This document shows, piece after piece, positions 1 through 7,597 of a DNA stretch of 7,597 nucleotides (within the stretch, counting starts at the first letter, position 1; each line of letters begins with the position of its first letter). Made by a program: the position numbers and the translations under genes. The DNA is taken from assembly GCA_017464045.1 (NCBI GenBank), contig JAFUEG010000261.1, positions 1-7,597 of the forward strand. Direction: 5' to 3'. This DNA is from Lachnospiraceae bacterium. GTDB lineage: Bacteria; Bacillota_A; Clostridia; Lachnospirales; Lachnospiraceae. The notes under the pieces were generated by a model. It saw only the letters and a program-made list of their open reading frames with translations, ran no database searches and had not been told where the DNA came from.

Positions 1-1
1 A

Positions 2-112
2 AATATGGATAAGCTTAATATAAATGTTAAGGTTGTTTCTTCATTGGTTGAGGCGCTTAATGTATTAAACTCGCAAGGTTTGTTCCCTGATAATCGTCAA
101 TCGACACCTTAA
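2..112 (+). other. Possible 3' end of a plus-strand reading frame converging on the broken AlgJ-like gene
   Basis: From the left edge a plus-strand frame is open for 36 codons to a TAA at 110-112. The residues read NMDKLNINVKVVSSLVEAL, then a short tail. Its last codons lie antisense to the well-conserved SIDDYQG segment of the AlgJ-like gene and are unlikely to be native, while the first 20-25 codons are plausible protein. This could be the end of an inserted or rearranged gene reading into AlgJ-like DNA, or just a chance frame. I do not recognise the family. Confidence 0.25.
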
Positions 113-413
113 GGTAAAGCCATCCATCCTCTCCGACTATAGCAAGGTCCTCACTTGATTCACCAAATACCTTTCCCTTTAATAATGCATTGGCTGTTAC
201 CATCTCCTGCCTAAAAGCAAAGTGTTCCTCGTACCAGTTTTTTAATTCACTCAGATAATTTATATTATACTTTCCATCCTTGATTAGCTCCGGTTTTTCA
301 AGTAAAACCTTGTTTTCCGTATTTTCATGCTGCTTGTAAAAAGGCATAGCTATAAACGGTATTGATATAATTATAAAAAACACTGTTATGTATATAATTT
401 TATAAAACTTCAT
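57..413 (-). CDS. AlgJ/AlgX-like SGNH-family acyltransferase partner, truncated N-terminal fragment (probably broken gene)
   Basis: The 118 visible residues start at an ATG preceded by AAGGAGG at 6 bases. They contain an N-terminal membrane segment or uncleaved signal (about 5-25), an EWF-like LKNWYEEHFAFRQE block (57-70), and VGEDGWLYLKVSIDDYQG (93-110). These are the opening motifs of the ALGX/ALGJ SGNH-hydrolase-like family, whose members usually have about 350-400 residues and whose catalytic Asp-His and Ser come later. A TAA at 59-57 ends the frame soon after the last recognisable motif, and a further in-frame stop follows before the edge. The minus-strand frames beyond about position 75 show no family-like continuation. 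The gene is therefore broken by an insertion, rearrangement, frameshift or assembly error, and this product would lack the catalytic core. An intact version would work with the MBOAT protein just upstream to acylate a surface glycan. Confidence 0.75.
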   Translation of the reverse strand: MKFYKIIYITVFFIIISIPFIAMPFYKQHENTENKVLLEKPELIKDGKYNINYLSELKNWYEEHFAFRQEMVTANALLKGKVFGESSEDLAIVGEDGWLYLKVSIDDYQGTNLASLIH

Positions 414-429
414 AACCTGCCTCCTTTTT

Positions 430-445
430 GTTTAATTAATTAAAC
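430..445. repeat. Perfect 16-bp AT-rich palindrome upstream of the AlgJ-like gene
   Basis: GTTTAATTAATTAAAC is its own reverse complement. It sits in the 88-bp gap between the MBOAT stop and the AlgJ-like start, ending 4 bases upstream of the AAGGAGG ribosome binding site (426-420). It could be an operator or a weak hairpin masking translation initiation. It is not followed by a U run, so it is not a standard terminator. Chance is possible in such AT-rich DNA. Confidence 0.4.
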
Positions 446-501
446 CAAACTAATCTACTTTTAATTTTCTTTTTTATCGTTTCTTATAAAATCCTCTTAT
501 G

Positions 502-1908
502 TCAAAACCTGAAATATATAAACGGATTGTACGAACCTGACGCAAGACTCATCATACATAGCAGCAGCAAAAGCAGCAAAATCACACCGGATATAATATG
601 CGCAGCATTTGTAAGCGCTGTGCTGCCTGTCTTTTTAATCTTATTCTTAAGAAGAATCACCCATGGAAAAGAACATATCACTCCCGCCAAAAGCATAAGT
701 ATATTATATGGCGTCATAAGTGAAACAACCAGACTGTCCGCATACACATCTTGCCTAAAGGTAAACATATGCACGATTATCGTGATACCCTGACCTATAC
801 TATCGGCTCTAAACACCACAAATGCAACTATAACTACCAGCATGGTAAATATGTGCTTTATAAATTTTGATTTTATATTATTGATACTAAGATGTTTTGT
901 ATCCTCAAGAGTTATAAAGAGTCCGTGGAACAGTCCCCAAAAAAGAAATGTCCAGTTTGCTCCGTGCCATATACCGGTAAGTATAAACACGATATATTTG
1001 TTGATAAAGGTTCTTTTTTTACCTCTGCGGTTTCCCCCAAGAGGTATGTAAACGTACTCCTTAAACCATGTGGAAAGTGATATATGCCATCTTCTCCAGA
1101 ATTCCTTTATCGTAGAAGAAGCATACGGATAGTTGAAGTTTTCTTTGAAATGAAAACCAAACATTCTCCCGAGTCCTATAGCCATATCGCTGTATCCGCT
1201 AAAGTCGTAGTATATCTGAAGAGTATATCCGATTGCCATAACCCATGCAGAAAAAAAGGTCCATGGAAAGCTCATAGCCATAAGACTATCAACTATATAA
1301 GCTATAGTATTGGATATAAGCACTTTTTTTGATAAGCCTTTTATAAATCTTCTTATACCGTATTCAATATCGTCTACACTCTGTTTCCTTTCGATTATCT
1401 CATTTTCCATATCATGATACTTTATAATCGGACCTGCGATAAGCTGCGGAAAAAATGATATATAAAGAAGTACATTTAAAAAATTTTTCTGATAAGGTGT
1501 TTCCTTTCTGTATACATCTATCACATAGGACATAGCTTGAAATGTAAAAAAAGATATGCCAATCGGCATTGTGATATGTGCTGCCTTTATATCCGAACCT
1601 GATATTTTATTAATCTCATTTATGAAAAAAGCTGAATACTTAAACAAAATAAGACATGACAGGTTGAGCACTATGCTAATAACAAGCCATATCTTTTTTG
1701 ATTTTCCTGATACAAGTATCCCACATATATAATTAAAAAAAGCAGAACCTATCATAAGAAATACATATTTCGGTTCACCTACGGAATAAAATATCAGACT
1801 GAATATAATTAATAATATATTTTTAATTTTTATTTGCGGTATAAGTGTATATAACACAAATACCGCAAATAAGAAAACACTTATAAATGCTATACCGGAA
1901 AAAACCAT
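502..1908 (-). CDS. MBOAT-family O-acyltransferase (AlgI/DltB-like), polysaccharide acylation
   Basis: This 468-residue polytopic membrane protein should transfer an acyl group, usually acetyl, across the membrane to an extracellular glycan or other surface acceptor. It opens with MVFSGIAFISVFL, a typical AlgI start, and has about ten or more hydrophobic segments. MPIGISFFTFQAMSYVIDVYR (112-132) is the family hallmark. The WRRWHISLSTW block holds H275, and TGIWHGANWTFLFWG holds H315, the conserved membrane-embedded catalytic His. The protein ends SYNPFIYFRF, as AlgI-like proteins do, so it looks complete at normal family length. AGAGGA at 1919-1914 lies 5 bases before the ATG. It is 16 bp behind the transglutaminase gene and 88 bp ahead of an AlgJ/AlgX-like partner. 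MBOAT plus AlgJ/SGNH pairs acetylate alginate in Pseudomonas and cellulose in Wss-type operons. The acceptor here is unknown. No glycan synthase is in the window. Confidence 0.95.
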   Translation of the reverse strand: MVFSGIAFISVFLFAVFVLYTLIPQIKIKNILLIIFSLIFYSVGEPKYVFLMIGSAFFNYICGILVSGKSKKIWLVISIVLNLSCLILFKYSAFFINEINKISGSDIKAAHITMPIGISFFTFQAMSYVIDVYRKETPYQKNFLNVLLYISFFPQLIAGPIIKYHDMENEIIERKQSVDDIEYGIRRFIKGLSKKVLISNTIAYIVDSLMAMSFPWTFFSAWVMAIGYTLQIYYDFSGYSDMAIGLGRMFGFHFKENFNYPYASSTIKEFWRRWHISLSTWFKEYVYIPLGGNRRGKKRTFINKYIVFILTGIWHGANWTFLFWGLFHGLFITLEDTKHLSINNIKSKFIKHIFTMLVVIVAFVVFRADSIGQGITIIVHMFTFRQDVYADSLVVSLMTPYNILMLLAGVICSFPWVILLKNKIKKTGSTALTNAAHIISGVILLLLLLLCMMSLASGSYNPFIYFRF

Positions 1909-1924
1909 GGCTGTCCTCTTTTAA

Positions 1925-3262
1925 TTAGTACCAATACTTGTACGGGTGTCCGTTAGTTACTCCATACAAATTAACATTATTATAACGCTCAAGTTCAGTG
2001 TCATAGATAAGTCCTCCTATCTCAACCCATCCATGAGGATCTTTTCTTGTTCCAACAGATCCGCAATACCATTGGGCATCGTATCCGATTTTGAGTGCCA
2101 AATAGTAAAAGACTGCACTAAATCCATAGCAATTTCCATATCCTGTGGACATCGTCTTATATGCATAATACTCTGCCGATGTAAATTCAGCAGGATGATT
2201 TGCTGATAAACTCCTGTATGTAAAATTATTTACAACATACAAATATGCACTTCTAAGCTTTTGTTCATCTGACATGGAAGAGTTTGTTGATACTCTTAAA
2301 ATGTCATCCAAATACGGTTCTATAACAGAATATCCATACGTTGTTTCCCAACTTTTCTTAACAACCGGTATATTTTCAAATCCATAACAAACTTCGTCTA
2401 TAATTTCTCCTGTTGCATCATGGAGTCTGAATAATGTCAGATAATATCCGTATTCGGGCTGCCAAACTGTCCACATTGTCTTACCGTCTGAAGGATCAGT
2501 TCCAGGAAGAAGTCTTAGTTGTCCGGTTGTGTATATCCAAGGTGTAGGTGAACCCGCAGCAAGCAGCGAAAGATCCATTACTATCATTTCATATTGATAT
2601 TCCTGATTTGGATTATCATAGGTTTCAAAACCAATCAGATATCCTCCACCCTCTCCAAGATAAGGAGTCTGACACTTATCCTTTATATGTTTGTGATACT
2701 CAGCATATGTCTCTTTTTGAATGTATTCCTCTTCTCCCGCAATTCTGACCATAACCATTATGGCGTAATCGCCGGATTTTTCAGGTGTCCAGTCAAGCCA
2801 TTCCATATTTAAAGCCCATGGACTTATTTCAGACCATGCATCATCATCCTTTAAGCAGGCGATCCATCTGTATTCCAAATCATATCCTAAAGGATTATCA
2901 ACCACAGCTCCCGCAACTATATGATCCTTATCATTTTCTGTGATATATATACCACTTAAAGAAACATCTGCACCAGAAAGGAAAACTTTATCCTCCTCTG
3001 TAAACTCATCAAAACTGCCATTGCTGTCGCTATAAGACGAATCACTGTCTTCCCCTGTATCTTCCATAAACGGATATGCATTTGTGTCAAGACCTTCTTC
3101 CGATATTTCAAAATATTTCGATTCAAAATCAGAATTTTTATATCCTTCGTCTTTATCATCAGCTGCATATACCTTATTATCAAAGCATGAGAAAGAAGCT
3201 ATTATCGTACAAGCTGTACATATTGCTGCCACGCCTTTTTTCATCTTCAAGTATGTCTTCAT
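1925..3262 (-). CDS. Secreted transglutaminase-like (papain-fold) protein carrying the shared module internally
   Basis: This 445-residue protein starts at an ATG preceded by GGGAGG (3273-3268) at 5 bases. Residues 1-34 are a signal peptide with VYA before the mature acidic N-terminus. Residues 66-92 are a Ser/Asp/Glu-rich linker. The Ig-like domain is at about 98-190 and the unknown shared domain at 192-297 (C197/C292). The C-terminal part, about 305-445, is a transglutaminase-like fold with C378 in YGNCYGFSAVF, H410 in DPHGWVEI and D421 in LIYDTELE, a complete Cys-His-Asp triad. Bacterial proteins of this family are mostly proteases, peptide-modifying enzymes or cross-linkers, and the triad does not tell which. 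Here the shared module lies before the catalytic domain, not at the C-terminus. The MBOAT gene follows after 16 bp, a strong sign of co-transcription. I am confident of the fold; the substrate is unknown. Confidence 0.9.
   Translation of the reverse strand: MKTYLKMKKGVAAICTACTIIASFSCFDNKVYAADDKDEGYKNSDFESKYFEISEEGLDTNAYPFMEDTGEDSDSSYSDSNGSFDEFTEEDKVFLSGADVSLSGIYITENDKDHIVAGAVVDNPLGYDLEYRWIACLKDDDAWSEISPWALNMEWLDWTPEKSGDYAIMVMVRIAGEEEYIQKETYAEYHKHIKDKCQTPYLGEGGGYLIGFETYDNPNQEYQYEMIVMDLSLLAAGSPTPWIYTTGQLRLLPGTDPSDGKTMWTVWQPEYGYYLTLFRLHDATGEIIDEVCYGFENIPVVKKSWETTYGYSVIEPYLDDILRVSTNSSMSDEQKLRSAYLYVVNNFTYRSLSANHPAEFTSAEYYAYKTMSTGYGNCYGFSAVFYYLALKIGYDAQWYCGSVGTRKDPHGWVEIGGLIYDTELERYNNVNLYGVTNGHPYKYWY
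2372..2971 (-). repeat. Shared Ig-like + unknown module, copy 3 (transglutaminase-like protein)
   Basis: This codes for residues 98-297. The Ig-like part keeps the EWLDWTP and SGDY signatures. The second part, from HIKDKCQTPYLGEGGG to VCYGFEN, is identical to the GH9 copy at about 79 of 106 positions without a gap. The most divergent part is the segment after SPTPW (residues 242-258). Unlike the other copies, about 148 more residues follow. Confidence 0.85.
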
Positions 3263-3290
3263 TTTTTCCTCCCGGTACTACACGTTGTCA

Positions 3291-3884
3291 TCAGTATGCA
3301 TTGGCAAATCCGTAGCATACCTCATCTAAAATATTTCCATCTTTATCATATAATCTAAACAGTGTCAGATAATATCCGTATTGCGGCTGCCATATAGTCC
3401 ATAACGTCTTTCCGTCAGAAGGTGTAGCACCTGCTGCAAGCGTTATAGGGTAAGTTCTGTGTACCCATGGTGTAGGCGAACCTGCTGCATATAACGAAAG
3501 ATCCATTACAAACATCTCATATTGGTAATTCTGATATGGATTATCATATGATTCAAAACCAATAAGATATCCTCCGCCTTCGCCCCAATATGGCATCTGA
3601 CATTTATCCTTTATATAAGGATGATAGCTTACCTTGGTTGATGATTTTACTACATTATCTGTATTGGATGATTCCCTGGCAAAAGCAACAACCTCGTATT
3701 CGCCGTACTCACCCGGAACCCACGTAAGCCACTCATAATCTGTTGTCCAGTTTTTGATAAGCGTCCATGTCTGTCCTTCATCCTTACTTGAATACCATGC
3801 ATATTGTATGGAGTCATTTCCCGAATAATTAACATCAAAGCTCATTGTATAACCGTTTTTACCGCCGCTGCTAATTGTAATACC
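3291..3884 (-). repeat. Shared Ig-like + unknown C-terminal module, copy 2 (CAP protein)
   Basis: The Ig-like part has WYSSKDEGQTW, an EWLTWVP segment and a YGEYEV strand. It matches the GH9 Ig-like part only loosely. From YIKDKCQMPYWGEGGG onward the match to GH9 rises abruptly to about 90% identity up to the shared terminal FANAY. At DNA level the first 120 aligned bases (from the stop codon) differ at 21 positions, while only 4 of the 39 encoded residues differ, so the copies are not a fresh duplication. Confidence 0.85.
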
Positions 3885-4523
3885 CTCTGCTTCCAAAGGC
3901 TGCGAGCTATCTGCATTATACTTTACCGGTTTATTTGTATATCCAAAATCCTGAACCCAATAATAACCGTATTTAGAACCCGGAACATATATGCACGCGA
4001 TACCTATACAATTAAAACTACTACTAAGTATATTAGCTCTATGGCCGGATGAATTCATCCAGTCATCCATAACCTCTTCCGCAGTATACTGACCTGCTGC
4101 AATATTTTCACCTACGGCTCTCCAAAATACCTCATCAGTGAATGCAGTCCAGCAATCTGTTCCATCAGGTCTTGTATGAGCAAATTTTGTAACTATTTCA
4201 TTAGCTCTGACGTTTGCAGTATTTACAAGATTTTTATCCATAACAAGAGCAGAAAGTCCGGCCGCTGCTCTCTCCTGATTTACCAGGTCAAGAACATCCC
4301 ACATAGCCTGGCTTGTATCTGCCGCATAGACACTAAGATTATTTTCATCAATATCATCTGTCAAAAAGTCTTCCGACTGCTCTTCCTTGATAATTCCTTC
4401 TTCAGTAAGCCCATCTATATTATCTGCAGCACCTGTCGGTACCGGATTAAAAAGCACTCCTGTAAAGATTGCAGCTGCCGCTATGATAGAAAGCTTACTT
4501 CTTATCTTATCCTTCAAATGCAT
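3291..4523 (-). CDS. Secreted CAP-domain (SCP/PR1-like) protein with shared Ig-like and C-terminal module
   Basis: With the ATG at 4523 the protein has 410 residues. Residues 1 to about 32 are a signal peptide, followed by an acidic stretch at about 35-60. The CAP domain covers about 72-196: LVNQERAAAGL near the start, then FAHTRPDGT (H116), GENIAAG (E139) and SSGHRANIL (H161), the residues that form the conserved CAP cleft, then YWVQDFG. Family knowledge: bacterial CAP proteins are extracellular and of mixed role (cell-wall association, possible lipid or glycan binding), and most have no proven enzymatic activity. The Ig-like domain is at about 214-300, and the unknown domain shared with GH9 at 303-410, ending in CYGFANAY with C308/C403. 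The transglutaminase gene starts 28 bp downstream, so both are likely on one transcript. No wall-sorting motif or transmembrane anchor is visible. The domain call is secure; the biological role is open. Confidence 0.92.
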   Translation of the reverse strand: MHLKDKIRSKLSIIAAAAIFTGVLFNPVPTGAADNIDGLTEEGIIKEEQSEDFLTDDIDENNLSVYAADTSQAMWDVLDLVNQERAAAGLSALVMDKNLVNTANVRANEIVTKFAHTRPDGTDCWTAFTDEVFWRAVGENIAAGQYTAEEVMDDWMNSSGHRANILSSSFNCIGIACIYVPGSKYGYYWVQDFGYTNKPVKYNADSSQPLEAEGITISSGGKNGYTMSFDVNYSGNDSIQYAWYSSKDEGQTWTLIKNWTTDYEWLTWVPGEYGEYEVVAFARESSNTDNVVKSSTKVSYHPYIKDKCQMPYWGEGGGYLIGFESYDNPYQNYQYEMFVMDLSLYAAGSPTPWVHRTYPITLAAGATPSDGKTLWTIWQPQYGYYLTLFRLYDKDGNILDEVCYGFANAY

Positions 4524-4531
4524 ATAAATCA

Positions 4532-4537
4532 CTCCTT
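4532..4537 (-). promoter_or_regulatory. Ribosome binding site of the CAP gene, deciding the ATG start at 4523
   Basis: AAGGAG on the minus strand lies 8 bases upstream of an ATG at 4523-4521. A GTG at 4532-4530 extends the frame by three codons, but it overlaps the Shine-Dalgarno sequence itself and cannot use it. The ATG at 4523 is therefore preferred. Confidence 0.8.
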
Positions 4538-4548
4538 ATAAAAATCGA

Positions 4549-4591
4549 AAAAAGCAGGCATAAAACATCTTTATTTTTATATCCGCTTTTT
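4549..4591 (-). terminator. Terminator-like hairpin between GH9 and CAP genes, possibly an attenuator
   Basis: On the minus strand AAAAAGCGG pairs with CC-T-GCTTTTT with one bulged base, and an inner ATAAAA pairs with TTTTAT around a 9-base loop, giving about 15 base pairs. The descending arm runs into TTTTTTCGATTTTT. This fits an intrinsic terminator for the GH9 transcript. The hairpin ends only about 11 bases before the CAP ribosome binding site, so CAP expression requires read-through, or the hairpin works as an attenuator downstream of the possible promoter at 4629-4649. The plus strand also ends in a short T run. The stem is AT-rich, so its strength is uncertain. Confidence 0.5.
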
Positions 4592-4628
4592 CTACCTTAC
4601 ACTACCGGTAACATAAAGTACTATCTAT

Positions 4629-4649
4629 ATTATAATTAAAACCTGTCAA
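4629..4649 (-). promoter_or_regulatory. Possible promoter for the CAP/transglutaminase/MBOAT genes
   Basis: The minus strand carries a consensus -35 TTGACA (4649-4644) and, further downstream, a consensus TATAAT (4634-4629). These two are only 9 bases apart, so they cannot pair with each other. TTGACA could use the weaker TAGATA 16 bases downstream, or TATAAT could use an upstream TTTATT at 17 bases. The region is AT-rich, so chance matches are likely. Its place just after the GH9 stop, upstream of the CAP gene, makes a promoter reasonable. Confidence 0.35.
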
Positions 4650-4681
4650 ATAATAAAGTGAAAAAATATGGGAATTATAAT

Positions 4682-5284
4682 TTAGTACGCATTTGCAAAT
4701 CCATAACAAACCTCATCAATGGTATTGCCATCTTTATCATATAATCTGAAAGGTGTCAGGTAATATCCATACTCAGGCTGCCATATAGTCCATAATGTTT
4801 TTCCATCCTCCGGGGTAGCTCCCGCAACCAACTTTATAGGATAAGTCCTATGTACCCAAGGTGTAGGTGAACCTGCTGCAAGAAGACTTAAGTCCATAAC
4901 AAACATTTCATACTGATACTCCTGATTTGGATTTTCATATGACTCAAAGCCGATAAGATATCCGCCGCCTTCGCCCCAGTATGGCATCTGACATTTATCT
5001 TTTATATACGAGTGATGAGAAACATTTCCAACAGCCGTGACAATTGTTGAGTCATCCCCTGACAGCCTTGCCTTTGCCAGTACAACATAATCACCACACG
5101 ATGATGGTGTCCATGTCATCCACTGATTTCCCCTTGTCCAGTCCTGAATCATTATCCAGTTTTCTCCATCTTTACATGCATACCATGAAAAATCCACATC
5201 AGATAAATCCGAATAGTTGGTGCTTGCACCCATAACAATTGATGTTCTATCCTGTGATACAACATATATTCCTGATATGGAAAG
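4682..5284 (-). repeat. Shared Ig-like + unknown C-terminal module, copy 1 (GH9)
   Basis: This codes for residues 479-678 of the GH9 protein. The first part is Ig-like, with an aromatic core Trp-Tyr-x-Cys, then W-x-x-W-x-P and G-x-Y. The second part starts at YIKDKCQ (571-577), has conserved GEGGGYLIGFE, SPTPW and WQPxYGYYLT motifs, and ends in CYGFANAY. By hand count the second part is identical at 97 of 108 positions to the CAP-protein copy. C576 and C671 are 95 positions apart and may form a disulfide. Confidence 0.85.
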
Positions 5285-6718
5285 CCCCTCCGGTTCATCT
5301 GTATAGTAACTTGGATCTACAGTTTGGGTTCCTTCATTTAAATGCAGAGAATAAAGCGAAGCAGCCGCTGCAACAAGTGTTGCATTATAATCTATAGCTA
5401 CCTCATTGCACTGATAATCGTCTGTTGTATCTGCATAATATCCACCATTTTTAGGCCCGCCTACAAGTGCACCCATCAAGACATGAGCATGCTGTGTAGT
5501 TCCCTTTGGTCCACCTGTATATCCGGTAGCCGCCCTATGATGCGGATATTTAGAACTGTTTGAGGAAAATCCCACTACGTAACACTGATTAGTCGGATTA
5601 TTACCAAGAATATAACTCATCTGGCCTTCAGCCCATGAACGGTATGTTGCACTGCCTGTTGCCTTATCATATAAAAGTCCCGTGTACTGCATTGAGGTAT
5701 TGTATCTTGCTGAACCCCAGTCATTTACACAGACATAACCATCCGAGTTTTTATTATTCATATATGAGCTCATAATATTTGATAATGATGATGCTTTACC
5801 ACTGTAATAGTATTGTGCAGGAGCGACATTATCCCATCCTAAAGGCCACCATACATTTGTTGCCTTGCCCTGATTACAATAATTATTATACTCATTTAAG
5901 TAGTAGGAGTCTCCGGTAACATTATAAAGCATGATTGCTGCAAGACAGTAATCGTCCTCCCATCCGGAAGATGTATAAAAGTTAGCAGCTGTAGTATTTA
6001 CAGCCTTGTTATGATTTTTAGCATATTCAAAAAGTTTCTTTGACATATCAAGATAATTTCCGCCGCCAAAGTTCTTATACTGCATGGCAAGCGCCGCAGC
6101 AGAAAGACTTACTATGTCTGTTGAAGGCGCAGAATCACTTGTAAAAAATATAGGACGGTTATTTCTGTCCGAATTCTGATTTTCAGGCGGTCCCCAATAT
6201 CCGTGGTCATATCCGCCGCCACCCTGTCCGACCTGACAGCAATATGCTTCTACATTTCCACTTGCATCCAAAACCGCACATTTTACAAGATAATCTGCAA
6301 AGTAAGTTGTTATAGTCTGAAGATGGCCCGTCTGTCCTGCCGCATCATAAGCAGCCTTATCAGTATCATAACTCATTCCAAGCATAAATGCTGCATAAGC
6401 TTCCGGAAGTCCAAATTTAACGTGGTCTCCGGCATCATGAAAGCCGCCCGTCAAATCTACGTTTACAGTCACTCCATCCTTTCTTGTATATGCTGCAACA
6501 TCATTTGTATGACAGTTTCCTCTCCAGTCAAGCAGGCTTTTTTCTCCTACTTCACCTCCACACATATTGGCATCATAAAAATAAAGCGAATACTGCAGTA
6601 ACTTTGCATAGTCGTCGTTTCCGGCTGCTTTTGATTTTGCTTCAACCATACCAAACATTCCTGCCACCAATGCCATAGTAAGCATAACAGAAATACATTT
6701 TTTTAGTTTCTTTACCAC
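4682..6718 (-). CDS. Secreted glycoside hydrolase family 9 cellulase/beta-glucanase with C-terminal Ig-like and unknown domains
   Basis: This 678-residue protein should hydrolyse beta-1,4-glucan (cellulose or mixed-linkage beta-glucan) outside the cell by the inverting GH9 mechanism. Residues 1-27 form a signal peptide (Lys-rich start, hydrophobic core, VEA cleavage motif). The GH9 catalytic domain spans about 34-460. DAGDHVKFGLP at 95-105 carries the catalytic-base Asp pair D95/D98, the substrate-binding PHHR is at 392-395, and NEVAIDYNA at 438-446 holds the proton donor E439. The other GH9 blocks (QGGGGYDHGYWGPPE, the LVGGP region) are also present, so the enzyme looks intact. An Ig-like domain follows at about 478-570, then a ~108-residue domain at 571-678 that recurs in the two next genes. 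There is no CBM3c, dockerin, SLH or LPXTG signal. The 14 cysteines are many for a secreted Gram-positive protein. GTG start with a strong ribosome binding site. Specificity (cellulose versus lichenan) cannot be read from sequence. Confidence 0.95.
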   Translation of the reverse strand: MVKKLKKCISVMLTMALVAGMFGMVEAKSKAAGNDDYAKLLQYSLYFYDANMCGGEVGEKSLLDWRGNCHTNDVAAYTRKDGVTVNVDLTGGFHDAGDHVKFGLPEAYAAFMLGMSYDTDKAAYDAAGQTGHLQTITTYFADYLVKCAVLDASGNVEAYCCQVGQGGGGYDHGYWGPPENQNSDRNNRPIFFTSDSAPSTDIVSLSAAALAMQYKNFGGGNYLDMSKKLFEYAKNHNKAVNTTAANFYTSSGWEDDYCLAAIMLYNVTGDSYYLNEYNNYCNQGKATNVWWPLGWDNVAPAQYYYSGKASSLSNIMSSYMNNKNSDGYVCVNDWGSARYNTSMQYTGLLYDKATGSATYRSWAEGQMSYILGNNPTNQCYVVGFSSNSSKYPHHRAATGYTGGPKGTTQHAHVLMGALVGGPKNGGYYADTTDDYQCNEVAIDYNATLVAAAASLYSLHLNEGTQTVDPSYYTDEPEGLSISGIYVVSQDRTSIVMGASTNYSDLSDVDFSWYACKDGENWIMIQDWTRGNQWMTWTPSSCGDYVVLAKARLSGDDSTIVTAVGNVSHHSYIKDKCQMPYWGEGGGYLIGFESYENPNQEYQYEMFVMDLSLLAAGSPTPWVHRTYPIKLVAGATPEDGKTLWTIWQPEYGYYLTPFRLYDKDGNTIDEVCYGFANAY

Positions 6719-6727
6719 CCTTTTTTA

Positions 6728-6734
6728 CCTCCTT
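6728..6734 (-). promoter_or_regulatory. Ribosome binding site of the GH9 gene, supporting a GTG start
   Basis: The minus strand reads AAGGAGG here, a near-perfect Shine-Dalgarno sequence. It lies 9 bases upstream of a GTG at 6718-6716. No ATG occurs until codon 12, which is inside the hydrophobic part of the signal peptide, so the GTG is the most credible start. Confidence 0.8.
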
Positions 6735-6744
6735 CATATTCTCA

Positions 6745-7597
6745 TCAATCTATGACTCCTGCATTTTTCAAGTCATCTATAAGCATTCCCGTCCTAACTT
6801 TTTCGCCCTCACTGTTACAGTGATAAAGCGCATCATACATAAGTTCCTCCGGATAAAGATAATCCGATGGATCACTTATATAAGGTATACCGATTTTTTC
6901 TTCCTCCTGTTTAGCGAAGAGTCTGAAATCCTCATCACTGCATATAACTGCATTTTCTATAAGCGGCGGTGCAACAAAGTAAACCTTTGCGCCCCTATCC
7001 TCCGCATATTTTTTATACTCCTTCAGATACTCTATACTTCTGTCTGATATCACAGCATTATGCAAATCGATAAGTTCAAATTTATCCTTCATGGACTCAT
7101 AATCCATCTGCTCATCACGCTGCATGATAAGCTGTGTGGTTTCCTCATCAAATGCCTCTCTTGAATATATGCCCGTCGGCGGCTGATAATAATTTTTCAT
7201 CGTCGCATAAGTAAATAAATACCCCAGAAATGAAGGCCATTTTCTCGCAGGAATATATTTGTATAATTCTATATCATCATCTATTCCGGTCATGATAAGT
7301 TCGGTTCCAACCATATCAAATCCGTCATCCGGATACCAATTGTACTCGTAAGCAAGCAAAACTATGTCACCTTCATTTATATTGGCCTTTGATATTTCAG
7401 AATAAAAGATTGGTCCAAAGCCCGCATGTACACCCAGATTAACCACTTTATATCCTGATGCCTCCTCAAGCATCTGCTGGTCAAGGCCAAAGGTTCCACT
7501 GCTTCCCGCAACAAAGATAATCTTAGGCTCATCTGTATTCATTAAAAGATCATACTTATCCTGTATAAGGCTCTGGTAGCTTTGGTGAAAAACACCT
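6745..7597 (-). CDS. SGNH-hydrolase-like cell-surface protein, N-terminus off the right edge
   Basis: The frame stays open from the right edge to a TGA at 6745-6747. About 283 residues are visible, of which 18 lie upstream of the first in-window Met (codon at 7542-7540), so that Met is not the true start. Numbering from that Met, a block-I-like Gly-Ser-Ser sits at residues 13-15 (S15 would be the nucleophile), a block-II Asn-Leu-Gly at 35-37, and a C-terminal Asp-x-x-x-His at 237-241 followed by Asn and Glu-Gly. These match the SGNH/GDSL fold as seen in proteins that accompany MBOAT acyltransferases and take part in acyl transfer to surface glycans. A membrane anchor or signal peptide would be expected in the missing N-terminal 30-40 residues. 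The GH9 gene follows after 26 bp, so the two are probably co-transcribed. The substrate is unknown; an esterase role is possible instead of a transferase role. The family assignment is good, the exact function uncertain. Confidence 0.8.
   Translation of the reverse strand, partial: GVFHQSYQSLIQDKYDLLMNTDEPKIIFVAGSSGTFGLDQQMLEEASGYKVVNLGVHAGFGPIFYSEISKANINEGDIVLLAYEYNWYPDDGFDMVGTELIMTGIDDDIELYKYIPARKWPSFLGYLFTYATMKNYYQPPTGIYSREAFDEETTQLIMQRDEQMDYESMKDKFELIDLHNAVISDRSIEYLKEYKKYAEDRGAKVYFVAPPLIENAVICSDEDFRLFAKQEEEKIGIPYISDPSDYLYPEELMYDALYHCNSEGEKVRTGMLIDDLKNAGVID

What the first reader, a model, noticed from the sequence alone, without database searches (positions are those of the whole stretch)
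2372..5284. One two-part module, including an unassigned ~108-residue domain, shared by three unrelated secreted proteins in adjacent genes
Seen: GH9, CAP and transglutaminase-like proteins each carry an Ig-like domain followed directly by a gap-free domain with motifs KDKCQ, GEGGGYLIGFE, NPxQxYQYEM, MDLSL-AAGSPTPW, WQPxYGYYLT and DEVCYGF. Hand counts give about 97/108 identity (GH9 vs CAP) and 79/106 (GH9 vs transglutaminase). Known: unrelated catalytic domains carrying one common non-catalytic domain usually share a location or scaffold, as with dockerins, SLH or type IX C-terminal domains. None of those is present here. Inference: the domain is an undescribed surface-retention or glycan-binding module, and its aromatic and glycine content suits carbohydrate binding.
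Basis: partly seen in the sequence, partly recalled or inferred. Interest (0 to 1): 0.8.

Follow-up and report, generated by a model that had tools for sequence, protein, structure and literature searches.

The report
Swappable C-terminal tail tracking surface sugar
Three unrelated secreted enzymes of a gut/rumen-type bacterium carry the same undescribed small domain, and across related bacteria that domain tends to come and go together with one sugar-polymer gene while other tails replace it on the same enzymes, which suggests it is a key that holds enzymes on the cell's own surface polysaccharide.

Summary
Confirmed: GH9, CAP and transglutaminase proteins share an FN3-like domain plus a ~108-residue domain (97/108 and 79/106 identities) without Pfam, NCBIfam or PDB sequence match. 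Domain 2 is a predicted FN3/Ig-like sandwich, single-copy in 170 of 171 proteins and C-terminal in 162. It is rare (2 of 397 family genomes). In one genus, RgpF (rhamnan synthesis) occurs in 10 of 12 domain-bearing and 0 of 25 other genomes; 23 of 78 domain matches lie within 10 kb of it (0.7 expected). Of the 25, 19 keep an orthologous Wzt locus without RgpF; the secreted GH9 orthologue has other tails in all 11 RgpF- genomes where it was read. Domain 2 is more alike among different enzymes of one genome than among orthologues (10 of 10); the Ig domain shows the reverse in 9 of 10. Best reading: a surface anchor recognising the RgpF-dependent polysaccharide, working like SLH or CWB2 but a different family. 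Binding is untested; G003, G427 and G430 have the domain without RgpF.

The parts
4685..5008 (-). domain 2 of the GH9 protein (residues 571-678), C-terminal end of the protein
   Evidence: AlphaFold2 model pLDDT 91.2, pTM 0.81
5009..5290 (-). domain 1 (FN3/Ig-like) of the GH9 protein, about residues 477-570
   Evidence: two-domain model pLDDT 92.5, pTM 0.81; FN3 matches over model residues 2-95
5366..6610 (-). GH9 catalytic domain (Pfam residues 37-451) of the 4682-6718 gene
   Evidence: PF00759 E 5e-101
3294..3617 (-). domain 2 of the CAP protein (residues 306-413), C-terminal end
3618..3908 (-). domain 1 (Ig-like) of the CAP protein, approximate limits
   Evidence: alignment
3945..4292 (-). 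CAP domain (residues 81-196) of the 3291-4532 gene
   Evidence: PF00188 E 8.5e-21
2369..2689 (-). domain 2 of the transglutaminase-like protein (residues 192-298), internal
2690..2980 (-). domain 1 (Ig-like) of the transglutaminase-like protein, approximate limits
   Evidence: alignment
1928..2368 (-). C-terminal transglutaminase-like part after the module
   Evidence: PF01841 E 1.5e-8, residues 326-415
502..1908 (-). MBOAT (DltB-like) O-acyltransferase gene next to the module genes
   Evidence: PF03062 E 2.7e-34; DltB model below its cut-off; same gene family in L001, L085, L091, which all hold module genes
6745..7596 (-). gene upstream of GH9, cut by the window end; SGNH/AlgJ-like by eye (recalled)
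   Evidence: no Pfam match over cut-off; same family in L001 and L091 beside MBOAT and module genes

Best explanation
Domain 2 is a mostly C-terminal, non-covalent surface-retention domain. Secreted enzymes leave the cell by their N-terminal signal peptide; domain 2, an FN3/Ig-like sandwich usually set apart from the enzyme by a variable Ig-like linker, then binds a rhamnan-type surface polysaccharide that is made with RgpF and exported by the Wzm/Wzt ABC transporter, possibly O-acylated by neighbouring acyltransferases. The enzymes thus stay on the producer's own surface. When a strain exchanges the polysaccharide's glycosyltransferase, the tails on its enzymes are exchanged too. Shown by calculation: the shared domain, its position, its predicted fold, linkage and co-occurrence with RgpF in one genus, the alternative tails on orthologous enzymes, genome-specific evolution of domain 2. 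Inferred: that the ligand is the polysaccharide, that binding is non-covalent, that O-acylation matters, that the window's own genome has RgpF (its genome is not held).
For: Single copy in 170 of 171 proteins and ending within 2 residues of the C-terminus in 162 of 171; 159 of 171 have a hydrophobic N-terminal stretch by a crude test. Partners include GH9, GH3, CAP, transglutaminase, LRR, SGNH, amidase, papain-like. RgpF in 10 of 12 module genomes and 0 of 25 others of one genus (Fisher p 1.9e-7, relatedness not corrected). On an rpoB tree of 27 of the 37 genomes module presence is scattered (8 changes) and RgpF goes the same way in 4-5 of 6 independent pairs, the other way in none. 23 of 78 module matches within 10 kb of RgpF, about 0.7 expected under uniform placement; in a second genus one module gene follows RgpF directly (G132, L108). 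RgpF-like and CAP-Ig-module parts are fused in P0136 and P0149. Secreted GH9 orthologues as far as read: module tail in 9 genomes, all RgpF+; other tails in 11 genomes, all RgpF-, among them ChW (PF07538) in four. Domain 2 resembles copies on other enzymes in the same genome more than copies on homologous heads elsewhere in 10 of 10 genomes (window counted as one; means 77.6 vs 68.6%); the Ig domain does so in 1 of 10. Fourfold sites are almost as diverged within genomes (44.8% identical) as between (40.0%), which speaks against recent gene conversion.
Against: No binding was measured and no ligand is known. G003 (6 module matches) has no RgpF match, and none of 18 reference polysaccharide-locus proteins except DUF5722 matched beside five of its modules. 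G427 and G430 have one module each and no RgpF, though G427's copy is a headless 193-aa frame and G430 is a 1.6 Mb assembly. In G400 (20 of 21), G408 (11 of 15) and G132 (29 of 30) module matches lie beyond 20 kb of RgpF or on other contigs. RgpF-like genes without the module are common in the family (48 of 397 against module 2 of 397). G001 has two modules and also four matches to the alternative repeat tail. G405 has a second secreted GH9 without the module. The sign test on independent pairs does not reach 0.05. Nine of the 37 genomes show no full-length Wzt orthologue, three of them module-bearing. Many of the genomes are fragmented assemblies.
Confidence: 0.66

Rival explanations
1. Domain 2 is a carbohydrate-binding module for dietary plant polysaccharides (cellulose, glucans) that targets enzymes to food.
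For: It sits on a GH9 and a GH3 and has many conserved aromatic residues.
Against: Many carriers are not plant-polysaccharide enzymes (CAP, transglutaminase, amidase, LRR). It is linked to and co-occurs with a surface-polysaccharide gene, and orthologous GH9s in four congeners carry ChW, a known cell-surface repeat.
Confidence: 0.1
2. Domain 2 docks to a protein scaffold on the surface (as dockerin to cohesin); the scaffold gene travels with the RgpF locus.
For: A single C-terminal copy on many enzymes is how dockerins behave (recalled); linkage to a locus would fit a linked receptor.
Against: Among gene families recurring in the 22 loci clustered the secreted ones without the module that I recognised are the amidase F0, DUF5722 F7 and a small F13, none in every locus; not every family was identified. 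No dockerin match.
Confidence: 0.12
3. Domain 2 is a C-terminal sorting signal processed by a dedicated enzyme that links the protein covalently to the polysaccharide, as PEP-CTERM/exosortase or type IX C-terminal domains do.
For: C-terminal position in 162 of 171 and association with a polysaccharide gene resemble PEP-CTERM/EpsH (abstract of PMC1569441).
Against: It is predicted to be a folded domain of about 100 residues and its model ends in a strand, not a helix; it is internal in 9 of 171 proteins. I recognised no transpeptidase among the recurring neighbours, but most neighbours were not run through Pfam.
Confidence: 0.08
4. The pattern is hitch-hiking: surface-protein genes and polysaccharide genes lie in one exchangeable island, without a physical interaction.
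For: Tail types differ between close relatives (G423, G401 and G416 differ by roughly 5-7% in rpoB but have module, ChW and repeat tails).
Against: Copies outside the island are numerous (G400 20 of 21, G405 3 of 7 beyond 20 kb), tails differ on retained enzymes, and domain 2, not the adjoining Ig domain, is homogeneous within genomes.
Confidence: 0.15

Closest known systems
CWB2 (PF04122) and anionic polymer PSII of Clostridioides difficile (PMC4973711, abstract and section list seen)
   Same: Secreted proteins kept on the wall by a domain that recognises a wall polymer made by a defined locus.
   Different: CWB2 needs three tandem repeats; here one copy of an FN3-like domain, no Pfam match to CWB2, and the linked locus has RgpF and Wzm/Wzt.
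SLH domain (PF00395) with CsaB-pyruvylated wall polysaccharide (passages of PMC5817068)
   Same: An enzyme that modifies the wall polysaccharide is essential for binding.
   Different: No SLH match; the linked gene belongs to the RgpF family, not a pyruvyl transferase.
ChW repeat (PF07538; ligand unknown according to passages of PMC5817068; surface display in L. lactis, passages of PMC6700490)
   Same: Found as the alternative tail on orthologous GH9 in four congeners.
   Different: About 50-residue repeats in several copies; no sequence match.
PEP-CTERM/EpsH (PMC1569441, abstract and section list seen)
   Same: C-terminal homology on diverse secreted proteins, several copies per genome if any, sporadic, tied to polysaccharide genes.
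   Different: Short motif with membrane helix and a presumed transpeptidase in bacteria with an outer membrane; here a folded domain in Lachnospiraceae.

Membership tests
CWB2 | PF04122 sequence match, three tandem repeats | tested here: not met
   No match in Pfam at E<=1 for the three proteins; single copy in 170 of 171
SLH | PF00395 sequence match | tested here: not met
   No match
Dockerin | dockerin Pfam match | tested here: not met
   No Pfam match; predicted mostly beta
Type IX or PEP-CTERM sorting domains | match to a curated model | tested here: not met
   No Pfam or NCBIfam match; that those libraries hold such models is recalled
ChW | PF07538 match | tested here: not met
   No match in the window proteins; it is found on GH9 orthologues of G401, G409, G412, G413
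FN3/Ig-like fold | beta-sandwich fold | tested here: met
Wall-polysaccharide-binding anchor (as a kind of function) | physical binding to a wall polymer | not testable with these tools
   needs a binding assay
Wall-polysaccharide-binding anchor (as a kind of function) | co-occurrence and linkage with the ligand's biosynthesis gene | tested here: met
   10 of 12 vs 0 of 25 genomes in one genus; 23 of 78 matches within 10 kb; exceptions G003, G427, G430

The most novel reading that the evidence does not exclude
The secretome carries a strain-specific key for the strain's own surface polysaccharide. Swapping the glycosyltransferase of a shared export locus (RgpF, tandem GT2, others) is accompanied by re-tailing of the set of surface enzymes (this domain, the Tyr-rich 90-residue repeat, ChW), so that costly secreted enzymes stick only to self and kin: a matched lock-and-key code for private enzyme retention inside one genus.
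Probability: 0.33. Interest if true: 0.86.

Novelty: new variant of a known kind. Interest (0 to 1): 0.74.

Why it matters
If true it would add an anchoring family to the short list of wall-polysaccharide-binding domains and name its candidate partner gene, which makes the ligand directly testable. The genus offers a natural experiment, since orthologous enzymes carry different tails in near relatives with different polysaccharide glycosyltransferases. It bears on how gut and rumen bacteria keep fibre-degrading enzymes private, and offers tails for displaying proteins on Lachnospiraceae.

Tried and rejected
Plant-glycan CBM, dockerin-like docking, covalent sorting signal and pure hitch-hiking are set out as rivals. 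Phage proteins as carriers of the domain were looked for: one scan of the viral collection found no relative. Whether the co-occurrence is only clade membership was tested on an rpoB tree: module presence is scattered, 8 changes against a shuffled mean of 7.7. Recent gene conversion as the cause of within-genome similarity was tested at fourfold sites and is not favoured, though a small excess remains. Foldseek and VIA-align gave only generic FN3/Ig matches. PHROGs was tried once and failed, PADLOC was not searched. Paper searches that might have shown an earlier description listed none that I could recognise as such from titles and abstracts; they cover open-licence papers only.
Full report
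Observation. The window holds, all on the minus strand, a gene cut by the window end (6745-7596), GH9 (4682-6718), CAP (3291-4532), a transglutaminase-like gene (1925-3262), an MBOAT gene (502-1908) and a 118-residue frame (57-413). Pfam names GH9, CAP, transglutaminase and MBOAT and nothing else above cut-off. The adjoining Ig-like part is far less alike: 33, 27 and 20% between the three proteins. No sequence match for the 202-residue module was found in PDB at E<=10, and none in Pfam or NCBIfam for the whole proteins.

Where it is found. A GTDB scan with the window's domain 2, which finds close relatives only, gave three loci, all in Lachnospiraceae assemblies. Of 397 genomes sampled from the family two have the domain (at most 12 candidates per genome were scored). 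In the genus of G002, which includes G001, 12 of 37 genomes have it, with 1 to 21 matches, partial ones included; G132, the only genome held of its genus, has 30, one of them partial.

Context. In seven genomes (G001, G002, G408, G417, G418, G423, G426) module genes flank a block Wzm, epimerase, Wzt, methyltransferase and kinase-like protein, RgpF; G405, G400 and, from another genus, G132 have similar blocks beside module genes, G400's less complete. In G002, G405, G417, G418, G423, G426 and G132 the gene next to RgpF carries the module. Pfam identifies Wzt_C, ABC2_membrane, RgpF (PF05045, E 2.9e-199), dTDP-sugar isomerase (RmlC) and an acyltransferase among these neighbours. RgpF is one of three glycosyltransferases needed for rhamnan synthesis in Streptococcus mutans (passages of PMC4931226). 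The window has the MBOAT and SGNH-like genes next to its module genes, and L001 has the same two families between two module genes and beside the Wzm-RgpF block. The window's genome is not held, so RgpF there is an inference.

Co-occurrence. RgpF is found in 10 of the 37 genomes, all ten among the 12 with the module; chance p 1.9e-7 if genomes were independent. They are not, so an rpoB tree was made: 28 of 37 genomes gave rpoB, 27 were used, 9 with the module and 7 with RgpF. Module presence needs 8 changes, at least 6 forced by supported branches, and is not clustered. Among 6 independent pairs differing in the module RgpF goes the same way in 4 or 5 and the opposite way in none; with so few pairs the sign test gives p 0.06-0.13. 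Exceptions are G427, G430 and, outside the genus, G003. G427's only copy is a 193-residue frame without a head; G430's module protein is cut by a contig end. G003 shows no RgpF match, and of 18 reference locus proteins only DUF5722 matches beside five of its six modules; this I cannot explain. RgpF without the module is common in the family (48 of 397 genomes have RgpF-like matches, partial ones included), so RgpF would be necessary rather than sufficient. Of 78 module matches in the ten genomes, partial ones included, 23 lie within 10 kb of RgpF and 32 within 20 kb, where 0.7 would be expected within 10 kb. P0136 and P0149 fuse an RgpF-like N-terminus (38% over 313, 31% over 447 residues) to a membrane segment, CAP, Ig-like and module.

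Tail replacement. The GH9 search gave 61 matches in 35 of the 37 genomes; 30 became loci. Of these, ten are a different paralogue (22-25% alike in the core) that ends with the catalytic domain, one (G425) could not be read, and 19 are orthologues of the window's secreted GH9 (66-86%); two G405 genes were added. As far as the fetched stretches reach, the secreted GH9 ends in the module in nine genomes, all RgpF+, and in something else in eleven, all RgpF-: a Tyr-rich 90-residue repeat in G402 and G416, ChW in G401, G409, G412 and G413, Big_2 with the end not reached in G403 and G406, fn3 in G419, no Pfam domain in G433, cut in G432. G405's second secreted GH9 lacks the module. The 90-residue repeat has no Pfam match. 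The eight genomes with at least 10 repeat matches have no module except G427's headless copy, and the eight genomes with at least five modules have at most one repeat match; G001 has two modules and four repeat matches. Among the stretches fetched by then, 24 of 53 module-protein entries have a head homologue among 24 repeat-tailed proteins; at least two of the 24 are counted twice because stretches overlap, and one protein (G426, 385 aa) bears both tails. The window's GH9 (70%) and CAP (67%) heads are among them; its transglutaminase is not, but G407 has a protein with repeats followed by a C-terminal transglutaminase (24.2 bits, cut-off 23), the order seen in the window. In G002 and its relative G402 the gene upstream of Wzm has the module in the first and repeats in the second, heads 44% alike over 305 residues.

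The locus without the module. A Wzt orthologue (at least 46% over most of its length, split hits counted) is found in 28 of 37 genomes, 19 of them among the 25 without the module. In those 19 loci Wzm was seen in 18 and RmlC in 13, some stretches being cut by contig ends, and RgpF in none. A tandem GT2 protein (52-80% alike) follows the methyltransferase in the repeat-rich genomes G402, G407, G416, G424 and in G427; in the repeat-rich G429 the stretch ends before any such gene is seen, and G410 and G411 have no Wzt orthologue. G403 has a related GT2 protein with a Big_2 tail, and more distant ones (27-43%) occur in G406, G409 and G412. So the match between glycosyltransferase type and tail type is clear for RgpF and suggestive for the repeat.

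Genome-specific evolution. If the ligand differs between strains, domain 2 should be alike within a genome whatever enzyme it sits on. It is: within-genome copies on other heads are 77.6% identical on average, copies on homologous heads in other genomes 68.6%, the direction being the same in all 10 (nine genomes and the window; 49 modules from the fetched stretches; comparisons among G002, G417 and G418 left out as too close). The Ig domain next to it shows the opposite (26.9 against 35.2%; within higher only in G423). Fourfold sites are 44.8% identical within (104 pairs) and 40.0% between genomes (987 pairs), so recent gene conversion is not the main cause, although the small excess leaves room for older exchange.

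Conclusion. The steps shown are architecture, fold class, linkage, co-occurrence, replacement and genome-specific evolution. That domain 2 binds the RgpF-dependent polysaccharide is the simplest account of all of them, and is inferred. It would work like SLH or CWB2 anchors but is a member of neither.

Noticed in passing
L116:11193-16354 (-), L120:3374-7779 (+), L179-L191: A second undescribed tail: tandem 90-residue Tyr-rich repeats (YNGVDYSAVYDY...HYI.YG..EGR) without Pfam match, on orthologous enzymes in congeners without the module; in some proteins other domains follow it.
   Followed up: yes
P0136, P0149: Single frames joining an RgpF-like glycosyltransferase, a membrane segment and a CAP-Ig-module protein; how the two halves are placed across the membrane is unclear.
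   Followed up: partly
L082 (G426, 385-aa protein at 7423+); G400:C55:3591-4160; G408:C152:18745-19311: Proteins in which one Tyr-rich repeat match directly precedes the module, possible intermediates of tail exchange.
   Followed up: partly
window:57-413 (-): 118-residue frame that looks like the N-terminus of an AlgX/DltD-like acyltransferase partner (by eye, recalled) and ends early near the window end; whether it is truncated or interrupted was not settled.
   Followed up: no
window domain 2 copies and L001: The window and G001 copies look like a subtype: two of the four common cysteines are missing and the loop before WTIWQP is longer.
   Followed up: no
L075:2386-4710, L001:1358-3646 and neighbours: DUF5722 (PF18989) proteins recur beside, or as carriers of, the module; their function is unknown.
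   Followed up: no
L083 (G405), 749-aa GH9: Second secreted GH9 of an RgpF+ genome with a different tail and no module.
   Followed up: no
L208-L212 (G003): Six module matches in a genome without RgpF match and without recognised polysaccharide neighbours; unexplained.
   Followed up: partly
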